Assembly: GCA_024278975.1 (NCBI GenBank) | Contig: JAJRSD010000072.1 | Coordinates: 62,001 to 126,000 of the forward strand | DNA from: Bacteroidota bacterium | GTDB taxonomy: Bacteria > Bacteroidota > Bacteroidia > Bacteroidales > Prolixibacteraceae | Direction: 5' to 3' | Length of the DNA: 64,000 bases | In this document: one piece after another, positions 1-64,000 of the stretch | Layout: every line of letters starts with the position of its first letter | How positions within the stretch are numbered: the stretch's first letter is position 1 | The notes under the pieces: model-generated | Seen by the model: the letters and a program-made list of their open reading frames with translations, nothing else | Database searches by the model: none | What the model was told of the DNA's origin: nothing | Position numbers and translations under genes: made by a program

Positions 1-924
1 AACCCAGCCCTTAAAAAGAACCGGGTTACAAGTATCTAAATTACTTATTAACCGGAAAGCTGGCGGCTTTCCAATAAAAATTCAAAATTAGGAATGTATT
101 TTACCAGAGACGATGGAGATGTTTTTGCATATTATAAGTTCGCAAGTGGCAATAAATTTACATTTAACTGCAACCTGGTTGCCACTTCAATTACACTTAC
201 CTCCGACAAAAGATTAAAAACGAATATTAATAAGTTGGGGAACACATTAGATATGCTTACAAAACTTGAAGGAGTTAGTTATATACTAAACCCCTGAGAA
301 GATGACAATAACGGAATGGGAGTGGAAACATCGGATATGTCGGAGAAAGAAAGAAATGCATTAATTGAGTACCAAAAAGAAAAAGAGAAGTATTTGGCTG
401 AATTAGCGAAAAAAAAGAGACTCGGTTTTGTTGCCCAAGACCTTCAAAAAGTTTTTCCTGAACTTGTTGAACAAAATTCCGATGGTTATTTAAGTATTGA
501 TTATATTGGAATTATTTCGGTTTTAGTTGAAGCAGTAAAAGAGCAACAGAAAATAATAAATAATCTCTCGGCGCAGGTTAAATCAATTGAAAACGACTGC
601 TGCAATAATAATCTTAAAAGTGGATCAATAGATGGCAGCAACGGATTGAATACGGATGACAACCCGGCTAAACTGTACCAAAACACACCTAACCCGTTTA
701 ATAATCAAACAACTATACGATTTGAAATACCGCAAACCGTACAAAATGCCCAACTGCATATTTGTAACATGGTTGGCACTCTACTAAAAACTATTACAAT
801 TAACCAAAGAGGAACCGGGCAAGAAACTATCTCGGCAAACGAATTTAATGCCGGTATGTATTTGTATAGTCTGGTTACCGATGGTAGAATTATTGATACT
901 AAACAGATGTTGTTGACGGAATAA
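1..924 (+). pseudogene. Peptidase S74 (tail-fibre chaperone) protein with T9SS sorting domain, 5'-partial, interrupted
   Basis: This is the 3' part of a secreted protein. In frame 1 the stretch from about base 50 reads through a pre-S74 region into the S74 intramolecular chaperone signature 'SDKRLKTNI' (bases ~208-234) and 'GFVAQDLQKVFPELV' (~424-468). A short coiled region follows. The last ~85 residues are a T9SS type A sorting domain ('LYQNTPNPFNNQTTIRF' ... 'GMYLYSLVTDG'), so the protein was exported and anchored by type IX secretion. The frame carries a TGA at 295-297 inside the S74 domain, with homology continuing on both sides, and two TAA codons at 37-39 and 46-48. As written no full product can be made. 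It could be a decayed gene or the result of base errors. The gene begins before the window. Confidence 0.75.
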
Positions 925-946
925 ATAACATTTTAAAATTTAATAA

Positions 947-1141
947 ATGAAATACACACTAACGCTACTAATACTTTTAAACTTCATAAATGTTTTTGGT
1001 CAAACCGAATGGGCACCAATTGGAGCAAAGTGGTATGTTACAAAGGTTGAAGGAGTAATGCCACCTAAAGCAGGGTACACCCTGTAGAAGGTGATGAAAG
1101 ATACAGCCATTCAGAACAAATCGGTTAGAATAAATGAATAA
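947..1141 (+). pseudogene. Remnant of a T9SS-type secreted protein (N-terminal fragment)
   Basis: An ATG at 947 opens a 46-residue reading frame with a Sec signal peptide (MKYTLTLLILLNFINVFGQ). It is followed by 'EWAPIGAKWYV', a start I associate with secreted Bacteroidota proteins that carry a C-terminal sorting domain. A TAG at 1085-1087 interrupts it, but the same frame continues with protein-like sequence ('KVMKDTAIQNKSVRI') to a TAA at 1139-1141. Nothing homologous follows, so this is a truncated relic. It lies directly behind another broken T9SS gene, which suggests local decay. Confidence 0.5.
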
Positions 1142-1185
1142 GCTATATTTTTAACTGTATTGTTTTGCATATTACCGTACGACGA

Positions 1186-1842
1186 CTAAATTTCGCTCTC
1201 CCACTCGCCATAAAACTGTTCAAGAAATGTTTCCATAAACCGATGACGTTGTTCCGCAATCTTTTTTGCCGATTTTGTATTTATCCGTTCTTTCAGCAAA
1301 AGTAATTTTTCGTAAAAATGGTTGATTGTTGGGGCAGTGGTCTTTTTGTACTCATCGAAACTGTTGTGCATTTCGGGTTTAATATCGGGATGATAAATCA
1401 GCCGCCCCTTGTTTCCACCATATGCAAAAGTCCGCGCAATTCCAATGGCTCCAATGGCATCCAACCGGTCGGCATCCTGTACAATTTTGGCCTCAACCGA
1501 TATTGCCCGGTTTTCTACACCGGCACCTTTAAACGAAACCTGCTCAATAATTTCTAAAATTACTGGAATCTTTGGCTTTGGAAAACCTATCGAATTCAAC
1601 CATTTTTCAGTTTTCGAATCCTGCCCGGCATCACTTAATTTCCAGTCGTCCAAATCGTGAAGCAGTGCTGCCATTTCAACAAGAAACAAATCACCACCTT
1701 CTGTTTTCGCAATTCTCTTTGCCATATTTCGTACTCGGTAAATATGCCACCAGTCGTGTCCCGAACTTTCGTTTTCAAAATAGTTGTGCACATACTTTTC
1801 TGTCGATTCAATAAATCTTTTTTCTTGAACATTTAAACTCAT
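1186..1842 (-). CDS. HD-domain phosphohydrolase (YedJ/YpgQ-like)
   Basis: A 218-residue cytoplasmic HD-superfamily metal-dependent phosphohydrolase. The HD signature is visible as His33 in 'GHDWWHIYRV', the His62-Asp63 pair in 'ALLHDLDDWK', and Asp123/Asp128 in 'VQDADRLDAIGAIGIAR', followed by 'TFAYGG'. Length and motif order match the YedJ/YpgQ group, members of which are reported to hydrolyse nucleotides. The exact substrate here is unknown. It is a single gene, antisense to its neighbours, with the next gene starting about 230 bases away on the other strand. No signal peptide or membrane segment is seen. Confidence 0.8.
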   Translation of the reverse strand: MSLNVQEKRFIESTEKYVHNYFENESSGHDWWHIYRVRNMAKRIAKTEGGDLFLVEMAALLHDLDDWKLSDAGQDSKTEKWLNSIGFPKPKIPVILEIIEQVSFKGAGVENRAISVEAKIVQDADRLDAIGAIGIARTFAYGGNKGRLIYHPDIKPEMHNSFDEYKKTTAPTINHFYEKLLLLKERINTKSAKKIAEQRHRFMETFLEQFYGEWESEI

Positions 1843-1997
1843 GGTTCAAAATTAAGGAAACTATCTATAAACTCAATATCTAAAAGTTGTTAAAAAAAAG
1901 AGGTAAATTTTACTTTTAGTTCTGTATGTCAAAGACTTATGTTATTTACATTAAAAATATCTGCTTAATAAAAACCTCATCATCACTCATTTTTTAT

Positions 1998-2005
1998 TAT
2001 TTTTG
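1998..2005 (+). promoter_or_regulatory. Candidate -7 box (TAnnTTTG) for the acyl-CoA synthetase gene
   Basis: TATTTTTG matches the Bacteroidota sigma-ABfr -7 consensus TAnnTTTG. It lies 70 bases before the preferred ATG at 2076. No clear TTG -33 element stands at the usual 19-21 base spacing, so support is weak. Confidence 0.35.
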
Positions 2006-2075
2006 CCCTCTTAATAAAGCTAATTGTTTTTAAAACTATTACATTCGGAAACAGTTGAAGCTTAAATTTGAATAC

Positions 2076-3740
2076 ATGATAAATACATCGAAATTAACAC
2101 TACCCTCACTTTTTAATTATTCGGTCGAGAATTATGCCGATAAAACATCGCTTGTTTTTGTTGATGAGGAAAATTACACCTATAAACAATTAGGTGCCGA
2201 TGTTGCACTTACCACTGAAATGTTGCAAAATATGGGTGTTAAAAAAGGTGATAAAGTTGCTATTTTAAGTACCAATATGCCAAACTGGGGAGTTGCATTT
2301 TTTGCAATTTTAGCTATTGGTGCTGTTGCTGTTCCAATATTACCGGATTTTCATGCAAAAGAAGTAAAAACAATAATCGAACATTCCGAAGCTAAAATTT
2401 TGTTTGTAGCCGAAGGATTATATAAAAATGTAAATGAGGAAGCTGCTGGTTTGTTAAACAATTTAATATTGGTTGATAACCTTGCAATTATTCCAAAAAA
2501 CAGTTCGGTCAAAGATTTAAAATCTCTTGAATGTTCGCTTCCATCAAAAGTAAAAACACCTGTTTCGGTTGAGGTGGAAGAGGAAGATTTAGCTTCAATT
2601 ATTTATACTTCGGGTACAACAGGGAACTCAAAAGGAGTGATGTTGACACATAAAAATCTGGCATGGACAACTCAACAGTGCAGAAGTTTATATAAAGTTA
2701 CAAGTAAAGACCGTTTTCTGTCGGTATTACCTTTGTCGCATACTTTAGAAAATACCGTTGGATTTTTACTGGGAATAAAAAACGGAGCATCTATTTCTTA
2801 TCTGCGCAAGCCGCCGGTTGCATCGGTTTTACTACCCGCTTTACAAAAAGTAAAACCAACAATAATGTTGACAGTTCCACTAATTATCGAGAAAGTTTTC
2901 AAAGCAAAAATATTACCAGCTTTCCAAAAAAGCCCGGTAATGCGTTTGTTATATTCGGTATCGCCAATAAGAAAAGTACTGCATAAAGTGGCTGCCTCAA
3001 AACTGCATAAAACATTTGGCGGCGAGTTAAAATTCTTCGGAATCGGTGGTGCAAAACTTGACCCAACCGTAGAACAATTTTTATTTGAAGGAAATTTCCC
3101 TTATGCAATTGGCTACGGTTTAACAGAAACCTCGCCTTTACTTGCCGGCGCAGTTGCAAAATTCAGCAAAATTGGTTCAACCGGAATTGCCATGGAAGGA
3201 GTACAATTGCGAATTGGTAATGTAAATCCTGAGACCGGCGAAGGTGAAGTTCAGGCACAAGGAGAAAATGTAATGCAGGGTTATTACAAAGCTCCCGAAA
3301 TTACTAAAGAAGTTTTTACTGAAGATGGTTGGTTTAGAACAGGCGACCGTGGTATATTCGATAAAAACAATATGTTGTTTATAAAAGGGCGGATAAAAAA
3401 TATGATTGTAGGCTCCAGTGGCGAGAATATTTATCCGGAAGAGATTGAATCGGTGATTAATAAAATGAGATTTGTAATGGAATCATTAGTTGTCGAAAAG
3501 AAAGGTAAACTTGTGGCAATGATTCATTTGAATATGGACGAGATTGAAAGCAATTTCAATAGTATGAAATCGGAAGCACAAAAATTTATAACCGAAAAAT
3601 CGGAGGAGATTTTAAAAGAAATTCATAAACAAGTGAATGCAGAGGTAAATAAATTCTCGAAAATTCAACAGGTTATTCTTCAACAAAGTCCATTCGAGAA
3701 AACTCCAACTAAAAAAATTAAGCGGTTTTTGTATGCGTAG
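2076..3740 (+). CDS. AMP-binding long-chain acyl-CoA synthetase
   Basis: An adenylate-forming enzyme of about 554 residues that activates a fatty acid to acyl-CoA through an acyl-AMP. It shows the ATP-binding loop 'IIYTSGTTGNSKGVML', the 'GYGLTETSPLL' motif, the 'GWFRTGDRG' hinge region and a C-terminal catalytic lysine region ('TPTKKIKRF'). The frame can be opened by TTG at 2055, but ATG at 2076 is the better start because family homology begins just after it. It is likely cytoplasmic or peripheral to the membrane. A second, more distantly related acyl-CoA ligase lies at 34460-36112. Substrate chain length cannot be read from sequence. Confidence 0.88.
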   Translation: MINTSKLTLPSLFNYSVENYADKTSLVFVDEENYTYKQLGADVALTTEMLQNMGVKKGDKVAILSTNMPNWGVAFFAILAIGAVAVPILPDFHAKEVKTIIEHSEAKILFVAEGLYKNVNEEAAGLLNNLILVDNLAIIPKNSSVKDLKSLECSLPSKVKTPVSVEVEEEDLASIIYTSGTTGNSKGVMLTHKNLAWTTQQCRSLYKVTSKDRFLSVLPLSHTLENTVGFLLGIKNGASISYLRKPPVASVLLPALQKVKPTIMLTVPLIIEKVFKAKILPAFQKSPVMRLLYSVSPIRKVLHKVAASKLHKTFGGELKFFGIGGAKLDPTVEQFLFEGNFPYAIGYGLTETSPLLAGAVAKFSKIGSTGIAMEGVQLRIGNVNPETGEGEVQAQGENVMQGYYKAPEITKEVFTEDGWFRTGDRGIFDKNNMLFIKGRIKNMIVGSSGENIYPEEIESVINKMRFVMESLVVEKKGKLVAMIHLNMDEIESNFNSMKSEAQKFITEKSEEILKEIHKQVNAEVNKFSKIQQVILQQSPFEKTPTKKIKRFLYA

Positions 3741-3840
3741 CAAATATAATATTGTTGGCACACATTTAAAAAAAACCATTAGACATGAAGACATTAACAA
3801 TAACTATCTTCATTATTTGAAATGAATTTTAAAAACAATT

Positions 3841-3878
3841 AATTTTGTCCCATATATTTATTATTTTTGGGACAAATT
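3841..3878 (+). promoter_or_regulatory. Promoter with overlapping inverted repeat (candidate AbiEi operator)
   Basis: Arms AATTTTGTCCCA (3841-3852) and TGGGACAAATT (3868-3878) form an almost perfect inverted repeat. The right arm overlaps the end of a -7 box TATTTTTG at 3862-3869. The ATG of the AbiEi-type gene follows at 3887. AbiEi antitoxins are known to repress their own operon through inverted repeats, so this is a plausible autoregulatory operator. Confidence 0.55.
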
Positions 3879-3886
3879 GACAAAGA

Positions 3887-4504
3887 ATGATTGTTTCAAA
3901 TAAAATAGAAAAGATAATTACTAAATCGAAAAAAGGAAAATTAATTTTTATTGCAGACTTTTTTCAACACGGTAATTATGATGCAGTTAGAAAATCACTT
4001 CAGCGTTTAGTAAATAAAAAAACAATAACCAGAATTTCGAAAGGAATTTATTTTTATCCAAAAATAGATAATACTTTTGGTGTATTATATCCAACAGTAG
4101 AAGAAATAGGAAAAGCTATTGCAAAACGAGATAAAGCAAGAATAATTCCAACAGGGGCATATTCTCAACATTTACTTGGTTTATCAACTCAAGTCCCGAT
4201 GAATGTAGTTTATTTGACGGATGGTTCAGCACGGAAAATAAAAATTGGAAATCAAACAATTATTTTCAAAAAAACAAGTCCAAAAAATTTAAGTTCTGAA
4301 AGTAAATTAAGCAGTTTGATAATTCAAGCATTAAAATCAAAAAAAGAAAATAATATTACACAAACAGAAAAACAAAAACTGACAGAAATTATTAAGCAAT
4401 CAAGTGATGCAAAAAAAATTAAAAATGATATTCAAAATGCACCTGTTTGGATACGAAAAATAGTTTTACAAATCTTATCAGATATTACAAATGAATTGGC
4501 TTAG
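3887..4504 (+). CDS. Type IV antitoxin, AbiEi family (DUF6088-like)
   Basis: A 205-residue protein with an N-terminal winged-helix region (~1-60; 'DAVRKSLQRLVNKKTITRISKGIYFYP') typical of AbiEi-like antitoxins that act as transcriptional repressors. It is followed by an antitoxin-type body ('IIPTGAYSQHLLGLSTQVP'). Its 3' end overlaps the AbiEii nucleotidyltransferase by 14 bases (4491-4504), the usual translationally coupled AbiEi-AbiEii arrangement. A -7 box and an inverted repeat sit just upstream. Because the partner toxin is interrupted, the antitoxin may now be free of selection. It is distinct in sequence from the second AbiEi at 47026. Confidence 0.78.
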   Translation: MIVSNKIEKIITKSKKGKLIFIADFFQHGNYDAVRKSLQRLVNKKTITRISKGIYFYPKIDNTFGVLYPTVEEIGKAIAKRDKARIIPTGAYSQHLLGLSTQVPMNVVYLTDGSARKIKIGNQTIIFKKTSPKNLSSESKLSSLIIQALKSKKENNITQTEKQKLTEIIKQSSDAKKIKNDIQNAPVWIRKIVLQILSDITNELA

Positions 4505-5492
4505 CTTACAAAAAAACAAACAACAAGAATTGTTTAAGCAATTGAGTTTCAAAACAGGAATTCAACCACAGGCTATCGAAAAAGATGCATGGGTAACACT
4601 TGTATTAAGAATTATTTTTAGTTCTCAAATCTCAGAATATCTGGTGTTTAAAGGTGGAACATCATTGAGTAAAGCCTATAATCTTATTCATAGATTTTCG
4701 GAAGATATTGACATTGCCATAAGTCGTGAATTTCTTGGATTTAAGGGAGAACTAACAAAAGGACAAATTAGGAAACTGCGCAGAAAATCTCACGAATTTG
4801 TTTCAAATGAAATGTTGAGTATCTTACTTCGTGAATTTGGAATACACAATATTGACAAGCAGTTGTTTAACTTAGAAGTTAAGAATAAAAATATTTCAGA
4901 CCAAGATCCCGAAATTATTGAAATAAACTATCAATCTGTTTTTGAAGAATTACCATATATTAAACAAAAGGTACTAATTGAAATTGGAGCTCGCTCGTTA
5001 TTAGAACCATCAGAAAACAAAAAAATTAAATCAATTGTTGATGATTATTACTCAGAGAGTTCATTTTCGGAGAAACCGTTTATTGTAAAAACAATCTTAC
5101 CTGAAAAAACTTTTTTGGAAAAATTAATCTTATTACATGAAGAATTCACAAAGAAAACAGATAAAATTCGCTATCATAGAATGTCGAGACATTTATAGGA
5201 TATTGGAGAAATAATAACAACAGAATATGGTATTAAAGCGTTAAAAAACAGACAATTGTTTGAAGAAATTATTTTGCACAGGAAATTATTTACCCCTATA
5301 AAAACCGTAGATTACTCTGCATTACAGATTGAAAATTTGAAGTTTATACCACAAAATGATTTCTTAAAAAAGTATGAAAACGACTATGTCGAAATGCAAG
5401 AAAACATGATATATGGAGAAAGTTTATCTTTTAAAGATTTAATAAATAGACTAGTTCCAGAAAGTTCAATAGGTAATAATGAACGAAAATAA
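4491..5492 (+). pseudogene. AbiEii/AbiGii-type nucleotidyltransferase toxin, interrupted by in-frame TAG
   Basis: The toxin partner of the preceding AbiEi gene. The nucleotidyltransferase core is clear: 'FKGGTSLSKAY' (Gly55-Gly56) and 'RFSEDIDIAI' (Glu71, Asp72, Asp74). TAG at 5196-5198 interrupts 'MSRHL'. The same frame then continues with 'DIGEIITTEYGIKAL' and the family-typical C-terminal region including 'MIYGESLSFKDLINRL' to the stop at 5490. Family members I recall have 'RHLYDL' here, so a Tyr codon TAT/TAC to TAG change fits. Full length would be about 333 residues. Either the toxin is inactivated by a nonsense change, or this is a base error. Confidence 0.78.
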
Positions 5493-5629
5493 CAGACAAG
5501 ATAATAACAAACTCAAGGGTTGTAGCTCTCCTAAATTTTTCTTATAACTTGGCATAAAAGCATAATGCAATCGACTACTATTATTACACTTAACATTGGC
5601 GCACATAATAAAAAACAACTTGTATAATA

Positions 5630-5824
5630 AATGATTTCTTAAATAAAATTGATGAAATATCAAATGAAAATTGGTAAAGACTTTTTGAAATAATTTCCCT
5701 AATTGAAAATGACAGATCTGGTGTTGAACTGGGCACACTAAGAAAAATTATTGAACCCGGATTGGGGAAAAGTTTAGAAATACGCATTAAACAATTTTTA
5801 TTACAGGTTGTTAGAATTTGCTAA
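5630..5824 (+). pseudogene. Unrecognised coding remnant with internal stop
   Basis: In the 358-base gap between the AbiEii remnant and purM, one frame reads as protein-like sequence. It runs from 'NDFLNKIDEISNENW', through a TAA at 5675-5677, into 'RLFEIISLIENDRSGVELG' and 'PGLGKSLEIRIKQFLLQVV', ending at TAA 5822-5824. No start codon opens the frame. The hydrophobic/polar pattern suggests a decayed gene, but I do not recognise the family. The rest of this gap (5493-5629) shows no gene. Confidence 0.35.
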
Positions 5825-5829
5825 TTTTG
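5822..5829 (+). promoter_or_regulatory. -7 box for purM
   Basis: TAATTTTG fits TAnnTTTG and lies 21 bases before the purM ATG. A second match, TAAATTTG, is at 5836-5843. A transcript from the first would carry a leader of about 15 bases. Confidence 0.45.
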
Positions 5830-5850
5830 CAAATATAAATTTGAATACAA

Positions 5851-7020
5851 ATGATTACCGAATCGAGATACAGCGCACGCGGGGTTTCAGCATCGAAAGA
5901 AGATGTTCATGAAGCCATAAAAAATGTTGATAAAGGAATTTTTCCAAAAGCATTTTGCAAAATTGTTCCCGATATTTTGGGTGGAGACCCTGAATGGTGC
6001 AATATTATGCACGCCGACGGAGCGGGAACAAAATCGTCGCTGGCATATTTATACTGGAAAGAGACCGGCGATATTTCGGTTTGGAAAGGTATAGCGCAAG
6101 ATGCACTAATTATGAATGTTGACGACCTGCTTTGTGTGGGTGCAGTTGATAATATTTTAGTCTCGTCAACAATTGGGCGTAACAAAAATAATATTCCCGG
6201 CGAAGTTATTGGTGCAATAATTAATGGCACCGAAGAGCTGCTTTCCGATTTGCGTGAGATGGGAATTTCAATATATTCGACAGGCGGCGAAACTGCCGAT
6301 GTGGGCGATTTAGTTCGTACAATAATTGTTGACTCAACAGTTACCTGCCGCATGAAAAAGAAGGATGTAATTTCGGCTGATAATATCTCTGCCGGTAATG
6401 TAATTATCGGACTTTCATCGTCGGGACAAGCAACTTACGAAACCGAATACAACGGTGGAATGGGAAGCAACGGACTGACTTCGGCACGCCACGATGTTTT
6501 TGCAAAATATCTGGCCAAAAAATATTCCGAAAGTTTCGATCCCGCAGTTCCTGAAGATTTGGTTTTTTCGGGTAATTATAAACTAACCGATAAAATTGAA
6601 GGTTTGGGTATTGATGCCGGGAAACTGGTGCTTTCGCCAACCCGGACTTACGCTCCGGTAATTAAAAAAGTACTCGATAAATTCCGCAGTCAAATTTCTG
6701 GAATGATTCATTGCTCGGGCGGCGCACAAACAAAAGTACTGCACTTTGTCGATAATGTACATGTAATAAAAGATAACATGTTTCCGGTTCCCCCGCTTTT
6801 CAAAATTATTCAGGAAGAGTCGGGCACAGACTGGAAAGAGATGTACAAAGTGTTTAACATGGGGCACCGTTACGAAATCTACTGCGGCAGCGAAATTGCC
6901 GATGAGATAATATCTATTGCGAAATCATTTAATATCGATGCACAAATAATTGGCAAGGTTGAAACTTTTAATGGGAAGAAACTTACAATTAAATCGGAGA
7001 AGGGGGAGTTTGTTTATTAA
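5851..7020 (+). CDS. purM: Phosphoribosylformylglycinamidine cyclo-ligase (AIR synthase)
   Basis: A 389-residue AIR synthase catalysing ATP-dependent closure of FGAM to aminoimidazole ribonucleotide, step 5 of de novo purine synthesis. The N-terminal 'YSARGVSASKEDV', 'MHADGAGTKSSLAYLYW', 'DALIMNVDDLLCVGA' and 'STGGETADVGDLV' segments match the PurM ATP-grasp-like half. The C-terminal half carries 'MIHCSGGAQTKVLHFV'. It is longer than E. coli PurM (345), as expected for Bacteroidota. prfA and pyrF follow on the same strand, an order I associate with this phylum, but two toxin-antitoxin-like inserts now lie between purM and prfA. Confidence 0.9.
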   Translation: MITESRYSARGVSASKEDVHEAIKNVDKGIFPKAFCKIVPDILGGDPEWCNIMHADGAGTKSSLAYLYWKETGDISVWKGIAQDALIMNVDDLLCVGAVDNILVSSTIGRNKNNIPGEVIGAIINGTEELLSDLREMGISIYSTGGETADVGDLVRTIIVDSTVTCRMKKKDVISADNISAGNVIIGLSSSGQATYETEYNGGMGSNGLTSARHDVFAKYLAKKYSESFDPAVPEDLVFSGNYKLTDKIEGLGIDAGKLVLSPTRTYAPVIKKVLDKFRSQISGMIHCSGGAQTKVLHFVDNVHVIKDNMFPVPPLFKIIQEESGTDWKEMYKVFNMGHRYEIYCGSEIADEIISIAKSFNIDAQIIGKVETFNGKKLTIKSEKGEFVY

Positions 7021-7086
7021 TCTCAGCTCGAACATTGCGAATTATTTGGAGATAAATTTATTGATTAACAATTTAAACTTGATACC

Positions 7087-7392
7087 ATGATTAAAATAAT
7101 TTCATCAAATATTAATAGAATCAAACCATTATTTGAAACTCATAAAATTGAAAGAGCATATATTTTTGGTTCAGCAGCAACCGGTAAATTTGATGAGAAT
7201 AGTGACCTCGATTTTTTAATAAAATTTCAAGCAGGATTAAAACCTCTCGAGAAAGGGGAATTATGGTGGAATCTACATGATTCGTTAAGAGATTTTTTTA
7301 AGCGCGAAATTGATATTGTTACAGAAAACTCTCTGAAAAACCCATATTTTATCAAAGAAATAGACGAAACTAAAGAACTAATTTATGGATAA
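7087..7392 (+). CDS. mntA: MntA-type antitoxin (minimal nucleotidyltransferase)
   Basis: A 101-residue minimal nucleotidyltransferase. The diagnostic GSX10DXD motif is complete: Gly28-Ser29, then Asp40-Leu-Asp42 ('FGSAATGKFDENSDLDFL'). In studied HepT/MntA pairs, MntA AMPylates the HepT RNase near its active site and so silences it. The reading frame overlaps the hepT start by 8 bases (7385-7392), so the two are translated together. It lies 66 bases after purM, on the same strand. Confidence 0.85.
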   Translation: MIKIISSNINRIKPLFETHKIERAYIFGSAATGKFDENSDLDFLIKFQAGLKPLEKGELWWNLHDSLRDFFKREIDIVTENSLKNPYFIKEIDETKELIYG

Positions 7393-7720
7393 TAAATTAA
7401 AAAAACTTTTATTCGATATGCTTACCTCAATAAACAATATCGATGATTATTTGGGTACTAAGAAGTTATTTGAGAAATACGATAATAATCCGATGTTGCA
7501 AGATGCTGTTGAAAGAAACATTGAAATAATTGGAGAAGCAATGAACAAAATATTAAAAATTGATTCTCAAATAAATATCTCTAATACAAGACGGATAGTT
7601 GATGCAAGAAATAAAATAATTCATGGTTACGATGAAATTGAGAATGCACAAATTTGGGGCATAATTATCAACCATTTACCAACTCTAAAAATAGAGATTG
7701 AAAAGTTTTTAAATGACTAA
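7385..7720 (+). CDS. hepT: HepT-like RNase toxin (HEPN, DUF86)
   Basis: A 111-residue HEPN-domain toxin. The RX4HXY ribonuclease motif is intact: Arg75-NKII-His80-Gly-Tyr82 in 'ARNKIIHGYDEI'. The Tyr in this motif region is the residue AMPylated by MntA in characterised pairs. It is predicted to cleave RNA when released from its partner. It overlaps mntA by 8 bases. A roughly 115-base AT-rich gap follows before a DUF6364 gene. Confidence 0.85.
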   Translation: MDNKLKKLLFDMLTSINNIDDYLGTKKLFEKYDNNPMLQDAVERNIEIIGEAMNKILKIDSQINISNTRRIVDARNKIIHGYDEIENAQIWGIIINHLPTLKIEIEKFLND

Positions 7721-7835
7721 CAAAATATAATTAGTCTTAAGTTCTATTCAGACTGTAAAATGTTTTACTCTATATAGTAATCAGAACTTTGAAAATTGAA
7801 CAAAGGAACGTGGTGTTGTAAAATAAACATACGTA

Positions 7836-8075
7836 ATGCAGACAAAATTAACATTAACAATAGAGCAAAGTATAATAGAACAAGCTAAACTTTATGCAAA
7901 AGATAAGGGACGAAGTTTGTCGGAACTAATTGAAAACTACCTGAAAGTTGTTCTCGAGGACAGTCAAAAAGAGGTAAATCTTTCTCCTTCAATAAAAAAG
8001 CTAAAAGGGGCTGTTCAATTACCTGACAATTTTGATTATAAAAAAGAACTTACGGATGCACTTTCAGCAAAGTAA
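7836..8075 (+). CDS. DUF6364 family (ribbon-helix-helix antitoxin-like), apparently orphan
   Basis: A 79-residue protein. The N-terminal 'QTKLTLTIEQSIIEQAKLYAKDKGRSLSELIENYL' region has the strand-helix-helix pattern of ribbon-helix-helix DNA-binding antitoxins and matches DUF6364. Such genes usually sit directly upstream of a PIN-domain RNase. Here the next gene, only 12 bases downstream, is prfA, so the toxin is missing. It may be a solitary antitoxin or a new regulator co-transcribed with prfA. Confidence 0.7.
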   Translation: MQTKLTLTIEQSIIEQAKLYAKDKGRSLSELIENYLKVVLEDSQKEVNLSPSIKKLKGAVQLPDNFDYKKELTDALSAK

Positions 8076-8087
8076 AAAATAAAAAAT

Positions 8088-9173
8088 ATGGCACAATACG
8101 CATTATTAGAAAAATACGAATCGATAAAGCACCGCTTCGAGGAGGTGGAGCAGCAAATTACCGACCCCGAGATAATTTCGGATATGAAACGGTATGTAAA
8201 ACTTAATCAGGAATATAAAAACCTGGGGAAGTTAGTTGCTGTTTTCAGGGAGTATAAAAATCTGGTCGATAATATCGAGTCGGGAAAAGAGATGCTGGCT
8301 GAAGAGAGCGACGAGGAGTTGCGTGAAATGGCACGCGAGGAGATTGAGATGTCAGAAAAGCTAATTCCCGAAAAAGAGGATGAGATAAAATTACTGCTCG
8401 TTCCTGCCGACCCTGAAGATGGCAAAAATGCCATTCTCGAAATTCGTGCCGGTACCGGTGGCGACGAAGCAAGTATTTTTGCCGGCGATCTTTTTAGAAT
8501 GTACACCAAATTCTGCGAGAAAAAAGGTTGGCGCATGGATATTACCAACGTAAACGAAGGAACTTCAGGTGGTTACAAAGAGATTGTTGCCAATATTAAA
8601 GGCGAGGGTGTTTACGGAATTATGAAATACGAATCGGGAGTACACCGTGTACAGCGTGTTCCACAAACCGAAACTCAGGGGCGTGTACATACTTCGGCTG
8701 CCACGGTTGCAGTTCTGCCCGAAGCCGAAGAGTTCGATATCGACCTAAAGGAGAGCGACATCAGAAAAGATACTTATTGTTCATCGGGCCCGGGTGGACA
8801 GTCTGTAAATACAACCTATTCGGCAATCCGGTTAACGCACGAACCAACCGGAATTGTGGTTACTTGTCAGGATCAAAAATCGCAGCTAAAAAACCTCAAC
8901 AAAGCGATGATTGAACTGCGTTCGAGAATTTATGCGTTGGAACATCAAAAATATCTCGACGCTATTTCGTCGAAACGAAAAACCATGGTTTCAACCGGCG
9001 ACCGTTCAGCAAAAATTAGAACTTACAACTGGCCACAAGGACGTGTTACCGACCACCGTATTAATTTAACAATGTACAATTTACAGGCAATTATAAATGG
9101 CGATATCGACGAAATAATTGAAAAACTGATGATTGAAGAAAATGCAGAACGGTTAAAAGAAGCTGAAATTTAA
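8088..9173 (+). CDS. prfA: Peptide chain release factor 1
   Basis: A 361-residue class I release factor that reads UAA/UAG and triggers peptide release on the ribosome. The stop-codon recognition tripeptide P-x-T is Pro192-Gln-Thr194 ('RVPQTETQG'), which identifies RF1 rather than RF2. The catalytic GGQ is at 236-238 ('SSGPGGQSVNTT'). Length matches the family. It begins 12 bases after the DUF6364 gene and is followed by pyrF after a ~90-base gap. A short run of ACTTCC-like repeats lies in that gap (about 9224-9254). Confidence 0.95.
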   Translation: MAQYALLEKYESIKHRFEEVEQQITDPEIISDMKRYVKLNQEYKNLGKLVAVFREYKNLVDNIESGKEMLAEESDEELREMAREEIEMSEKLIPEKEDEIKLLLVPADPEDGKNAILEIRAGTGGDEASIFAGDLFRMYTKFCEKKGWRMDITNVNEGTSGGYKEIVANIKGEGVYGIMKYESGVHRVQRVPQTETQGRVHTSAATVAVLPEAEEFDIDLKESDIRKDTYCSSGPGGQSVNTTYSAIRLTHEPTGIVVTCQDQKSQLKNLNKAMIELRSRIYALEHQKYLDAISSKRKTMVSTGDRSAKIRTYNWPQGRVTDHRINLTMYNLQAIINGDIDEIIEKLMIEENAERLKEAEI

Positions 9174-9223
9174 TTTAACTCATTCCCATTTTAGGGGAAC
9201 GACATAAACAACAATAATAGACG

Positions 9224-9254
9224 AACTTCCAACTTCGGACTTCCGTCTTCCAAC
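9224..9254. repeat. Short degenerate ACTTCC direct repeats
   Basis: The prfA-pyrF gap holds a run of near-repeats of the type ACTTCC/ACTTCGGACTTCC/TCTTCC. A related 'cttcggactttgg' stretch occurs at about 34420-34435. Such runs are common intergenic low-complexity repeats in Bacteroidota. No function is inferred. Confidence 0.35.
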
Positions 9255-9265
9255 AATTTTTTAAA

Positions 9266-10102
9266 ATGAACAAACAACAACTTTTTGAACAGATACAAAA
9301 AAAGCGCAGTTTCCTCTGCGTGGGATTAGATACCGACAGTAAAAAAATACCGGAGCATTTATTGGAAACTCACGACCCTATTTTTTCTTTCAACAAAGAG
9401 ATAATTGATGCTACGGCTGAATTTTCTATTGCCTACAAACCCAATTTAGCTTTCTACGAAAGTCTTGGGTCGCAGGGATGGGAAAGCCTTGAGAAAACAG
9501 TAATGTATATCCGTTCGCGGCATCCCGAGATTTTTATTATTGCCGATGCAAAGCGTGGCGATATCGGGAATACATCGAATTTATATGCACGTGCATTTTT
9601 CGAGCGCCTCGATTTCGATGCAGTTACAGTTGCCCCGTATATGGGCGAAGATTCGGTAAAACCATTTATGACTTACAATGAAAAATGGGTGATACTTTTG
9701 GCGCTCACTTCAAACAAAGGAGCTTTCGATTTTCAGTTTCTGCAAGACGAAAAAAGCGGCGATAAACTTTTTGAAAGTGTATTAAAAACTTCTCAAACAT
9801 GGGGAACAACTGAGAATATGATGTTTGTGGTTGGTGCTACAAAAGCTGAAAAGTTAAAAGAGATTCGCGAAATTGTTCCCGAACATTTTCTGTTGGTTCC
9901 CGGCGTTGGCGCACAAGGCGGAAGTTTGCAGGAAGTTGCAAAAAACGGAATGAACAGTAAATGCGGTCTTCTCGTAAACTCGTCGCGTGGTATTATTTAC
10001 GCATCAAATGATGTTGATTTTGCAGAAAAAGCACAAGAGGCAGCACAAACAATTCAACAGGAGATGGAGGAACTTTTAAAAGAGGGAAATTTACTCGACT
10101 GA
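9266..10102 (+). CDS. pyrF: Orotidine 5'-phosphate decarboxylase
   Basis: A 278-residue OMP decarboxylase of the longer (type 2) form, making UMP in pyrimidine biosynthesis. The catalytic loop Asp94-Ala-Lys96-Arg-Gly-Asp99 in '[14 protein letters not shown]' is complete. 'FLCVGLDTD' at the N-terminus and '[11 protein letters not shown]' near the C-terminal phosphate-binding region also fit. It is the last of the purM-prfA-pyrF housekeeping string, before the glycan-degradation region. Confidence 0.93.
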
Positions 10103-10161
10103 TTTGGATAGCAAATAGATTATTTTTAATTTTTATTCAGTAAAAAAACCAACTTAAACCA

Positions 10162-11544
10162 ATGTTTATGAATCGGAGTTTTGATACTATTTTAATCTTC
10201 CTACTTGTACTGTTTATAAGTTATTCGTGTACACAAATCGCTCCCAAAACCATAGACTACAACACGGCATGGAGCAGAGTGGACACCATATTAAGCCGGA
10301 TTTACGAGCCTGAAATAAAAGATATTATATACAATATCAATGATTTTGGGGCAATCGGAAATGGAGAGTTCGATAATAAAGAGGCCTTTGATAGCGCGAT
10401 AAAAATCTGCTCGGAAAATGGTGGTGGTAAAATTGTTGTTTCTGCCGGGGTTTATAAAGTAAACGGCCCCATTCATTTAAAAAGTAACATCAACCTACAC
10501 CTTTCAAAGGGAGCAAAAATTACTTTTGGTTCCAATCCCGAATTTTATTTGCCCGTGGTAAAAACCAGTTGGGAAGGTACGCGACTGTACAATTATTCGC
10601 CATTTATTTATGCTTTCAAACAAAAAAACATAGCCATTACCGGCAGTGGCGAAATCGATGGGGAGGCATCGCAAACCTGGAACAACTGGAAAAAGAACCA
10701 GAAAAAAGACAAGCTGCTTTGCCGAAAAATGAATAATGAAAATGTTCCGGTAAACGAGAGGATATTTGGCGCAGGTCACCTGCTTCGTCCGCAACTTATT
10801 CAGTTTTACGGCTGCGAAAATATTTTGGTTGACAGTATTAAAATCAGCGATTCGCCTTTCTGGTGTCTGCATCTGCTCTATTCGAAAAACATAATTATAC
10901 GTAACGTAAGATACGATGCACAAAATTTTAATAACGATGGAATCGACCCCGAATCATCGGAAGATATATTAATTGAGAATATTAAATTCAGTAACAAAGA
11001 CGACAATATTGCCATTAAATCGGGTCGCGATTTAGAAGCTCGAACATTAAACCGTTCTTCGCAAAATATTATAATCAGAAACTGTAGTTTTGGAGGCTAC
11101 AACGCACTGGCAATCGGCAGCGAAATGTCGGGCGGGGTGAATAATATTTTTGTCGAAGACTGTACCTTTTCTGATGTTGTGATTAACGGTGTTTACCTGA
11201 AAGGAAACAAAGACCGCGGTGGCGTTGTTAGCGATATTCACATCCGGAATATTGAGTTTGGCAAGACAGAATCGACAATTATTATCGATTCCGATTACAA
11301 AAATGAAGGAAGTTGCTGCCCGCCGTTGTTTAAAAATATTTTTATCGAAAATGTTACTTCCACAGCGGCAAGCAAAAAAGGAATATTTCTGAAAGGTTCG
11401 GCTGAAGTGCATTTAAACAACATCAACATTAAAAATGTGGAGATAGAAAATGCCAACGAACCAATCTCTTTCTCCGCAGCCGAAAATATTAATCTGGAGC
11501 AGGTAACAATAAATGGCAAAGACCTTTCGGGGTTCTACAAGTAA
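10162..11544 (+). CDS. GH28 family glycosidase (polygalacturonase-like), lipoprotein
   Basis: A 460-residue right-handed beta-helix glycoside hydrolase of family 28, which hydrolyses alpha-linked galacturonan-type chains. A lipobox-like start ends in Cys23 ('FISYSCTQ'), so it is likely anchored on the cell envelope. The N-terminal 'INDFGAIGNGEFDNKEAF' is typical. The catalytic region shows Asp259/Asp262 ('NNDGIDPESSEDI'), the Asp280-Asp281 pair ('SNKDDNIAIKSGRD') and 'AIGSEMSGG' (317-325), as in exo-acting bacterial GH28. It heads a same-strand group with a toroid-type lipoprotein, a dehydrogenase and a sulfatase. ATG 10168 is an equally possible start. Confidence 0.85.
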   Translation: MFMNRSFDTILIFLLVLFISYSCTQIAPKTIDYNTAWSRVDTILSRIYEPEIKDIIYNINDFGAIGNGEFDNKEAFDSAIKICSENGGGKIVVSAGVYKVNGPIHLKSNINLHLSKGAKITFGSNPEFYLPVVKTSWEGTRLYNYSPFIYAFKQKNIAITGSGEIDGEASQTWNNWKKNQKKDKLLCRKMNNENVPVNERIFGAGHLLRPQLIQFYGCENILVDSIKISDSPFWCLHLLYSKNIIIRNVRYDAQNFNNDGIDPESSEDILIENIKFSNKDDNIAIKSGRDLEARTLNRSSQNIIIRNCSFGGYNALAIGSEMSGGVNNIFVEDCTFSDVVINGVYLKGNKDRGGVVSDIHIRNIEFGKTESTIIIDSDYKNEGSCCPPLFKNIFIENVTSTAASKKGIFLKGSAEVHLNNINIKNVEIENANEPISFSAAENINLEQVTINGKDLSGFYK

Positions 11545-11626
11545 CCGGCTACCTTACGAATAACAATTTTTATTTTGTGTGGGTGTGGGTGAAACAGTCG
11601 CTCAATTTGAACAAAATATTTGAGTC

Positions 11627-13495
11627 ATGAATGTTAAAATAATTTATGTAGCCCTTACAATATTTTTTTTGATTTCGTGCAGCAATAAAAAGGAGGTTCG
11701 GGTTGAACTAAAACCCCAGTTTTATAAAACGCTGAGGGTTCTGGATTCTACACTGCTCACTCTCCAAAACCGTATTCCTGCCGATGCAGACTTTGGGGCA
11801 TTGTGGTGCCCGCACTGTAAATTATACCACACCCGAGCCGCCGAGGCCGTTTATCCATTTGCATATCAGTTTTCAGTTTCGGGACGTGATGATTATAAAA
11901 ATGCTGCTATTAATTTGGGCAACTGGTTAATCAGGCAACAATTTCCTGATGGTTCGTGGCAAGAGACACCGGAAGACTGGACAGGAATCACAACCGACCA
12001 GTTGTTAATGCTTTTACAGGCTTTCGATATTCTAAAAGAACATTTATCTGCCGATGAACAGGCTGCATGGAAAGAATCGATAAAAAATGCCGGCGACTAT
12101 TTAACCGAAAATATGTCGCCCGAATTTGCAAGCATTAATTACGTTGCCACAACTTCGGCTACGTTAATAATTCTCTATCAACTTATTCCTGATAAAAAGT
12201 ATTCAGCAAAAGCAAAAGAACTGGCCCGTAAAACGGTATCGAAAATGGATGACGACTATTTTATTACCGGCGAAGGTGGGCGGGTTTTTGGTGTAAAATA
12301 TGGGGTTGATTTAACCTACAACATGGAGATGTCGCTTTGGGGATTGGGACTGTACGCACAACTTTCGGGCGATACGCTGGTTTTAAACAAAGTGAAAAAA
12401 TCTGTTGCCCGCCATCTGAATTTTATTTACCCCGATGGTTCAATTGATGGTAGTTGGGGAATCCGTTCGAATAAATGGACCTGTTTTGGGGGCGCAACTT
12501 CCGACGGATGTCAGGTGCTTTTCAGCCTGTTTGCCGACGAAAACGATGCGTACCGGACTGCTGCCTGCCGGAACCTGAAATTCCTGCAAAGCTGTTTGGT
12601 TGACGGATTGGTTGGCTACGGCCCCATGCACACTGAGGTTTTCGATACCAAACCATGCATCTATCCCACTTTTGCAAAAGCTAAAAACCTTGCCATGGCA
12701 CACGCATTCCTAAAAAACGATACAGGTGCTTTGCCCAATCTGCCCAGCGATAAAAATGGTCTTCAGGTTTTTCCAACACTCAACATTGTAACGGTACGGA
12801 CAGATAATTTCCGCGCAACAATTACCGCTTACGGATATAAAGACAAAAAAGGGTATAAAAGCAAGTACATGCACCGTCCCACCGGGGGAGCAATCTCTAA
12901 CTTGTGGTTGAAAGGTTACGGTTTTCTTCAAGCAGCTTCGCAAACCGAATACCACCGTTGGGAACCGATGCACTTTCCGGAGGCAAATGGAATTAAATGT
13001 CTCACACCACGAATTGAGTTCAAAAATTCAAATGGCTATTTTACCAATCTTTATGAATTCGATGCCACAACTGAATTTAATGAACTGGGAAATAAAATTA
13101 CAGCGAATATTTATGGCGAACTAAAAGACAAATACCTTCAACAAGGTGGAATTGGTTACAGTTACAACTATGTTTTTACCGACAGTGCCGTTCAGAAAAG
13201 TGTTCACCTACGATTTCACGACAGCCGGGATACGGTAGAAATTATTGAACCAATAATTTTCTATCTGGGCGTTAAGGTTGAACAGTTAAGCAAACAAGAA
13301 GTGTCGATAAAATTTAACGGACAAACCATTACTTTTACGCTGAAAAGTGGTGATGCACAACTCTCAACCGGAAAAGAGAAAGAGAAATACTGGTCGGCGT
13401 ACCCTGCTCTAAAAGCATACCCGGTTGTGCTCACGATAATCCCCGACAGCACAACAATTGAGCAGACAATAGTTTACGAATTTAAACTAAAATAA
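11627..13495 (+). CDS. Unrecognised lipoprotein, probable (alpha/alpha) toroid polysaccharide lyase or hydrolase
   Basis: A 622-residue protein with a lipobox ending in Cys18 ('FFLISCSNKK'). I do not recognise the family with certainty. Residues ~60-350 are helix-rich with repeats such as 'NLGNWLIRQQFPDGSWQE' and 'DQLLMLLQAFDILKEHL', typical of (alpha/alpha) toroids. The region after ~390 looks beta-rich ('GYSYNYVFTDSAVQKSVHLRF'), an arrangement seen in several polysaccharide lyases and heparinase-type enzymes. A CxxC pair (Cys61, Cys64 in 'ALWCPHCKLYHTRAAEAV') is unusual. Position between GH28 and a sulfatase supports a role in breaking an acidic or sulfated glycan. Confidence 0.5.
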   Translation: MNVKIIYVALTIFFLISCSNKKEVRVELKPQFYKTLRVLDSTLLTLQNRIPADADFGALWCPHCKLYHTRAAEAVYPFAYQFSVSGRDDYKNAAINLGNWLIRQQFPDGSWQETPEDWTGITTDQLLMLLQAFDILKEHLSADEQAAWKESIKNAGDYLTENMSPEFASINYVATTSATLIILYQLIPDKKYSAKAKELARKTVSKMDDDYFITGEGGRVFGVKYGVDLTYNMEMSLWGLGLYAQLSGDTLVLNKVKKSVARHLNFIYPDGSIDGSWGIRSNKWTCFGGATSDGCQVLFSLFADENDAYRTAACRNLKFLQSCLVDGLVGYGPMHTEVFDTKPCIYPTFAKAKNLAMAHAFLKNDTGALPNLPSDKNGLQVFPTLNIVTVRTDNFRATITAYGYKDKKGYKSKYMHRPTGGAISNLWLKGYGFLQAASQTEYHRWEPMHFPEANGIKCLTPRIEFKNSNGYFTNLYEFDATTEFNELGNKITANIYGELKDKYLQQGGIGYSYNYVFTDSAVQKSVHLRFHDSRDTVEIIEPIIFYLGVKVEQLSKQEVSIKFNGQTITFTLKSGDAQLSTGKEKEKYWSAYPALKAYPVVLTIIPDSTTIEQTIVYEFKLK

Positions 13496-13568
13496 AACAT
13501 ACAGGAATACGGTTTCTTGCCGATTATTATGACTATATTTCTAATAAATAATAGCTAATTCATTTACA

Positions 13569-14614
13569 ATGAAAACATCATTTAAATCAGGTATGGAAAC
13601 CAATGATTCCCTACCACAAACCATGTTGGCTGTTGTACTTTCGGAAGACGGTGCAACACCTGTCGTAAAACAAATTCCGGTGCCAAAACCCGGGCCGGGC
13701 GAAGTGCTCGTAAAAATGCACGCTTCGCCAATCAATCCTTCCGATTTGGCATTTTTAAAGGGTGGCTACGGAATTCAAAGAGAATATCCTACTGTGCCCG
13801 GTTTCGAGGGAAGTGGAACGGTTGTGGCTGCTGGTAAAGGAATTCTACCCAAAATATGGATGGGTAAAAAAGTGGCTTGTGCAGCCTCTCCAATTTACGA
13901 TGGTTGCTGGGCCGAATACATGAAAACAAAAGCCGGAATGTGTATCCCGGTTTCCAAAAATATCTCGCTCGACCAGGCTGCAATGACATTTGTAAACCCG
14001 ATGACCGCTTTGGCTTTTTTAGATATTTACAAAAACCTTCCCAACCCCGCAAAAAAGCTTCGGGGAATAATTAATACCGCGGCAGCAAGTTCGCTGGGGC
14101 GAATGATTATTAAACTGGGACAGAAACAGGGAATCCCTGTAATTTCGGTTGTAAGGAGAGACGAACAGGTTGAAATGCTAAAAGCCGAGGGTGCCGAATA
14201 CATTGTAAATAGTAGCAGTGCCAATTTTGAAATCAAATTAAAAGAACTTGCTCATAAATTAAATGCAACGGTAATATTCGATGCGGTTGGCGGTGAAATG
14301 GTTCAGCAATTATTAGATGCTGCACCAAAAAAAGCAATCTGTTTATCTACGGAAGACTTTCGGATTCTACCTGTGAAATCAACCCGGGGGAATTAATATT
14401 TACAGGAAACCGGATTGAAGGTTTCTGGTTAACCGGTTGGCTGCATAGTAAAAGTTTTTTGCAATCGGTGTTGAACACGCGGAAAATCCAGTCGCTTCTT
14501 TCTAAAGAACTGGGAACGGTTGTACAAAAACAATTTCAGATAGAACAAATTATTGAAGCTCTCGACACCTATAAAAAAAATATGAGTAAAGGAAAAGTTT
14601 TGCTCCGTTTTTAG
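13569..14614 (+). pseudogene. Zinc-binding-dehydrogenase-like (MDR) oxidoreductase, frameshifted
   Basis: A medium-chain dehydrogenase/reductase of the quinone-reductase/alcohol-dehydrogenase fold: GroES-like half ('PKPGPGEVLVKMHASPINPSD', ~40-60) and Rossmann half ('AAASSLGRMIIKLGQKQGI', ~178-196). The frame ends early at 14396, but bases 14339-14614 in another frame clearly encode the missing C-terminus ('CEINPGELIFTGNRIEGFWL'). Adding one A to the A7 run at 14327-14333 joins both parts into a 348-residue protein of normal size. So either the gene has lost one A or the sequence has a homopolymer error. It sits between the toroid-type lipoprotein and a sulfatase, and may handle a sugar-derived product. 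Confidence 0.8.
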
Positions 14615-14674
14615 TAGGTTTGTTGTTCCGGGTAAAACTTATTTTTCAACAATATCAACTTAAAACTTATTAAA

Positions 14675-16117
14675 ATGAAACTGATTTTCAATTCACTTCT
14701 TATCCTTGTTGTTCTCCTCGTAACATCGTGCACACACCAAACCGACAAAAAAGCAGTTGTAAATAAACAACCTAATTTCGTAGTAGTGTTTATCGACGAC
14801 ATGGGTTACGGCGATATTGGTACACAAGGGGCAACCGGATGGACAACTCCCAACCTCGATAAAATGGCCAGCGAAGGAATGCGTTTTACTAATTTCTATT
14901 CGGCACAACCCGTTTGTAGTGCATCGCGCGCCGGATTACTTACTGGCTGCTATCCCAACCGAATTGGAATTTCAGGGGCATTATTTCCCCACGATAAAAA
15001 AGGAATAAATCCCAACGAAACCACAATTGCCGAAATGCTAAAAGAGAAAGGTTACGCCACGGCAATTTTTGGTAAATGGCATTTGGGACATCATAAAAAA
15101 TTCCTCCCACTACAAAACGGATTCGACGAATACACCGGATTGCCCTACTCAAACGATATGTGGACACTAAAATATGATGGAACCAAGCGCGAAAATTATC
15201 CCGAACTTCCTTTAATTGAAGGCAACGAAACAATTGAATACATTACAACTCTTGAGGGGCAGGATAAACTCACAACTCTTTATACCGAGAAAGCTGTTGA
15301 CTTTATAAATCGTAACTCCGACCAACCATTTTTCCTGTATGTTCCTCATTCAATGGGGCACGTTCCACTAGGTGTTTCCGATAAATTCAGAGGTAAAAGC
15401 GAGCAGGGTTTTTATGGCGATGTGATGATGGAAATAGATTGGAGTGTGGGTGAAATTGAAAAAGCATTGCAAGCAAACGGTATTTCAGAAAACACAGTAT
15501 TTATTTTTACTACCGACAACGGACCCTGGCTGAATTTTGGAAATCATGCCGGTTCGTCAGGTGGTTTGCGCGAAGGGAAAACCACCAGTTGGGAAGGTGG
15601 ACAGCGAGTTCCGTTTATTATTAAATGGCCTGCACAAACTCCTGCCGGAACAATTTGTAACAAGCTGGGTTGCGCCATCGACATACTTCCAAGTTTTGCT
15701 GAAATTGCCGAAGCTCAATTACCCGAATTGAAAATTGACGGAACAAGTATCGTTGATTTATGGGAAGGTAAACCAGATGCAAATCCACGGGAAACTATTC
15801 TTTTTTACTACGGAAAAAATAACCTGAACGGAGTACGAAAAGGAAATTGGAAACTGGTTCTGCCACACACCTGGCGGTCGTACAACACGAAACCCGGAAT
15901 GGACGGGATGGGCGGACAGCGAATTAAAATGACCGTTGAATCTCCTGAATTGTACAACATGATGCGCGACCCCGGCGAACAGTACAATGTTATTGAATAC
16001 AATCCTGAAAAAGTAAAAGAGTTGATGATAGTTGTTGAAGCCGCGCGCACCGAGTTGGGCGATTTAAACGTGGGAATTGAAAAAGGTTTGGGAACGAGAG
16101 AGATTGGTCGGAAGTAA
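14675..16117 (+). CDS. Sulfatase (arylsulfatase family S1), lipoprotein
   Basis: A 480-residue formylglycine-dependent sulfatase. Lipobox Cys19 ('LLVTSCTHQ') points to envelope anchoring. The metal-binding start 'FIDDMGYGDIG' (Asp41, Asp42) and the activation motif Cys81-Ser-Ala-Ser-Arg85 followed by 'AGLLTG' are present. The motif is the C-x-A-x-R variant of C-x-P-x-R. 'FGKWHLGHH' and 'FTTDNGPW' complete the active site. It would remove sulfate esters from a sugar. It ends 9 bases before the convergent GH2 gene. An anaerobic sulfatase-maturating enzyme must be encoded elsewhere; none is in the window. Confidence 0.9.
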   Translation: MKLIFNSLLILVVLLVTSCTHQTDKKAVVNKQPNFVVVFIDDMGYGDIGTQGATGWTTPNLDKMASEGMRFTNFYSAQPVCSASRAGLLTGCYPNRIGISGALFPHDKKGINPNETTIAEMLKEKGYATAIFGKWHLGHHKKFLPLQNGFDEYTGLPYSNDMWTLKYDGTKRENYPELPLIEGNETIEYITTLEGQDKLTTLYTEKAVDFINRNSDQPFFLYVPHSMGHVPLGVSDKFRGKSEQGFYGDVMMEIDWSVGEIEKALQANGISENTVFIFTTDNGPWLNFGNHAGSSGGLREGKTTSWEGGQRVPFIIKWPAQTPAGTICNKLGCAIDILPSFAEIAEAQLPELKIDGTSIVDLWEGKPDANPRETILFYYGKNNLNGVRKGNWKLVLPHTWRSYNTKPGMDGMGGQRIKMTVESPELYNMMRDPGEQYNVIEYNPEKVKELMIVVEAARTELGDLNVGIEKGLGTREIGRK

Positions 16118-16126
16118 AATATGACT

Positions 16127-19100
16127 TTAAAAAGGCTTAATTACCAACCTGTAATTTCCAACGCCCGGACGAACTCTGTATTTTTGTAACTGCCTGATTG
16201 CTGTACCTCCAACTCCCGAAACCTCGTAATCAATATTTAAAATTGTATTGGGCGACTCGTTTAACTGATAAGAATATATTGCCCGCGAAAGATTATCCGT
16301 AGAATATTTATGAACACTAAAATTGAACTGCTCGCCACCTTTTATCATCAAACCTTTTCCACTGTCGTTTTCAATTTTTAGCCAGCGTGTATCGGTCCGG
16401 TTTCCATAGTCTTGCGGCATAATATAGGGTACAAACATTTCGTCGGCAGTCGATTTATAAACGCCGGTTTTTGCCCCGGTTTTGCGGTCGGGATAAGTTT
16501 CGAACGGCCCGCGACCAAACCACTCAACAATATTAAACGCTTTTGGCAATTTAAATTGCAACCCAATTTTGGGTAACATTTCGGGCATATTTCCATGTGG
16601 AATAATTTCCTGTTCCAATTCAATAGTTCCGTCTGCAAGAATTGCCCATGTTTCGTTGCGCTCGAAAGCCGACGAATTGGTATTTTTTGTGATGCGATAA
16701 TTTGCCGGCAACGAAGAATTTGAAAATGCTTTTATACGAATTAAAACTTTTGATTTCGATATTTTTACAACCTCAATTTCATCAACTTGCGAAACCAAAT
16801 CGCGCATTCCCAAAGTTCGTAACTGGTTGTCGATACTACGACCAAAACCCGGTGTATTTATATTACTGTTGTATGTGTAACTTCCCCATGCATCAACATC
16901 GTTTGCAAGTGGTGCACGCCAAACATTAAACGCCGGACCACCTTGTAAATATTCCGTCCCATTAAATTTAAGCGAGCTAAATTCACCCCCGTTTTTATTG
17001 ATAATATATCTAAATTTATCACCCGAAATTGTAATCTCATTATCATTTTCAGACACTGTAACTTTACCCGTAATTTTTGGTTTTTCAACATAATAAACCG
17101 GTGTCGGAACGTGTAGCTGTTCCCATGCAATCTGATGAGCGGAATCTGCCCAGCTTAAATTCTGTTTCAGTTCAAAAGAGACCTGTAAAACGGCTTCCGA
17201 AAAAACCTCAATTTCCGGCATTCTGAATGGAATTGCAACTTGAGTAGATTGTTGCGCAGGCAAATCCAAATCGAAAAATCCACGTTGTGTGGTTTCTCCA
17301 TTTACCTGTAATTCCCAAACACCATTCAAATCATTTAAATTTTTAAAATGATGCCGGTTTGTAATTCTGACAATTCCGCTATCCATTTTTACCGCCTCAA
17401 TTTTAATGGGCTGCCCTGCCTTTTTTATCTGATAAATTTCGGGTTGAATTTCTCTGTCTGGCCAAACAATTCCGTAGGTTCTGCCGCCCAAACCAACACT
17501 ATAAAAATCACCCTCTTTTTTGTCGGTTTCAAAATCGATGTCGAGAACAGATCCTGTAGTAAAATCTTTCAGTTGCGAAACCGGAACTGCCTTGTCGAAA
17601 ATCTTTACATCGTCAATTATCATTTTCGACAGGCGACCGGAATATTCCCCGGCATCCTGCGTGTCGGCTTCGCGACCGATACAAAGTGGAAATGGTGTTG
17701 AACTGATATTCCCCGTAAATCCTGTTCTTGCAACCAGCTTTTCATCGATAAAAAGTTGTAATTCTTTACCGTTGTAAACTCCTGCAATATGATGCCACTC
17801 ACCATAAAAATCGCTGCCAACCTTTGTTTTTGCTGAAACTCGTTTTTCGCCATGAACGTAAAATTCTAAGGTTTTAGGATTCTCCATTCGTATTCCATAC
17901 TGAAATTTTCCCTTCGTAATAAAAGTATTTGGCTGTGGAATTTCAAACGGTTTTACCCAAAAGCCTATTGAAAGTTGGTTGCCGGTAATATTTAAACTTG
18001 GCGAGCGGTAAAATTCTACCCAATCGTCGTGGCCGGAAAATTCCAGTCCCCAGCCATTTGCTCCTTCCTGAAAAACCGGTCGTCCCATAATCTGACCATC
18101 ATTTTTATTGGGTGTAAAATCGGGAATTGTCCAGCGGGGCGTTTTCAAACCCGGGCTAATCCAATCCCAGATTGCACCACCTGTCAATCGCGGATATTTC
18201 CAAATCAGTTCCCAATATTCGTCCATTCCGCCAAGTCCGTTTCCGGTGGCAGCTAAATATTCGTCCATAAACGATGCACGTAAATCTTTTTCAGACAGAA
18301 CTTTTCCTTCAGCCAGATTTTTATAATCTATCGGAATCCAGTATCGCGGGCCAACCAAATCTTCAAACGGAATATAAAATGTGTTTCCACCGTACATCCA
18401 CGCCGGGCGGCTCGGGTCAATTGCTTTCCCTGTTTTAATTACTTCGTTAATATTAAATCCGCTGCCCGATTCGTTTCCGGCACTCCAGAGAATTACCGAC
18501 GGATGATTCCGGTCGCGATAAACAAGTTTACGAGAGCGGTCGCGATACATTTCTGTCCACTCTCTATTCGACGAAAGCTGCAAGTTGCTGTGTGCCTCAT
18601 CGCCAACTTCGTCAATAATATATATTCCCAGTTCATCTGCAAATTCAATATATTCGGGTGTTGGCGGATAGTGGCACGTACGTACACAATTAATGTTGAA
18701 TTGCTTCATAATCAGCAAATCCTTTTTTAGTGTTTTTAGCGGAACTGCCTGTCCGTGTTCGGGGGCGTGCATGTGGCTGTTTACACCGTTTAATTTAACG
18801 GGAACACCGTTTACAGTGAGTAAATTATTTTTGTATTCAACTTCGCGAAACCCAATTTTTTTTGTGAATGCTTCGATAGTTTTGCCCTCCCTGTTTTTCA
18901 ACTGAAAAAGAATGGTGAACAAGTTTGGAAACTCTGCCGACCATTTTGGTGGGTCGATTACCAGAGTTGAGATGGTAACTTTTTTAATCGAATCGGGATT
19001 AATTTTAAAATTTACTGATTGAATTCCATCCTTTAAAATAGATTTCTTATCCGTATCAAAAACATCGATTTCCAAAGTAAAAGTTGCGGTGTCGGATTTT

Positions 19101-19900
19101 GAATTTTGAATGTCGGTTTCAACAATCAGAGTTGCGTCTTTGTAATTTTTATCCAAATCAGTAACCACATAAAAATCGTGAATATAAGTTTTGGGTTGAG
19201 CGTACAATTTTACATCGCGGTAAATTCCCGACAGCCGCCACATATCCTGATTTTCGAGATACGAGCCATCGGAAAACCGAATTACCTTAACTGCCAAATC
19301 GTTTTCGCCTACTTCAACAAACTCTGTGATATTAAATTCTGCCGGCTCAAATCCCCCCTGATTGTAGCCAACCCGTTTACCATTTACCCAAATATACGAG
19401 GCAGATTTTATCCCTTCGAAACGGAGCATAATTTCTTTATCTTCCCAATTTTCGGGAATAGTAAACTTACGTTTATAGCAGCCAACCGGATTATAATAAT
19501 CTGGAATATTGGGAGGATTACTTTCAAAAGGGAGTGCAATATTTCTAAATTTAGGATGCCCGAAACCTTCCATCTGCCAGTTTGCAGGTACTCTTATTTC
19601 GTCCCAGTTTTCAACATCAAAATCGGGTTGCCAAAAATCTTCAGTAACCTGTGCGGGTGTTTCTACCCATTTGAATTTCCACTGCCCGTTTAATAACCGG
19701 TAATTTTCGCACTTGGCAGCTCTGTTTTTTAAAGCAGTTTTTTTTGATGAAAATGGGATATGAAAAGTGTGTGGTGCAGTTTGTCCTTTTTCGAAAATGG
19801 CGGGGTTCTGCCAGTCGGTTTCACTAAACTCTACTTCTTGCGAAGTTGCAAAACCATTCATAAAAAAAAGAAAGACAAAAACTAATAAAATTCGATTCAT
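16127..19900 (-). CDS. GH2 beta-galactosidase-type enzyme with LamG insertion
   Basis: A 1257-residue exported enzyme with a signal peptide (~1-20). In order: GH2 sugar-binding domain ('VPANWQMEGFGHPKFRNI'), immunoglobulin-like domain, GH2 TIM barrel ('NGVNSHMHAPEHGQ', 'NCVRTCHYP'), acid/base Glu in 'ILWSAGNESGSG', likely nucleophile Glu in 'SFMDEYLAATGN'. Then comes an inserted concanavalin-like LamG domain (~640-790; 'NQLSIGFWVKPF', 'WHHIAGVYNGKELQLFID'). A C-terminal Bgal_small_N domain follows ('SSLKFNGTEYLQGGPAFNVWRAP'). Length exceeds LacZ (1024) mainly because of the insertion, which probably binds the polymer. It is transcribed towards the sulfatase and probably controlled with the downstream AraC gene. 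Confidence 0.9.
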   Translation of the reverse strand: MNRILLVFVFLFFMNGFATSQEVEFSETDWQNPAIFEKGQTAPHTFHIPFSSKKTALKNRAAKCENYRLLNGQWKFKWVETPAQVTEDFWQPDFDVENWDEIRVPANWQMEGFGHPKFRNIALPFESNPPNIPDYYNPVGCYKRKFTIPENWEDKEIMLRFEGIKSASYIWVNGKRVGYNQGGFEPAEFNITEFVEVGENDLAVKVIRFSDGSYLENQDMWRLSGIYRDVKLYAQPKTYIHDFYVVTDLDKNYKDATLIVETDIQNSKSDTATFTLEIDVFDTDKKSILKDGIQSVNFKINPDSIKKVTISTLVIDPPKWSAEFPNLFTILFQLKNREGKTIEAFTKKIGFREVEYKNNLLTVNGVPVKLNGVNSHMHAPEHGQAVPLKTLKKDLLIMKQFNINCVRTCHYPPTPEYIEFADELGIYIIDEVGDEAHSNLQLSSNREWTEMYRDRSRKLVYRDRNHPSVILWSAGNESGSGFNINEVIKTGKAIDPSRPAWMYGGNTFYIPFEDLVGPRYWIPIDYKNLAEGKVLSEKDLRASFMDEYLAATGNGLGGMDEYWELIWKYPRLTGGAIWDWISPGLKTPRWTIPDFTPNKNDGQIMGRPVFQEGANGWGLEFSGHDDWVEFYRSPSLNITGNQLSIGFWVKPFEIPQPNTFITKGKFQYGIRMENPKTLEFYVHGEKRVSAKTKVGSDFYGEWHHIAGVYNGKELQLFIDEKLVARTGFTGNISSTPFPLCIGREADTQDAGEYSGRLSKMIIDDVKIFDKAVPVSQLKDFTTGSVLDIDFETDKKEGDFYSVGLGGRTYGIVWPDREIQPEIYQIKKAGQPIKIEAVKMDSGIVRITNRHHFKNLNDLNGVWELQVNGETTQRGFFDLDLPAQQSTQVAIPFRMPEIEVFSEAVLQVSFELKQNLSWADSAHQIAWEQLHVPTPVYYVEKPKITGKVTVSENDNEITISGDKFRYIINKNGGEFSSLKFNGTEYLQGGPAFNVWRAPLANDVDAWGSYTYNSNINTPGFGRSIDNQLRTLGMRDLVSQVDEIEVVKISKSKVLIRIKAFSNSSLPANYRITKNTNSSAFERNETWAILADGTIELEQEIIPHGNMPEMLPKIGLQFKLPKAFNIVEWFGRGPFETYPDRKTGAKTGVYKSTADEMFVPYIMPQDYGNRTDTRWLKIENDSGKGLMIKGGEQFNFSVHKYSTDNLSRAIYSYQLNESPNTILNIDYEVSGVGGTAIRQLQKYRVRPGVGNYRLVIKPF

Positions 19901-19932
19901 ACTTGCTTGATTTAATTTAAACTCTCACACTA

Positions 19933-19940
19933 CAAATATA
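19933..19940 (-). promoter_or_regulatory. -7 box for the GH2 gene
   Basis: On the minus strand this reads TATATTTG, a match to TAnnTTTG, 32 bases before the GH2 ATG. It sits downstream of the hairpin that ends the AraC transcript, so the GH2 gene has its own promoter. Confidence 0.5.
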
Positions 19941-19950
19941 CTAATTTAAA

Positions 19951-19970
19951 AGCCACAGATTCACTGATTA
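19951..19970. repeat. Dispersed repeat AGCCACAGATTCACTGATTA, copy 1
   Basis: The exact 20-base sequence recurs at 23387-23406, and with two changes at 25085-25104. Similar 'gccacagattcac' units are scattered in intergenic DNA of Bacteroidota. No coding role is seen. Confidence 0.55.
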
Positions 19971-20016
19971 GAAACACGTTTTGGTAATTATATTTGTAAG
20001 AATTTATGTCAGGAAA

Positions 20017-20062
20017 AAGGATGGCATCCCTATTCTATACAGAATATAGGGATGCCATCCTT
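20017..20062 (-). terminator. Strong hairpin terminator after the AraC gene
   Basis: Perfect 17-bp arms (20017-20033 and 20046-20062, starting AAGGATGGCATCCCTAT) enclose 12 bases. Read on the minus strand it is followed by a run of T. It lies between the AraC stop and the GH2 promoter. Confidence 0.75.
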
Positions 20063-20103
20063 AAAAAAAATATTGATTTAAGACAATCAAAGTCCCTCCC
20101 AAA

Positions 20104-20973
20104 TTATTTTTTATGAAACTCCTTAAAATAGTTTGAAGGTGTGAAACCGGTGTGTTTTTTAAAGGTTCGGTTAAAGTTTGATAAATTGTTAAAACCACTC
20201 TCGAAACAGATTTGCGAGATAGACATTTTTGCTTCTATTATCAGTCGGCATGCATAACTTATTCGCATATCGTTTACAAATTCAGAAAGCGATTTGCCCG
20301 ATTTCTCTTTAAAAAATCGACAGAATGCCGAAGGATGTAAATTGGCAACTTCTGAAACTTTTTCTAATTCAATTTTTTCGAGATATTTCGTATTTATATA
20401 GTGCATTACTTTAACAAGGCGGTCGGTTGTAAAATCGTGATGTTCGGTTTGATACAACTCTCCTGCCAATAATTTATATTGGTCTGTTTTGGCCAGTAGC
20501 TGTAATAATTCGAGCAACAATAAAGTTCTTTCAAATCCCCTTGTTTTAGAGAGTTCTATCAATTTTTTTCCAAATTTTTTGGCAAAGTCAGATGAGAACC
20601 GAATGCCGCGTGATGAGCGTTCTAACAACTCTTTAATCAAATGAAACTCAGGATATTCAGAGATAACCTCCTTGAAAAATTCACTTGAAAACTGAACAAC
20701 AATATAATTTACAATTTTACTGTTTTCATCGGTATAGAACGATTCGTCGCTTTTCCAAAAATGGGGTAAATTACTGCCGAGTAAGACTAAATCTCCCGAA
20801 CTAAATTCTTCTATATTATCAGCAACAAAACTGGTTCCATTGCCATCAATCACAAATAAAATTTCGTATTCGTTATGGAAATGCCAGGGAAATGTAAAAT
20901 GAGGCATTTTACGCCATTTTACTTTAACGGCGGCACGTCCTGGGAAATCAATCTGTTCGTGCATCACTTTCAT
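20104..20973 (-). CDS. AraC family transcriptional regulator with cupin sensor domain
   Basis: A 289-residue regulator. The N-terminal half (~15-110) is a cupin-like ligand pocket ('FPWHFHNEYEILFVIDGNGT', 'GDLVLLGSNLPHFW'). The C-terminal ~100 residues are a double helix-turn-helix ('HPSAFCRFFKEKSGKSLSEF' ... 'ISQICFESGFNNLSNFNRTF'). This layout is typical of sugar-responsive activators. It lies divergently from the UROD operon (107-base gap) and upstream of GH2 on the same strand, so it is the likely switch for the glycan genes on both sides. The ligand is unknown. Confidence 0.88.
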   Translation of the reverse strand: MKVMHEQIDFPGRAAVKVKWRKMPHFTFPWHFHNEYEILFVIDGNGTSFVADNIEEFSSGDLVLLGSNLPHFWKSDESFYTDENSKIVNYIVVQFSSEFFKEVISEYPEFHLIKELLERSSRGIRFSSDFAKKFGKKLIELSKTRGFERTLLLLELLQLLAKTDQYKLLAGELYQTEHHDFTTDRLVKVMHYINTKYLEKIELEKVSEVANLHPSAFCRFFKEKSGKSLSEFVNDMRISYACRLIIEAKMSISQICFESGFNNLSNFNRTFKKHTGFTPSNYFKEFHKK

Positions 20974-21050
20974 TTTATAAATATAGCAAATATGTTAATT
21001 AAGTACAAATCATTGCAAATTAAATACTATCAACTAATGGTTTAGAAAAC

Positions 21051-21058
21051 TATATTTG
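21051..21058 (+). promoter_or_regulatory. -7 box for the UROD-DUF6807-sulfatase-ThuA-Gfo/Idh operon
   Basis: TATATTTG fits TAnnTTTG and is 22 bases before the ATG at 21081. It lies in the divergent intergenic region shared with the AraC gene. Confidence 0.5.
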
Positions 21059-21080
21059 TACATCATTTAATACCTGAATT

Positions 21081-22139
21081 ATGACTAACGAACAATGGGA
21101 ACTTCTACTAAAAACCGTTAATGGCGAAACTCCAAAGAATCCGGTTACCGGTTTCATTATCGACAGCCCGTGGATTCCGGGGTGGGCAGGAGTTTCAACG
21201 CTTCAGTTTTACTCTTCAGAAGAGACATGGTTTCAAGCCAATAAAAAGGCAATCGAGACTTTTCCCGATACTATTTTTCTTCCTGGATTTTGGTCGGAGT
21301 TTGGAATGTTAACAGAACCTTCGGCATTTGGAGCAAAACTTATTTGGAACGAATTTAACCTGCCACATGCCGAAAAAATTATTAGTGACGTTTCGCAAGC
21401 CGGAACTTTAATTAATCCCAATCCGAAAACCGACGGACTTCTGCCTTTTATTATTCAGCGTCTGTTAAACTATCAGGAACCGATGTTAAAAATGGGTCAC
21501 GAAACTAAGTTTGCAATTGCTCGCGGACCTCTGAATATCGCTTCATTTTTAATGGGAACTACCGAATTGATGACGGGTTTAATGATGGATCCGGAGAACA
21601 GTCATAAACTATTAGAAACTATTACCCAGTTTTCAATTAATTGGATTCAGTACCAGAAAGAGATGTTTCCGGGTATCGAAGGCATTTTGATTTTAGACGA
21701 TATTGTTGGTTTTATTGGCGACGAAGAGTGCAAGGAATTTGCTGTGCCGTACATAAAAAGAATTTTTGATGCATTCGATTCAAAAATCAATTTCTTTCAT
21801 AACGATGCGCAGGGATTAATTTCGACACCTTATTTAAAGGAGATGAATGTTAACCTTTACAACTTCAGTTTCGAACATTCGATGAAAGAGATAAGAGAGT
21901 TGGCAGGCTCTGAAATTGCGTTGATTGGGAATTTGCCACCGAGAGATATTTTGGCGCAGGGAACTGTGGAACAAGTTCGCGAAGAAACCAGCAAAATGGT
22001 TCGTGATTTTGGGGATAAAAATAGGGTAATCTGGTCGTGTGGAGGTGGAATGCCGCAGGATGTAACAACTGATAACATAAATGCGTTTATAGAAACTATT
22101 AACGAAGAAGTTCCGAAATTGAAAAAAATATTAGTATGA
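21081..22139 (+). CDS. Uroporphyrinogen decarboxylase (UROD) family protein, MtaA/CmuA-like
   Basis: A 352-residue TIM-barrel protein of the UROD superfamily ('IARGPLNIASFLMGTTELM', 'GILILDDIVGFIGDEE', 'NLYNFSFEH', 'ALIGNLPP'). It is probably not a haem enzyme: it heads a glycan operon. Methyltransferase members such as MtaA bind zinc through His-x-Cys and a later Cys. Here the equivalent positions look like His240-Asn-Asp242 ('FFHNDAQG') and Cys320 ('WSCGGGMPQDVTTDN'), so a metal site with an Asp replacing one Cys is likely. A methyl-transfer role on a methylated sugar or cofactor is a guess. Its stop overlaps the next start by 4 bases. Confidence 0.75.
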   Translation: MTNEQWELLLKTVNGETPKNPVTGFIIDSPWIPGWAGVSTLQFYSSEETWFQANKKAIETFPDTIFLPGFWSEFGMLTEPSAFGAKLIWNEFNLPHAEKIISDVSQAGTLINPNPKTDGLLPFIIQRLLNYQEPMLKMGHETKFAIARGPLNIASFLMGTTELMTGLMMDPENSHKLLETITQFSINWIQYQKEMFPGIEGILILDDIVGFIGDEECKEFAVPYIKRIFDAFDSKINFFHNDAQGLISTPYLKEMNVNLYNFSFEHSMKEIRELAGSEIALIGNLPPRDILAQGTVEQVREETSKMVRDFGDKNRVIWSCGGGMPQDVTTDNINAFIETINEEVPKLKKILV

Positions 22140-23377
22140 AAAAAATAATTTTAATCTTATTTTGTATTATTTCTTCCCAACTTTTTGCACAAGAGTTGGC
22201 AAAATTCACTGTTCAAATTGATGACGAAAGAATTGACGCTCCGGTTTCGGTTTCGTTAGACGGAATTAATTATAATACCGACAAAGGAGATCTGGTTCTT
22301 TATGAAATAACAAAAGGGAGTGAAAAGGTGATTCCAAGCCAGCTTGAACCCGGATATTCAGCCAGACTTTGGTTTGTTTTAAAAGGTGTTTCAAAGAAGA
22401 ATTCAACAAGAAAATTTATTCTGAAATTAGAGGATAAAAAATTGTTAGTAGAGCAAAAAGTAGAGCTGCAAAAGGACAATAAAAATATTGGATTGTCGGT
22501 AAATAATCATGATATATTAAAGTATCGGTATGCAACAATTTACCCACCCGTTGGAATTAATCCACTCTATCAACGCTCCGGTTTTATTCATCCGTTAACA
22601 TCTCCGGGCGGCGAAGTTCTCACTCGTATTCAGGCTCCCGACCATTACCACCACTATGGAATTTGGGGTCCGTGGACAAAAACTCATATCGATGATCGTT
22701 CGGTTGATTTCTGGAACCTTGTTTTAGGGGAGGGGACTGTGAAATTTGCCGGTTTTCTTTCGGAAACTGAAGGAGCAGTTTTTAGTGGTTTTAAAGCTTT
22801 GCAGCAACACATCGACTTTGGGGCAAAAGGTGCCGACCAGATTGCAATGAACGAAATTCTCGATGTTCGTGGCTGGAATGTTGGAGAAAAAGTGTGGGTG
22901 GTCGATTATACAACTTCTTTAAATAGTCCATTGGAAAATGGAATAATGTTGAATGCGTATCGTTATGGTGGTGGAATTGGTTTTCGTGCAACAGAAACAT
23001 GGAATAAAGATAATTGTACAGTACTCACTTCCGACAACAAAACGCGGATTGATGCTGACGGTTCCTACGCTCGTTGGTGTTTGGTTGAAGGAGAATCAGG
23101 TGTTAAAGAAGGTCGTTCGGGAATACTATTTTTAAGTCACCCGGCAAACCGGATGCATCCCGAGCCGATGCGTGTTTGGCCATTGGATGCCAACAACGGA
23201 CGCGGCGATATGTATTTCGAATTTGTACCAATTCGCCACGACGACTGGAAACTGGAACCAAAACAGAATTATACTTTAAAATATAGAATGGTTATATTTG
23301 ATGGTGAAATGGATGCAAAAACTGCCGAAATGTATTGGAACAGCTTTGCAGGAAATCCGAAGATTGAATTCTATTAG
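22136..23377 (+). CDS. DUF6807 (PmoA family) secreted protein
   Basis: A 413-residue exported protein with a Sec signal ending near 'SSQLFAQE'. The body (~130-410) matches DUF6807, annotated as PmoA family: 'PVGINPLYQRSGFIHPLTSPGG', 'DHYHHYGIWGPW', 'GILFLSHPANRMHPEPMRVWP', 'YTLKYRMVIFDGEMD'. The His-rich segment around 'YHHYG' may form a ligand or metal site. The biochemical role is not established; members cluster with sugar dehydrogenases. It overlaps the UROD gene by 4 bases (ATGA). Its last ~185 bases are duplicated at 24888-25075. Confidence 0.8.
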   Translation: MKKIILILFCIISSQLFAQELAKFTVQIDDERIDAPVSVSLDGINYNTDKGDLVLYEITKGSEKVIPSQLEPGYSARLWFVLKGVSKKNSTRKFILKLEDKKLLVEQKVELQKDNKNIGLSVNNHDILKYRYATIYPPVGINPLYQRSGFIHPLTSPGGEVLTRIQAPDHYHHYGIWGPWTKTHIDDRSVDFWNLVLGEGTVKFAGFLSETEGAVFSGFKALQQHIDFGAKGADQIAMNEILDVRGWNVGEKVWVVDYTTSLNSPLENGIMLNAYRYGGGIGFRATETWNKDNCTVLTSDNKTRIDADGSYARWCLVEGESGVKEGRSGILFLSHPANRMHPEPMRVWPLDANNGRGDMYFEFVPIRHDDWKLEPKQNYTLKYRMVIFDGEMDAKTAEMYWNSFAGNPKIEFY

Positions 23378-23499
23378 AAAATGAATAGCCACAGATTCAC
23401 TGATTAAGAATTTAAGAATAAAGAATTGTGAAAAAACTAATTGGCTTATTGTTAATTGTTCTTACCACTTTTTCGTTTGCAGGAGAGAAAAAGGTTAAC
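23191..23499 (+). repeat. Direct repeat, copy A (DUF6807 3' end plus signal-peptide leader)
   Basis: This ~310-base stretch recurs at 24888-25202. The first ~174 bases differ at only four positions. The intergenic part is more diverged. The final ~60 bases encoding the signal peptide MKKLIGLLLIVLTTFSFAG are identical. The two copies flank the sulfatase gene. Confidence 0.85.
23387..23406. repeat. Dispersed repeat AGCCACAGATTCACTGATTA, copy 2
   Basis: Identical to the 20-mer at 19951-19970. It lies inside direct repeat copy A, just before the sulfatase start. Confidence 0.5.
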
Positions 23500-24816
23500 T
23501 TGGTGTTAGAAAAACAACGAGATATGAATATTCTCATGATAACAACGCACGATCTTGGTCAGCACCTTGGCTGCTATGGAATTGAAACTGTAAATACTCC
23601 CAACATTAACAGGTTGGCAGATAAAGGAATTATGTTCAGAAATTTCTATTCGACTTCGGCAGTGTGCTCCCCCGGAAGGGCAAGTTTACATACCGCACGT
23701 TATCCACAGTCGAATGGTTTAATGGGACTTATTCACAGCCCTTGGTGGTGGAGTTTTAATGAGAACGAAAAACATACGGCTCAACTTTTAAAGAATGTTG
23801 GTTACAGAACAATATTGGTAGGCTTCAACCATGTTGGTAAACCTACAAAGTTAGGTTACAATCAACACTTGTCGGTAAAAAACAAAGCGGAAGATACGGT
23901 TTATGAAGTTTGTGAGTTCCTGAAAAAAGAATCAGAGACAAACGAACCATTTTTCCTAAAAGCAGGATTTACCGAAGTTCATCGCCCTTTCGACTATGGG
24001 AGTGATAGTACCAAAGGAATATTTGTGCCGGAATATCTTGCCAACACAAAAATAATGCGGGACGATTTGGCTCAATTTCAAGCTGAAATTAAATATTTTG
24101 ATTCATGTGTTGGTAGAATACTAAAGGCTCTCGACGACAGTAAAATAGCTGAAAATACACTTGTAATATTTACTGCTGACCATGGGATTCCTTATCCAGG
24201 ATCGAAATGGGCAGCACGAAAAGCCGGCTTAGAGGTTCCTTTCATTATTTACAAAAAAGGTGAAAAAGCTTTTTCGGGAGGACACGTATATGACGAAGTG
24301 ATGAGTAATGTTGATGTACTCCCAACTCTGTTCGACTACCTTGGAATTGCCAAACCAAAAAACTTTGAAGGAGTAAGTTTCTGGGATTTTTTAAATAAAA
24401 AAGTAAATAAAGCACCTCGTACAGAAGCATTTGGTCAATACACTCCTGACATGAAACGTGATAATGAATCACGCACCGTTATTACGGAAAAATATCAGTT
24501 AATATACTACTTCAATGCAGGGCGGTCGGTTAAATACCCAGCCAATGTAAATCCGGTGGAATTTGCCAGACACCGAGAGCGTTGCAGCACTACAGGAACA
24601 CGTCCATTTATACAATTATATGACATTCAAAAGGATCCATATGAACTACATAATCTTTCAAAAAATGAATCTTATAAAGAAATAATTGAAACCCTCACAA
24701 ACAAACTTTACAACTGGATGCATGAGGTAAACGATCCAATTTTAAAAGGGCCTATTGCTTCACCATACTACACGAAGGCTATGCAAAACCTAAATGAGAT
24801 GATAAAAAATTATTAA
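23428..24816 (+). CDS. Sulfatase (family S1) with borrowed ThuA signal peptide
   Basis: A 462-residue formylglycine sulfatase: 'MNILMITTHDLGQHLGCYG' metal-binding start and activation motif Cys80-Ser-Pro-Gly-Arg84 ('AVCSPGRASLHTARYP'), with 'FTADHGIPYPGSKW' later. Residues 1-24 (MKKLIGLLLIVLTTFSFAGEKKVN) equal the N-terminus of the ThuA protein at 25131, base for base over ~60 bases. The mature homology begins only near residue 33, where a second Met may be the ancestral start. The start codon here is GTG, but ATG in the ThuA copy. So the enzyme was fused in frame to a duplicated leader and is exported by it. It lies within the operon, between the DUF6807 and ThuA genes. Confidence 0.88.
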   Translation: MKKLIGLLLIVLTTFSFAGEKKVNLVLEKQRDMNILMITTHDLGQHLGCYGIETVNTPNINRLADKGIMFRNFYSTSAVCSPGRASLHTARYPQSNGLMGLIHSPWWWSFNENEKHTAQLLKNVGYRTILVGFNHVGKPTKLGYNQHLSVKNKAEDTVYEVCEFLKKESETNEPFFLKAGFTEVHRPFDYGSDSTKGIFVPEYLANTKIMRDDLAQFQAEIKYFDSCVGRILKALDDSKIAENTLVIFTADHGIPYPGSKWAARKAGLEVPFIIYKKGEKAFSGGHVYDEVMSNVDVLPTLFDYLGIAKPKNFEGVSFWDFLNKKVNKAPRTEAFGQYTPDMKRDNESRTVITEKYQLIYYFNAGRSVKYPANVNPVEFARHRERCSTTGTRPFIQLYDIQKDPYELHNLSKNESYKEIIETLTNKLYNWMHEVNDPILKGPIASPYYTKAMQNLNEMIKNY

Positions 24817-24853
24817 GTCGAAAAGAAAATTTAAATAATTCAAATTAATAAAA

Positions 24854-25077
24854 ATGAAACGAAGAGACTTTCTAAAAAACACAGTAGCAACAACGGACGC
24901 GGCGATATGTATTTTGAATTTGTACCAATTCGCCACGACGACTGAAAACTGGAACCAAAACAGAATTATACTTTAAAATATAGAATGGTTATTTTTGATG
25001 GTGAAATGGATGCAAAAACTGCCGAAATGTATTGGAATAGCTTTGCAGGAAATCCGAAGATTGAAATGATTTATTAA
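24854..25077 (+). pseudogene. Chimeric remnant: Gfo/Idh gene start fused to DUF6807 gene end
   Basis: Bases 24854-24894 (ATG, 'MKRRDFLKNTVATT') closely match the start of the Gfo/Idh gene at 26874 (four mismatches in 41). At 'caacaac' the sequence switches to a copy of the 3' end of the DUF6807 gene (23191 onward). The frame from the ATG meets TAA after 40 codons (24974-24976). In the DUF6807 frame a TGG has become TGA. It therefore makes no useful product. It marks the right-hand junction of the rearrangement that placed the sulfatase here. Confidence 0.8.
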
Positions 25078-25202
25078 GAAAAATAGCCACATATTCACTG
25101 ATTGAAATTAAAATTTAAAAATAAAAAATTATGAAAAAACTAATTGGCTTATTGTTAATTGTTCTTACCACTTTTTCGTTTGCAGGAGAGAAGAAAGTAA
25201 AT
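24888..25202 (+). repeat. Direct repeat, copy B
   Basis: Copy of 23191-23499. Here the DUF6807 part is a non-coding remnant, while the signal-peptide part is the genuine start of the ThuA gene. The left boundary falls in a shared CAACAAC, suggesting a microhomology junction. Confidence 0.85.
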
Positions 25203-25895
25203 GTTAAAGGGAAACAGATATTAATTTACACAAAAAATGGTGAAGGTTACGTTCACGAAAACATTGCTGAAAGTGTAAAAGCACTTCAGGAAATCTGCAA
25301 AAAAGAGGGCATTAAAACCGATGTTTCCGACGACCCTTCTGTATTTACTGCCAAAAACTTAAAGAAGTACGATGCCATCTATTTTTCGAACAGTAATAAC
25401 GAAGGTTTCGATACAGAAGCACAGAAAAAAGCATTTCAGGATTTTTGTCGGAGTGGAAAAGGTTTTGCAGCTCTCCACTCGGCAAATGCAACCGAAAGAG
25501 AGTGGCCGTGGTACTGGCAATTAGTAGGCGGTAAATTTGTAAGGCATGCACCATACCAGGAATTTGACGTGGTGGTTGTTGATGCAAATAATCCGTCAAC
25601 ATCGCCCTTGCCAAAACGGTGGACAATTGAAGACGAGTGTTACTACTCTTTTCAGCTAAACCCTGATATTCATGTTTTGCTTGCCGCCGATATGACAACT
25701 ATCGAGGACAAAGGAAAAGCAGAATATCCGGGCGACACATTTTTCGAAAGTTTCCCGCTGTGCTGGTGTCACGAATTTGAAGGAGGACGACAGTGGTACT
25801 CTGCATTGGGACACAATCCGAAGTTTTATAAAGACGAAACTTTCAGGGCACATCTTCGAGGTGGGATTCTGTGGATTTTAGGTGTTAATAACTAA
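25131..25895 (+). CDS. ThuA-like domain protein, secreted
   Basis: A 254-residue protein: signal peptide (1-19), then a ThuA glutamine-amidotransferase-like fold. It shows 'ILIYTKNGEGYVHENIAESV', 'YDAIYFSNSNNEGFD', 'FQDFCRSGKGFAALHSANAT', 'DECYYSFQLNPDIHVLLA' and a C-terminal 'RQWYSALGHNPKFY'. ThuA was named from trehalose use, where ThuAB works through 3-keto sugars. Homologues are frequent beside Gfo/Idh oxidoreductases in glycan loci. The catalytic function is unproven. It ends 12 bases before the second DUF6807 gene. Its leader is the source of the duplicated sulfatase signal peptide. Confidence 0.85.
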   Translation: MKKLIGLLLIVLTTFSFAGEKKVNVKGKQILIYTKNGEGYVHENIAESVKALQEICKKEGIKTDVSDDPSVFTAKNLKKYDAIYFSNSNNEGFDTEAQKKAFQDFCRSGKGFAALHSANATEREWPWYWQLVGGKFVRHAPYQEFDVVVVDANNPSTSPLPKRWTIEDECYYSFQLNPDIHVLLAADMTTIEDKGKAEYPGDTFFESFPLCWCHEFEGGRQWYSALGHNPKFYKDETFRAHLRGGILWILGVNN

Positions 25896-25907
25896 ATTTA
25901 TTACAGA

Positions 25908-26801
25908 ATGAAAAATATAATACTACTGTTACTATTTTTTTCAATCACGACTTTTAATGTGATTGGACAGACAAAGGTTACTGCTGAAAAAGTTGGTGAC
26001 AAAATTGAATTTCGTGTAAATGGAAATCTGTTTACTAATTATATTATTTCAGAAAGTGAAAAGTATCCTTTCTTTTTTCCGGTAAACGGACCATCGAAAG
26101 CAACTGTTACCTCCATGCGAAATGCAAATTATCCACATCATAGTTCTCTGTTTTTTGGTTGCGACAGGGTAAATGGCGGAAACTGGTGGCAAGAAGGATT
26201 AGAACGTGGGCAAATATTATCTTTGCGTGCCGATATTCTTGAAACAGGAGGCAACAAAGCTGTTGTTGAAAATGAATGTATTTGGCGACGCCCCGGTGCA
26301 GATGCGCCTATAAAAGATAAACGTACAATTACTGTTACCGCCCCATCGAAAGATAAATTTTATATCGATTTCGATATTACCATGGAAATGCTCGAAGATG
26401 TTACCATTCTAAAAACAAATCATTCTCTTTTTAGCGGACGGATGGATGCTGATCTTGCTGTTACAAACGGAGGAACCATAATAAATGCTGAAGGAGAAAC
26501 CGGAGAAAAAGGTACATTCGGGAAACGTTCGGCATGGATTGACTACAACGGGAAAAGAATGGGTGGCATTGAAGGAATGGCAATTTTGCAACATCCGTCG
26601 AACGAGTGGTTTCCTGCGCCGTGGTTTACCCGCGATTATGGATTTTTCTCGCCAACACCAATGTACTGGCCCGAAAATGAAAAAACTACAGAACTTAAAA
26701 AAGGAGAAAAAATTACTTTGCGTTACCGCGTAATTGTACATGCAGGCGATGAAAAAGAAGCTAAAATTGCAGAGGAGTTTGAAAAATATAAAAAAGAGTA
26801 G
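25908..26801 (+). CDS. DUF6807 (PmoA family) secreted protein, second copy
   Basis: A 297-residue exported protein with signal peptide to about 'FNVIGQ'. It matches DUF6807: 'YPFFFPVNGPSKATVTSMRN', 'YPHHSSLFFGCDRVNGGNWW', 'GGIEGMAILQHPSNEWFPAPWF' and 'ITLRYRVIVHAGDEKEA'. It is shorter than the first copy (413) and diverged from it, so the two are paralogues with different N-terminal regions rather than a recent duplicate. It is co-directional with ThuA upstream and Gfo/Idh downstream (72-base gap). Confidence 0.78.
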   Translation: MKNIILLLLFFSITTFNVIGQTKVTAEKVGDKIEFRVNGNLFTNYIISESEKYPFFFPVNGPSKATVTSMRNANYPHHSSLFFGCDRVNGGNWWQEGLERGQILSLRADILETGGNKAVVENECIWRRPGADAPIKDKRTITVTAPSKDKFYIDFDITMEMLEDVTILKTNHSLFSGRMDADLAVTNGGTIINAEGETGEKGTFGKRSAWIDYNGKRMGGIEGMAILQHPSNEWFPAPWFTRDYGFFSPTPMYWPENEKTTELKKGEKITLRYRVIVHAGDEKEAKIAEEFEKYKKE

Positions 26802-26873
26802 GATGGAAGACCAGAGACGGCATAAAATTACTCTACTAAAAAATAGCATCAAAATAAATTAAAAACGATAACT

Positions 26874-28247
26874 ATGAAACGAAGAAATTTTCTAAAAAAC
26901 ACAGTTGCTACAACTGCCGGGGCAATAATTATCCCTTCAATTGTACCATCGTCGGTATTTGGTAAAAGCGCACCAAGTAACAAAATTAATGTCGGGCAAA
27001 TTGGTTGCGGACGAATTGCACGCACACACGACATGCCCGGAACAATGCAACACGAAGTTGCCCGAATGATTGCTGTTTCCGATTTAGATAGTAACCGGAT
27101 GAAAGACGGCAAAAAGTTAGTTGAAGACTTCTACAAAAAGAAAACAGGCAGTGACAATGCTGTTGATGTAAAAATGTATGGTGACTACAAAGAGATGCTT
27201 TTAAATAAAGATATTGATGCAGTAGTTATTAGTACTCCCGATTTTTGGCACTCGCAGCCAGCAATAGAAGCGGCACTCGCCGGAAAAGATATTTATCTGC
27301 AAAAACCAACATCGCTAACAGTTACGGAAGGTAGATTGTTAAGCGACATAGTACATAAACAAGGTGCTATTTTACAAGTGGGTACACAACAACGCTCATC
27401 TTCACAATTCAGACGTGCAGCAGAATTAGTTCGTAATGGTAGAATTGGGAAAGTTCATACAGTAAAAATCGGACTGCCCGGCGATCCATCAGGACCGGAA
27501 GCGGAAGAGATGCCAATTCCATCGAGCCTGAACTACGATATGTGGCTCGGTTCAACTCCAGAAGTTCCTTATACTGAGATTGGTGTTCATCCGCAAAAAG
27601 GATACAGTCGCCCCGGTTGGTTACGTATTGAACAATACGGTGCAGGAATGATTACCGGTTGGGGACAACACCACTACGATTCGGCATCATGGGGAATGGA
27701 CACAGAACACACCGGACCAATTTCGGTTGAAGCAATTGCACAATTCCCAAAATCGGGGCTGTGGAATGTACATGGCGATTTTATGGTGAAACACGAATAC
27801 GAAAATGGTATGACTGTATTTACCAGCGGTGGTTATCCAAATGGAATCAGGTACGAAGGCGAAGACGGATGGATTTTTGTAACTCGCGGTGCTTATCGTG
27901 CAACCCCGTCTGACCCAATTCCCGAAGGTTCAACAAATGCATTGGATGCCAGTAGCGACGAAATACTGAAATCTGTAATTGGAGATGATGAAATTCATCT
28001 TTATGTAAGCGACGAACAGCATGGTAACTGGTTAGATTGTATCCAGTCGCGCAAGCAACCAATCTCTCCTGTAGAAATAGGTCATCGTGCATGCTCGGTT
28101 TGTTTAATCAGCCACATTGCAATGAAAGTTCCGGGTATATTAAACTGGAATCCTAAAACAGAAAAGTTCTCGGATAACGATTTGGCAAACTCGATGTTAA
28201 GCCGTCCACAACGTTATCCGTATGGAACAAGTTATGTGAAACGATAA
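26874..28247 (+). CDS. Gfo/Idh/MocA family oxidoreductase, Tat-exported
   Basis: A 457-residue NAD(P)-dependent sugar oxidoreductase. A twin-arginine signal (MKRRNFLKNTVATTAG) implies export in folded form, presumably with its cofactor. The Rossmann motif 'VGQIGCGRIARTHD' and the catalytic-region motif 'LQKPTSLTVTEG' (QKP in place of the common EKP) are present. The C-terminal half is the usual alpha/beta substrate domain ('GWLRIEQYGAGMITGWGQHH'). Related exported enzymes oxidise sugars, including at C3. It closes the operon before a terminator at 28251. A fragment of its start, or of a close paralogue, is found at 24854. Confidence 0.88.
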   Translation: MKRRNFLKNTVATTAGAIIIPSIVPSSVFGKSAPSNKINVGQIGCGRIARTHDMPGTMQHEVARMIAVSDLDSNRMKDGKKLVEDFYKKKTGSDNAVDVKMYGDYKEMLLNKDIDAVVISTPDFWHSQPAIEAALAGKDIYLQKPTSLTVTEGRLLSDIVHKQGAILQVGTQQRSSSQFRRAAELVRNGRIGKVHTVKIGLPGDPSGPEAEEMPIPSSLNYDMWLGSTPEVPYTEIGVHPQKGYSRPGWLRIEQYGAGMITGWGQHHYDSASWGMDTEHTGPISVEAIAQFPKSGLWNVHGDFMVKHEYENGMTVFTSGGYPNGIRYEGEDGWIFVTRGAYRATPSDPIPEGSTNALDASSDEILKSVIGDDEIHLYVSDEQHGNWLDCIQSRKQPISPVEIGHRACSVCLISHIAMKVPGILNWNPKTEKFSDNDLANSMLSRPQRYPYGTSYVKR

Positions 28248-28250
28248 TTT

Positions 28251-28290
28251 AAAAAGTACAGGTTTCAGTATTGATTACTGTGCTTTTTTT
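28251..28290 (+). terminator. Terminator after the Gfo/Idh gene
   Basis: Arms AAAAGTACAG and CTGTGCTTTT (one G-T pair) enclose ~15 bases and are followed by T residues. It separates the oxidoreductase operon from SusCD. The remaining ~325 bases up to the SusC ATG hold no gene beyond a 10-codon frame (28490-28522). Confidence 0.65.
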
Positions 28291-28617
28291 GCAAAAAGAA
28301 TAGGGTTGTTAAAAAATGTGAAATCTTGCAAAAAAAGTATCATATTTTGCAATTTCAGGTCAATATTCAAAAGATATAATTACATATTTTTACAGAATTA
28401 AAACTATAATTAAAAAAAGGAGAAATGCTGGCACATTTCCCCTTGGCAATTTTATTTAATCAATGCAATTAATTAAACATATCAAAACTATGAAAAAAAA
28501 CATGATTTCGGTTAAAAAATAAATTTTTCAGAGAATTTTATCAATATGTGAAATATTGTAAAGATTTTTAAATAGTACAAATTATTTCTAATCATTTAAT
28601 CTATTAAATTCAAATTT

Positions 28618-31600
28618 ATGCAAAAACTACTATTGCTATTAATGGTGTTTATTGTAACTATCAGTAGTACAATGGCACAAAAAGCTGTTACAGGTAATGT
28701 AACAGCTGACGATGGTTCGCCGCTTCCCGGTGTTACTGTCGTTGTAAAGGGAACCACTACTGGTACAGTTACCGACGTAGATGGAGTTTACTCTCTCTCG
28801 ATACCGGATGGTGCAAAAACACTTCAGTTTTCGTTTATCGGAATGAAAACAAATGAAGTAGAAATTGGCGATCAATCTACAATCAGCGTAACAATGGAAC
28901 CCGATGTGATTGGACTTGAGGAAGTTATCGCAATTGGTTACGGTACAGTTAAAAAGAAAGATTTAACGGGTGCTGTTACTCAAATTAATGCTGAAAAGTT
29001 GGAGACAGAATCAACTGCAAACATGACCGATGTTTTAAGGGGTAGTGTTGCAGGCTTAAATGTAAACTTTAGTAACAGCGCAAAAGGGTTAAGTAGTGCG
29101 AGCGACATGTTGATCAGGGGTGAAACTTCTGTAAGAACAAGTGCAAGTGCTCAAAGTTCAGCAAATGCTCCTTTAATTGTTTTGGATGGAATGATCTATT
29201 ACGGCGACCTTTCTGATATTAACAGCAACGATATTCAGGCATTCGATATTTTAAAAGATGCCTCTTCGGCAGCTATTTATGGTTCGAGAGCTGCGAATGG
29301 TGTTATTATTATTACTACCAAAAAGGGTAAAAGAGGAAAACCAATGATTAACCTAAGTGCCAGTGTTGGTGCAGCAACTATTGCACATACCGCACTCGAC
29401 TGGATGACTGGCCCTCAGTTTATCGATTGGAGAATTGCAGGTTTTGAGGCTAACGAGAGACATCAGGTAAAAAAACCTGGTTATTATGATAGTTTTGAGA
29501 ACTCAGGAGTTGATCTTGATACGTGGAAAAACTACGATGGCTCGGGTGCTGCAAGCGATTTAGATCAAATTTGGTTACAACGGCTTGGTTTTTCTCCATT
29601 AGAAATTACCAATTATGAAAATGGGTATAGCGAAGATTGGAAAGACATTATGTACTAAACAGGTTTAAGACAAGATTATAGTTTTAGTTTAAGCGGTGCG
29701 TCAGACGAAGTTCAATACTATTGGTCGTTAGGCTACACAAACAATGAAGGTATTCGATATAATGAAGGGTTTGAGTCAATACGTTCCAGAATTAACCTGG
29801 AGATGAAAGTGACTGATTGGTTAAAAATGGGAACCAATACACAATTTGCAGTTCGCGACCAAAGCCAAGTTGTTTCGAGTGATAATTTTGGTTCGGTAAC
29901 TCCTTATTCTCAAATGTACGAACCTCTTCCTGATGGAAGCGGTTGGTCAGATATTTTGGAATATGCACCAAGTGGAAATATTTCAGCATCTCGTAATCCA
30001 TGGTTAAATCTGGAGTATCAAGATCAATCGAGTATTTATAATACATTAAATAGTAAAATTTATGCAACTATAACATTGCCTTATGGTTTCTCTTTTACTT
30101 CTGAATACATAACCCGTTTTGAATGGGAGAGATGGTACAGAAGCGATTCTTCAGAACATCCTGACTGGGGGAAACAAGGAGGTATTGCACGCAGAAGAAA
30201 TACAACTCGTTTCGGATGGCAATTAAATAATATTGTAAAATGGAATAAAACTTATGGCGAGCACTCGTTTGATTTTACATTCCTGCAAAATGCTGAGAAA
30301 AATCAGTACTGGAGAGATTATATGGTTAGAAAACAATTTCAACCAAACGATGTATTAGGTTACCACAGAATGCAGGCAGCTACAGAAGATGTTGAAATTT
30401 CGAGTAACGATACTTACAGCACGGCTGATGCTTTGATGGCACGTTTAAATTATATTTTCAAAGGGAAATATGCATTAACAGGTTCCTGGCGTCGAGATGG
30501 ATACTCTGCATTTGGTCAGTCTAATCCAAGAGCCAATTTCGGTTCTGCTGCTTTTGCATGGACAATGAGTGAAGAAGATTTCTTCGATGTAAGCTGGGTT
30601 GATATGTTAAAATTAAGACTCTCTTATGGTGACAATGGTAACCGTGGAGTTGGAACTTACGATGCAATGTCGCAACTGGCAACCGGCAAATATGTTTTAC
30701 AAACTGATGGAACAGCACACTATGTATCCCAACTTTATTCAAGCAGGATGGCAAATTCTGAATTAAAATGGGAAAGAACGACTGCATATAATCTTGGAAT
30801 TGACTTCTCAACATTTAACGGAAGATTAAGAGGAAATATTGAAGGTTATTTAATGCAAACAACCGATCTTCTTATTCCACGTAAACTTCCCGAAATTACT
30901 GGTTATTCGAGTGTGTATTCTAATCTTGGACAAATTAACAACCGTGGTTTTGAGGTTTCTTTAACTTCAATAAACATGCAAAAGAACGATTTTGAATGGA
31001 CTACTGATTTATCGTTGGCGTTTAATCGTAACGAAATTATTAGCCTCTATGGAGATTTAGATGAAGAAGGCAACGAATTGGACGATGTTACAAACCGCTG
31101 GTTTATTGGTCATGCGTTAGATGAGATATGGAACTATCAAACAGATGGAATCTGGCAAGTTGAAGAAGCTGAAGAAGCAGCAAAATATTCGCGTTCTCCC
31201 GGTGATTATAAAATTATTGATACTGATGGTGATGGATATTACACCAACGACGATAAAGTATTTCAGGGTTATTCGAAACCACCATGGCGTATTAATTTAC
31301 GTAACGATTTTAAATACAAAAATTTTGAAGCCGGAATTAAAATGTATGCACATTTAGGCTTTAAAACTGCTAATAACCATTTACGTAATAACGACGTATT
31401 TTACGACAGAGGTTCTTCATTTAATGTTCCTTATTGGACACCTGAAAACCCAAGTAATACGTGGGCATCAGTAGAAAGTTATGAATCAGGTTTTACCGTT
31501 TATGAAGACAACTCTTTTTTAAGAATTGATAACTTGTCGGTATCATACAACTTCCCTACAGAACTACTTCAAAGAGTTCAAATTGAAAGATGTAAACTTT

Positions 31601-31719
31601 CGTTTATTGCATCAAACCCGTATGTATTTACAAGCTGGTCGTGGATGGATCCAGAGAGGGGTTCTACGTGGGGATATACTCCATCTACTTATTCTCTTAA
31701 ACTGAACCTAACACTATAA
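28618..31719 (+). pseudogene. susC: SusC family TonB-dependent outer-membrane transporter, interrupted by in-frame TAA
   Basis: A full-length SusC-type glycan importer (1034 codons). It has a signal peptide, a carboxypeptidase-D-like domain (~20-95; 'VTGNVTADDGSPLPGVTVVV'), a TonB box/plug region ('IAIGYGTVKKKDLTGAVTQI') and 'ILKDASSAAIYGSRAANGVI'. A 22-strand barrel ends in 'YTPSTYSLKLNLTL'. TAA at 29656-29658 splits it after 'WKDIMY'. The same frame resumes with 'TGLRQDYSFSLSGASDEVQ'. Homologues I recall have Gln here ('QTG'), so a CAA to TAA change fits. If real, the SusCD importer is inactive; if a base error, it is intact. SusD follows 9 bases later. Confidence 0.85.
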
Positions 31720-31728
31720 AAATTTAAA

Positions 31729-33624
31729 ATGATGAAAAAGTATAAAATAATTTCAATAGTTACACTGGTAATGGTTTTAATGTGGACAAGTTGTTCAGAA
31801 GACTTCCTGACTCCAAAACCATTATCGTTTTACGCACCCGAAAATACCTTTATTGACGAGGAGGGATTAAACGCCGCTTTGGTTGCCTGTTTACGTAATG
31901 CGCGCCACGAGTTTTATGGCGATGGTAATCCAATGATTACCGAAACCATTTTCTCCGATATGGCAGTTGAAGGTACAACCGATAAAACCGGTCCGGCAAT
32001 GGATTTACCGGCGCAAATTTTACCCGATGCAAATCTTAACAGTACAAATGCTAACAGAATTGGTTGGTACTGGAAAGAGGGATATTATCGTATTAAATAT
32101 GCCAACACAGTAGTTTCAAGAATTGATGTGGCAGACTGGAAAAGTGATGAAGATAGAAATAATATTTTGGGAAAAGCCTATTTCCACCGTGCCAGAGTTT
32201 ACTACCGTCTTACTCAGCAGTTTGGAGATGTTCCTCTTTTGTTAGAAGAAGTTACTTCGCCAAAATTAGATTTCTATACATGCACACGCAAGAGTATTTT
32301 GCAGAAATGTAAAAAGGATATGGAATTTGCTGCAAAGTGGGTAAAGGCTGAATCAGAGGGTGTTCCGGTTGGAGACATTAACAAAGCAGCGTGTAACCAT
32401 TTGCTAACAAAAATAAATCTTGCATTACTTGAATATGACGATGCAATTGCTTCTGCAAATGCGGTAATTAATGATGGCTACCATCATTTAATGACTGACC
32501 GTTTTGGAATCGATGCCACAGACGATACTAAAAATATAACTTGGGATTTGCATCAGGTTAAAAACAAAGCATTAGCTGAAAATCGTGAGAGAATCTATCT
32601 TTTTACTTCAAGAGAAGAATTAACAGAAGATGGCGCAAGCAAGAGAATTAGTATCATGCGCCAGGTAGTTCCATTTTGGGGCAGTAGTAGTAAAAACAAA
32701 ACTCCATCAGGTCAGGGAGGTGTTTCCGACAAACCTCTTGGAAGTAAAGTTGGTGGATATCCGGTCGAAATCGATCAGGTTACCAAGTATGGGCGTGGAA
32801 TTGGTCGGTGCCGTTCAGTCCCTTACCATCACACAAAAATTTGGACAGATCCGAATGATTACCGCCATGCTCCGGGAAACTGGATGAATATGACTGATTT
32901 GGTTTATAACCATCCTGTATTAAAAGCTACAGGTGACGAATGGTACGGAAAACCTATGCGTTTATATGACGAAAATGGTGGCATTTTATGTACCGATACT
33001 ATCCGCTCTTGGTACGGGTGGCCACAATATAAAACTTATGTAGCCGATCCAACCGACTTAACTCCAGATGGAGGAAATGGCGACTGGTATTGTTATCGAG
33101 TTGCTGAAACTTATTTGTTAAGAGCCGAAGCATATTTTTGGAAGGGACAAGCACAAAAAGCGGCTGACGATGTAAATGCTATTCGTGCCCGTGCAAACGC
33201 AGGTCCAATGGCAGCAGGCGATATTAATTTAGGTACTATTTTAGATGAGCGTGCCCGTGAATTGTATTACGAAGAGCCAAGAAAAACTGAAATTACTCGT
33301 ATGGCTTTTATGTTAGCAGAAAGTGGAAAAACCGCATACAATGGTAAAACATACAGTTTGGATAATTTCTCTGACAATAATTTCTGGTACGACAGAGTTA
33401 TGGAGAAGAATGAATTTTACCGCGATAATGTTGTAGCTCCTCACTATACATACAGAGCAGCTTCTTGGATTGCACTTTGGCCAATTCCTGCCTCAGCTAT
33501 TAATGCAAATACTTTGGGAGTAATTAATCAAAACCAAGGTTATCCGGGTTCCGAAGTTTACAGAGAACCTGTTTACTGGCAAGATGGAGAAGGAGAAGGT
33601 ATAATTGTAGATCCTAATGAATAG
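31729..33624 (+). CDS. susD: SusD/RagB family glycan-binding lipoprotein
   Basis: A 631-residue surface lipoprotein that caps the SusC channel and binds the incoming glycan. Lipobox Cys22 ('MWTSCSEDFLTPKPLSFY') is followed by the standard SusD N-terminus. TPR-like helices ('ILGKAYFHRARVYYRLTQQF') and the C-terminal 'YLLRAEAYFWKGQAQKAADDVNAI' region are clear. The reading frame is intact, unlike its SusC partner. It is longer than many SusD proteins, with extra loops around 210-400 that could shape the binding face. Two hairpin terminators follow it. Confidence 0.92.
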   Translation: MMKKYKIISIVTLVMVLMWTSCSEDFLTPKPLSFYAPENTFIDEEGLNAALVACLRNARHEFYGDGNPMITETIFSDMAVEGTTDKTGPAMDLPAQILPDANLNSTNANRIGWYWKEGYYRIKYANTVVSRIDVADWKSDEDRNNILGKAYFHRARVYYRLTQQFGDVPLLLEEVTSPKLDFYTCTRKSILQKCKKDMEFAAKWVKAESEGVPVGDINKAACNHLLTKINLALLEYDDAIASANAVINDGYHHLMTDRFGIDATDDTKNITWDLHQVKNKALAENRERIYLFTSREELTEDGASKRISIMRQVVPFWGSSSKNKTPSGQGGVSDKPLGSKVGGYPVEIDQVTKYGRGIGRCRSVPYHHTKIWTDPNDYRHAPGNWMNMTDLVYNHPVLKATGDEWYGKPMRLYDENGGILCTDTIRSWYGWPQYKTYVADPTDLTPDGGNGDWYCYRVAETYLLRAEAYFWKGQAQKAADDVNAIRARANAGPMAAGDINLGTILDERARELYYEEPRKTEITRMAFMLAESGKTAYNGKTYSLDNFSDNNFWYDRVMEKNEFYRDNVVAPHYTYRAASWIALWPIPASAINANTLGVINQNQGYPGSEVYREPVYWQDGEGEGIIVDPNE

Positions 33625-33683
33625 TTTTTTTTCATAAATAGATTACATTTTAAAAATGTATTAGTTTAGTTAGTTAATTACTT

Positions 33684-33719
33684 AAAGCGCCGTTCGTCAA
33701 ATGACGGATGGCGCTTTTT
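33684..33719 (+). terminator. Terminator after SusD
   Basis: AAAGCGCC ... GGCGCTTT arms with an inner CGTCA/TGACG pairing, followed by five T. Confidence 0.75.
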
Positions 33720-33727
33720 ATAAAATG

Positions 33728-33750
33728 AGGTGCTATAAAGCACCTTTTTT
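33728..33750 (+). terminator. Second, tandem terminator after SusD
   Basis: AGGTGC/GCACCT stem with a short loop and a run of six T, directly behind the first terminator. Confidence 0.65.
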
Positions 33751-33791
33751 ATTTTTGTCCATTATCATTTTTTTGTATAATTTCAGCGTCA

Positions 33792-33799
33792 TACATTTG
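33792..33799 (+). promoter_or_regulatory. -7 box for the HTH-cupin regulator
   Basis: TACATTTG fits TAnnTTTG and lies 16 bases before ATG 33815. It decides the start: an upstream ATG at 33701 would lie before this promoter and inside the SusD terminator. Confidence 0.5.
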
Positions 33800-33814
33800 C
33801 AGATAAATTTTCAG

Positions 33815-34390
33815 ATGAAGCATATCAATAAAATAGGTAAAAAAATAAAAGTGTTTCGTGAGTTCAGGCAAATCTCTGTTGACGACCTTGCATTGAGCGC
33901 TAATTTAGATGTTGATCTTTTGGAACATATCGAGAATAAAGGTAACGTTCCTTCGCTCGGACATCTAATGAAAATATCGAGAGCACTGGGAGTTCGCCTG
34001 GGAACTTTTCTTGACGATCAGGAACAGATTGGTCCTGTGGTTATAAAATCAACCGACAAAAAAGCGAGCATGAGTTTCTCCACAAAAGATGAGAGAAACA
34101 AAGAACACCTTAACTTTTTTTCGTTGGCGGCAAACAAATCAGGTCGCCACATGGAGCCATTTATTATTGAAATAGAACCTCAAAAAGAGCCGGATTATAA
34201 ATTATCGACACACGAAGGCGAGGAGTTTATTTTTGTATTAGATGGAGAAATAGAGATAAATTATGGTAAAGATATTTATCTGCTAAATCAGGGAGACAGT
34301 ATTTATCTCGATTCTATTGTAGCTCATAATATTCATGCTGCCGGAAATAAAGCAGCAAAAATATTGGGTGTTGTTTATACTCCCGTTTAA
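33815..34390 (+). CDS. XRE-type HTH regulator with C-terminal cupin domain
   Basis: A 191-residue regulator from ATG 33815. An HTH_3 DNA-binding domain (~5-60; 'IGKKIKVFREFRQISVDDLA', 'LGHLMKISRALGVRLGTFLD') is joined to a cupin_2 sensor (~100-185; 'STHEGEEFIFVLDGEIEINY', 'GDSIYLDSIVAHNIHAAG'). The frame extends upstream to 33701, but that segment would encode an unrelated hydrophobic stretch and overlaps the terminators. The gene precedes an acyl-CoA ligase by 69 bases, so it probably controls it, perhaps by sensing a CoA ester or free acid. Confidence 0.88.
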   Translation: MKHINKIGKKIKVFREFRQISVDDLALSANLDVDLLEHIENKGNVPSLGHLMKISRALGVRLGTFLDDQEQIGPVVIKSTDKKASMSFSTKDERNKEHLNFFSLAANKSGRHMEPFIIEIEPQKEPDYKLSTHEGEEFIFVLDGEIEINYGKDIYLLNQGDSIYLDSIVAHNIHAAGNKAAKILGVVYTPV

Positions 34391-34459
34391 TTTTTATGGG
34401 AGAATAGTTTTGATTTACTTCGGACTTTGGATTTCGAACCTTTAACAAATATTCTTTAA

Positions 34460-36112
34460 ATGCAACTATTAAATTATACTTTAGGTGATATTTTAGAGAA
34501 GTGGGCTTTCGAAACGCCTGTCTCTGAGTTTATTGTTTATCCCGATCGCAACCTGCAATTTACCTACAAACAATTTAACGAGCGGGTTGACCAACTCGCC
34601 AAAGGACTAATTTATATTGGTATTCAACCCAAAGATAAGGTTGGAGTTTGGGCAAACAATATTCCCGACTGGACAACACTAATGTTTGCAACTGCCAAAA
34701 TTGGAGCAATTCTGGTAACCATAAATACAAATTACAAGTTAGTCGAATTGGAATATTTGCTGAAAAATTCAGATATAAATACCCTTTTTATGGTCGATGG
34801 TTATCGCGACAGCGACTATGTAAAAATGGTAACGGAACTGGTTCCCGAGCTAAAAAGCCATGCTCGCGGAACATTAAAAAGCAAGAGATTTCCGAAACTG
34901 AAAAATGTTGCAGTTATCGGGCAGCAAAAACATCGTGGAATGTACAGCACTGCCGAGCTGATATTACTTGGCAGCCACATCGACGATATTGAACTTGAAA
35001 GCGCAAAAATATCGTTAAGTTGCCACGATGTTACAATGATGATTTACACATCGGGAACAACAGGATTCCCAAAAGGAGTAATGCTTTCGCACCATAATAT
35101 TCTGAATAATGGCTACTCGGTTGGCGAGTGTATGAAATATTCGGCAAATGAACGGTTGTTGGTTTGTGTTCCATTATTTCACAGTTTTGGAAATGTGCTG
35201 GGTATTTGCGCAATTGTAACACACGGTGCAACTTTAGTTTTTACCGAAGACTATGAGCCATTAATGGTTTTTGCTGCAATTCAAAAAGAAAAATGTACCG
35301 CAATTTATGGTGTGCCAACAATGTTTATCGATGAACTGAATCATCCGATGTTCGATATGTTCGACTTAAATTCGCTACGTACCGGAATTATGGCAGGTGA
35401 TGTTTGTCCCATAGAAACTGTAAAAAGTGTGATGACAAAAATGCACGTAAAAGATTTAATTATTGTTTACGGATTAACCGAAACTTCGCCGGGAATGACC
35501 GCCACCCGGGCGCATAATTCTGCTGAAACTCGCGCAACAACAGTAGGTTTCGAATTGCCAAATATTGAAGTTAAAATTGTAAATACCAAAAACGGCGAAT
35601 TGTGTGGAGTTGAAGAACAGGGAGAAATTTGTTGCCGCGGATATAATATTATGAAAGGATATTATAATGATCCTAAAGCAACTCAGAATGTAATCGATAG
35701 CGAAGGTTGGCTGCATTCGGGCGATTTGGCAGTAAAATCGGAGGATGGTTTTTACAGGATTACCGGGCGAATTACAGATGTTATTATTCGTGGTGGCGAG
35801 AATATTTACCCGCGCGAAATTGACAATTATCTTTATCAGATACCACAAATAGAAGCGGTTGAAGTTGTTGCTGTTCCAAGTAAAAAGTATGGCGAATTGG
35901 TTGCTGCATTCATTAAAATAAAGGTTGGAGAAAAACTTTCGGAAGAGGAGATTATTGATTTTTGCAGAGGAAAAATTGCACACTTTAAAATTCCAAAATA
36001 TGTCTTTTTTGTGGATGAATTTCCGACAACCGCCAGCGGTAAAATTCAAAAATATAAGTTGAGCAAACTGGCTATTGAATTGTGCGAAGAGAGAGGGATT
36101 AAATTAATTTGA
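34460..36112 (+). CDS. AMP-binding acyl-CoA ligase (medium/long-chain or aryl acid)
   Basis: A 550-residue adenylate-forming ligase. Motifs: 'MMIYTSGTTGFPKGVMLSH', 'IVYGLTETSPGMTAT', 'GWLHSGDLAVKSEDGFYRITGR', 'IIRGGENIYPREID' and catalytic Lys near the end in 'TTASGKIQKYKLS'. The last two are closer to the medium-chain/coumarate ligase type than the acyl-CoA synthetase at 2076. It follows an HTH-cupin regulator, a pairing that suggests control by substrate. The convergent galE gene ends 18 bases away with no obvious terminator between. Confidence 0.88.
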   Translation: MQLLNYTLGDILEKWAFETPVSEFIVYPDRNLQFTYKQFNERVDQLAKGLIYIGIQPKDKVGVWANNIPDWTTLMFATAKIGAILVTINTNYKLVELEYLLKNSDINTLFMVDGYRDSDYVKMVTELVPELKSHARGTLKSKRFPKLKNVAVIGQQKHRGMYSTAELILLGSHIDDIELESAKISLSCHDVTMMIYTSGTTGFPKGVMLSHHNILNNGYSVGECMKYSANERLLVCVPLFHSFGNVLGICAIVTHGATLVFTEDYEPLMVFAAIQKEKCTAIYGVPTMFIDELNHPMFDMFDLNSLRTGIMAGDVCPIETVKSVMTKMHVKDLIIVYGLTETSPGMTATRAHNSAETRATTVGFELPNIEVKIVNTKNGELCGVEEQGEICCRGYNIMKGYYNDPKATQNVIDSEGWLHSGDLAVKSEDGFYRITGRITDVIIRGGENIYPREIDNYLYQIPQIEAVEVVAVPSKKYGELVAAFIKIKVGEKLSEEEIIDFCRGKIAHFKIPKYVFFVDEFPTTASGKIQKYKLSKLAIELCEERGIKLI

Positions 36113-36130
36113 GAATTAGTTACCTGAGTT

Positions 36131-37156
36131 TTATATTCCCCTAACATATTTCTCCCAGTTCCACGATGTTAGCAAAGTCTCTTCAAGCCCTTTTTCTGCT
36201 TTCCAGCCAAGTTCTTCGTTTGCATAAGTTGTGTCGGCCCAAATTTTTTCAATGTCTCCGGCGCGGCGGTCAACAATTTTATAGTTTAGTTTTACTCCGG
36301 TAGCTTTTTCGAAACCCAAAATCATTTCTAAAACCGAGTACCCAAATCCGGTTCCCAGATTAAATACTTCGTAATTGGTTTTATTCTTTCCCGATAGTAA
36401 TCTGTTAATTGCCACAACGTGCGCTTTTGCCAAATCAACAACATTTATGTAATCGCGAATTGCCGAGCCGTCGGGAGTGTTGTAATTGTCTCCAAAAACT
36501 TTTAGCTCGTCGCGCAAACCTGCTGCAGTTTGAGTTATAAACGGCACCAGATTATTTGGAATTCCCAATGGCAATTCACCAATTAGTGCCGATGGATGTG
36601 CCCCAACCGGATTGAAATATCGTAAAGCGATGGCATTTAATTTTGGATTTGCAGCAACGGTATCGTTCAAAATATCTTCGTTTACACGCTTGGTATTTCC
36701 GTATGGCGACTCAGCATCTTTTCGTGGCGTTTGTTCTGTAACCGGCAAAACATCGGGCTGCCCATAAACTGTACACGACGACGAAAAAACAATATTTGCA
36801 ACGTCGTACTTAATCTGGCACTCCAAAATATTCATCATCGAAACCAAATTATTTCGATAATATAAAATAGGTTTCTCCACCGATTCTCCAACAGCTTTCG
36901 ATGCAGCAAAATGAATTATCGCATCTATTCCACCATTCCTTTTGAAAAAATCATCAGTTTTATCTTTATCAGCCAAATCGAAATTTTCGAAAGCCGGCTT
37001 AGTTCCCGTAATTTTTTCAATATTATCTAAAACTTCAATTTTAGAATTCGATAAATTATCAACAATTATTACATCGAACCCCGACTCTTGCAACTCAACA
37101 ACTGTATGAGAACCAATGTATCCGGTTCCTCCGGTAACCAAAATTTTATTTGCCAT
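36131..37156 (-). CDS. galE: UDP-glucose 4-epimerase
   Basis: A 341-residue short-chain dehydrogenase/reductase interconverting UDP-glucose and UDP-galactose with bound NAD. The Rossmann motif 'VTGGTGYIGSHTVVELQ' opens the protein. 'FSSSCTVYGQPDVLPVTE' holds the catalytic Ser. The Tyr-x-x-x-Lys pair is in 'SPYGNTKRVNED', and 'RYFNPVGAHPSALIGE' is GalE-specific. It could feed galactose released by the GH2 enzyme into central metabolism, although it also serves envelope polysaccharide synthesis. It is a single-gene unit. Confidence 0.93.
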   Translation of the reverse strand: MANKILVTGGTGYIGSHTVVELQESGFDVIIVDNLSNSKIEVLDNIEKITGTKPAFENFDLADKDKTDDFFKRNGGIDAIIHFAASKAVGESVEKPILYYRNNLVSMMNILECQIKYDVANIVFSSSCTVYGQPDVLPVTEQTPRKDAESPYGNTKRVNEDILNDTVAANPKLNAIALRYFNPVGAHPSALIGELPLGIPNNLVPFITQTAAGLRDELKVFGDNYNTPDGSAIRDYINVVDLAKAHVVAINRLLSGKNKTNYEVFNLGTGFGYSVLEMILGFEKATGVKLNYKIVDRRAGDIEKIWADTTYANEELGWKAEKGLEETLLTSWNWEKYVRGI

Positions 37157-37338
37157 GTTTTTTTTTTGAATAGGTAAAAGTAAAAAAATAAATGTAGTTG
37201 CTTATGCTAAAAATTATCTGTAAACATCAAAATTCAAAAACTTAATCTTTGATTCTAATACATTTCGAAAAGATGTCTTAAATTTACAACGTTAATAACA
37301 TTTTGGATTTGTTTAAGTGTTGTTATTTTTATTTTACT

Positions 37339-37355
37339 CCCCTCCTTTGGAGGGG
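37339..37355. repeat. Interspersed palindromic repeat CCCCTCCTTTGGAGGGG
   Basis: 7-bp perfect arms with a TTT loop, followed by a G-rich tail (cggggggagg). This form is a familiar dispersed intergenic repeat in Bacteroidota. It lies between divergently transcribed galE and the HU/SPOR gene. Confidence 0.6.
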
Positions 37356-37390
37356 CGGGGGGAGGCATATACATTCAAAATTATTGAAAA

Positions 37391-38458
37391 GTGAACTTAG
37401 GAAAATATATACACGAGCTTCTTTTAGAAAACGAAACGGTTATTATTCCCGGATTTGGGGCGTTTGTTTCCAATTATAAACCTGCAGAAATTAACGAGGA
37501 TACAAACGAGTTAAAACCTCCTTCGAAAGAGATTTCGTTTAGCAGCCAAATAAGAAATAACGATGGTCTTTTGGTTGGCAGCGTAGCTTTGGGAGAAGGA
37601 GTTTCGCATTTCGATGCACTTAAAAAAATAGAGAAAGAGCGCGAGAATATTATTTATCAGCTCGATAAAAGTGAAAAAGTAATACTCGAAGATACCGGTG
37701 AATTATTTGTGAACGAAAAACACGAAATCCAGTTTACACCTTCCGTTGACGATAATTTATTGCTCGATTCATTTGGATTAGAATCGGTTTTATTGGAAGA
37801 TCCGATTGAAAAGGAAGAGCTATTAATTGCTGAAAATGTTGAAGTAGAAAAAGAGGAAATTCTAAAAGACGAAAAAGCAACTCCACCAGAAGCAATTGTT
37901 ATTCCCGAAAAGGAAATTTTAGAATCTGAGCCGGAACCTGTTCATTATAAAAAACCTGAAAAAGAGGAGAAGAAAAAACGTAGTTGGTTGTGGTTATTGT
38001 TAATGCTTATTCCAATTATATTTGTTGGAGTATTTCTATATTATCAAAATAAAACAGAACAAAAACCAGTTGTAAAAACTACTGAAAAACCAACGCTGAT
38101 TATAAAAGAAGAGCCCATTTTAAAAGCAGATTCAACAGTAATTGATTCTACTTCTGTTTTTGCTCAAGACTCAATTCAAACTAAAAAAGAAGAGACGACA
38201 CCTGTTGAAATAGTGGTTTCTGATTCGCCAAAATTCTACTTGGTAGGTGGTAGTTTTAAGGAAGAACAAAATGCCGATAATTATCTGATTGAGTTAAAAG
38301 ATAAAGGTTTTGAACCGTTTAAACTGGGCAAAAGAGGTAACTTTTATATTATCGGAATTGGAAGTTACGATACCGAAAAAGAGGCTGTAATTGCGAAACA
38401 AAAATTTATTGCAGAAAATCAAGGTGCGGGTGTTTGGGTAATGGAAGATAAAAAATAG
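37391..38458 (+). CDS. HU-CCDC81 and SPOR domain membrane protein
   Basis: A 355-residue protein starting with GTG. Residues ~1-120 form the paired HU-like CCDC81 domains ('YIHELLLENETVIIPGFGAF', 'EISFSSQIRNNDGLL'). An acidic linker follows, then one membrane helix (~198-218; 'SWLWLLLMLIPIIFVGVFLY'). A periplasmic region ends in a SPOR domain ('KFYLVGGSFKEEQNADNYL'), which binds denuded peptidoglycan glycans at division sites. The layout places an HU-type DNA-binding or structural fold in the cytoplasm and a septal peptidoglycan sensor outside. This architecture is widespread in Bacteroidota; its role is not well defined. Confidence 0.88.
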   Translation: MNLGKYIHELLLENETVIIPGFGAFVSNYKPAEINEDTNELKPPSKEISFSSQIRNNDGLLVGSVALGEGVSHFDALKKIEKERENIIYQLDKSEKVILEDTGELFVNEKHEIQFTPSVDDNLLLDSFGLESVLLEDPIEKEELLIAENVEVEKEEILKDEKATPPEAIVIPEKEILESEPEPVHYKKPEKEEKKKRSWLWLLLMLIPIIFVGVFLYYQNKTEQKPVVKTTEKPTLIIKEEPILKADSTVIDSTSVFAQDSIQTKKEETTPVEIVVSDSPKFYLVGGSFKEEQNADNYLIELKDKGFEPFKLGKRGNFYIIGIGSYDTEKEAVIAKQKFIAENQGAGVWVMEDKK

Positions 38459-38474
38459 TTATTGATAATAATAA

Positions 38475-38618
38475 TTAACCAACTGTACCATTAAATAACA
38501 GAACAAGCAAAACCAAGGCAAGAACCACGATCACAGCAATTAAAATTTTAGTTGTGTGATCATGCTTTCGCTGAGTCTCGATGTTTTCAGAAACAATGGT
38601 AATTATTGATTCGCTTAC
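38475..38618 (-). pseudogene. Small single-membrane-helix protein without usable start codon
   Basis: On the minus strand one frame reads 'SESIITIVSENIETQRKHD' and then a clean membrane helix 'ILIAVIVVLALVLLVLLF', ending at 38475. An ATG stands just before it but one base out of frame (ATGTAAGC). One added base would give a 48-residue tail-anchored-like protein. As written it has no ATG, GTG or TTG start upstream before a stop. Either a decayed small gene or another single-base sequence error. It lies between the HU/SPOR gene and the deacetylase. Confidence 0.4.
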
Positions 38619-38648
38619 ATTTCTATTTTTTTACTTTTCGGAGAGGCT

Positions 38649-39440
38649 TTAATCTTTCAACTTTTCTTTAATGTATTTCATCGTCTCCATAAAAGTACCG
38701 GTAAAAAAATCATCTTTATTTTCTTCGATATACTTTAAAAGTGCGCGGTGTTCTTCTGCTCCCACATTTAAATAACCACCACCAACACTATGAAACATAA
38801 AAATTGCAATCGTTCCCTTATCTTTTGCTTCGTTTGCGTATGCAATTAATTCTTCGGAAGTAAAGTTTTGTACACCTTTGCTCGGAGTTTTATACACATT
38901 ATATCCGTCCATGGTTTCCGGAATTGGAGCATCGCAGCGGGCACCAACAAACAGCTCTTCAATATCATCAGAAAAATCTTCGCCACCGGCAATAAAATTA
39001 CTGCATGTGTAACCAAACGTGCGTTCTGTTTTTCCATCAATTGCTTTTAATAATGTGTTTGCAGTTTTTAATTCAGCCAGAATTTGCTCCAAAGTATAAC
39101 TGTTCAAATCGTATTCAGGTTTTATCCAATCGTGTATATTTCCATCGCAAGGATGAAACAGGGTATGATTTCCCAGCTCGTGTCCGTTTTTTGCAATTTC
39201 CCGCCACTCTTCGGTTCTGTTATATAAACTTTGCGAACTGCCGGTACAGAAAAAAGTTCCTTTAAAACCAAACTCATCGAGTTGAGGAACAGCAACATCT
39301 AAATGGCAATCCAAACCATCATCGTAAGTAAAAACAACTGCTGCCTTTTTCCCGTTTGGCCATTTAAACTGAGCATCGGTTTCATTAGCAAAGATTAAAA
39401 TCATTAAAAATAAAGCGAGCAATTTTACTGTAGTTTGCAT
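38649..39440 (-). CDS. Polysaccharide deacetylase (NodB/CE4-like), secreted
   Basis: A 263-residue protein with a signal peptide (to about 'FANETDAQ'). The NodB motifs are 'VVFTYDDGLDCHLDV' (Asp-Asp pair, motif 1) and 'NGHELGNHTLFHPC' (His-x4-His type zinc ligands, motif 2). It is expected to remove N- or O-acetyl groups from a polysaccharide in the periplasm or outside. Six bases separate it from the DapF homologue upstream, so the two are probably transcribed together, though no functional link is evident. Confidence 0.85.
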   Translation of the reverse strand: MQTTVKLLALFLMILIFANETDAQFKWPNGKKAAVVFTYDDGLDCHLDVAVPQLDEFGFKGTFFCTGSSQSLYNRTEEWREIAKNGHELGNHTLFHPCDGNIHDWIKPEYDLNSYTLEQILAELKTANTLLKAIDGKTERTFGYTCSNFIAGGEDFSDDIEELFVGARCDAPIPETMDGYNVYKTPSKGVQNFTSEELIAYANEAKDKGTIAIFMFHSVGGGYLNVGAEEHRALLKYIEENKDDFFTGTFMETMKYIKEKLKD

Positions 39441-39445
39441 ATTTT

Positions 39446-40306
39446 TTATTTTAGATTCTGAATAAGTTCATCACTAAAAATTCCCGATGCAATTTCGCGA
39501 ACTTCACCGGTCATCTCAATATTCCATTCAATATCGATTTCTATTTTGAGACTTCCTCCGGGCATTTTTATTTTCAGTTTTCGTTCTGTCAACCCGCGTT
39601 TTATAGCAATACAAGCCACCGCACACGACGAGCTGCCCGATGCCAAAGTCCAGCCGGCACCACGTTCCCAAATAAGTATCTCAACTTCGGTTGGCGAAAT
39701 TACCTTTGCAAACTGTACATTTATCCGGTTCGGGAACATTTTATTAGTTTCAATTTGCGCCCCGAATGTCATTATCTCGCTCACGTCCAGCTCATCTTTT
39801 AAAACCACGCAGTGCGGATTTCCTACCGACACGCAATTAATCTGATAATCTCTGTATTCCAAATGCAGGGTTTCATTGATGCACTCTTCGTTTTCGCAAT
39901 CAACCGGAATTTTTGACGATTCGAAAATAGCTTTTCCCATCTCCACTTTTATTGTAGATGCTTTTTCGTTTTTTATCTCTATAATCTCGGCACGAACAAT
40001 TCCGCCCGGCGTTTCAATGGTAAAAATCTTTTCGATGGTATATTTATAATCATATAAATATTTGGCGAAAATACGCAACCCGTTTCCGCTTTTTTCAGCT
40101 TCTGAACCATCCGGATTTAAAATCCGCATTCCAAAATCGGCAACACTACTCGGTACTTTTAATAAAATTCCATCCGACCCAATTCCATAATGAACATCGC
40201 AAATTTTAATAATTGCTTTTTTTGTTAATTCAAACTCAATTTTTTCCCGGTTCAGAACAATGTAATCGTTCCCAAGTCCGTGCGATTTTACAAAAAAGTT
40301 TTGCAT
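39446..40306 (-). CDS. dapF: Diaminopimelate epimerase homologue lacking both catalytic cysteines
   Basis: A 286-residue protein of the DapF fold: 'GLGNDYIVLNR', 'ILNPDGSEAEKSGNGLRIFA', 'CVSVGNPHCVV' and 'WERGAGWTLASGSSSCAVAC'. DapF converts LL- to meso-diaminopimelate with two cysteines, in 'CGNGxRC' and 'ACGxG'. Here both are serine: Ser73 in 'KSGNGLRI' and Ser223 in 'LASGSSSC'. The usual Glu after 'GAG' is Trp. It is encoded head-to-head with dapL (LL-DAP aminotransferase), which supports a link to lysine/peptidoglycan synthesis. It may be a Ser-variant epimerase, an epimerase for another amino acid, or an inactive paralogue with a true DapF elsewhere. Confidence 0.85.
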   Translation of the reverse strand: MQNFFVKSHGLGNDYIVLNREKIEFELTKKAIIKICDVHYGIGSDGILLKVPSSVADFGMRILNPDGSEAEKSGNGLRIFAKYLYDYKYTIEKIFTIETPGGIVRAEIIEIKNEKASTIKVEMGKAIFESSKIPVDCENEECINETLHLEYRDYQINCVSVGNPHCVVLKDELDVSEIMTFGAQIETNKMFPNRINVQFAKVISPTEVEILIWERGAGWTLASGSSSCAVACIAIKRGLTERKLKIKMPGGSLKIEIDIEWNIEMTGEVREIASGIFSDELIQNLK

Positions 40307-40390
40307 AATTTTATTTTTTTTTCAATTGTACCCAATAAAAAAAGAGACTAATTTGTTTTTCGGATTGCCAGTGACAGATTTAGTTTTAGA

Positions 40391-40414
40391 CCCTGAAACA
40401 AGTTCAGGGTGACG
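40391..40414. repeat. REP-like element, CCCTGAA ... TTCAGGG, copy 1
   Basis: Inverted 7-bp arms around ACAAG, then TGACG. A copy differing at one base lies at 59804-59827. At 40447-40467 a related unit (CTGAACTTGATTCAG) lies in the opposite sense. The whole 437-base gap 40307-40743 is made of such repeat-like pieces and holds no gene. Confidence 0.55.
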
Positions 40415-40696
40415 CCTTAAAATAACATTATCGCTATTAAATAACGGCATGCTGAACTTGATTCAGTATCTTTCTGTCTTTAACTCATTATGCCCAAAAT
40501 TTTGGGTTGACTCTCGGAATGACAGCGACAAACAAACTGTCATTGCAATCTATCGGTAAAGCCGAAAAAGCAATCTATTTCAATATTCGCAAGTTTACCA
40601 GGCACTAATAATTTTTATATCGAATACAAATGTATTAATCTAAAGTGAATTTTTATCGTTTGCATGATAGGAATACTTAGCTGAATTTTTTATTTT

Positions 40697-40704
40697 TAAA
40701 TTTG
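40697..40704 (+). promoter_or_regulatory. -7 box for dapL
   Basis: TAAATTTG matches TAnnTTTG, 40 bases before ATG 40744. Confidence 0.4.
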
Positions 40705-40743
40705 TGTAATCATAGAATTGATTATCAAAAGAATAAAAATAAT

Positions 40744-41973
40744 ATGGCATTAATTAACGAAAATTATCTGAAACTTCAGGCGGGTTATCTTTTCCCCGAA
40801 ATAGGGCGGAGAGTGAGCGAATTTATGGCTGCCAATCCCGATAAAAAAGTGATAAAAATGGGTATCGGCGATGTTACAAAACCACTGTCGCCAAGTATTA
40901 TAAAAGCTTTTCACGAAGGTGTTGAAGAGATGGCAAATGGCGAAACTTTCAGGGGTTACGGTCCCGAGCAGGGATATTCTTTTTTGCGCGAAGCAATTGC
41001 TGAAAATGCGTATCAGAAAAACGGTGTAGAAATTTCTGCCGACGAGATTTTTGTTTCCGACGGTTCGAAAAGCGACACCGGGAATATTCAGGATATTTTT
41101 GGTGACGACAATAAAATTGCCATTTGCGACCCCAGCTACCCGGTTTATGTTGACACAACTGTAATGGCAGGAAAAACAGGCGTTTGTCAGGCGAACGGAC
41201 ATTACGAAGGAATAATTTACATGCCGTGCACTACCGAAAATAATTTTATCCCCGATTTTCCGAGCGAAATACCCGACCTTATTTTCCTGTGCTACCCCAA
41301 CAATCCAACTGGTACTGTTGCTACAAAAGCGGAGCTAAAAAAATGGGTTGATTATGCACTCGAAAACAAAAGCATAATTTTATTCGATGCCGCTTACGAA
41401 GCATTTATTACCGACGACAATATTCCGCACTCGATTTACGAAATTGAAGGAGCAAAAAAAGTAGCGATTGAATTTCGAAGTTTCTCGAAAACTGCCGGAT
41501 TTACAGGAACACGCTGTGCCTACACTGTCGTTCCCGAAGAACTCGAAGCATTTGGAGCTGACGGGAAATCGTACCCGATAAAACCACTTTGGAACCGCCG
41601 ACAATCAACAAAATTTAACGGTGTTTCTTATCCTGTACAAAAAGCTGCAGCAGCAACTTTCTCGGAAGAAGGTAAAAAAGAGGTCGCAGAAACAATTGCT
41701 TACTACCTCGAAAATGCACGAATAATGCGCGAGAGTATGCGCGAAATTGGTTACGAAGTTTATGGTGGCGAAAACTCTCCCTACATTTGGGTTAAAACAA
41801 AAAACGGAATAAGCTCGTGGGATTTCTTCGATAAAGTGCTTAACGAAGCAAATGTTGTGGGAACACCCGGTTCAGGTTTCGGTCCTGCCGGAGAAGGTTA
41901 TTTTCGTTTTTCGGCTTTTGCCGATCGCGAAAATGTTATCGAGGCAATGGAGCGAATTAAGAACTTCAAATAG
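40744..41973 (+). CDS. dapL: LL-diaminopimelate aminotransferase
   Basis: A 409-residue PLP-dependent aminotransferase that forms LL-diaminopimelate directly from tetrahydrodipicolinate in the DapL variant of lysine synthesis. ATG 40744 is chosen over an in-frame upstream ATG at 40702 because '[19 protein letters not shown]' is the family start and the -7 box lies between. The PLP-binding Lys249 is in '[17 protein letters not shown]'. '[12 protein letters not shown]' and '[14 protein letters not shown]' are also typical. It is divergent from the DapF homologue, which should act on its product. A perfect bidirectional terminator follows. Confidence 0.93.
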
Positions 41974-42000
41974 AGTAGCTTATAGTTGGGGAGGAGAATA

Positions 42001-42038
42001 AAAAAATCAGGATTGAAATATTTCAATCCTGATTTTTT
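42001..42038. terminator. Bidirectional terminator between dapL and the aminotransferase
   Basis: Perfect 18-base arms (AAAAAATCAGGATTGAAA and complement) with A-run and T-run ends, between two convergent genes. Confidence 0.85.
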
Positions 42039-42113
42039 ATTGATGGGATAGGAAGAATCCTTCCAACTGATTTTCTATCTGACTTTTCACTTAGAAATCC
42101 CTTCGGGAGAAAA

Positions 42114-43343
42114 TCAGGCACCTGCAACAGTACTAGCCTGTACACGCACTTTACTACCCGGATAAACTATCAACGCCTCTTCCAAAATTTTCAAACAAAC
42201 GGCCAAATCCTCTTTTTTTAGAACATACGCAATTCGTACCTGGTCGATTCCACTATTGGGAACTGTATAGAAACCGGATGCAGGTGCCAGAAACAGAGTT
42301 TGGTTTTCGTATTCGAAATCAGAAAGCATCCATGCACAAAATTTATCGGCATTGTCAACGGGCAAGCGGGCAACAGTATAAAATGCACCCATCGGAATTG
42401 GCGAATAAACTCCGTCAATACGGTTCAATCCGTCAATTAAAAACTTACGGCGGTTTACATATTCATTATAATTATTCAGCATGTAACTTTTATCGGCATC
42501 CAGCGATGCTTCGGCAGCAATTTGCCCAATTAGCGGCGCACTTAAACGCGCCTGGCAAAATTTCATTACATTCTGTTTAACCTCCTTATTTTTGGTGATT
42601 AATGCTCCTATTCGTAATCCGCACTCGCTGTATCGTTTCGAAACCGAATCGATTAAAACCACATTTTGCTCGATATCTTCTAAATGAAAAGCCGAAATGT
42701 AAGGTGCGCCTGTGTAGCAAAATTCGCGATAAACCTCATCAGAGAAAAGATATAAATCGTACTTTTTTACGAGATCACGAATTTTATTCATCTCCTCCTG
42801 CGTATATAAATATCCGGTCGGATTATTGGGATTACAAATCATAATTCCCTTTGTTTTCGGGGTAATCAGTTTCTCAAACTCCTCAACCGGAGGCAAAGCA
42901 AAACCATCTTCAATATCTGAAATTACCGATTTAATTTTTGCACCGGCAACAATAGCAAACGCTTCGTAATTTGCATAAGCAGGCTCCGGTACAATAATCT
43001 CGTCACCCGGATCGAGGCAACTCATAAATGCAAAAGTAACAGCCTCACTGCCGCCAGTTGTAATAATAATATCGTCCGCAGTAACATCAATATCGAATTT
43101 ATGGTAATATTTTGCCAACTTCTCACGGAACGAACGAATTCCCTCACTTGGCGAATACTCTAAAATAGTCCGGTCTATATTTTTTATCGCGTTTAATGCT
43201 TCAGGCGGCGTTGGCAAATCGGGCTGACCAATATTCAGATGATAAACTTTTCTTCCCATCTCCTTAGCTTTTTCTGCTAAAGGCCCTAATTTTCGAATTG
43301 GCGAATCGGGCATTATTCTACCTCTATCTGAAACTGTTGGCAT
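42114..43343 (-). CDS. PLP-dependent aminotransferase (class I, aspartate-type)
   Basis: A 409-residue fold-type I aminotransferase from ATG 43343 ('MPTVSDRGRIMPDSPIRKL'). A further upstream in-frame start at 43373 adds only an atypical hydrophobic decapeptide. Signature elements: 'NIGQPDLPTPPEALNAI', 'ICNPNNPTGYLYT', 'LFSDEVYREFCY' and the PLP lysine in 'IDSVSKRYSECGLRIGA'. It is probably an aspartate/aromatic aminotransferase; substrate cannot be fixed. It lies between dapL and ald, so three amino-group enzymes are grouped here. Confidence 0.88.
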   Translation of the reverse strand: MPTVSDRGRIMPDSPIRKLGPLAEKAKEMGRKVYHLNIGQPDLPTPPEALNAIKNIDRTILEYSPSEGIRSFREKLAKYYHKFDIDVTADDIIITTGGSEAVTFAFMSCLDPGDEIIVPEPAYANYEAFAIVAGAKIKSVISDIEDGFALPPVEEFEKLITPKTKGIMICNPNNPTGYLYTQEEMNKIRDLVKKYDLYLFSDEVYREFCYTGAPYISAFHLEDIEQNVVLIDSVSKRYSECGLRIGALITKNKEVKQNVMKFCQARLSAPLIGQIAAEASLDADKSYMLNNYNEYVNRRKFLIDGLNRIDGVYSPIPMGAFYTVARLPVDNADKFCAWMLSDFEYENQTLFLAPASGFYTVPNSGIDQVRIAYVLKKEDLAVCLKILEEALIVYPGSKVRVQASTVAGA

Positions 43344-43540
43344 GTTGTATAATATAATTTTAAAAAAAAGCAAATATAGAAGTATCAGATTGAAATTGTT
43401 CGCATAAGTTTTTTTTCAGTTTGTAATCTTATCGAAAAATTAACTTGCGAATTATAAACCAATGGCTTAACCTGTCGTTAAATTATGTTTAAACGCCAAA
43501 TTCATTAATCTTTGTCATGTTTTTGTAACCCCGACGGAGT

Positions 43541-43548
43541 TATTTTTG
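43541..43548 (+). promoter_or_regulatory. -7 box for ald
   Basis: TATTTTTG, matching TAnnTTTG, 31 bases before the ald ATG. Confidence 0.45.
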
Positions 43549-43578
43549 CCATCAGAAATAAATTAAATTCATACTGAA

Positions 43579-44691
43579 ATGATTATTGGTGTACCAAAAG
43601 AGATTAAGAATAACGAAAACCGTATCGCATTAACTCCTGCCGGCGCTGCCGAATTGGTTAAACGCGGACACGAAGTTTACGTTCAGGCAAATGGTGGAAT
43701 CGGAAGTGGTTTCCCCGATGAAGATTATGATGCTGCCGGTGCCAAAATTTTACCGGATATTGAAGATGTGTATGCAATTGCCGAGATGATTATCAAAGTA
43801 AAAGAGCCCATCGAACCAGAGTATAAACTGATAAAAAAAGGTCAGATTTTATATACCTATTTTCATTTCGCTTCGGGCGAAGCATTAACCAATGCAATGA
43901 TTGAAAACAAGTCGATCTGCCTTGCCTACGAAACTGTAGAATTAGACGACCGTTCGCTGCCGTTGTTAATTCCTATGAGTGAAGTTGCGGGGCGCATGTC
44001 AATTCAGGAAGGTGCGAAATACCTCGAAAAAACTTATGGCGGATACGGAGTCTTGCTCGGTGGCGTGCCCGGAGTTCTTCCTGCAAAAGTGCTTATTCTT
44101 GGCGGCGGAATTGTGGGTACTGAATCTGCAAAAATGGCTGCCGGACTTGGTGCCGACGTTACAATAATGGACATCTCGCTGCCACGTTTGCGTTACCTCG
44201 ACGATATTATGCCGGCAAATGTAAAAACAATGATGAGCAACGAATATAATATTCGCGAAATGATACAAACGCACGATTTAATTATTGGTGCAGTACTAAT
44301 TCCGGGTGCAAAAGCTCCGCATTTAATAACCCGCGACATGCTGAAAACCATGCGCCCGGGAACAGTGATGGCAGATGTTGCAGTTGACCAGGGCGGTTGT
44401 TTCGAAACCACCCATGCAACCACGCACGCCGACCCAACTTTTGTAATCGACGATGTGCTGCATTATTGTGTTGCAAATATGCCGGGTGCAGTACCTCGAA
44501 CTTCAACAATTGCACTTACTAACGCCACACTTCCTTATGCAATCGAAATAGCAAATAAAGGGTGGCGTAAAGCTTGTACCGACAATCTTCCTCTGCGTAA
44601 AGGATTAAATGTTGTGGATGGCAAAGTGGTTTACAGAGGTGTTTCAGACGCCTTTAATCTACCATATCACAAAGTTGAAAGCGTACTTTAG
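43579..44691 (+). CDS. ald: Alanine dehydrogenase
   Basis: A 370-residue NAD-dependent enzyme interconverting L-alanine and pyruvate plus ammonia. N-terminal 'GVPKEIKNNENRIALTPAG' includes the pyruvate-binding Arg. 'YTYFHFA' and catalytic His region precede the Rossmann segment 'VLILGGGIVGTESAKMAAGLG'. 'VADVAVDQGGCFETTHATTH' and 'CVANMPGAVPRTSTIALTN' are diagnostic for Ald. Length matches characterised enzymes. It is a single-gene unit with its own promoter and a rho-independent terminator. Confidence 0.95.
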   Translation: MIIGVPKEIKNNENRIALTPAGAAELVKRGHEVYVQANGGIGSGFPDEDYDAAGAKILPDIEDVYAIAEMIIKVKEPIEPEYKLIKKGQILYTYFHFASGEALTNAMIENKSICLAYETVELDDRSLPLLIPMSEVAGRMSIQEGAKYLEKTYGGYGVLLGGVPGVLPAKVLILGGGIVGTESAKMAAGLGADVTIMDISLPRLRYLDDIMPANVKTMMSNEYNIREMIQTHDLIIGAVLIPGAKAPHLITRDMLKTMRPGTVMADVAVDQGGCFETTHATTHADPTFVIDDVLHYCVANMPGAVPRTSTIALTNATLPYAIEIANKGWRKACTDNLPLRKGLNVVDGKVVYRGVSDAFNLPYHKVESVL

Positions 44692-44714
44692 AAAATACTA
44701 TAGCTAAATATTTT

Positions 44715-44748
44715 AAAGCCTTTCGGTAATTTCCGGAAGGCTTTTTGT
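44715..44748 (+). terminator. Terminator after ald
   Basis: AAAGCCTTTCGG / CCGGAAGGCTTT stem with one G-T pair, then a T-rich tail. Confidence 0.8.
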
Positions 44749-44757
44749 TTTATTTTG

Positions 44758-44925
44758 CTGGCAGCCGGGCTTTCCACAAGTAGTCGTCTCGCTCCGCTCC
44801 GGTGTTTATAGTCAATCCGTGTGCTTCCTTCGGTCGCAGCCGTTTGCCAACAAACACTCGGGCGAATCTTCGCCAAGCTACTTGCTGCAATCCCTGCCAG
44901 GATCGTACGTCGCAAAAAGTAAAAT
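44758..44925. repeat. GC-rich intergenic island, probable interspersed repeat
   Basis: About 170 bases clearly richer in G+C than the flanks ('ctcgctccgctccggtg', 'ccttcggtcgcagccg') with small palindromes such as GGCGAATCTTCGCC. No open frame of note. It resembles dispersed GC-rich spacer elements of Bacteroidota; only a genome search can prove it. Confidence 0.45.
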
Positions 44926-44980
44926 ATGTCCGATCGAACAAAATTGAAAACAGTTGAATTGATTTATTATATTTTTCTCG

Positions 44981-44988
44981 TACTTTTG
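44981..44988 (+). promoter_or_regulatory. Promoter of the ion-channel gene
   Basis: TACTTTTG (-7) with TTG at 44959-44961, exactly 19 bases apart, fits the full Bacteroidota promoter. The ATG follows 8 bases after the box, so the leader is at most a couple of bases or translation starts near the 5' end. Confidence 0.5.
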
Positions 44989-44995
44989 AAACAAC

Positions 44996-45799
44996 ATGAA
45001 AAATATAAAAGACCATCTTCACGAAATAATCTTTGAAGCCGACACAAAAGAAGGTAAGTTTTTTGACGTTGCACTTTTAATTGTAATTCTTATAAGTGTT
45101 GCACTTGTTATGCTCGAAAGTGTTCCTGTTATTCAACAAAATAATAAGCAAATCTTAAAATTTTCGGAATGGGTTATTACAGCCATTTTTACTTTAGAAT
45201 ATATTCTGAGAATTGCAATTGTTAACAAACCATTTCGATATATTTTTAGCTTTTATGGAGTTATCGATTTATTGTCGGTCATTCCTACCTACCTGAGTTT
45301 GTTAATTGTCGGGTCGCAAAGTTTAATTGTAATTCGTGTTCTCCGGCTGCTTCGTGTATTCAGAATATTAAAACTTACTCGTTATACACAAGCAGGAAAA
45401 ATTCTTGCTCGCGCGTTGTGGAATAGCCGGGCTAAAGTAAGTGTTTTTGTGTTTTTTATTCTGATTATTGTTACAATATTTGGAACTATAATGTATCTGG
45501 TCGAGGGCGAAGAGCACGGATTTACAAGTATTCCGAGAAGTATTTATTGGGCAATTGTTACTTTAACTACGGTGGGTTACGGCGATATTAGTCCGACAAC
45601 TCCCGTGGGGCAATTTTTAGCAAGTATTGTAATGATAATGGGTTATGCAATTATTGCCGTGCCGACAGGAATTGTAACTGCCGAAATTATTAAGCCCACT
45701 TTTAAAAGTAATACGCAGGTTTGCCCCGAGTGTTTGTACGATTCGCACGACGATAATGCAATATTTTGCAAAAAATGTGGCAGTAAAATTAATTCGTAA
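44996..45799 (+). CDS. Voltage-gated-type potassium channel with C-terminal zinc ribbon
   Basis: A 267-residue six-helix channel subunit. Helices S1-S4 occupy ~25-130. S4 has regularly spaced arginines (114, 117, 120, 123 in 'IRVLRLLRVFRILKLTR'), as in voltage sensors. The pore carries the K+ filter Thr192-Val-Gly-Tyr-Gly-Asp197. After S6 there is a short cytoplasmic tail with two CxxC pairs (Cys243/Cys246 and Cys258/Cys261), a zinc-ribbon pattern ('CPECLYDS', 'CKKCGSKI'). The tail could tie gating to zinc or redox state, or assist tetramer assembly. Confidence 0.9.
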   Translation: MKNIKDHLHEIIFEADTKEGKFFDVALLIVILISVALVMLESVPVIQQNNKQILKFSEWVITAIFTLEYILRIAIVNKPFRYIFSFYGVIDLLSVIPTYLSLLIVGSQSLIVIRVLRLLRVFRILKLTRYTQAGKILARALWNSRAKVSVFVFFILIIVTIFGTIMYLVEGEEHGFTSIPRSIYWAIVTLTTVGYGDISPTTPVGQFLASIVMIMGYAIIAVPTGIVTAEIIKPTFKSNTQVCPECLYDSHDDNAIFCKKCGSKINS

Positions 45800-45811
45800 A
45801 GTTAGGGAAAT

Positions 45812-45909
45812 GGAGTTTCCAACTCCTTCTTACTAAATATACAGATATAAGTATTTATTCTTTTTGTTGAACTAACGGTAATCGATAAGTTCACGGAGTT
45901 GGAAACTCC
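45812..45909. repeat. 15-bp inverted repeat pair GGAGTTTCCAACTCC / GGAGTTGGAAACTCC
   Basis: Perfect 15-bp arms at 45812-45826 and 45895-45909 separated by 68 bases of AT-rich DNA. They lie between the channel gene and thyA. They could be the ends of a small non-autonomous element or a dispersed intergenic repeat; no coding sequence is inside. Confidence 0.6.
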
Positions 45910-45985
45910 GTGTCCCGGTTAACAACATCTAAACATTTGTGGATATCTATATCGCTCTTTTATAATTCATATTTTTTCAAAAAAC

Positions 45986-45993
45986 TATTTTTG
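45986..45993 (+). promoter_or_regulatory. -7 box for thyA
   Basis: TATTTTTG, matching TAnnTTTG, 17 bases before the thyA ATG. Confidence 0.5.
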
Positions 45994-46009
45994 CAGCAAA
46001 TTTTACAAA

Positions 46010-46804
46010 ATGAGGCAGTATTTAGATTTATTGGAAACAGTTTTAAAAGAGGGAACTGAAAAAAAAGACAGAACCGGAACCGGAACAATCAGCCGGTTTG
46101 GACATCAAATCAGGTTCGATTTGAGTGAAGGATTCCCGATGGTTACAACTAAAAAACTACATCTTAAATCAATTATTCACGAGCTGCTTTGGTTTATTGC
46201 CGGCGATACAAACAATAAATATTTACAAGATAACGGAGTTCGGATTTGGAACGATTGGGCTGACGAAAATGGCGACCTCGGTCATATTTACGGCTACCAG
46301 TGGCGAAGTTGGCCAACTCCCGACGGAAAACATATCGACCAGATTACCAGAGTTGTAAACTCTATTCAGGAGAATCCCGACTCGCGGCGGCACATTGTAA
46401 GCGCGTGGAATGTTGGCGAATTGGATAAAATGAATTTGCCGCCCTGTCATATTCTTTTTCAGTTTTATATTGCCGACGGAAAACTTTCGTGCCAGTTGTA
46501 CCAGCGCAGTGCCGATGCTTTTTTAGGAGTACCTTTTAATATTGCATCGTACGCACTTTTAACTTTAATGATGGCACAGGTTACCGGATTGCAACCCGGC
46601 GATTTTGTTCATACTTTTGGCGATGTACATATCTATTCAAACCATATTGAACAGGCAAAACTACAACTCTCGCGCAAGCCATTTCCTCTGTCTGAGATGA
46701 AAATTAATAAGGATATTAAAAGTATTTTCGATTTTAAATTCGACGATTTTGATCTGGTGAATTATCAAGCGCACCCACATATTAAGGGGAAAGTTGCGGT
46801 TTAA
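46010..46804 (+). CDS. thyA: Thymidylate synthase
   Basis: A 264-residue ThyA, the same length as the E. coli enzyme. It methylates dUMP to dTMP using methylene-tetrahydrofolate and releases dihydrofolate. Catalytic Cys146 lies in '[12 protein letters not shown]'. '[11 protein letters not shown]' (phosphate-binding Arg), '[14 protein letters not shown]' and '[20 protein letters not shown]' are intact. Its natural partner folA, which recycles the dihydrofolate, lies 1.8 kb downstream, separated by an AbiEi/AbiEii pair. Confidence 0.96.
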
Positions 46805-46973
46805 ATAATTCCGAAATTACATTAAAGTACCTGCCATTCCGAGAGTTCACCTAATTTTATTAGCATAATGAGGCGATGACAGATTGAAAAGCACTGTCAT
46901 TGGCAGCAAAGCGAGGAGTCTCTTTCAATTTAATTGGACACTAATGAAATTACAATAAATTAAACAGGCTGAT

Positions 46974-47014
46974 TGTCTGCGAAAAGTATTAAAAAACGTA
47001 TCTTTGTGCAGACA
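46974..47014 (+). promoter_or_regulatory. Promoter with inverted repeat (candidate AbiEi operator 2)
   Basis: TGTCTGC (46974-46980) and GCAGACA (47008-47014) form perfect arms, with further AAAG/CTTT complementarity inside. The -7 box TATCTTTG (46999-47006) lies directly before the right arm. The AbiEi ATG is at 47026. The arrangement parallels the operator of the first AbiE module although the sequence differs. Confidence 0.55.
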
Positions 47015-47025
47015 TTCGGGCGAAT

Positions 47026-47838
47026 ATGGCAAAGCGAACTAATATATCAGATTGGATAGATCAACAATTAACCAAAGGGGAATATAGTTTTACGCTCCGG
47101 AATTTACATCGTAAGATGCCTGATAAATCTGATAATTCCATAAAATTAGCTTTAAAAAGATTGGTTGATAAGAAGAAAATCATATCAATGTCAAAGGGAT
47201 TCTACATCATTATCCCACCTACTTATCAAAATTTGGGCGTTCTCCCTCCGGTTATGTTTATGGACAATTTGATGGAATATTTGAAGAGACCGTATTATAT
47301 TTCATTACTTTCAGCAGCTTCATTGCATGGTGCGAGCCATCAGCAACCACAACTTCATTTTGTTTGTACTACCTTACCAAGTATGCGCGATACGAATAAA
47401 AATGGGATACAGATTAAATATGTAAGCAAGAGGAATTTCCCTGAATATCACATCATACAAAAAAAGACAGACAGTGGCTACGTTAATATATCCGCCCCAA
47501 TTTTAACTTGTCTTGATTTGATTAATTATCAAAAAATAATTGGCGGATTTAACCGAGTAGCAACAGTTATAAACGAATTGTCGGAAGAGATAAGCAAGAG
47601 TGAAGTAAATTCTGATATCCTTCAATTGGCACCCCAAACAATCATTCAGCGATTGGGGTATTTATGGGAATACGAATGCAATCATTTAGAATTAGCCAAT
47701 GTATTATTTAAGATTATAAAAGAATCACCACGTTCTTTTAAAACCTATAAATTAAATCCAGGCAGGAATTTGCAAAAGCAAATAAATAGAAACAGATGGA
47801 GCATTAATGTGAATACTCAAATTGAGATTGACGAATGA
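47026..47838 (+). CDS. Type IV antitoxin, AbiEi family (second module)
   Basis: A 270-residue AbiEi-type antitoxin/repressor. The N-terminal winged helix is 'FTLRNLHRKMPDKSDNSIKL' to 'KKIISMSKGFYIIIPP' (~20-65). The AbiEi body has 'YYISLLSAASLHGASHQQP' and 'ILTCLDLINYQKIIGGFNRV'. It would bind its own promoter and oppose the AbiEii toxin. It overlaps the toxin gene by 4 bases (ATGA, 47835-47838). The pair is intact and sits between thyA and folA. Confidence 0.85.
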   Translation: MAKRTNISDWIDQQLTKGEYSFTLRNLHRKMPDKSDNSIKLALKRLVDKKKIISMSKGFYIIIPPTYQNLGVLPPVMFMDNLMEYLKRPYYISLLSAASLHGASHQQPQLHFVCTTLPSMRDTNKNGIQIKYVSKRNFPEYHIIQKKTDSGYVNISAPILTCLDLINYQKIIGGFNRVATVINELSEEISKSEVNSDILQLAPQTIIQRLGYLWEYECNHLELANVLFKIIKESPRSFKTYKLNPGRNLQKQINRNRWSINVNTQIEIDE

Positions 47839-48632
47839 TACCAAGAGCATATATTACAGAATGGACACAATATGCTCCATGGAAATCAAACGAGCAAGTT
47901 GAACAGGACTTAGTCATCTGCAGGGCTCTGGTAGAAATATTCTCCGATGAATTTTTATCTAATGAACTGGTATTTCGTGGAGGTACAGCCTTACATAAAT
48001 TATATTTAAATCCACAGTCCAGATATTCTGAAGACATTGATTTAGTTCAGGTAAATAAAGGGGCAATTGAACCTGTATTAGATAGAATCAGAGCATTGCT
48101 CGACCCATTATTTGAATCGAAAGCTAAATACAAAAAAACATTAATAAGCAATAAACTGACTTATCGGTTTCAATCTGAGTTTCCTCCGGTACAGACTATG
48201 AAATTGAAAATTGAGATTAATTGCCGAGAGCATTTCACAGAATTGGGATACGTAAAAGTTCCGTTTGAATTCAACTCAAAATGGTATAAAGGTTCATGCC
48301 TGATAAACACATATCATCTGGAAGAACTGATGGGCACTAAACTCAGGGCGCTTTACCAACGAACAAAAGGAAGGGATTTGTATGACCAATATCAAGCATT
48401 GACAAAAGTTGCTGATATAGATATAAAAAAAGTTATACAGTGTTATTATGCTTATATGCATCAATCTAATATATCAGTGCCTACCCGGGAATTGTACATG
48501 CAAAATATAACAGAAAAAATGAGCGACCCAGAGTTTATTGGAGATACAATAGCCTTAATACACACCAAAGAGGAATGGAATGCAGAGGAAGCATTCAAAT
48601 TAATTAAAACAAAAATTCTACTCAATTTATAA
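47835..48632 (+). CDS. AbiEii/AbiGii-type nucleotidyltransferase toxin (second module)
   Basis: A 265-residue nucleotidyltransferase. Core motifs: 'VFRGGTALHKLYLNP' (Gly49-Gly50) and 'RYSEDIDLVQV' (Glu66, Asp67, Asp69). The C-terminal 'LEELMGTKLRALYQRTKGRDLYD' segment is typical of the family. Related toxins transfer nucleotides to RNA such as tRNA acceptor ends and stop growth, giving phage abortive infection in some hosts. The gene is intact, in contrast to the homologue at 4491. folA begins 12 bases downstream, so toxin and folA may share a transcript. Confidence 0.88.
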   Translation: MIPRAYITEWTQYAPWKSNEQVEQDLVICRALVEIFSDEFLSNELVFRGGTALHKLYLNPQSRYSEDIDLVQVNKGAIEPVLDRIRALLDPLFESKAKYKKTLISNKLTYRFQSEFPPVQTMKLKIEINCREHFTELGYVKVPFEFNSKWYKGSCLINTYHLEELMGTKLRALYQRTKGRDLYDQYQALTKVADIDIKKVIQCYYAYMHQSNISVPTRELYMQNITEKMSDPEFIGDTIALIHTKEEWNAEEAFKLIKTKILLNL

Positions 48633-48644
48633 AAAGATAAACTT

Positions 48645-49139
48645 ATGATTCAAAAAAACATCTCAATAATAGTAGCCATTGCCGAGAATTTTGCAATAGG
48701 TAAAAACAACGATCTGCTTTTTCATCTGCCAAACGATTTAAAACATTTTAAAGAAATAACCAGCGGACACACAATAATTATGGGGCGCAATACTTTGCTT
48801 TCGTTGCCAAAATGGCCACTGCCAAATCGCAGGCACATTGTTATAACCGATAAAAAAGATGATGTTTTTGCGGGTTGCGAAACTGTTTTCTCCATAGACG
48901 AAGCCATCGAAAAAGTGAAAAACGAAGATGAAGCTTTTATTATTGGCGGTGGAATGATTTATAAACAGTTTTTTCCGATAGCCGGAAAACTCTATTTAAC
49001 CTTGGTGCATAAGCCGTTTGATGCCGATGTTTTTTTTCCTGAAATACATTATTCTGAATGGAAAGAAATTTCGCGAAAAGATTTTAAGGACGAGAAGAAT
49101 GGTTTTGAATATTCGTATTTGAATTTGGAACGGAAGTAA
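48645..49139 (+). CDS. folA: Dihydrofolate reductase
   Basis: A 164-residue DHFR reducing dihydrofolate to tetrahydrofolate with NADPH. 'IVAIAENFAIGKNNDLLFHLPNDL' holds the substrate-binding acidic residue (Asp in 'LPNDL'). 'HTIIMGRNTLLSLP' binds NADPH. 'EAFIIGGGMIYKQFFP' is the conserved Gly-Gly region. It would normally follow thyA directly. The AbiE pair now separates the two, and folA expression probably depends on read-through from the AbiE operon or on a promoter inside it. Confidence 0.95.
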   Translation: MIQKNISIIVAIAENFAIGKNNDLLFHLPNDLKHFKEITSGHTIIMGRNTLLSLPKWPLPNRRHIVITDKKDDVFAGCETVFSIDEAIEKVKNEDEAFIIGGGMIYKQFFPIAGKLYLTLVHKPFDADVFFPEIHYSEWKEISRKDFKDEKNGFEYSYLNLERK

Positions 49140-49232
49140 AAGTATATTTAATATTCGAAAGTGTTTATATTGCACAGTTGGCGGTCATTACAACAAGATA
49201 CAATAGGCTGTAAATACAAAACAAAATTATCG

Positions 49233-49240
49233 TAAATTTG
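49233..49240 (+). promoter_or_regulatory. -7 box for the Fic gene
   Basis: TAAATTTG, matching TAnnTTTG, 42 bases before ATG 49283. Confidence 0.4.
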
Positions 49241-49282
49241 AACAAAAGATTATAGAGTGACGGAATAAACAACATTTAAATT

Positions 49283-50167
49283 ATGAGTAATGCGAAAATA
49301 TCCATACGTTTTTTTGACGACCGCGAAGTGCGTGCTGTTTGGGACGAAGAAAACGCCAAATGGTGGTTTTCAGTATTGGATATTGTAGCCGTGCTTACCG
49401 ACCAAAACGACTACACCAAAACCCGCAACTATTGGAAATACCTTAAAGCCAAGTTAAAGAAAGAGAATAGTCAGTTGGTTAGTGCCACTACCCAACTGAA
49501 ATTAACTGCGGCAGACGGCAAACAATATAAATCCGATATGCTTGACTACAACGGCATTATTACCTTAGGCAAAACATTTCCCGGAACAAAAGCCAACCGG
49601 TTTATTGAATGGTTTACCTACAGCGATGAAAGCATCGACGGAAAAAGTAAAACAAAAGCTTATGCACTGTTTGAAAGTTCATTTATCAACAGTATAGAAG
49701 TAGGAACAGCAAAAGGCTTACAACAGATACACGCCTATTTATTTGGCGGTTTGTATGATTTTGCTGGACAAATCAGACAAAAAAATATTTCAAAAGGTGG
49801 TTTTCAATTTGCTGTATCACACTTTTTGGGTAATACATTAAAGCAAATAGAAGCTATGCCCGAAACTACATTTGACGAAATTATAGATAAATACATAGAA
49901 ATGAATATTGCTCACCCTTTTATGGAAGGTAATGGTAGAAGCACCAGGATATGGTTGGATTTGATACTGAAAAAACGCATCAAAAAATGCGTTGATTGGA
50001 GTAAGATAAGCAAGTCAGATTACATGAACGCAATGATGTTAAGTCCAACCAAAAGTGGTGTTCTTAAATCACTTTTAGAAAAAACACTCACTATCAAAAT
50101 AAACGACCGAGAAATGTTTATGAAAGGGATTGACTATTCATATTACTACGAAGAAAATAAAAAGTAA
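49283..50167 (+). CDS. BRO-N/Fic fusion protein (AMP-transferase)
   Basis: A 294-residue two-domain protein. Residues ~5-112 resemble the BRO N-terminal DNA-binding domain of phage antirepressors ('[20 protein letters not shown]', '[20 protein letters not shown]'). Residues ~125-290 are a Fic domain with the complete active site His211-Pro-Phe-x-Glu-Gly-Asn-Gly-Arg-x-x-Arg222. Fic enzymes usually AMPylate target proteins. No clear inhibitory [S/T]xxxE[G/N] helix could be placed, and no small antitoxin gene adjoins. The BRO-N half might itself regulate or localise the enzyme. Confidence 0.87.
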
Positions 50168-50221
50168 TAAACGGTAAAATCGAAAATAACGAACTGCCAA
50201 CAAAAAAATAAATATCAGAAT

Positions 50222-51958
50222 ATGATTAAGTTCAAATTTACATTGGTTCTATTTCTTGCCATTTTTGCTGCTAAAGCTCAAAATCCTCTTCTAAATCTTA
50301 AATACGAGCAAAACTATACGCCCACTTATTCCGAGGTTATTAAGATGTACCAACTTCTCGATGCAAAATACGAGAATGCAAAGCTGGTTGAAAAAGGATT
50401 AACCGATGTTGGAAAACCACTTCATACATTTATTATAAACAGTGAGAACGAGTTTGATCCCGTAAAAATAAAGGCGCAAGGTAAAGCTGTTTTACTGATA
50501 AACAATGGTATTCATCCCGGCGAACCGGCAGGAATTGATGCCAGTCTGCAATTTGCCGACGATATTTTACGTGATAAAAACGGGCTCGCCTCGTTGTTAA
50601 AATCTTGTGTAATTGTAATTATTCCGGCATACAATATTGGCGGGCTTTTAAACCGGAGTGCCTATAATCGGTCGGGACAAACAACACCCTACGAAACTGG
50701 TTTTAGGGGAAATGCCGCCAATCTCGATTTGAATCGCGATTTTGTAAAATGCGACTCTGAAAATGCAAAGTCATTCACAAAGATATTTCAGGAATGGAAT
50801 CCCGATATTTTTTTAGATACTCACACAACAAATGGCTCCGACCATCAATACAGTGTAACTTTAATTGCTCCACAACCCAATATGTTTCCACCAACTCAGG
50901 AAAAATTCCTACGCGAAAAGATGATTCCCGATTTGTTCAGCGAAATGAAAAAAGGGGAGTATGAACTAATTCCGTATGTTAGCTGGATGTTTCGCGACCC
51001 AAAACGAGGCATTAAAATGGATCAATTTAGCGGGCGATATTCATCGGGGTACGCAAGTATATTTAACAGCTATGGAATGATGACCGAGAACCACGTGTAT
51101 AAAATTTATGCCGATCGTGTAAAATCGTGTTATCAGTTTATTAATGTACTTGCAAATTTTACTTCAGAAAATGCTGACGATATAATCGAAAGTAGAAAAA
51201 AGGGTTTCGAAGAGTCGATGTCGACAAAAGAATATGCAATTGATTCTGAAATAGATACAACTGTTTTTACCGAAATTGAATTCAAAGGTTACGAAGTTGA
51301 TGCGAATCAAATTAGCCCGGTAACCGGACTTAAACGTTTTGGATACGATCGTTCGAAACCATACACAAACTCTATTAATTTTTACGATGTTCACAACGCA
51401 ACCGAAATGGTTAGAATACCCGAGTTTTACATTTTACCACAAGCATGGAAAACTGTTATTGAGAGATTAGTTTTAAGTAAAGTTGAATTTCAAAGGCTTC
51501 AAAATGATACAATTTTGGAAGTTGATATTTATTATATCGAAGAGTTCTCAAACGCAAAACGACCTTCGAACGGACACTATTTCCACAATAAAGTTACTAC
51601 CCGAAGCGAAACTCAGAAGATAAATTATTATGCGGGCGATTTGATTATTCCGGTAAGGCAAAAAAGAATTAAATACCTGATTGAAATGTTGGAACCAAAA
51701 GCAAAAGATTCATTTTTTAGATGGAACTTTTTCGATAATATCCTCGATAGTCGCGAGTATTTTTCGAGTTATGGATTCGAAGAAAATGCCTTGAAATATT
51801 TAGACCAACATCCTGAGTTCAAAAAGGAATTTCAGGAAAAACAAAAATTGGATCCCGAGTTTGCAAAGAATCACCGTGCACAACTCGCTTATATTTACTA
51901 TAATACTGAATGGGCAGAAAAAACATACAAAAGGTATCCGGTTGGAAAACTATTTTAA
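50222..51958 (+). CDS. M14 family zinc carboxypeptidase, secreted
   Basis: A 578-residue exported metallopeptidase with a signal peptide ending at 'FAAKAQN'. The zinc ligands are in 'NNGIHPGEPAGIDASLQF' (His-x-x-Glu) and 'FLDTHTTNGSDHQYS' (His). 'GNAANLDLNRDFVKCDSEN' is the substrate-binding Asn-Arg region. The C-terminal ~230 residues are an accessory domain without a family I recognise. It probably trims peptides or peptidoglycan stems in the periplasm. It is a single gene 54 bases after Fic. Confidence 0.85.
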   Translation: MIKFKFTLVLFLAIFAAKAQNPLLNLKYEQNYTPTYSEVIKMYQLLDAKYENAKLVEKGLTDVGKPLHTFIINSENEFDPVKIKAQGKAVLLINNGIHPGEPAGIDASLQFADDILRDKNGLASLLKSCVIVIIPAYNIGGLLNRSAYNRSGQTTPYETGFRGNAANLDLNRDFVKCDSENAKSFTKIFQEWNPDIFLDTHTTNGSDHQYSVTLIAPQPNMFPPTQEKFLREKMIPDLFSEMKKGEYELIPYVSWMFRDPKRGIKMDQFSGRYSSGYASIFNSYGMMTENHVYKIYADRVKSCYQFINVLANFTSENADDIIESRKKGFEESMSTKEYAIDSEIDTTVFTEIEFKGYEVDANQISPVTGLKRFGYDRSKPYTNSINFYDVHNATEMVRIPEFYILPQAWKTVIERLVLSKVEFQRLQNDTILEVDIYYIEEFSNAKRPSNGHYFHNKVTTRSETQKINYYAGDLIIPVRQKRIKYLIEMLEPKAKDSFFRWNFFDNILDSREYFSSYGFEENALKYLDQHPEFKKEFQEKQKLDPEFAKNHRAQLAYIYYNTEWAEKTYKRYPVGKLF

Positions 51959-52027
51959 ACCTTTTGAAATAATGATAGTCTATTAACCGTTAAACAGTTC
52001 TAATCAGTAACTTAAAAATTATATGTT

Positions 52028-52930
52028 ATGAATCTAAAAGTCTTATTTTCCGTATTATTTGTTACCCTTTTTCTTGCCATTTCGTGCGAAAAACAAACTC
52101 TACAAACCAATTCTCAGATTGATGCAGAAACGTTAGCACTTGTTGACGATGAAGTTTTGGCCGATATTAATTTTGCCGAACTTTTAGATGAAAGTGACGA
52201 TGGCATTTTCTGGGGAGACATTGATTTCTTCTCGTTAAAATCTGCTGAAACAGTAGAAGGAACCTGCCCTGCCCGCGAGGTAGAAAAGGCAGATGGTAAA
52301 GTTAAGGTGACTTTAACTTTTTCGGGTGATGATTGTGGTAAAAGTGGTGTAATTATTATCGAATACCTCAGGGGAGATGCTAAAATTAGAAATAAGAAGA
52401 AGTCGATAACTTATGTTGATTTTACAAATAAAAAAGGTGTAACTTTTAACGGAACTAAAATTATTATTCGTGGAGACGACAACTACAATATTACTGCAGA
52501 ATTAACTATTACGAAACAAAATGAAGATGGTGAGGCTGTTAAATTTGAACGAAACTATCACCGGCAAATAAGGTGGATTTGTGGTCTTAAAACACGAAAA
52601 AATCACGATGACAATATTAAGAAAATTACAGGCAAATCGGAAGTTGTAAAATATATTAATGATGTTGAAGTAAAATCGTACAGTCGCGAAATTTTAAGAC
52701 CTCTTTTAATTGTAAAAGCCTGCGCATTACAAATTCAGGCAGGTTCGGTTAAAATTGAAAAGGGCGATGGAACTGAATTGAAAATTGATTATGGCAAAAT
52801 GCCAAAAGAAATAAGTTGCGATGCTGACTTTGACTGTGATTCTGAAATTGAAGTTACAAAAGACGGTGAAACTTTTAAAGTAACTTTTGATGAAAATGGT
52901 AAAAGGGTTAAGCAGAATAAAGAAGATTAA
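52028..52930 (+). CDS. Hypothetical lipoprotein
   Basis: A 300-residue protein with lipobox Cys20 ('LFLAISCEKQTL'). I do not recognise a family. The mature part starts with an acidic helical stretch ('LVDDEVLADINFAELLDESDD'), then beta-rich sequence with about seven cysteines ('VEGTCPARE', 'FSGDDCGKSG', 'CDADFDCDSE'), which could form disulfides. It has features of small envelope lipoproteins common in Bacteroidota. A strong terminator follows, shared with the convergent ppa gene. Confidence 0.6.
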   Translation: MNLKVLFSVLFVTLFLAISCEKQTLQTNSQIDAETLALVDDEVLADINFAELLDESDDGIFWGDIDFFSLKSAETVEGTCPAREVEKADGKVKVTLTFSGDDCGKSGVIIIEYLRGDAKIRNKKKSITYVDFTNKKGVTFNGTKIIIRGDDNYNITAELTITKQNEDGEAVKFERNYHRQIRWICGLKTRKNHDDNIKKITGKSEVVKYINDVEVKSYSREILRPLLIVKACALQIQAGSVKIEKGDGTELKIDYGKMPKEISCDADFDCDSEIEVTKDGETFKVTFDENGKRVKQNKED

Positions 52931-52946
52931 TAGAGAAAAGAGAGAT

Positions 52947-52980
52947 AAAAAAAAGGAGGCTATTTTTAGCCTCCTTTTTT
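52947..52980. terminator. Bidirectional terminator between lipoprotein and ppa
   Basis: AAAAAGGAGGCTA / TAGCCTCCTTTTT stem with a TTTT-type loop. A- and T-runs on both ends let it serve both convergent genes. It touches the ppa stop codon at 52980-52982. Confidence 0.88.
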
Positions 52981-53645
52981 TATGCCAGTAAACTTCCCAG
53001 ATTCGAAAATTTATCGTTATAATCTTCCACCGATGCCTGAATAACTTCGTAAGCTTCTTCAACTCCATAAGTTGCTGTAATCTCTGTATTACTTTCAACT
53101 CCCGGCATATCTTTGTAAGTTAAAAAATAGTGTTCCAGCCGTTGAATCACAATTTCAGGCACTTCCGAAATATCTTTAAAATGCCCGTACATCGTGTCGT
53201 TTCTCAATACAGCAATAATTTTATCGTCAGCCTGGTTTCCGTCAATCATTCGGAAACCTCCAATCGGACGTGCATTTACCAGCAAATCGCCATGTGCAAT
53301 CGCTTTCTCTGTTAGTACACAAATATCAATTGGGTCGCCATCACCCATAATTCCTTTACGTTTGGTTTTATTGCTGCAAAAATCGCCCACTTTTTTACCA
53401 CAATAAGTTTGCGGAATAAAACCGTAAAGTGCCGGAACCACATTCGAGAATTTCTGCGGACGGTCGATACGCAAATAACCACTGTCTTTATCAATTTCGT
53501 ATTTAACCGTATCAGTTGAAACTACTTCGATAAAAGCTGTTAACTCTTCGGGTGATTTTTCACCGATAAAAACTCCGTGCCACGGATGCGATTTATATCT
53601 CAGTCCCATTAATCGCCCAATGGGGTCTGATATTCTGTCTGCCAT
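52980..53645 (-). CDS. ppa: Inorganic pyrophosphatase (family I)
   Basis: A 221-residue soluble family I pyrophosphatase that hydrolyses PPi and pulls biosynthetic reactions forward. The metal-binding signature is 'GDGDPIDICVLTEKAI'. 'KYEIDKDSGYLRIDRP' and 'YGFIPQTYCG' hold the substrate-binding Lys, Arg and Tyr. It is somewhat longer than E. coli Ppa (176) because of N-terminal and central additions usual in this phylum. It is a single transcription unit. Confidence 0.93.
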   Translation of the reverse strand: MADRISDPIGRLMGLRYKSHPWHGVFIGEKSPEELTAFIEVVSTDTVKYEIDKDSGYLRIDRPQKFSNVVPALYGFIPQTYCGKKVGDFCSNKTKRKGIMGDGDPIDICVLTEKAIAHGDLLVNARPIGGFRMIDGNQADDKIIAVLRNDTMYGHFKDISEVPEIVIQRLEHYFLTYKDMPGVESNTEITATYGVEEAYEVIQASVEDYNDKFSNLGSLLA

Positions 53646-53743
53646 ATTAGTTTATTTTTAATTTTTCAATTCAAACGAATGGTAATGAATTTGGTTCAAT
53701 TTAAAAATATATTTATATCTCACTACGTAACATTTTTAAATAA

Positions 53744-53756
53744 GCTCCGTAGGAGC
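53744..53756. repeat. Palindrome GCTCCGTAGGAGC with outer ATATCTC/GAGATAT arms
   Basis: Central 5-bp arms around GTA, with additional outer inverted pieces at 53715-53721 and 53757-53763. It resembles dispersed 'ctccgtaggagcgagat' repeats found between Bacteroidota genes. No gene lies in the 193-base gap. Confidence 0.45.
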
Positions 53757-53838
53757 GAGATATTATCTTCAATCCTCATTAAGTTGAATTACATCAATTT
53801 AAAATAAATTTATCGGATATAACGAAAAAGATACAATT

Positions 53839-55311
53839 TTAAATGATTTTCGATTCTGCACGGTTACCTGCATTGTCAACTGCGGCAACTAAAATCTCTC
53901 CACTACTGTTTTCTATATCAAACGAAAAAGGTTCACTTTTTAAAAGTTGTGGTTTATGATTTACTTTTCCCATAAATTTCCCATCAACCAAAATTTCGTA
54001 ATGCGAAATTGGCTCATCGCCGGCATACGAACTTTGCCATGTTATTTTATTGTCGGTAACTTCTACTTCGCGTGGTGCACCCAAACCTGCATTTTTAATC
54101 TCCTGAAAATAATTACTGTCGGGTTTAATTTTTGCCGCTTGAATCTCAATCCTGTTTCGTTCATCACTACTCATTCCATCGGGTTTAATTTGAGCAGCAT
54201 AAAAATTTTGCACCAACTGGCATTTCATTGGGTCGTCATCAATTTGCCCGATACCAATTATTAAAGTATGAACGCCGGGTGTGGTTAACGAATATTCAAT
54301 TAACGGACGACTTGGTAATTCCGGTGTTCCCACTTTTCTGAAAACATCGTCGGGTGTTCTCGACCAGCGTGGCTCTTTATGATACATCGCAGCATCGGCA
54401 AAAACTTTCATCCCAATAATTCCCATTCCTTTTGCTTCGGCAACCGGAATTACATTGTGCTGAAAATTCATTTTAGTTTTATCGTTGGCATTAATTGCAA
54501 TTAACAATCCATCTAAAATTCCAAATTCATCTCGCTGAATCATATCCATCATTGCAGGTGGATTTGCATGGCCGGAAAACCCGATGTGGCGAATTAGTTT
54601 CTCTTTTTTAGGATTCATTCCAGTAAGGTTTGTTCCGTCGCGTAAATCTCGCAAAGCTACCAACGCTCCAAAATTTTTATTTGGGTCGAGAGGAGTTTCC
54701 AAACCTTCGTACAACACATCAATTTCTGCTGTATTATGCAGAGTGTGAATCAGTACCATATCTAAATATGCACCCTCTGGATACGCACCTTCTCCATCGC
54801 CAAAAATTTGAGTAAGCGAGCGTTTTACATCGTCAACAGCACATTTTACATTTTCGCCGTTCGACCAGTTTATAACATCTTCCCTTTCTGCCCAACCCGG
54901 TTTTCCCCAGCGCATTGCAGTTTTACTTGTTAGCCAGATTGACTCCCGCAACTTTTCATTATAATTATCTTCACCTGGAATAAGATTTAGTTTTTTAAAT
55001 GCTTTATTGAAATTAAGCTGACTTCCGGCATATAAATTTGAAGTGTCGTAGTAGTTTATTCCCAAGTCGAAAGCTTTTAGAATTATTGGAACCGGATCAA
55101 CATCATCGGGTGTCCATTGTAACGAAGACTGACCTCCCAGAGCAATTGTAGTAACATCGAAACCAAGTTTCCCAAATTTACGTTTCATGGGAGTCGGAAC
55201 TTTTTCAGTATTACAACCACCTAACGAAATTGTTGATAATGCCGCTGTTGAGGCAGCTGTAACTTTTATAAAGCTTCGTCGCGAAACGGGATATTTTTTA
55301 TTTTTTTTCAT
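53839..55311 (-). CDS. Aldo/keto reductase with Tat-type signal
   Basis: A 490-residue exported oxidoreductase. The start 'KKYPVSRRSFIKVTAAS' carries a twin-arginine motif and the signal ends at a Cys in 'SLGGCNTEK', so it may be a Tat-exported lipoprotein. The aldo/keto reductase barrel follows ('FGKLGFDVTTIALGGQS', 'AFDLGINYYDTSNLYAGSQ', 'IRHIGFSGHANPPAM'). The last ~80 residues form a small fibronectin-like beta domain ('SYAGDEPISHYEILVDGK'). It is transcribed divergently from a superoxide-reductase-like gene 110 bases away. The substrate is unknown. Confidence 0.85.
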   Translation of the reverse strand: MKKNKKYPVSRRSFIKVTAASTAALSTISLGGCNTEKVPTPMKRKFGKLGFDVTTIALGGQSSLQWTPDDVDPVPIILKAFDLGINYYDTSNLYAGSQLNFNKAFKKLNLIPGEDNYNEKLRESIWLTSKTAMRWGKPGWAEREDVINWSNGENVKCAVDDVKRSLTQIFGDGEGAYPEGAYLDMVLIHTLHNTAEIDVLYEGLETPLDPNKNFGALVALRDLRDGTNLTGMNPKKEKLIRHIGFSGHANPPAMMDMIQRDEFGILDGLLIAINANDKTKMNFQHNVIPVAEAKGMGIIGMKVFADAAMYHKEPRWSRTPDDVFRKVGTPELPSRPLIEYSLTTPGVHTLIIGIGQIDDDPMKCQLVQNFYAAQIKPDGMSSDERNRIEIQAAKIKPDSNYFQEIKNAGLGAPREVEVTDNKITWQSSYAGDEPISHYEILVDGKFMGKVNHKPQLLKSEPFSFDIENSSGEILVAAVDNAGNRAESKII

Positions 55312-55421
55312 TGCATTGAGTTTTTAATTTCTTTTAAAATTACATAATTTTTAAATAGTAAACAATTTGTATAGTTTTTCGTTTATTTGATAGAACATGA
55401 ATTTATATTAAAAAAATAATT

Positions 55422-55844
55422 ATGAAAAACAGAAGAGAATTTTTAAAAAGAAGTGCTTTAATTACTTCAGGATTAGCGGTTTCTGCTCCATTATTGGCAA
55501 ACTCAAAATCTGCAAAAAGTAAAGACCTAAATGTACCTGGTATTATATTTACCGAAAATTCGCAGGGAAAATGGGATGGAAAAGCCGGAAGTCATGTCCC
55601 AATTGTAGCAGTTGATGGCAGTAAAGTTACTTTGTTAACTGCGCACGGTATGAGTGGAAGCCATTATATTGTAAGGCATACATTGGTTGACAAAGCCGGA
55701 AAAATGATTGGCTCAAAAACTTTTTCGGGCGATGATTTAAAAGCCGAATCAACTTATGAACTTCCGGCAGGTTTTAAAGGAAAACTTTTTGCTACCAGCT
55801 TTTGCAATAAGCACGATTTTTGGGTAAAAGAGTTTACTGTGTAG
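55422..55844 (+). CDS. Tat-exported superoxide-reductase (desulfoferrodoxin)-like protein
   Basis: A 140-residue protein with a twin-arginine signal (Arg4-Arg5, 'KNRREFLKRSALITSGLAV'). The mature domain has all five iron ligands of a class II superoxide reductase centre in the right order and spacing: His58 ('SHVPI'), His75 and His81 ('AHGMSGSHYI'), Cys128 and His131 ('FCNKHDFW'). The family's Glu-Lys before HVP is Gly-Ser here, so the catalytic Lys is missing, and HPM is HGM. Superoxide reductases are normally cytoplasmic; Tat export with a folded iron site is notable. It may scavenge superoxide in the periplasm or have another iron role. Confidence 0.75.
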   Translation: MKNRREFLKRSALITSGLAVSAPLLANSKSAKSKDLNVPGIIFTENSQGKWDGKAGSHVPIVAVDGSKVTLLTAHGMSGSHYIVRHTLVDKAGKMIGSKTFSGDDLKAESTYELPAGFKGKLFATSFCNKHDFWVKEFTV

Positions 55845-55915
55845 TTAATAACTCAAAACTGCTTGCTCCTCGTTATAAACAGGGAACAGTGGCATTTGAG
55901 TTCTAAAGTTTAATA

Positions 55916-55965
55916 TGAATTTATTTTATAGGAAGCTGTGGCTATTTTATTATAAAATAAATTCA
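55916..55965. repeat. 15-bp perfect inverted repeat in a gene-free gap
   Basis: TGAATTTATTTTATA (55916-55930) and its complement (55951-55965) enclose 20 bases. The gap 55845-56235 (391 bases) otherwise holds no gene I can support. The hairpin could end the transcript of the superoxide-reductase-like gene, but no T-run follows. Confidence 0.5.
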
Positions 55966-56235
55966 GATATCCTAGTCTTTTTACAATAAATGGAATTCTA
56001 AAAATGTACACTCCATTCTCCTTATTTCACTTGGCTCCTCTTCACAATCCCTTAGTGCTGAAAACTATTTGTATAGCAGTGCTGCTGACTATGCAGGAGA
56101 GCTGGGGATTTTGAATAATGTTATTTTTGTAAAGTAACCCACGCGATACAATCGCGAGGGGAGCGGTGGGGAAGTTATAAAAAGAACAAATTGTAAATAA
56201 TCTTTAGATGCAGTCCTTAAAGCAGTATTTACAAA

Positions 56236-56646
56236 TTATTCAAAACTGTCAAATAAATCAGCGAAACGAATAATTTTAGTATTCTTTATTTTTTCTAATA
56301 CTAATAAATCCATATCTCCTGTTACCAGATAATCAGCCTTGCTGTCAATAGCCAAATTCAAGAGAAAATTATCTTTTAAATCCCGGCACTCTGTAACATT
56401 CGATTTTACTTTTATCAGTTTACCATAATCCTTAAATAAACGAAGTATATTTTTTATATCAGTATCAGAAAAATATCTGGAGAATTTTGGTCTTTTCGCA
56501 ACGGTTATAAATTCCTCTATTAATTCATTTGAAAAAATCAATTTAATTTTTTCGGTTTCAAGCAAATAATCCAGTTTATCTAGCTTATGGGTTATCAAAA
56601 AGCTAATCCATAGATTCGTGTCCAGAATAACTTTTTTAATCCTCAT
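56236..56646 (-). CDS. PIN-domain RNase toxin (VapC-like)
   Basis: A 136-residue PIN-family toxin from ATG 56646. Acidic active-site residues lie in 'ILDTNLWISF' (first Asp), 'ECRDLKDNFLLNLAID' (central Asp pair) and 'YLVTGDMDLLVL' (last Asp). It belongs to the 'putative toxin-antitoxin system toxin component, PIN family' group and is expected to cleave RNA. A longer frame upstream (to 56706) overlaps the antitoxin too far and lacks homology. The first 11 bases overlap the antitoxin gene end. Confidence 0.82.
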   Translation of the reverse strand: MRIKKVILDTNLWISFLITHKLDKLDYLLETEKIKLIFSNELIEEFITVAKRPKFSRYFSDTDIKNILRLFKDYGKLIKVKSNVTECRDLKDNFLLNLAIDSKADYLVTGDMDLLVLEKIKNTKIIRFADLFDSFE

Positions 56647-56851
56647 ATCTGGCTTTTCTAACCGCATCAACTTCGGTAGATATTTCATCAAGAGATGGTG
56701 TTTCATCCGAATTAATTCTCAACTTTTCAAGTAATTCAATAAATTCAGATTTTATCTTGACAGTTTTAATTCTAATTAAATCTAAATCAGCCAAATCTTT
56801 AAGAAGGCTTTTTGCTTTTGGGTTTATTATGTCTATTCGTAAAGATTCCAT
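56636..56851 (-). CDS. Antitoxin partner of the PIN toxin
   Basis: A 71-residue protein directly upstream of and overlapping the PIN toxin by 11 bases. 'SLRIDIINPKAKSLLKDLAD' is a common antitoxin N-terminus for this PIN group. The C-terminal part ('ETPSLDEISTEVDAVRKARYE') is the acidic region that usually blocks the toxin. Its DNA-binding class is not clear. A -7 box lies at 56868-56875. Confidence 0.72.
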   Translation of the reverse strand: MESLRIDIINPKAKSLLKDLADLDLIRIKTVKIKSEFIELLEKLRINSDETPSLDEISTEVDAVRKARYED

Positions 56852-56867
56852 ATCAATTTCTTTTTAT

Positions 56868-56875
56868 CAAAGGTA
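56868..56875 (-). promoter_or_regulatory. -7 box for the PIN toxin-antitoxin operon
   Basis: Minus-strand TACCTTTG matches TAnnTTTG, 17 bases before the antitoxin ATG. Confidence 0.45.
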
Positions 56876-56890
56876 CAAATAATTACAAAG

Positions 56891-58429
56891 CTATCCTCCC
56901 CAATTTTCCCGATCCAAACTGCGGTAATGAATTGCTTCCGAAAGATGGTGTGATTGTACATTTTCCTCACCTTCTAAATCGGCAACTGTACGGGCAACTT
57001 TTAATATTCTGTCGTAGGCACGTGCCGAAAGTCCCAGTCTGTCCATTGCATTTTTAATCAACTCGTTGCTCTCTTCGTTTAACACAACATGTTGGCGAAT
57101 TAACTTCGAAGTCATTTGTGCATTGGCATAAATTCCAATATCTGCTGCAAAACGGTCTTCCTGGATTTTACGGGCAGTCAGCACCCTTTTACGCACTGCC
57201 TCGCTATTTTCCGACAACTCCATTTCTGCCAGTTTTTTAAACGGAACAGGAACTACTTCTAAATGAATATCAATACGGTCTAAAAGCGGACCTGAAATTT
57301 TATTAAGGTATTTTTGCACCACTCCCGGACCACAAACACAATCTTTTGTTGGGTGGTTGTAATATCCGCACGGACATGGATTCATCGATGCTACCAACAT
57401 AAAACTTGCAGGATATTCAACCGAAAATTTTGCCCGCGAAATTGTAATTGTTCTGTCTTCGAGTGGTTGACGCATAACTTCCAGAACGGTTCTTTTAAAC
57501 TCGGGAAGTTCGTCTAAAAACAGAACGCCATTGTGTGCCAGAGATATTTCGCCCGGCTGAGGATAATTTCCTCCACCAACAAGTGCGACATCGGAAATTG
57601 TATGGTGTGGCGAACGGAAAGGACGTTGTGTCATTAGCGAAGTTTCCTTTTTTATATTCCCCGAAACCGAGTGTATTTTTGTGGTTTCCAAAGCTTCTTT
57701 CAGAGTGAACGGTGGCAAAATACCGGGAATTCGTTTTGCCAGCATTGTTTTTCCCGAACCTGGCGGACCCACAAGAATTATATTATGACTGCCGGCTGCT
57801 GCAATTTCGAGAGCACGTTTAACATTCTCCTGCCCTTTTACATCGGCAAAATCGAGTGAGTTATCGTTTACGCGGGCCGCAAATTCTGCGCGTGTATCAA
57901 TAACAGTTTGCTCCAGATTATTTTCTCCATTCAAAAAATTAATTACATCAGTAATATTCTCGGCACCATAAACTTTTAGTTTATCAACTACTGCTGCTTC
58001 GCGTACATTTTGTTTGGGCAGAATAAAACCTTCAAATTCCTCTTCTCTTGCATTAATTGCAATGGGCAAAACTCCTTTTATTGGCTGTAAAGTTCCGTCT
58101 AACGAGAGCTCGCCCATCAAAATATATTTCGATAATTTATCAGAATTAATCTGATTCGATGCTGCTAAAACTGCGGCTGCCAAAGGTAAATCGTAAGCCG
58201 AACCTTCTTTTCTAATATCTGCCGGAGCCATATTAACAATGATTTTTTGCTTCGGCCATTTGAAACCATTTAAACGTAAGGCAGATTCAATTCGTTGCTG
58301 GCTCTCTTTTACTGCACTGTCGGGCAGGCCAACCAGCATAAATTTAATTCCTCTTGTAACATCAACTTCAATTGTAATTGTTGTGGCGTCGATACCAAAA
58401 ACTGCACTTCCGAAGGTTTTAACTAACAT
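56891..58429 (-). CDS. yifB: YifB/ComM family Mg-chelatase-like AAA ATPase
   Basis: A 512-residue protein: N-terminal Lon-type substrate-like domain (~1-180; 'VGLPDSAVKESQQRIESAL'), AAA+ module with Walker A 'ILVGPPGSGKTMLAKRIPG' and Walker B 'GVLFLDELPEF', and a C-terminal Mg-chelatase-like region ('LSARAYDRILKVARTVADL'). Four Cys in 'MNPCPCGYYNHPTKDCVCG' likely bind zinc. ComM homologues promote branch migration during natural transformation. It lies downstream of DUF58 and upstream of the PIN operon on the same strand, in separate units. Confidence 0.92.
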   Translation of the reverse strand: MLVKTFGSAVFGIDATTITIEVDVTRGIKFMLVGLPDSAVKESQQRIESALRLNGFKWPKQKIIVNMAPADIRKEGSAYDLPLAAAVLAASNQINSDKLSKYILMGELSLDGTLQPIKGVLPIAINAREEEFEGFILPKQNVREAAVVDKLKVYGAENITDVINFLNGENNLEQTVIDTRAEFAARVNDNSLDFADVKGQENVKRALEIAAAGSHNIILVGPPGSGKTMLAKRIPGILPPFTLKEALETTKIHSVSGNIKKETSLMTQRPFRSPHHTISDVALVGGGNYPQPGEISLAHNGVLFLDELPEFKRTVLEVMRQPLEDRTITISRAKFSVEYPASFMLVASMNPCPCGYYNHPTKDCVCGPGVVQKYLNKISGPLLDRIDIHLEVVPVPFKKLAEMELSENSEAVRKRVLTARKIQEDRFAADIGIYANAQMTSKLIRQHVVLNEESNELIKNAMDRLGLSARAYDRILKVARTVADLEGEENVQSHHLSEAIHYRSLDRENWGG

Positions 58430-58617
58430 AGTCGGGAATTTTATTTGTAAAATCTAAATTTAATGAATTTAGATGACAATAAAAAGATGAAGTAAAAATG
58501 AGATAAAGTATTGATATTTTATTTGAAATATTCAAATAAATCGTTGTCATAAATAATACTACCGGATAAATTAGCGTGAATTTGTCGAATTGAAGTTAGT
58601 GAGGGTAAAATAAAAAG

Positions 58618-59547
58618 CTAATACAATTTCTTCCTTTTCACCAAATACGAGAGGAGTACTTGCTGGAAATCGTCATTAATATCTGCCTCGGCGAGGTCTA
58701 TTTTATACTGACCGCATTTTACTTTCAAATCGTCGAAATATGAATTTACCGTTGAAACGTAGTGTTTTTTGATTTCCCACGGATTGAATTTAATAGTCTG
58801 CCCGCTTTCCAAATCGACAAATTTATGCGGACGATTGCTAAAATCGAATTCACGTTCGAGTGTGTGGTCGGTAACATTAAATAGAATTACCTCGTGTTTG
58901 TTGTATCGTAAATGTTGGAGCGCAGAAAAAAGTTCGTCGGTATTCGAGCCATCCAACATGTCGCTAAAAATTATCACCAGCGAACGTTTATGAATATTCT
59001 CAGCAATTTGATGAAGTACCTGAGTTGTATTGGTTTTTTTGCGCAAATGCGCATTTTCGGGTTGAATTAAAGCAGACAATTTCCCGTACATAATTTCCGC
59101 ATTTACCGATGAAATTCGCGGATTTGAGTGAAATTCAATTTCGTCGGAAAAGAGAGTTAGCCCAACAGAATCGCGCTGTTTTCGTAATAAATAAATTAAT
59201 GCTGCGGCTGTATAAACCGAAAAAGCCAGTTTATTTTGAAGATGTTTTTTACCTTTTGAATAGGGAAATAACATCGACGAAGATGTGTCGATAACTATCT
59301 GGCATCGAAGATTTGTCTCCTCTTCGTACTGTTTTACAAAAAGTTTATCGGTGCGGGCAAATAGTTTCCAATCGACACGTTTAGTAGATTCTCCCTGATT
59401 GTACAACCGATGTTCGGCAAACTCCACAGAGAACCCGTGAAACGGACTTCGATGTAATCCGGTTATAAATCCTTCGACCACTTCGTGGGCAATTAGTCCC
59501 AGGTTGTCGAATTGATGAAACTGTTCTATGTCGAAAATATTTTTCAA
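58618..59547 (-). CDS. DUF58 domain protein (vWA-like)
   Basis: A 309-residue protein of the DUF58 family. The family signature is 'RLYNQGESTKRVDWKLFART' (~47-66). A von Willebrand A-like fold follows with a MIDAS-type 'VIDTSSSMLFPYS'. DUF58 proteins usually belong to MoxR/BatA-type clusters for assembling or stress-protecting envelope complexes. Here no MoxR gene adjoins within the window. The frame is intact, and the product is probably cytoplasmic. Confidence 0.88.
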   Translation of the reverse strand: MKNIFDIEQFHQFDNLGLIAHEVVEGFITGLHRSPFHGFSVEFAEHRLYNQGESTKRVDWKLFARTDKLFVKQYEEETNLRCQIVIDTSSSMLFPYSKGKKHLQNKLAFSVYTAAALIYLLRKQRDSVGLTLFSDEIEFHSNPRISSVNAEIMYGKLSALIQPENAHLRKKTNTTQVLHQIAENIHKRSLVIIFSDMLDGSNTDELFSALQHLRYNKHEVILFNVTDHTLEREFDFSNRPHKFVDLESGQTIKFNPWEIKKHYVSTVNSYFDDLKVKCGQYKIDLAEADINDDFQQVLLSYLVKRKKLY

Positions 59548-59682
59548 AATGTTTTAATAAAAATAAGGTTGTCGCAGAAATTCTCGAAAACGTCACTCTC
59601 CGCATAGCGATTACTACCGAGAAATTTATTTCAGAATCTTAAAAACGAGTCCTCTCCAAAAAGTAAATAAATAGAGGCTTAG

Positions 59683-59762
59683 TCATCTGATGAACTTGTA
59701 ACCAACTGATTGCCAGAGTTTAACCTCCTGTACTATTTACGGAATAATTCATCTGATGAATT
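59683..59762. promoter_or_regulatory. Pair of TCATCTGATGA palindromes
   Basis: TCATCTGATGA occurs at 59683-59693 and again, extended to AATTCATCTGATGAATT, at 59746-59762. Both are odd-length perfect palindromes centred on one T, 63 bases apart, in the 325-base gap upstream of DUF58. They look like binding sites for a dimeric repressor, but no regulator gene is near. No gene is seen in this gap. Confidence 0.4.
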
Positions 59763-59803
59763 TTCAGAGTGGACTCAAAAACTAAAATTTGATAATTTGC
59801 AGA

Positions 59804-59827
59804 CCCTGAAATAAGTTCAGGGTGACG
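59804..59827. repeat. REP-like element CCCTGAA ... TTCAGGG, copy 2
   Basis: Matches 40391-40414 at 23 of 24 positions. Intergenic, between the DUF58 promoter region and trxA. Confidence 0.55.
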
Positions 59828-59872
59828 AACTCGAATTTTTGAGACAACCTTTAAATAGACTAATAATAAATT

Positions 59873-60190
59873 TTACAAAAGTGCATCTAATTTATCAGTA
59901 AAACTTTTCTTTGGAGCTGCTCCAACTTGCTTGTCAACTATTTCGCCACCTTTTACAAAAATCACAGTGGGAATATTTCTAATTCCGTATTTCATGGCAA
60001 CGCCCGGGTTAGAGTCAACATCAACTTTCCCGATAATAGCCCGGTCTTCGTACTCGCCCGACATCTCTTCTACAATAGGTGCAATCATTCTACACGGGCC
60101 ACACCAAACAGCCCAAAAGTCAATCATAACGGGTTTATCCGCTTTTATTACCAATTCTTCGAAATTGGCATCAGTAATTTCTACAGCCAT
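59873..60190 (-). CDS. trxA: Thioredoxin
   Basis: A 105-residue cytoplasmic thioredoxin. The redox site is 'DFWAVWCGPCRMIAPIVEEM' (Cys-Gly-Pro-Cys), and the cis-Pro loop is in 'YGIRNIPTVIFVKGGEIVD'. Length and all core residues are standard. It follows dnaE by 52 bases on the same strand and has its own -7 box at 60234-60241. Confidence 0.95.
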   Translation of the reverse strand: MAVEITDANFEELVIKADKPVMIDFWAVWCGPCRMIAPIVEEMSGEYEDRAIIGKVDVDSNPGVAMKYGIRNIPTVIFVKGGEIVDKQVGAAPKKSFTDKLDALL

Positions 60191-60233
60191 AATATTATAT
60201 TTTTAATTATTATTTATTTCAAAATTTGTGGTG

Positions 60234-60241
60234 CAAAATTA
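60234..60241 (-). promoter_or_regulatory. -7 box for trxA
   Basis: Minus-strand TAATTTTG matches TAnnTTTG, 44 bases before the trxA ATG and just past the dnaE stop. Confidence 0.45.
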
Positions 60242-60242
60242 A

Positions 60243-63200
60243 TTAATTAATTCTATATCCAATATTAATATCCTCGTCAAAGAAACTTAAAAAACCTTCC
60301 GATAAATCTACTTTAATAGTTCGCGAAAACATTTTAATTTGCATGTTGTTTTCCGGATCATAAACATTAAACTTTAACAATGCATTGCCGGTATTGTTCT
60401 CAATTAATGTTGTAATTTTCTCGATAACTGATTCATTTAACTTATCGAGCGGTAAATTAATGGTTACACTTTTTATGTAGTTTTTCTTTACTTCTGAAAG
60501 CAGTTCTATTTGTTGGATTTTAAACTCGTAATATTCGCTTTTCCAACGTTGCTGAACCATACCTTTTATCATAAGAAAAAGTCCGGGTTTACAGTACTTA
60601 TGGAAGTTTACATAATCGTTTCCAAAGAAGAAAAATTCTTTTGTATCGTTATAGTCTGCGAGTGTCAGAGTGCTGTACGGATTTCCGTTTTTCGATGTTC
60701 CTTCGCGGGCTTCGGTTACCATGCCGCCAAAAGTAAAATCTTTACCAATGTACTTTTCTATGTCGTTGTTGAGGTCTTTTAAGGTGGCATCTTTAGAGCA
60801 GAAACTGTTAATTTCCAGACTGTAATCGTCTAATGGGTGCGCAGTTAAATAAATTCCAATCAGACTTTTTTCTTTGTCGAGAAGTACAAGTTTTGCCCAC
60901 TCTTCTATGTCGGGAATTTCCGGCTTTTTAATATCCATGCTACTTTCCATTCCGCCAAACAAACTCTGCTGAGCACTCTGAGCTTCGAGCTGAATTCGGT
61001 TTCCATATTTTATCAGTTTCTCGATAAATGTGGTGTTGTCATTTTCATCTAAACCCGAAAAAAAACAACTTCTGTTTATGTTGCCCAAATTGTCGAAAGC
61101 ACCGGCTATTGCAAGGGCTTCAAGGTTTTTTTTGTTAACTGACTGAAGGTTTACATTTTCAACCAAATCGTAAATAGTTTTAAACTCGCCATTTTTATCA
61201 CGAGCCTTAATAATATCCTGAACTGCGCCGGCACCAACTCCTTTAATTGCTCCCATCCCAAAACGAAGATCGCCATTTTTATTGGCTGTAAACTTTATAA
61301 AACTTTCGTTAATATCGGGTCCCAAAACATTTAATTTCATGCGTTTACACTCGGTCATCAACTTAGTAATATCAGTAATATTACTAAGATTTCGGCTAAG
61401 GTTTGCAGCCATAAATTCTGCCGGATAATGTGCTTTTAAGTAGCCGGTTTGATAAGCAATGTGCGCATAGCAAACCGAGTGTGATTTGTTAAAAGCATAT
61501 TCAGCAAATTTTTCCCAGTCTTTCCATATTTTTTCAATTACATCATCGGGCTTTTTCCAACAAGTGTACATTCATCAATAAATTGATAATTTGCTTTACA
61601 ACCATCAATAAATTTCACTTTCAGTTTGTCCATTTCTGCAATTTTCTTTTTTCCCATTGCTTTCCGGAGAGTATCGGAGTCGCCTCGGGTAAAACCGCCA
61701 AGCAGTCGCGAGAGTAACATCACCTGCTCTTGAAAAACAGTAATTCCATAAGTTTCGCCAAGATATTTTTCCATCATTGGCAAGTCGTATTCAACTTTTT
61801 GTTTGCCATTTTTACGTGCAACATAATCAGGGATATATTGCATCGGACCGGGGCGATAAAGTGCATTCATTGCCACCAAATCTTCAAATCGATTTGGTTT
61901 CAGGTCGCGCAAATGTTTTCTCATCCCGTCAGATTCAAACTGAAAAACTGCTATCGATTCGCCATGACTAAACATTTCGTAGGTCTTTTTATCGTCCCAC
62001 GGAATATTATCGATATCAACTTTAATACCTTTCGAAAGCCTGATATTTTCTAATGTTTCTTTTATAATTGAAAGGGTTTTCAATCCCAAAAAATCCATTT
62101 TAAGCAGGCCAATATCTTCCACAAAACGACCGTCGAACTGGGTCATCAAAAGATGTCCATCATCTTTTGTGGGCATCAACGGAATATGATCCGACAGTGG
62201 GTCGCGGCTAATAATAATACCACAAGCGTGCACTCCGGTTTGCCGAACAGAACCTTCGAGAGTTTCGGCAAATTTCATGGTTTGTACAACTAACGGAATA
62301 TTAGAAGTTCTTTCTCTTCGGAGTTCGATACTCTCTTTAAATGCTTTTTCGAATGTCATTTTCGGAGTGTCGGGAACAAGTTTTGCCAGCCGGTTGGCTT
62401 CGGGCAGTGGTAATTTTAATACTCGTGCCACATCGCGAATTGCCAGTTTTGTTGCCATTGTACCAAAAGTACAGATGTGTGCAACTTTATCCTGTCCATA
62501 CTTATCGGTTACATAATTGAGAACTAATTGCCGTCCATCATCATCAAAATCAATATCAACATCGGGTAGCGAAACCCGGTCGGGATTCAGGAAACGTTCA
62601 AAAAGTAAGTCGTATTTTATTGGGTCGATATTAGTAATTCCGGTACAGTACGAAACTGCTGCGCCGGCCGCCGAACCACGCCCCGGACCAACAACTACAC
62701 CAAGTCTTTTTGCCTCGTTAATAAAATCCTGAGTAATAAGGAAATATCCGGGATATCCCATTGTTTTAATGGTGTCGAGCTCAAAATCCAATCGGTCTGA
62801 AATACTTTTTTCGAGAGGATCGCCGTAACGTTCTTTAGCTCCTTTGTATGTTAGATGCCGTAAAAATGTTGATTCTAATTTTACACGTAAAACTTTATCG
62901 TAGCCGCCCAGCCGTTCAAAAACTTTATCTCCAAATTCCTCCCGCAACTTATCTTCCGGGTATTTCTCGCGGAATTCTTCCTCAGTTCCAATTTCCTTCG
63001 GAATAGGAAATACAGGCATAATTGGGGCAGCATTCAATTCAAATTCTTCAACTTTTTCAGCAATTTCGGCAGTGTTTGTCAGGGCATCTGGTACGTCACT
63101 AAAAAGCTCATTCATTTCTGCCTGCGTTTTAAACCACTCCTGTTTGGTGTAACGCATTCGTGTTGGGTCGTCCAAATCTTTTCCTGTGTTCAGGCAAATT

Positions 63201-63889
63201 AACAGGTCGTGAGCATCAGCATCTTCGGCATTTGTAAAATGAACATCGTTGGTAGCAATAATTTTAACACCAAACTTTTTTGCAAGCGGAATAATTAGCT
63301 TATTTACATTTACCTGATTGTCGTAAACATTTTCGCGCTGTTCCTGCGATTCAGCAGGATGTAGCTGAAGTTCGAGATAAAAATCGTCGCCAAAAATATT
63401 TTTATACCATTGAATGGCAGCTTCCGCCTCTTTAATTCGGTTGTTCATTAACAAATTGGGAATTTCGCCTCCCAAACATGCCGAGGAAGCTATTAAACCC
63501 TCGCTGTATTTTTCGAGCAATTCTTTATCAATTCGTGGCTTGTAGTAAAATCCTTCGGTGCTGGCAATGGAAATTAATTTAACCAGATTTTTATATCCGG
63601 TTTTATTTTTAGCCAATAAAATAAGGTGATATCCCGAACGATCAATTTTATCTTTTTTGTTATTTATTGTTCGTGCTGCAACATAAGTTTCGCAGCCCAG
63701 AATAGGTTTTATTTTCTCTCTTTTACATGTTGCATGAAAATCTTTAATCCCGAACATTGTACCATGATCGGTAAGTGCAAGCGCACTCATTTTATCCTTT
63801 TTTGCTTTTGTAACAAGGGCTTTAACACTGGCAGCACCATCTAAAATTGAGTACTGCGAGTGAACATGTAAATGAGTAAATGGAATCAT
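60243..63889 (-). CDS. dnaE: DNA polymerase III alpha subunit, with single-base frameshift
   Basis: The replicative polymerase. The N-terminal PHP domain starts 'MIPFTHLHVHSQYSILDGA' ('ALALTDHGTMFG'). The polymerase core has 'GPGRGSAAGAAVSYCTGI' and the catalytic 'LPDVDIDFDDDGR'. The C-terminal part has 'NKSHSVCYAHIAYQTGYLK' and an OB-fold ('FTFGGMVTEAREG'). The gene is read in two frames: 63889-61538 and then the frame ending at 60243. Between them lies a five-A run on the coding strand (T5 at 61552-61556). One extra A restores 'GKKPDDVIEKIWKDWEKFAEY' and a 1215-residue protein. As dnaE is essential, a lost base in the data is the simplest reading. No canonical -1 slippery heptamer is present. 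Confidence 0.93.
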
Positions 63890-64000
63890 TATTTTTATTG
63901 ACCGTTAGATTTATATATATGAGAAGTGAGATATAATACTATTAAGAATACCTACTATTAATTGGAATGAGTTTGTATTCCGCTGATAATCATGGTTGTA

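What the first reader, a model, noticed from the sequence alone, without database searches (positions are those of the whole stretch)
23191..25202. Sulfatase gene spliced in frame onto a duplicated ThuA signal peptide between ~310-bp direct repeats
Seen: 23191-23499 and 24888-25202 are direct copies (four mismatches in the first ~174 bases, ~60 identical bases over the signal peptide). Copy A ends in the sulfatase; copy B ends in ThuA. The unique DNA between them is the sulfatase body plus the first ~40 bases of a Gfo/Idh-like gene, fused at CAACAAC to the DUF6807 3' end. Inference: the ancestral order was DUF6807-ThuA. A sulfatase with the start of a following oxidoreductase gene was captured from elsewhere, with duplication of the junction, and gained export from the ThuA leader. 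This is an exon-shuffling-like origin of a secreted enzyme in bacteria.
Basis: partly seen in the sequence, partly recalled or inferred. Interest (0 to 1): 0.8.

Follow-up and report, generated by a model that had tools for sequence, protein, structure and literature searches.

The report
Sulfatase gene inserted behind borrowed leader
In one bacterial lineage a gene for a sulfate-removing enzyme was inserted between two operon genes so that it took over its neighbour's export signal while a duplicated stretch kept both neighbours whole; it is a clear snapshot of how bacterial enzymes can swap export signals, by a mechanism of a known sort.

Summary
23191-23368 and 24888-25065 are direct copies (4 mismatches in 178), 61 identical bases cover the ThuA leader, and the sulfatase is read in frame behind that leader. 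The right join is CAACAAC, shared by the start of a Gfo/Idh gene and the DUF6807 3' end. In five of nine fetched ThuA loci DUF6807 lies directly upstream of ThuA, with no sulfatase between in any of the five; in two more relatives DUF6807 lies directly upstream of Gfo/Idh. So the sulfatase is a lineage-specific insertion. The 41-base stub is best matched by Gfo/Idh genes of this same operon type, so a related operon is the likely donor; it was not found. The seven relatives found at 50-59% identity all seem to have leaders of their own, so a leader swap is likelier than a gain of export, though a leaderless donor is not excluded. And it was not one clean duplication: the copies differ by 2% in the DUF6807 part, 17-23% between genes, 0% over the leader, and at all four codons just after it. 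Reads could not be checked.

The parts
20104..20973 (-). Regulator gene divergent from the operon (AraC type; name recalled, no family scan)
   Evidence: ORF; matches in L071, L072, L073, L075
21081..22139 (+). URO-D family protein
   Evidence: PF01208 E 1.1e-33
22136..23377 (+). First DUF6807 protein, intact; its 3' end is copy A of the repeat
   Evidence: PF14100 E 6.1e-59
23191..23368 (+). Repeat copy A, DUF6807 3' part
   Evidence: 4 mismatches in 178 to 24888-25065
23369..23428 (+). Repeat copy A, intergenic part, more diverged; holds GCCACAGATTCACTGATTAA
   Evidence: 10 of 58 or 14 of 60 mismatches, by aligner
23429..23489 (+). Leader-coding tract identical to ThuA's (61 of 61)
23428..24816 (+). 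Leader-sulfatase fusion gene, 462 aa, GTG start, S1_8-like, CSPGR motif (Cys80 at 23665-23667)
   Evidence: PF00884, PF16347; nearest solved chains 9bb9 (S1_8A sulfatase) and 4mhx (SGSH)
23524..23526 (+). In-frame ATG (codon 33), possible former start
   Evidence: upstream 20 bases: 48th percentile of 81 starts, 98th of 910 internal ATGs, 94th of 440 post-leader windows; but codon 35, not a start, scores the same
24817..24853 (+). Intergenic DNA brought in with the sulfatase
   Evidence: sequence; 24837-24912 is 79% to 26857-26932 at the downstream Gfo/Idh start
24854..24894 (+). First 41 bases of a Gfo/Idh gene (MKRRDFLKNTVATT)
   Evidence: 38/41 to L071, 37/41 to the window's own and to G009, 36/41 to L073, 35/41 to L072 operon Gfo/Idh
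24888..24894 (+). CAACAAC: right join
24888..25065 (+). Repeat copy B, DUF6807 3' remnant; one difference makes a stop in the old frame
25066..25130 (+). Repeat copy B, intergenic part
25131..25895 (+). ThuA gene, intact, with its own leader
   Evidence: PF06283 E 2e-61
25908..26801 (+). Second DUF6807 protein
   Evidence: PF14100 E 2.5e-63
26874..28247 (+). Gfo/Idh/MocA oxidoreductase, intact
   Evidence: PF01408, PF19051; NF058561 far below its cut-off

Best explanation
A lineage-specific insertion of about 1.4 kb placed an S1_8-like sulfatase gene, plus the first 41 bases of a following Gfo/Idh gene, between the DUF6807 and ThuA genes of a sugar-degradation operon. The sulfatase frame now begins with ThuA's signal peptide, behind a copy of ThuA's upstream region (shown by sequence). 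A duplication of roughly 310 bp, covering the DUF6807 3' end, the gap and the ThuA leader, left both neighbours intact (shown). The right end was joined by illegitimate recombination at a 7-base overlap (anatomy shown, mechanism inferred). The left end was most likely anchored by homology, the donor being a related operon of the same type in which the sulfatase sat just upstream of Gfo/Idh, perhaps in ThuA's place (inferred). The uneven divergence of the copies means that part of copy A came with the donor or that the copies were later partly homogenised by gene conversion (inferred). The product is most likely an exported sulfatase whose old leader was replaced by ThuA's (inferred).
For: DUF6807 directly upstream of ThuA with no sulfatase in 5 of 9 fetched ThuA loci; of the other 4, three show no DUF6807 match and one contig ends in ThuA. 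DUF6807 directly upstream of Gfo/Idh, with neither ThuA nor sulfatase, in G009 and G026 (L108, L109). Repeats and join; overlap of 7 or more in 68 of 692,050 random products, 6e-4 when weighted. The stub search of 140 family genomes gave 36 with a match; the three best places outside the own genome (G001, G009, G026) are operon Gfo/Idh genes, 78-85% identical in protein to the window's, and so are those of G019 and G045 further down. In G031 the sulfatase relative follows the SusD that best matches this operon's SusD (51%, next 45%). The 7 relatives found at 50-59% identity carry leaders of their own.
Against: No donor with this sulfatase before this Gfo/Idh was found. The stub's protein start is a common leader type: genes of G008 and G028 with only 31-34% Gfo/Idh matches, and an own-genome gene without any, also match it at 30-33 of 41. 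The 61-base identical tract beside 17-23% divergence fits no single event well. In G171 the SusD beside the sulfatase ranks second, not first (cut by the contig end). Expression and the GTG start are untested.
Confidence: 0.75

Rival explanations
1. Gain of export: the donor sulfatase was leaderless, starting at codon 33 (23524), and its former untranslated bases now code the linker between leader and enzyme.
For: The 20 bases before codon 33 score like a start: 48th percentile of 81 starts, 98th of 910 internal ATGs, 94th of 440 post-leader windows. The residue at that place is Pro in 11 of 14 relatives read (G031, 13 loci) and Met in none, but Met here. Several of the more distant relatives (35-39%) look leaderless by eye.
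Against: Codon 35, which is no start, scores the same as codon 33 (3.52 and 3.49). The 7 relatives found at 50-59% have leaders. LVLEKQRD aligns weakly with the mature N-terminus of the G171 sulfatase.
Confidence: 0.3
2. Replication template switching: in one event the fork left the ThuA leader for the sulfatase and returned, through CAACAAC, about 310 bp upstream.
For: The anatomy fits: forward copy, foreign stretch, backward return with duplication.
Against: It predicts roughly even divergence; observed 4/178, 10/58 to 14/60, 0/61 and 4/12. Fisher tests on slightly lower hand counts (13/62, 9/58) gave 8e-6 and 6e-4, and 5e-4 for the four codons against the leader; the segments were chosen after looking, so these are too favourable.
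Confidence: 0.3
3. Assembly artefact from mixed strains.
For: 115-contig draft; no reads available.
Against: The right join overlaps by only 7 bases, short for usual assembly graphs (recalled); the copies differ at many positions; the site is well inside a 154-kb contig.
Confidence: 0.07
4. The sulfatase was always there and relatives lost it.
For: None found.
Against: The DUF6807 remnant and the Gfo/Idh stub are marks of insertion; the 5 relatives with DUF6807-ThuA have no sulfatase between.
Confidence: 0.03

Closest known systems
Homology-facilitated illegitimate recombination (HFIR); PMC3240628, abstract and introduction read
   Same: One end joined at a microhomology (3-10 bp in most cases), foreign DNA of about 1 kb put in, other end anchored by homology
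   Different: HFIR generally deletes resident DNA of similar size; here about 310 bp were duplicated, and the left anchor is inferred
Displacement of T6SS effector genes in Vibrio cholerae; PMC5361080, six passages seen
   Same: New module put in at a conserved upstream anchor, older downstream parts kept; HFIR-like mechanism proposed
   Different: There the older effector gene is displaced; here both neighbours stay intact and an export leader is shared out
Merodiploids made by transformation in Streptococcus pneumoniae; PMC3784515, abstract read
   Same: Incoming DNA leads to duplication of resident DNA
   Different: Duplications there are about 100-900 kb, by unequal crossing-over between repeats
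S1_8 sulfatases (PDB 9bb9, 9bbd) and human SGSH (4mhx)
   Same: Among the nearest solved structures by sequence
   Different: Subfamily membership and substrate not tested

Membership tests
HFIR-type insertion | Microhomology of 3-10 bp at one join | tested here: met
   7 bases CAACAAC, taking the donor to be like L071-L073; 5 if like the local gene
HFIR-type insertion | Homologous anchor at the other end, with donor sequence | tested here: inconclusive
   Stub points to a related operon; uneven copy divergence fits a donor flank; donor not found
HFIR-type insertion | Deletion of resident DNA | tested here: not met
   About 310 bp duplicated; no operon gene missing against L071
Type I (S1) sulfatase | PF00884 domain above the gathering score | tested here: met
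   139.6 bits against 25
Type I (S1) sulfatase | C-x-P-x-R motif for formylglycine | tested here: met
   CSPGR, Cys80
Type I (S1) sulfatase | Maturation enzyme in the genome | tested here: inconclusive
   anSME model TIGR03942: one weak hit below the cut-off; the model passes its cut-off in 2 of 14 controls; FGE type not tested
Sec-exported protein | n-, h- and c-regions with a cleavage site | not tested
   MKKLIGLLLIVLTTFSFA|GEKK by eye only; no signal-peptide predictor was run
Target-site duplication by a transposon | Short fixed-size duplication with terminal inverted repeats or a transposase | tested here: not met
   310-bp imperfect duplication; none of 6 inverted pairs of 20 nt or more spans the two joins (shorter ones not sought); the only frame of 80 aa or more listed inside the insert is the sulfatase

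The most novel reading that the evidence does not exclude
A leaderless cytoplasmic sulfatase became an exported one in a single lineage by landing behind a duplicated copy of a neighbour's leader, its former untranslated bases becoming the linker, while the duplication spared every resident gene.
Probability: 0.27. Interest if true: 0.6.

Novelty: new variant of a known kind. Interest (0 to 1): 0.42.

Why it matters
Export leaders are thought to be exchanged in bacterial evolution (recalled), but intermediates are seldom caught with their joins. Here both joins, the duplicated flank, the dead remnant and the uninterrupted order in relatives can be read in one place. It shows a route by which a gene can enter an operon, take upstream region and export signal from a neighbour, and cost the neighbour nothing. 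It is also a testable case of how sugar-degradation loci gain enzymes.

Tried and rejected
Donor search for the sulfatase: own genome, 148 relatives (E 1e-40), 140 family genomes (E 1e-70), 393 order genomes (E 1e-70), 395 class and 395 phylum genomes (E 1e-90; the sets overlap), genome contigs twice (none; 14 loci, by two short peptide patterns), viral contigs (none), plasmids (best listed 44.6%). Nothing above 59% identity turned up. Only 11-12 candidates per genome were scored, so a miss is weak evidence.

Rejected: a recent copy of the local Gfo/Idh gene as source of the stub, since it is 83% over 62 bases to that gene while the DUF6807 parts are 98%. Uninformative: base composition; the sulfatase body (GC 0.380, GC3 0.323) lies inside the operon's range (0.377-0.430; 0.279-0.382). 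Rejected: the short intergenic repeat as join site; it lies inside both copies. Dropped: a motif count of the residue before the conserved Asn (20 sequences, 19 Pro, 1 Gly), because its pattern misses the window's own class; the reading replaced it.

In one search the stub's ATG was scored one base off; one search has the right place. only found where the files were. My hand counts of intergenic mismatches (13/62, 9/58, used) were recounted as 14/60 (MAFFT) and 10/58 (pairwise).

Papers: searches listed 10 of 15, 10 of 10, 10 of 41, 8 of 30 and 15 of 20 papers. The listings showed no leader capture of this kind; that is no proof of absence. PMC11111574 was read in abstract only and not used.

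Full report
What is there. The operon reads URO-D (21081-22139), DUF6807 (22136-23377), sulfatase (23428-24816), ThuA (25131-25895), a second DUF6807 (25908-26801) and Gfo/Idh (26874-28247), then SusC and SusD (the SusC name is recalled). The DUF6807 3' parts, 23191-23368 and 24888-25065, differ at 4 of 178 positions. The leader tracts 23429-23489 and 25132-25192 are identical over 61 bases. The sulfatase is in frame with the copied leader.

The right join. 24854-24894 is the start of a Gfo/Idh gene and runs into the DUF6807 3' end through CAACAAC (24888-24894, equal to 23191-23197). Of 692,050 distinct joins between the first 600 bases of the local Gfo/Idh gene and the DUF6807 gene, 68 have an overlap of 7 or more; weighted by join positions the share is 6e-4. 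The donor's bases there are unknown: the overlap would be 7 with the Gfo/Idh genes of L071-L073 and 5 with the window's own. Copy B is a remnant; one of its four differences makes a stop in the old DUF6807 frame.

The ancestral order. A ThuA search of 149 genomes gave 79 with a match. I fetched nine wider loci with the best matches. In five, L071 to L075, DUF6807 lies directly upstream of ThuA with no sulfatase between. L076, L077 and L079 show no DUF6807 match, and the contig of L080 ends in ThuA. L077 has a different sulfatase (25% identical) right before ThuA. L071 is the closest relative (ThuA 91%) and matches from the gene at 16127-19900 to SusD. In two further relatives, G009 and G026, DUF6807 lies directly before Gfo/Idh, without ThuA (L108, L109). 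The stretch between DUF6807 and Gfo/Idh thus varies: nothing, ThuA, or ThuA plus a second DUF6807. The sulfatase is an insertion in the window's lineage. Genomes with weaker ThuA matches were not fetched in width.

Where it came from. Among 140 family genomes the sulfatase body has two relatives at E 1e-70 or better besides itself: G171 (59%) and G031 (56%). Samples of 393, 395 and 395 genomes of the order, class and phylum gave only the window's own. A pattern scan of genome contigs gave 14 loci, one of them G171; five more, from KSB1 and planctomycete-type MAGs, lie at 51-57%. Thirteen locus ids (L090-L102; L103-L105 were left out, L092 repeats G171) were compared with the window's proteins: none shows ThuA, and only L099 shows a Gfo/Idh match, weak (31% over 97 residues), about 1.8 kb upstream on the other strand. 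In G031 the sulfatase follows SusD, and that SusD is the best match of the window's SusD in the genome (51%, next 45%); in G171 the neighbouring SusD, cut by the contig end, ranks second. The sulfatase therefore seems to belong with this type of uptake system.

The stub. Searched in 140 family genomes it gave 36 with a match. The three best places outside the own genome, in G001, G009 and G026, are all Gfo/Idh genes of this operon type (78-85% identical to the window's protein), as are those in G019 and G045; those in G008 and G028 are more distant Gfo/Idh genes (31-34%), and others are unrelated. Over the 41 coding bases the stub is 38/41 to L071, 37/41 to the window and to G009. A donor operon of the same type, with the sulfatase before Gfo/Idh and perhaps in ThuA's place, is the simplest source. 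It was not found.

Swap or gain. G031 and G171 have hydrophobic Sec-like leaders; L093 to L097 begin with RR-x-F leaders of the TAT kind (by eye). So the 7 relatives found at 50-59% seem exported, and a leader swap is the likelier event. Against this, the residue before the first conserved Asn is Met in the window, and the bases before that ATG (23524) score like a start: 48th percentile of 81 starts, 98th of 910 internal ATGs, 94th of 440 windows behind 44 leader-like N-termini. But codon 35 scores the same, so this is weak. A leaderless donor remains possible.

Not one clean duplication. The DUF6807 parts differ by 4/178, the intergenic parts by 10/58 or 14/60 with gaps, the leader by 0/61, and the next four codons, KKVN in both copies, by 4 of 12 bases, all silent. 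Fisher tests with lower hand counts gave 8e-6 and 6e-4 for intergenic against DUF6807, and 5e-4 for KKVN against the leader. The segments were chosen after looking. One recent duplication followed by even drift does not give this; donor-derived flank in copy A, or later gene conversion, would. That the four codons agree in protein and differ at every third base suggests that the leader-sulfatase fusion may be older than its arrival here. This rests on few sites.

Function. The protein has PF00884 and SGSH_C domains and a CSPGR motif, and is near S1_8 sulfatases and human SGSH among solved structures. Substrate is unknown. The genome gave 89 matching stretches to it but no anSME over the TIGR03942 cut-off.

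Verdict. A real, well-preserved insertion with leader capture and a neighbour-sparing duplication. The class of mechanism is known; the combination is a new variant of it.

Noticed in passing
window 28618-31719: The SusC-type frame has one in-frame stop (29656-29658), while the ortholog in L071 is open over the matched stretch. A broken transporter gene or a sequence error.
   Followed up: partly
L090 1622-3001: The G171 sulfatase has RSPGR in place of CSPGR, so it may be inactive, or the base is an error.
   Followed up: no
window 24854-24976: The Gfo/Idh stub and copy B form a chimeric 40-codon frame starting MKRRDFLKNTVATTDAAICILNLYQFA; probably accidental.
   Followed up: no
window 14675-16117 and L077 5817-7271: A different sulfatase near the operon is 76% identical to one directly upstream of ThuA in G018, so a sulfatase beside ThuA recurs.
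   Followed up: partly
window 19952-19971, 23388-23407, 25086-25105: Short intergenic repeat GCCACAGATTCACTGATTAA, three copies in the window against 0.02 expected; related stretches on two other contigs of the genome.
   Followed up: partly
G000 genome: Many sulfatase matches but no anSME gene over the TIGR03942 cut-off; FGE-type maturation was not tested.
   Followed up: partly
between DUF6807 and Gfo/Idh in L072-L075, L108, L109, L115: The gene content here varies among relatives: L072-L075 lack the second DUF6807, L108 and L109 also lack ThuA, L115 has the second DUF6807 before Gfo/Idh. The spot seems prone to gene gain and loss.
   Followed up: partly
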